7,667 nucleotides of DNA from Prolixibacteraceae bacterium (lineage in GTDB: Bacteria > Bacteroidota > Bacteroidia > Bacteroidales > Prolixibacteraceae): assembly GCA_017998095.1 (NCBI GenBank), contig JAGODU010000186.1, forward strand, positions 1-7,667, in the 5' to 3' direction. Shown here piece by piece: positions 1 to 7,667 of the stretch (its first letter is position 1; each line of letters opens with the position of its first letter). The notes below the pieces were generated by a model. It worked only from the letters and a program-made list of their open reading frames with translations. It ran no database searches and was not told the DNA's origin. Position numbers and translations under genes: made by a program.

Positions 1-24
1 AGGAGGAAGCTGCCAATAATAATA

Positions 25-80
25 ACCCTGGCCTTTAGGCCGGGGTAAGCATGAACGCCTGACAACATGGGCTTTAGCCC
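25..80. repeat. Two GC-rich hairpins with TTTA loops in a gene-free stretch
   Basis: ACCCTGGCC (25-33) pairs with GGCCGGGGT (38-46) over nine positions, including one T-G pair, around the loop TTTA. GGGC (69-72) pairs with GCCC (77-80) around the same loop TTTA. Stem sequences differ while the loop is kept, as in a repeat family. Neither is followed by a clear T-run. Apart from these and the array at 186-357, positions 1-356 show no gene; in 81-185 I see nothing. Confidence 0.6.
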
Positions 81-185
81 TAACAGACGAAGTTTACTCC
101 CTGTCATATTCACATTGTTCCTAAATTATTTGGGTCGGGAATACCAATGACAGCTACTCGAAGTTCATATTAACCTGCTATTCAA

Positions 186-357
186 CAGATTGCTTCGTCG
201 TTCCTCCTCGCAATGACGATAAATTCAACGTGCGAAGCACCAACGAAATGCTCAGCATTTCCAACAGAGCGAAGCGATAACGACGGCTTGCCGTCTAACA
301 TCGCGCAGCGACAACGTGCGAAGCACCAACAGAGCGCAGCGATAACGAACGAAGTCC
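186..357. repeat. Second micro-hairpin array with a half copy of the CATTGCGAG palindrome
   Basis: CAGATTGC (186-193) and CTCGCAATGACG (207-218) form half of the palindrome found whole at 2002-2072. Then come about eight units of 15-18 bp separated by AAC: GTGCGAAGCAC (230-240), AAATGCTCAGCATTT (246-260), AGAGCGAAGCGAT (266-278), GACGGCTTGCCGTC (282-295), TCGCGCAGCGA (301-311), GTGCGAAGCAC again (316-326), AGAGCGCAGCGAT (331-343) and AACGAACGAAGTCC (344-357). Order and orientation equal those of the right half of the other array (2044-2160), so the two are direct repeats bracketing cysCD. ORFs crossing this stretch on either strand are translated repeats, not genes. Confidence 0.85.
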
Positions 358-1253
358 TAAAAATACCCTTCCATCTTTTTTTGTTCCATACTGCCATCCT
401 GATCAAAATCTATGACCCTGGTAGTTCTTTCCGAAACTCTTACTATCATCATCTCTTCAATGATTTTATCGATAGTATCGGCCTCCGATTCAATGGCTCC
501 TGTTAGTGGATAGCAGCCCAGAGTTCTGAAGCGTACCATTTTCATTTCAGCCTTGTTGCGCAATTCTTTTGGCATACGGTCGTCGTCGGCAAGAATCAAT
601 GCTCCGTCGATATTAACAACAGGACGTTCTTTGGCAAAATATAGTGGCACGATCGGTATGTTTTCCTGTTTTATATATTGCCATACATCGAGTTCTGTCC
701 AGTTGGATATAGGAAACACCCTGATTGATTCTCCTTTATGAATCATAGTATTGTAAATATCCCATAGTTCGGGACGTTGATTTTTGGGGTCCCATTGATG
801 AAAACTGTCCCGGAAAGAAAAAATCCTTTCTTTGGCTCGCGACTTTTCTTCATCACGCCTTGCTCCTCCAAAGGCTGCATCAAATTTATACTTATCGAGA
901 GCTTGCAGTAATGCCCGGGTTTTCATAACGTCGGTATGCACTTTACTCCCATGGACAAAGGGGTTAATACCCTGTCTGACACCTTCTTCATTGAAATGAA
1001 CAATCAAATCCCAATTGTTTTGCCGGGTATATGAATCGCGAAATTCAATCATCTCTTTGAATTTCCATTGAGAGTCGATATGCATGAGAGGAAATGGAAC
1101 CTTGCCGGGGTAGAAAGCCTTTTCAGCAAGACGAGCCATGACTGAAGAGTCTTTCCCAATGGAATAAAGCATGACGGGATTCTGAAAGCCGGCAGCTACC
1201 TCACGCATTATATGTATTGATTCCGATTCAAGTTCCTGAAGATGAGAAAGCAT
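357..1253 (-). CDS. cysD: Sulfate adenylyltransferase subunit 2, CysD (298 aa)
   Basis: ATP-sulfurylase catalytic subunit, making APS from sulfate and ATP in complex with the GTPase CysN. It carries the PP-loop SIGKDSSV at 31-38, FPLMHID near 54-60, the block [20 protein letters not shown] at 128-147, [12 protein letters not shown] at 242-253 and the family's typical end ([11 protein letters not shown]). Length is close to the usual 300 aa, so it is complete. The partner gene cysN, normally next in line, is not found in the 356 nt left of the stop, which hold repeats instead; it must lie further left or elsewhere. The stop codon TAG directly touches a hairpin array unit (GGACTTCGTTCGTT on the coding strand). 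Confidence 0.96.
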
Positions 1254-1256
1254 AGT

Positions 1257-1823
1257 TCAGTATTTTTTATTTAAGTAATCCAAGATTGTATTTACACATT
1301 CATCGACATTCATTTTTGTTGTATTCACTGTTATGTCCGGATTAACAGGCTCTTCAAAAGGGGCAGATATTCCTGTGAAATCGGGAATAAGACCTGCTCT
1401 TGCTTTGGCATACAATCCTTTAACATCACGCTCTTCACATATATCAAGGGGGGTATTGACAAATATTAAAGTAAAGTTTATGTCACCAATAATCTCCTTA
1501 GTCATACTACGAAGATTTTCAGTAGGGCTTACAAAAGAGCAAAGAACAATAAACCCTTTTCCAGCAAATAGTTTTGCAACTTCAGAAGCCCGACGCAGGT
1601 TTTCCATACGGTCGGCTTCACTGAATCCCAAATCTTTATTGAGTCCCTTTCTTAAATCATCACCATCAAGCAAAAGAACTTTATAACCCTCTTCGATCAG
1701 CCTTTTTTCAAGAGCAGATGCAATGGTTGTTTTCCCCGAACCTGAAAGCCCTGTAAACCAAAGAACAGTATTTGTATTTAATTGGAATTTATCGCTTGAG
1801 GTTAATGTATTATTTTGATTCAT
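1257..1823 (-). CDS. cysC: Adenylylsulfate (APS) kinase CysC (188 aa)
   Basis: Phosphorylates the 3' hydroxyl of APS with ATP to give PAPS, the donor for sulfotransferases. Family motifs are intact and in order: P-loop GLSGSGKT at 25-32, LDGDDLRKGLNKDLGFS at 52-68, DRMENLRR at 71-78 (APS-binding Asp and Arg residues), SFVSPTENLR at 96-105 with the active-site region Ser S99, KGLYAKARAG at 135-144 and DFTGISAPFEEP at 148-159. Length is typical of a stand-alone APS kinase. The ATG sits about 30 nt downstream of the inferred start of transcription from the 1859-1889 promoter. cysD follows 3 nt after the stop. Being next to a sulfotransferase operon suggests PAPS supply as its purpose, though housekeeping sulfate assimilation is equally compatible. 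Confidence 0.95.
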   Translation of the reverse strand: MNQNNTLTSSDKFQLNTNTVLWFTGLSGSGKTTIASALEKRLIEEGYKVLLLDGDDLRKGLNKDLGFSEADRMENLRRASEVAKLFAGKGFIVLCSFVSPTENLRSMTKEIIGDINFTLIFVNTPLDICEERDVKGLYAKARAGLIPDFTGISAPFEEPVNPDITVNTTKMNVDECVNTILDYLNKKY

Positions 1824-1858
1824 TGAAAAGTCAGGTTTATGAATTTTGATTTATATAA

Positions 1859-1889
1859 CAAAAGTATAAAAATCCGAAGGATATTACAA
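1859..1889 (-). promoter_or_regulatory. Bacteroidota-type promoter for cysC-cysD
   Basis: On the minus strand TTG (1889-1887) is followed after exactly 20 nt by TACTTTTG (1866-1859). This matches the Bacteroidota primary sigma factor consensus of a -33 TTG element and a -7 TAnnTTTG element. Transcription would begin close to 1853, giving a leader of about 30 nt before the cysC ATG. It suggests cysCD is transcribed separately from the RiPP operon. Confidence 0.7.
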
Positions 1890-1892
1890 TCG

Positions 1893-2164
1893 GTGTTAGG
1901 ACTTCGTCCGTTGGTGCTGCGCACGTTAAGACTTCGTCCGTTATCGCTGCGCTCTGTTAGAAAGCTTCGCTTTCGTTAGAGCTGCGCTCGTTGAAATATA
2001 CCGTCATTGCGAGTGTAACAAAGCAATCTGTTGTTCTAAGGGACAGATTGCCGCGCTACGCTCGCAATGACGTAACCAGCAGCAACACATCTGCTTAACA
2101 GAGCGAAGCGACAACGTGCGCAGCACTAACGAAAGCGAAGCTTTCTAACGAACGAAGTCCCAAC
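1893..2164. repeat. Array of micro-hairpins in two mirrored halves around a long palindrome
   Basis: Units of about 15-18 bp are joined by TTA/TAAC-like linkers. Each contains a short perfect palindrome with a 3-nt loop. Left half: GGACTTCGTCC (1899-1909), GTGCTGCGCAC (1914-1924), GACTTCGTC (1930-1938), GAAAGCTTCGCTTTC (1960-1974), GAGCTGCGCTC (1979-1989). Right half, in opposite orientation: GTGCGCAGCAC (2116-2126), GAAAGCGAAGCTTTC (2131-2145), AACGAACGAAGTCC (2147-2160). Stems differ between units but remain complementary; loops are TTC/TGC or GAA/GCA. No ORF with protein-like character spans it. Together with the palindrome it fills the gap between the nucleotidyltransferase gene and the cysC promoter. 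Confidence 0.85.
2002..2072. repeat. Long imperfect palindrome of the CGTCATTGCGAG repeat family
   Basis: CGTCATTGCGAG (2002-2013) pairs with CTCGCAATGACG (2061-2072), and inside it GCAATCTG (2023-2030) pairs with CAGATTGC (2044-2051) around a 13-nt loop. The arms are separated by unpaired 9-nt stretches. From memory, the motif CATTGCGAG...AAGCAATCTG is a widespread intergenic repeat in unrelated bacteria. One half of it recurs at 186-218. Confidence 0.85.
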
Positions 2165-2170
2165 AGCAAC

Positions 2171-3184
2171 TCAGCTGCCAACCACCCTCCTCCTGAAGAA
2201 ACTGTAAGGCCTGTACAGATAATACACTATCTTATATTTCGAGTCGATATTGTTTAAATCGCCGGCATGAAATATTGAAGTTATAAACTTCTTCTTTACT
2301 GATATCAATCCGGGAAACATAAGCCACTGATAAATGTAATTCTCAATGATGTTACTTGTCTTGCCGATTTCCCTGTTTTCGTTTTCTATCGTCTTTATTG
2401 GTATTGAAATAAAAGAAGAAGGAACCCGGCATTTATAATTAAAAGGCAAGGTGTAATTGAAATATTTTTCAAGCAGAATATTCGTTTGCCTGACTATCCT
2501 TTCTGCTTTAAACTCTCTTACCAAACCGGAGAACTTCTCTTTATCTATATCTGAAACAGGATAATCTCTTATATCGAGCAACCACTTGAAATTAGACCAG
2601 GCATGCTTTGATCCGTGTATCAGCAGATTAACCAGCTCAAACTCCTTGTTCAAAACAAGCAGCTTCCTGCCTGCATAGTTTATCTCGGTCAGGTTTTCAT
2701 TCAACAATTCCTTAAATCTCTTTTCTGAAACAGGAATACATTGATTCAATGCCCAATGCAATTCTACATGTAATTTCTTACCCTGACTGTCAAATGCAAT
2801 ATGATTGCTCGATTCTATTATCAATTCCTGCTGAATCTTCTTTTCCGGCCAGCAAAACTCTTCACTGAATGTGTAACCGCTACCAAGCAACACTTCAACT
2901 GCCCTGCCAATTATTTTGCTATCAACATAAATATCGGCATCAACCGATTTTCTGATTGAAGCATCTCCATAAATACGATATGAAAGCATTGCCCCCTTGT
3001 AGCATACAAAAAAAACCTCATTGCTTATAAGAAGATCGGCCAGGGATATGAAATACTTTACCCTTTCCAGCTGCCTCATCTTCTCCGCCAGATACCTGCT
3101 GCCGCTGTTTTCATTTAAAAGTCGGTCGATCTGCTGATGACTAAGCTGATGCCTGCTATGCAATATTTTACGATTGAATATCAT
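2171..3184 (-). CDS. Nucleotidyltransferase family protein, NTP_transf_5 type (337 aa)
   Basis: Shows the sequence pattern of the uncharacterised nucleotidyltransferase family common in lasso and HprK/PqqD clusters. A KGAML loop at 63-67 precedes SYRIYGDASIRKSVDADIYV, with R78 and the acidic pair D82/D84 in the place of the metal-binding aspartates. Then come VELHW at 140-144 and LIHGSKHAWSNFKWLLDI at 188-205, a late conserved block of the family. The acceptor is unknown. Some members accompany precursor kinases, so a role in modifying the RiPP is inferred rather than shown. Last gene of the operon: the start overlaps the cyclase gene by 17 nt, and a hairpin array begins about 10 nt after the stop. 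The C-terminus is very basic (FFRRRVV). Confidence 0.85.
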   Translation of the reverse strand: MIFNRKILHSRHQLSHQQIDRLLNENSGSRYLAEKMRQLERVKYFISLADLLISNEVFFVCYKGAMLSYRIYGDASIRKSVDADIYVDSKIIGRAVEVLLGSGYTFSEEFCWPEKKIQQELIIESSNHIAFDSQGKKLHVELHWALNQCIPVSEKRFKELLNENLTEINYAGRKLLVLNKEFELVNLLIHGSKHAWSNFKWLLDIRDYPVSDIDKEKFSGLVREFKAERIVRQTNILLEKYFNYTLPFNYKCRVPSSFISIPIKTIENENREIGKTSNIIENYIYQWLMFPGLISVKKKFITSIFHAGDLNNIDSKYKIVYYLYRPYSFFRRRVVGS

Positions 3185-4997
3185 GCAAATATTTCTTCTT
3201 CAATTCAATATACTTCAAATATTGACTCACCTTCCCAATGCTTTTTCTTCCCTTGTCAAAATCAACTACAGGGGTTTCTGATATTTTCTTAATAATGTCA
3301 AACTTAACAAATGGAATGTGCTCTCTCTCAGTAAGATTATTGAACTTTTCTTTTATCAGGCGAATACCATCAAGCCTGTTTTGTTGTGAATATGCAATAC
3401 GCAAGGCTTCTCCCTTATCACGTCGCACCCGCACTTTTTCGGTCATGATACCCTTCAGTGCTTCGCGATACAGGTTTCTTGATTTCATATTCCTGTAGGT
3501 GTATTCAACCGGAACACTAAACCAAAACTCAAGCAAATCCTTATCAAGCAAAGGATATTTATATTCAAATCCATACCTTTCTGCATTTATAGCCCACGAA
3601 TCTATCCTTTCCACAAGATGATAATTTTCAAGCAGGTTAAGCATGAACCCGGTACGATTGCCATAACCAAAAACATTCATCCTGTTGTGAAAGAATATCT
3701 TCCGCCAGTGCTTTAATACAAAACCCGGTTTCAATAATTTAAGTTTCGACCAATCGGTATATGATGCTTTGTATGTTTTTACCAGACCAAAGGGAACAAG
3801 CAAGGGACCAACATCTTTTAACAAACGCCCAAGTGTTGATTTTAAACTGATAATCTTAATGTACCTCAGGATAGTCAGCCACTTAAAACTAAAGAAAAGA
3901 TGATTGTATGTACCTCTCGTGCTTAGTGTTACAAACTCATCCCCACCCCAGCCGCTGAAAAGAATCTTTACCCTGTCGCCCCCAGCATCTTTCATCGTTG
4001 GGAGCTCTATCTGCTGCGTCTTAAATTCAAGTGTATTTAAGCCTGTAATTGGATGATCCGGATCTTCCTTTTGATATTTTACCTCCACACCTTTATCTTC
4101 GCAAAAAGCCTCTATAAATTCCCTTTCATCAATCCCGTCAAATTCTCCGTTAAAATTGTCGGGAGTCCATGAATATCCAATAAGCTCCGACTTATCTTTT
4201 ACATTGTCGGCCAGGATACATGCCACTCCTGTTGAGTCGATGCCTCCACTTACATGAACACCGGTCTTCACCGGCTCCATTCTTGAAATAGTAGCTTCAA
4301 CAAGAAGCTCTCGCAATCGGGCAATAGCTCCTTCATAGGTAAGACTCTTGTCCTGTTTGATATTTTCAGGCTTCCAGTATTTTATAGCTTTCTTTTTTTC
4401 AGAAGAAAAAGAAACAACATATCCGGGAGTTACATTTAAAATGCCTTCAAAATAAGTAGTTTCATATTTTCCTTTGAACCTGAAAAAGTCGTTGATAAAC
4501 CTTTCTTCTGATATTGATGATTTAAAAATTCCCGATTTCATTAGGCCAAACTCATGTGAAGCAAATATCACCTTAGAGCCTGTTTTGCAGTAAACCAAAG
4601 GTCTGCCCCCGATATGATCACGAAGAAGATGAAGCTCGTTATTCCTGCGTTCGTAAATAACCACAGCAAAATCGCCGTTAATATGATTTGCACAATCAAT
4701 GCCCCATTTTCTGAATGCCTTTGCAAAAGCTTCTTCTACTGATTCATAATCAAAGTGTGTCTTTAATTCTCCTTGCTTATAAATCCTTGCATCGGCAACA
4801 ACAAGTAAATCATCGTCAGCGTATATGCCGGCTTTTCTTTCACTTTCAGGGTGAGTGCAAATGCCTGCTGCAAAGTTGCCAAAGTGCTTTTCTTCTGAGG
4901 TAAAAACATCCCGGCACAAACCTTTAGCTAATGCTTTTATATCATGATTGTCAATATCGTGAAAGCCAAAATCTAATATCCCAAATATGAAGCTCAT
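3168..4997 (-). CDS. Asparagine-synthetase-like lasso cyclase, C protein (609 aa)
   Basis: Two-domain architecture of asparagine synthetase B. The N-terminal glutamine-amidotransferase-like domain (about 1-200) keeps NGDFAV (107-112) and RDHIGGRPL (126-134). It begins MSFIFGI, without the catalytic Cys2 of true AsnB, so it should not hydrolyse glutamine. The synthetase domain has the PP-loop SGGIDS at 250-255, SGWGGDEF at 348-355, and YGFEYKYPLLDKDLLEF from 475. Lasso C proteins use this domain to adenylate an Asp/Glu side chain and close the isopeptide ring. Position right after B1 and B2 supports that role over asparagine synthesis. The small ORF at 7469-7552 offers no Asp/Glu after its predicted cleavage point, so the substrate is unclear. 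3 nt after B2; overlaps the next gene by 17 nt. Confidence 0.87.
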   Translation of the reverse strand: MSFIFGILDFGFHDIDNHDIKALAKGLCRDVFTSEEKHFGNFAAGICTHPESERKAGIYADDDLLVVADARIYKQGELKTHFDYESVEEAFAKAFRKWGIDCANHINGDFAVVIYERRNNELHLLRDHIGGRPLVYCKTGSKVIFASHEFGLMKSGIFKSSISEERFINDFFRFKGKYETTYFEGILNVTPGYVVSFSSEKKKAIKYWKPENIKQDKSLTYEGAIARLRELLVEATISRMEPVKTGVHVSGGIDSTGVACILADNVKDKSELIGYSWTPDNFNGEFDGIDEREFIEAFCEDKGVEVKYQKEDPDHPITGLNTLEFKTQQIELPTMKDAGGDRVKILFSGWGGDEFVTLSTRGTYNHLFFSFKWLTILRYIKIISLKSTLGRLLKDVGPLLVPFGLVKTYKASYTDWSKLKLLKPGFVLKHWRKIFFHNRMNVFGYGNRTGFMLNLLENYHLVERIDSWAINAERYGFEYKYPLLDKDLLEFWFSVPVEYTYRNMKSRNLYREALKGIMTEKVRVRRDKGEALRIAYSQQNRLDGIRLIKEKFNNLTEREHIPFVKFDIIKKISETPVVDFDKGRKSIGKVSQYLKYIELKKKYLHDIQS

Positions 4998-5000
4998 AAT

Positions 5001-5414
5001 TTATACACTGAATATTTCTTTAAAATTCATTCGCCCGCGGGCAGTAACATTATATTCTCCCGACTTAAGCCAGGCATGGGCAATAAGTTCTTTCCCGTCT
5101 TTAAACTGAAGTCCCAGATACATGACAGAACTTATTTTTCTCCTTTGCAACATAAACCTGGCAGCAAACGATTTTACAATGCATATATTTTTCCAGAACG
5201 AAAGTTTGTTTGCCCTGACAACTGCATCATGTATTCGTATTAATTGCTGAAGATCTGGAGATTGATTCAACGAAGAAGAAGGCTTAAAGAATCTAATACA
5301 AAACTTAAAAGGCAAATAAAGAAATGCTTTTGAAAAAAACAAAAAGAATACTGCTTCAAAAAACAATAGCTTTTCATTCAAATTTAGCTTGGAAAATTTA
5401 TAAATTTCACTCAC
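5001..5414 (-). CDS. Lasso peptide B2-type leader peptidase, transglutaminase-like (137 aa)
   Basis: B2 proteins are cysteine proteases of the transglutaminase fold that remove the leader after B1 binding. Visible here are a hydrophobic N-terminal segment rich in F and L (about 16-43), typical of the family, then C78 in the stretch FWKNICIVKSF (active-site Cys), a basic helix RFMLQRRKISS, and the histidine in IAHAWL (H113). The third catalytic acid is not obvious: E120 is the nearest candidate, and no Asp lies about 12 residues after the His. The start is GTG at 5412-5414 (GTGAGTGA), inside the end of the B1 gene; the next in-frame Met is M98, so GTG is the credible start. Length about 140 aa is usual for split B2 proteins. 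Confidence 0.85.
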   Translation of the reverse strand: MSEIYKFSKLNLNEKLLFFEAVFFLFFSKAFLYLPFKFCIRFFKPSSSLNQSPDLQQLIRIHDAVVRANKLSFWKNICIVKSFAARFMLQRRKISSVMYLGLQFKDGKELIAHAWLKSGEYNVTARGRMNFKEIFSV

Positions 5415-5673
5415 AAACTTTAATTATATCAAACTTAACTGCTTTTTCAAGAAAGGTATTCACTTCATCTTTACACTGTTCGGGTGTCACATTAAATTCA
5501 GCCAAAAGAACAGAACATATATCTTCAAAACTTTTTGGTTCTTCTATAATTTCCCAAATACGCTTGGCAACAGGGTTCAAACCAAAATATTTTCCTTTAT
5601 CGAGGTGCATCATTACCTGATTGTTGTCAAGCTCTCCATCAATTATCTGATCATTTCTGCAATATCTTTCCAT
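5407..5673 (-). CDS. PqqD-like RiPP recognition element, lasso B1 protein (88 aa)
   Basis: A single winged-helix PqqD-like domain fills the protein: strands around residues 13-30 (the stretch MMHLDKGKYFGLN), a helix with IWEIIEE at 39-45, then FEDICSVLLAEF at 49-60 and a C-terminal helix ending FDIIKV. This is the family pattern (LDKGKYFGLNPVAKRIW) of stand-alone B1 proteins, which bind the leader of a precursor and present it to the B2 protease. Length is normal. Its ATG is 6 nt after the sulfotransferase stop. Its last codons overlap the start of the B2 gene by 8 nt, which suggests coupled translation of the two partners. Confidence 0.88.
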   Translation of the reverse strand: MERYCRNDQIIDGELDNNQVMMHLDKGKYFGLNPVAKRIWEIIEEPKSFEDICSVLLAEFNVTPEQCKDEVNTFLEKAVKFDIIKVCE

Positions 5674-5679
5674 CGTAAA

Positions 5680-6561
5680 TCAAACTGTTAAATTGTTATT
5701 CATATCTATATACCCGAATTCTTTCATTACTTCAAAGTTGTATTCCACAATCTTTTGAACGCCTTCGGGAGAAAGGAAATCACGGTAATTGCCAATCTTG
5801 CCCTTCCAGAAAAAACTGTTGCACAACTGCATCTTTTCAGAAAACCCTTTTTCCTTTTCCATCTGCTGCAGATATTTGAAATCGCTGTTTCTGATTGCTC
5901 TTTCCAGCTTTTCCTCATCGTATTCAAGCTTAAGAAAACGAACAGCAGAGCCAAAGGTTTCAAGCGGATTTTGAAGCATATCTTCATACTTAAGAATGTG
6001 GACAGGGATTTGAGTTTGTTGCTGCCAGCTCTTTACATGGCTCTTCCACGACATCAGAATCTGGCGCAGCTGTCCCCGCTTTTTACCTGCCAGAAAAGCA
6101 TCTTCATTCATTAAAAAATTCAAAGTATTTTCAATCTCGCCTGCACTGTGATTAGCATACGAAACACACACATCAAGCGGATTGCGTATGAAGTATAATG
6201 CTCCCATACTTATTTCCGACGGAAACAAGGCTTCGCCGTTTCCATTTAAAGTATAAGCATCATGCGTCTTCTTGAAAACAAGGTTTTCTCCCTCATTGTC
6301 TGCACTCATCGAAACATATCGATATATGTCAGGTCGATACAAATCAACCTCATCGGGAGTCATTTCAAAAGGATTGAGTCCTGTATTATACTCAAAATCA
6401 GAAATACCGCTTGCAATAGGTGTTGATTCAATTTCATCAAGAGGAACAGGCTCCATGGCGTTTTTCAGATAGTTGGCCAGAAACATCCTGAACCAGGTAT
6501 TACCCGATTTAGGGTAAGAAGCCAGCCAGACAATATTCTTTTTCAAACCCGTCTGTATCAT
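5680..6561 (-). CDS. PAPS-dependent sulfotransferase (293 aa)
   Basis: Belongs to the cytosolic sulfotransferase family (sulfotransfer domain 1). The 5'-phosphosulfate loop is YPKSGNTW at residues 16-23. KKTHD at 97-101 supplies the likely catalytic base H100. The 3'-phosphate-binding strand and helix are RNPLDVCVSY at 126-135. The C-terminal KGKIGNYRDF at 253-262 corresponds to the family's KGxxGxW/Y element near the PAPS adenine. No signal peptide or membrane segment is seen, so it should act in the cytoplasm on a hydroxyl of a small acceptor. Within a RiPP operon the natural inference is sulfation of the peptide product, but the small ORF has no tyrosine, so Ser/Thr or a non-peptide acceptor must be considered. 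It overlaps the kinase gene by 4 nt. The cysCD pair in this window would help supply its donor. Confidence 0.9.
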   Translation of the reverse strand: MIQTGLKKNIVWLASYPKSGNTWFRMFLANYLKNAMEPVPLDEIESTPIASGISDFEYNTGLNPFEMTPDEVDLYRPDIYRYVSMSADNEGENLVFKKTHDAYTLNGNGEALFPSEISMGALYFIRNPLDVCVSYANHSAGEIENTLNFLMNEDAFLAGKKRGQLRQILMSWKSHVKSWQQQTQIPVHILKYEDMLQNPLETFGSAVRFLKLEYDEEKLERAIRNSDFKYLQQMEKEKGFSEKMQLCNSFFWKGKIGNYRDFLSPEGVQKIVEYNFEVMKEFGYIDMNNNLTV

Positions 6562-7391
6562 TTTGTCAGCTCTTTTTTAACAACATCCATTGCGGAATAA
6601 ATATCGCAAATCTGGGGACGAACGATTGTCGTCACCTTGCATCCGGAAGCTACGCTTAGTAATTTTCGGAAATATTCCTTTTCAGTATTGGGCATCCCCT
6701 TAAGATAAATCCTACGGTATATTTGTTTACGAAGAACATTGTACTTTGCAATACCGCTGAGCTCCTCAACAATAAACTCATCCGTATTGTGAGTGCTGAG
6801 AATGAAGATGTGGTCAAGCTTTTTTTCGGCATTAAACAATTGAAAGTCGGGAATGTAATATTTCTCAAAGGCAGGCCTTATCCTTGCAAAACCATTATTT
6901 TCAATATTTAATTTCTTAAGGGCATCGTTCCACAATTTCACCTTGCTTTTCAGTGGAACAACAATGGCATCTTTGCCTTCAATCCTAATCGGAGAAAGGT
7001 CGTCACTTATAAGCTTTGCACCATTACGGCAAAATGCCGCAGAAACAGACGACTTTCCGGAACCTGAATTTCCGCAAATCATAACTCCTTTGCCCTCATA
7101 TTCAAAAGAATTGCCATGCAGAGGCATCATCGACCTTTGGTGCAGCAATGCAGAAAGGACAGTCCCTTGCAGGAAAACATCAACCGAATCATCATCTATA
7201 CCATCGTAGGGTTTAATAAAAACCTTTTCTCCGTCGTGTACCCAATAGCGGGCAATATTCTTAACATCAATAAAAAAGCTGTCATGGTTGACCTTCATGA
7301 ACGGGCGGTCGAGCACCGGCGATTCAGAAAAATCAATATCCTTGTCGACTACCTTCACAGTAGCACCATCAATACACAAATTAAAATTCAT
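6558..7391 (-). CDS. HPr kinase/phosphorylase-like RiPP tailoring kinase (277 aa)
   Basis: The C-terminal half has an HprK-type fold signature. A Walker A loop GNSGSGKSS at residues 107-115 follows the strand EGKGVMIC, and an acidic pair SDD at 129-131 sits where HprK proteins carry the Mg-binding or catalytic aspartates. L91-H92 in front of the P-loop also fits the usual pattern. It lacks the N-terminal HprK domain with clear similarity to true HPr kinases, and no HPr or PTS gene is nearby. In lasso clusters of the paeninodin type, kinases of this family phosphorylate a serine of the precursor; S22 or S5 of the small ORF would be candidates here. First gene of the six-gene operon; its stop overlaps the next start (ATGA). 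An upstream ATG (minus strand, near 7411) runs into TAA after two codons, so ATG at 7391 is the likely start. Confidence 0.85.
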   Translation of the reverse strand: MNFNLCIDGATVKVVDKDIDFSESPVLDRPFMKVNHDSFFIDVKNIARYWVHDGEKVFIKPYDGIDDDSVDVFLQGTVLSALLHQRSMMPLHGNSFEYEGKGVMICGNSGSGKSSVSAAFCRNGAKLISDDLSPIRIEGKDAIVVPLKSKVKLWNDALKKLNIENNGFARIRPAFEKYYIPDFQLFNAEKKLDHIFILSTHNTDEFIVEELSGIAKYNVLRKQIYRRIYLKGMPNTEKEYFRKLLSVASGCKVTTIVRPQICDIYSAMDVVKKELTK

Positions 7392-7422
7392 AGATAAAAT
7401 TTATATCATATACTTTCTGATT

Positions 7423-7438
7423 CGGGGCTTCAGCTCCG
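7423..7438. repeat. Short GC-rich hairpin with TTCA loop upstream of the kinase gene
   Basis: CGGGGC (7423-7428) and GCTCCG (7433-7438) pair over six positions, with one G-T pair, around the loop TTCA. Two more wobble pairs are possible outside. It lies between the precursor ORF and the kinase start, with no T-tract. It may act with the neighbouring stem-loop as a processing or attenuation site in the leader of the operon mRNA; that role is inferred from position only. Confidence 0.5.
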
Positions 7439-7450
7439 GGACTTCAACAA

Positions 7451-7491
7451 GCTCAGCCACCGATTAAGTTACTGCCCAACGGTGGCTGAGC
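7451..7491. repeat. 12-bp perfect inverted repeat (stem-loop) over the 3' end of the precursor ORF
   Basis: GCTCAGCCACCG at 7451-7462 pairs perfectly with CGGTGGCTGAGC at 7480-7491, leaving a 17-nt loop that contains the TAA of the small ORF. The right arm encodes most of G-S-A-T-V. Outside the stem, pairing continues partly (A7449-T7493, C7448-G7494, T7444-A7498, T7443-A7499), as in a decayed longer palindrome. No T-run follows on either strand, so it is not a classical terminator. It could reduce read-through from the precursor into the operon. Confidence 0.75.
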
Positions 7492-7552
7492 CTGCCAAAT
7501 CCACCACTTCCGGCGTTTGCCATTCTTTTTTTAGAGTTGATTCATCTTCCAT
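7469..7552 (-). CDS. Putative lasso-type RiPP precursor, leader-like peptide with almost no core (27 aa)
   Basis: This 27-codon ORF lies directly upstream of the maturation operon. Residues 8-19 read KKEWQTPEVVDL, followed by A-G-S-A-T-V-G-Q and TAA. An aromatic residue (W11), then P14, hydrophobics V16 and L19, and a Thr one residue before a Gly (T24-V-G26) match the known lasso leader pattern, in which B1 binds the aromatic/Pro/Leu stretch and B2 cuts one residue after the Thr. If G26 is core position 1, the core is only GQ. An in-frame ATG four codons upstream (7562-7564) would give 31 aa; the start is undecided and neither has a clear Shine-Dalgarno. No alternative frame offers a long core: +1 gives seven residues before a stop. 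A palindrome overlaps codons 21-25, so truncation by a repeat is a real alternative. Family membership is inferred from motif and position. Confidence 0.6.
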   Translation of the reverse strand: MEDESTLKKEWQTPEVVDLAGSATVGQ

Positions 7553-7645
7553 AGTTAAAGACATTAAGGTAAATTTCCAATATCATTTTAAGAAAAACTT
7601 TTCAAATTTCAATCAATTGATAAGAAATTTTAACCCTGACCCTTG

Positions 7646-7667
7646 CTATTGACCAACGGTGGCTGAG
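7646..7667 (-). CDS. 3' end of a second precursor-like peptide gene (cut by the window edge)
   Basis: Only the last six codons and the stop are inside the window: TCA GCC ACC GTT GGT CAA TAG, read on the minus strand, giving SATVGQ-stop. The same six residues and stop end the complete small ORF at 7469-7552. The first 15 bases of the two copies are identical. After that they differ only at third codon positions (GGT/GGG, CAA/CAG) and in the stop (TAG/TAA). I infer a paralogous precursor peptide just outside the window. With so little visible, a copy of a dispersed DNA repeat remains possible. Confidence 0.4.

Follow-up and report, generated by a model that had tools for sequence, protein, structure and literature searches.

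Gene content of the locus

The window, which is the whole 7,667-nucleotide stretch of Prolixibacteraceae DNA that was analyzed, carries a lasso peptide gene cluster on its minus strand. An HPr-kinase-like gene (HprK; positions 6558 to 7391) of the paeninodin kinase type matched PF07475 with an E value of 2.7e-07 and 30.7 bits, below the cutoff of 33.3, and has kept its Walker A motif. It is followed by a sulfotransferase gene (5680 to 6561; PF00685, above the cutoff), a gene for a PqqD-like, leader-binding B1 protein (5407 to 5673; PF05402 above the cutoff, NF033536 at 67 bits, below its cutoff of 80), and a gene with a GTG start for a transglutaminase-like B2 leader peptidase that retains the Cys and His motifs (5001 to 5414; PF13471, and NF033537 above the cutoff). 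The asparagine-synthetase-like lasso cyclase (C; 3168 to 4997) matched PF00733 above the cutoff, and its best NCBIfam match was NF033535, below the cutoff. The remaining genes encode an NTP_transf_5 nucleotidyltransferase (2171 to 3184; PF14907), an adenylylsulfate kinase (CysC; 1257 to 1823; TIGR00455, above the cutoff), and the small subunit, subunit 2, of sulfate adenylyltransferase (CysD; 357 to 1253; TIGR02039, above the cutoff). The motifs of the kinase, B2, cyclase, B1, and sulfotransferase match their counterparts in as many as eight related loci, where the genes are present. All five genes are full-length open frames with their motifs kept, and the B1, B2, and C components of a lasso cluster are thus all present and intact in their motifs.

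The proteins most similar to HprK among protein records were P0001 (96% identity) and P0002 (75%). Within 393 genomes of the order that includes G007, a Bacteroidales bacterium and the source of locus L008, the best identity to HprK was 47%. The best CysD match (80%) was in genome G217; a search across the family of G217 (123 genomes) gave no HprK match at an E value of 1e-40 or lower, an empty answer that is uninformative. No relatives of HprK were found among viral contigs. The sulfotransferase gene, together with the downstream CysC and CysD genes on the same strand, suggests that clusters of this kind may make sulfated lasso peptides. A sulfotransferase gene has already been mentioned in some Firmicutes lasso clusters (PMC8498205). 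A search of the open literature on lasso peptides and sulfotransferases, one review included, yielded no report of a sulfated lasso product.

A short open reading frame (ORF) precedes the operon at positions 7469 to 7564 of the minus strand, with the HprK start 77 nucleotides after its stop codon. It has 31 codons, or 27 from the ATG at 7552, and its translation is MSLTMEDESTLKKEWQTPEVVDLAGSATVGQ. A hidden Markov model (HMM) built from 110 family members, with the ORF itself excluded, matched it with 29.7 bits over model positions 1 to 19 of 42, and the match ended at Leu23, base 7496. The first-pass annotation had described a 31- or 27-codon ORF with a recognizable leader in front of a B1/B2/C operon, and both the reading frame and the HMM score bear this out. 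The leader part, KKEWQTPEVVDL (7496 to 7564), includes the aromatic-x-x-Pro-x-aliphatic motif as WQTPEV; a YxxPxL leader motif has been described for lasso precursors (PMC10368454). No second family member among those listed has the leader sequence PEVVDL.

The remainder of the ORF, AGSATVGQ and a stop (7469 to 7495), stands in place of a core. In the family alignment, Thr falls at position -2 and Gly at +1, so the core consists of Gly-Gln only, and the ORF does stop two residues past the expected cleavage point, as had been noted, with no Asp or Glu left at positions 7 to 9 to accept the ring. The ORF ends in Gln, and the C-terminal Ser that is the kinase substrate in HprK clusters is absent. 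The Asp that follows the Leu in 101 of the 110 parsed family members is also missing.

A promoter-like site with 10 of 12 matching bases lies before the ORF on the minus strand (7612 to 7585; sigma-70-type scan only), and the ORF may therefore be expressed, as judged from this site. The region around it contains six such sites compared with 0.9 expected. The Bacteroidota promoter pattern had no match on the minus strand.

Precursor family and orthologous loci

Related loci were collected with an HprK alignment search, of which the best 80 of 87 were kept, and all 80 were scanned for precursor ORFs and with the HMM. Nine of the 12 Bacteroidota loci L001 to L012 contain small ORFs that share this leader. 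Longer ORFs with a core, the observation that the first-pass annotation had set against its own proposal, occupy the same position directly upstream of HprK in L004, L007, L009, L011, and L012. These five precursors have 38 to 42 residues (counted from an inner Met in L004 and L007), carry Asp or Glu as core residue 8 or 9, and end in Ser, and the gap from the precursor stop to the start of the HprK match is 68 to 191 nucleotides. Among the best 80 of 87 related loci, 31 have a sulfotransferase gene directly after HprK. Loci L002, L005, L010, and L043 hold two to four precursor copies with differing cores beside the enzyme genes.

The profile search yielded 111 family members of 31 to 61 residues, 110 of which could be parsed in a fixed register; P0145 was left out because the pattern could not parse it. 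In all 109 parsed members other than the window ORF the core has 13 to 25 residues, with a C-terminal Ser in 108 and with Asp or Glu at core position 7, 8, or 9 in 102. The window ORF is alone among the 110 in having a two-residue core. These results document a Bacteroidota precursor family (111 matches) that is encoded next to kinase and sulfotransferase genes and has cores ending in Ser. The C-terminal Ser is the target of the paeninodin kinase (PMC8498205), and one related kinase is described as acting on Ser3 rather than on a C-terminal Ser (PMC10368454).

A palindromic repeat begins where homology to the family ends

Inverted-repeat analysis revealed a palindrome that overlaps the end of the ORF, a feature that the first-pass annotation had missed. 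The first arm, GCAGGCTCAGCCACCG (7480 to 7495, minus strand), forms a 16-pair stem with the second arm, ACAAGCTCAGCCACCG (7447 to 7462, plus strand), to which it is identical at 14 of 16 positions; the 17-nucleotide loop spans 7463 to 7479. The stem opens at 7495, the base next to the end of the HMM match at 7496, and the tail of the ORF is composed of arm and loop. Both the Thr at -2 and the Gly at +1 are read from the arm. Because homology ends at 7496 and the palindrome begins at 7495, the "TVG" that resembles a cleavage site is read from the repeat. As single-stranded DNA, the palindrome region folds with a z score of -2.5, and 4 of 200 shuffled sequences folded as well.

The arm is also found elsewhere. 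The window contains three copies of its 11-base core, CTCAGCCACCG, compared with 0.04 expected, and the third arm copy is at the right edge of the window (7647 to 7667, minus strand). Dispersal in the genome of the window itself rests on these three copies. The 15-base arm, CARGCTCAGCCACCG, was present in 27 of the 393 genomes from the order of G007, and a control with the reversed pattern counted 0 in the genomes listed. Arm copies numbered 22 in G086 (exact), 8 in G324, and 6 in G171. Twenty stretches around listed arm places were fetched, and most of the copies from G086, G324, and G171 extend to CTTCGACA(A/G)GCTCAGCCACCG. In the window, ACTTCAACAAG precedes the second arm at the same place as in this extended repeat, and the first arm keeps the repeat consensus in its inner part only. 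The arm was absent from loci L001 to L050, the nearest related loci included, and 17 bases of the arm matched at three loci among viral contigs.

We rejected the view that the dispersed repeat is present in every one of the 27 arm-containing genomes. Three fetched matches of the six in G061 (L131, L132, and L133) are ordinary coding sequence, specifying TGSATV in a repetitive protein, so 27 genomes is an upper figure and counts of the arm pattern overstate the dispersed repeat. The repetitive protein presumably resembles SprB. Arm matches also cluster in G374, G310, and G314.

A second family of inverted repeats, of the GTTAGAAAGCTTCGCTTTCGTTAG type, is present in two spacers of the window, at about 227 to 360, which follows CysD, and at 1895 to 2165, between CysC and the NTP_transf_5 gene. 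The presence of this second kind of inverted repeat in two spacers suggests that the genome contains many such elements.

Probable truncation of the precursor gene by the repeat

The explanation that we favor, with a probability of roughly 80%, is that the ORF is a precursor of the Bacteroidota kinase/sulfotransferase lasso family that has lost the core half of its gene, and that the repeat, directly after the last homologous leader codon, supplies AGSATVGQ and the stop. The dispersed palindromic repeat would start right after the leader and replace the core-coding half. B1 proteins bind leaders (PMC8498205), and the translated peptide is predicted still to bind B1. B2 could cut the peptide, releasing only Gly-Gln. 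Because neither Asp/Glu for the cyclase nor a C-terminal Ser for the kinase remains, no lasso would form. We infer that the loss of the core came with the insertion of the repeat and that the window ORF makes no product.

A dead cluster would not be expected to retain intact enzymes unless it has a further precursor, and none was found in the window: a search of six frames, with stretches of at least 12 codons between stops, gave no second match to the family HMM at an E value of 1 or lower. The operon may be maintained thanks to a precursor copy that lies beyond the window. The presence of at least two precursor copies, with broken or uncertain ones counted, in 4 of the 12 loci L001 to L012 makes such a working copy plausible. 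Broken copies were found in 3 of these 12 loci. The copy upstream of HprK has an in-frame stop inside the leader in L001 (9528 to 9668) and L006 (9705 to 9848), and a copy in L005 (16942 to 17049, minus strand) is interrupted by a stop immediately ahead of the leader motif. L005 and L006 also hold intact precursor copies; one L005 copy (7326 to 7463) lacks the Trp and is uncertain. The first-pass annotation had offered a damaged or decoy precursor, with the working one to the right of the window, as one of its readings. The damage part of this reading is supported, since orthologs have a core and homology stops at the repeat, and a working copy to the right of the window is plausible. Its other suggestions, that the mature product is not a classical lasso peptide or that the leader acts in trans, found no support at this locus.

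Because of where the repeat sits, Thr and Gly occupy the family positions -2 and +1, a match that might point to selection. When insertions were modeled in an idealized simulation, 7% placed Thr at -2, and 1.4% combined this Thr with Gly, Ser, or Lys as the first core residue; these figures are post hoc. The T-x-G register was rejected as evidence because the repeat can give such a register by chance. We treat it as a chance feature seen after the fact, and it is the main reason for keeping a functional remnant in consideration.

Such a remnant could be a functional leader-only peptide that occupies B1 as a decoy or regulator, or that serves a core supplied in trans. The leader residues kept in the ORF, the promoter-like site upstream, and four Balneolaceae genomes with ORFs, located between HprK and B1, that terminate directly behind this leader motif are in line with this possibility. 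However, the tail at the window locus is repeat DNA, a core is present in all 109 other parsed family members, and the Balneolaceae genomes have no match to the lasso cyclase model and seemingly represent another system. We consider a functional leader-only peptide very unlikely.

The Balneolaceae ORFs (L142, L143, L144, and L145) end just after a W..P.II.LD motif, as in MDNNKTANKKSWHKPEIISLD; in a fifth genome (L146) the frame is not kept. The search covered 92 genomes of the family and 244 of the class of G013, and only these five had B1 with at least 69% identity. Their B2 gene is either elsewhere in the genome, as in G011, G012, and G965, or was not found. The lasso cyclase model matched in 0 of the 5 genomes, whose completeness is uncertain, and in 9 of 14 controls, below the cutoff. 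Leader-only ORF places were also noted in L018 (10915), L019 (4801), and L015 (10893). By analogy, the Balneolaceae ORFs, although part of a different system, seem to be the closest parallel to a leader that works by itself, and this small clade with stand-alone leader peptides merits its own test. Leader-only peptides might be a real class that occupies or regulates B1 in trans, with the window ORF having reached the same form through a repeat that keeps the cleavage signature; we regard this as quite unlikely.

It is very unlikely that the truncation is an artefact of assembly or strain mixture, in which the leader was misjoined at a repeat arm. The right end of the window does lie inside another arm copy, as where assemblies break. 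However, the same 31-residue protein is encoded on a 1,165-nucleotide contig, apparently a second record (P0167), and the distance from the ORF stop to HprK is close to that in the five relatives. The repeat is also shorter than usual assembly word lengths, which counts against such an artefact. Least likely of all is that the palindrome is a working hairpin between the precursor and enzyme genes, an attenuator or mRNA stabilizer that can extend into the ORF without harm, as the ORF is only a translation leader: it folds better than most shuffled sequences and sits at the precursor/enzyme border, but no terminator-like site was found in 7300 to 7667, no Rfam family matched in the window, and the arm is absent from the 50 related loci.

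Truncation by the repeat explains what had looked like a novel type of lasso product: a palindromic repeat sits within the precursor gene. A look-alike cleavage motif contributed by a repeat could mislead genome mining. No account of a palindromic repeat truncating a lasso precursor was found in the openly available literature that was searched.

Comparison with known systems

The enzyme set is similar to that of paeninodin-type phosphorylated clusters, which have an HPr kinase, split B1 and B2, C, and a nucleotidyltransferase (PMC8498205). Members of the window family end in Ser, and a protein of the paeninodin family (P0197) was the weakest profile match (E value of 9.9). The window differs in being a Bacteroidota cluster with a sulfotransferase and CysC/CysD and in having a precursor without a core. 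The Bacteroides ihuae cluster (L009) and other Bacteroidota orthologs have the same order of precursor, HprK, sulfotransferase, B1, B2, and C and the leader WVTPEIIDL. The B. ihuae HprK is 45% identical in its best segment; its precursor, in contrast, is intact with 41 residues. The window ORF is most likely a new, broken member of this kind of precursor.

The palindromic elements of Rickettsia are likewise short, dispersed, palindromic repeats read in frame inside ORFs (PMC2229807). Those elements are 105 to 146 bp long and are described as fused in frame within conserved protein genes (PMC2229807), whereas the repeat in the window spans about 49 bp and terminates the ORF.
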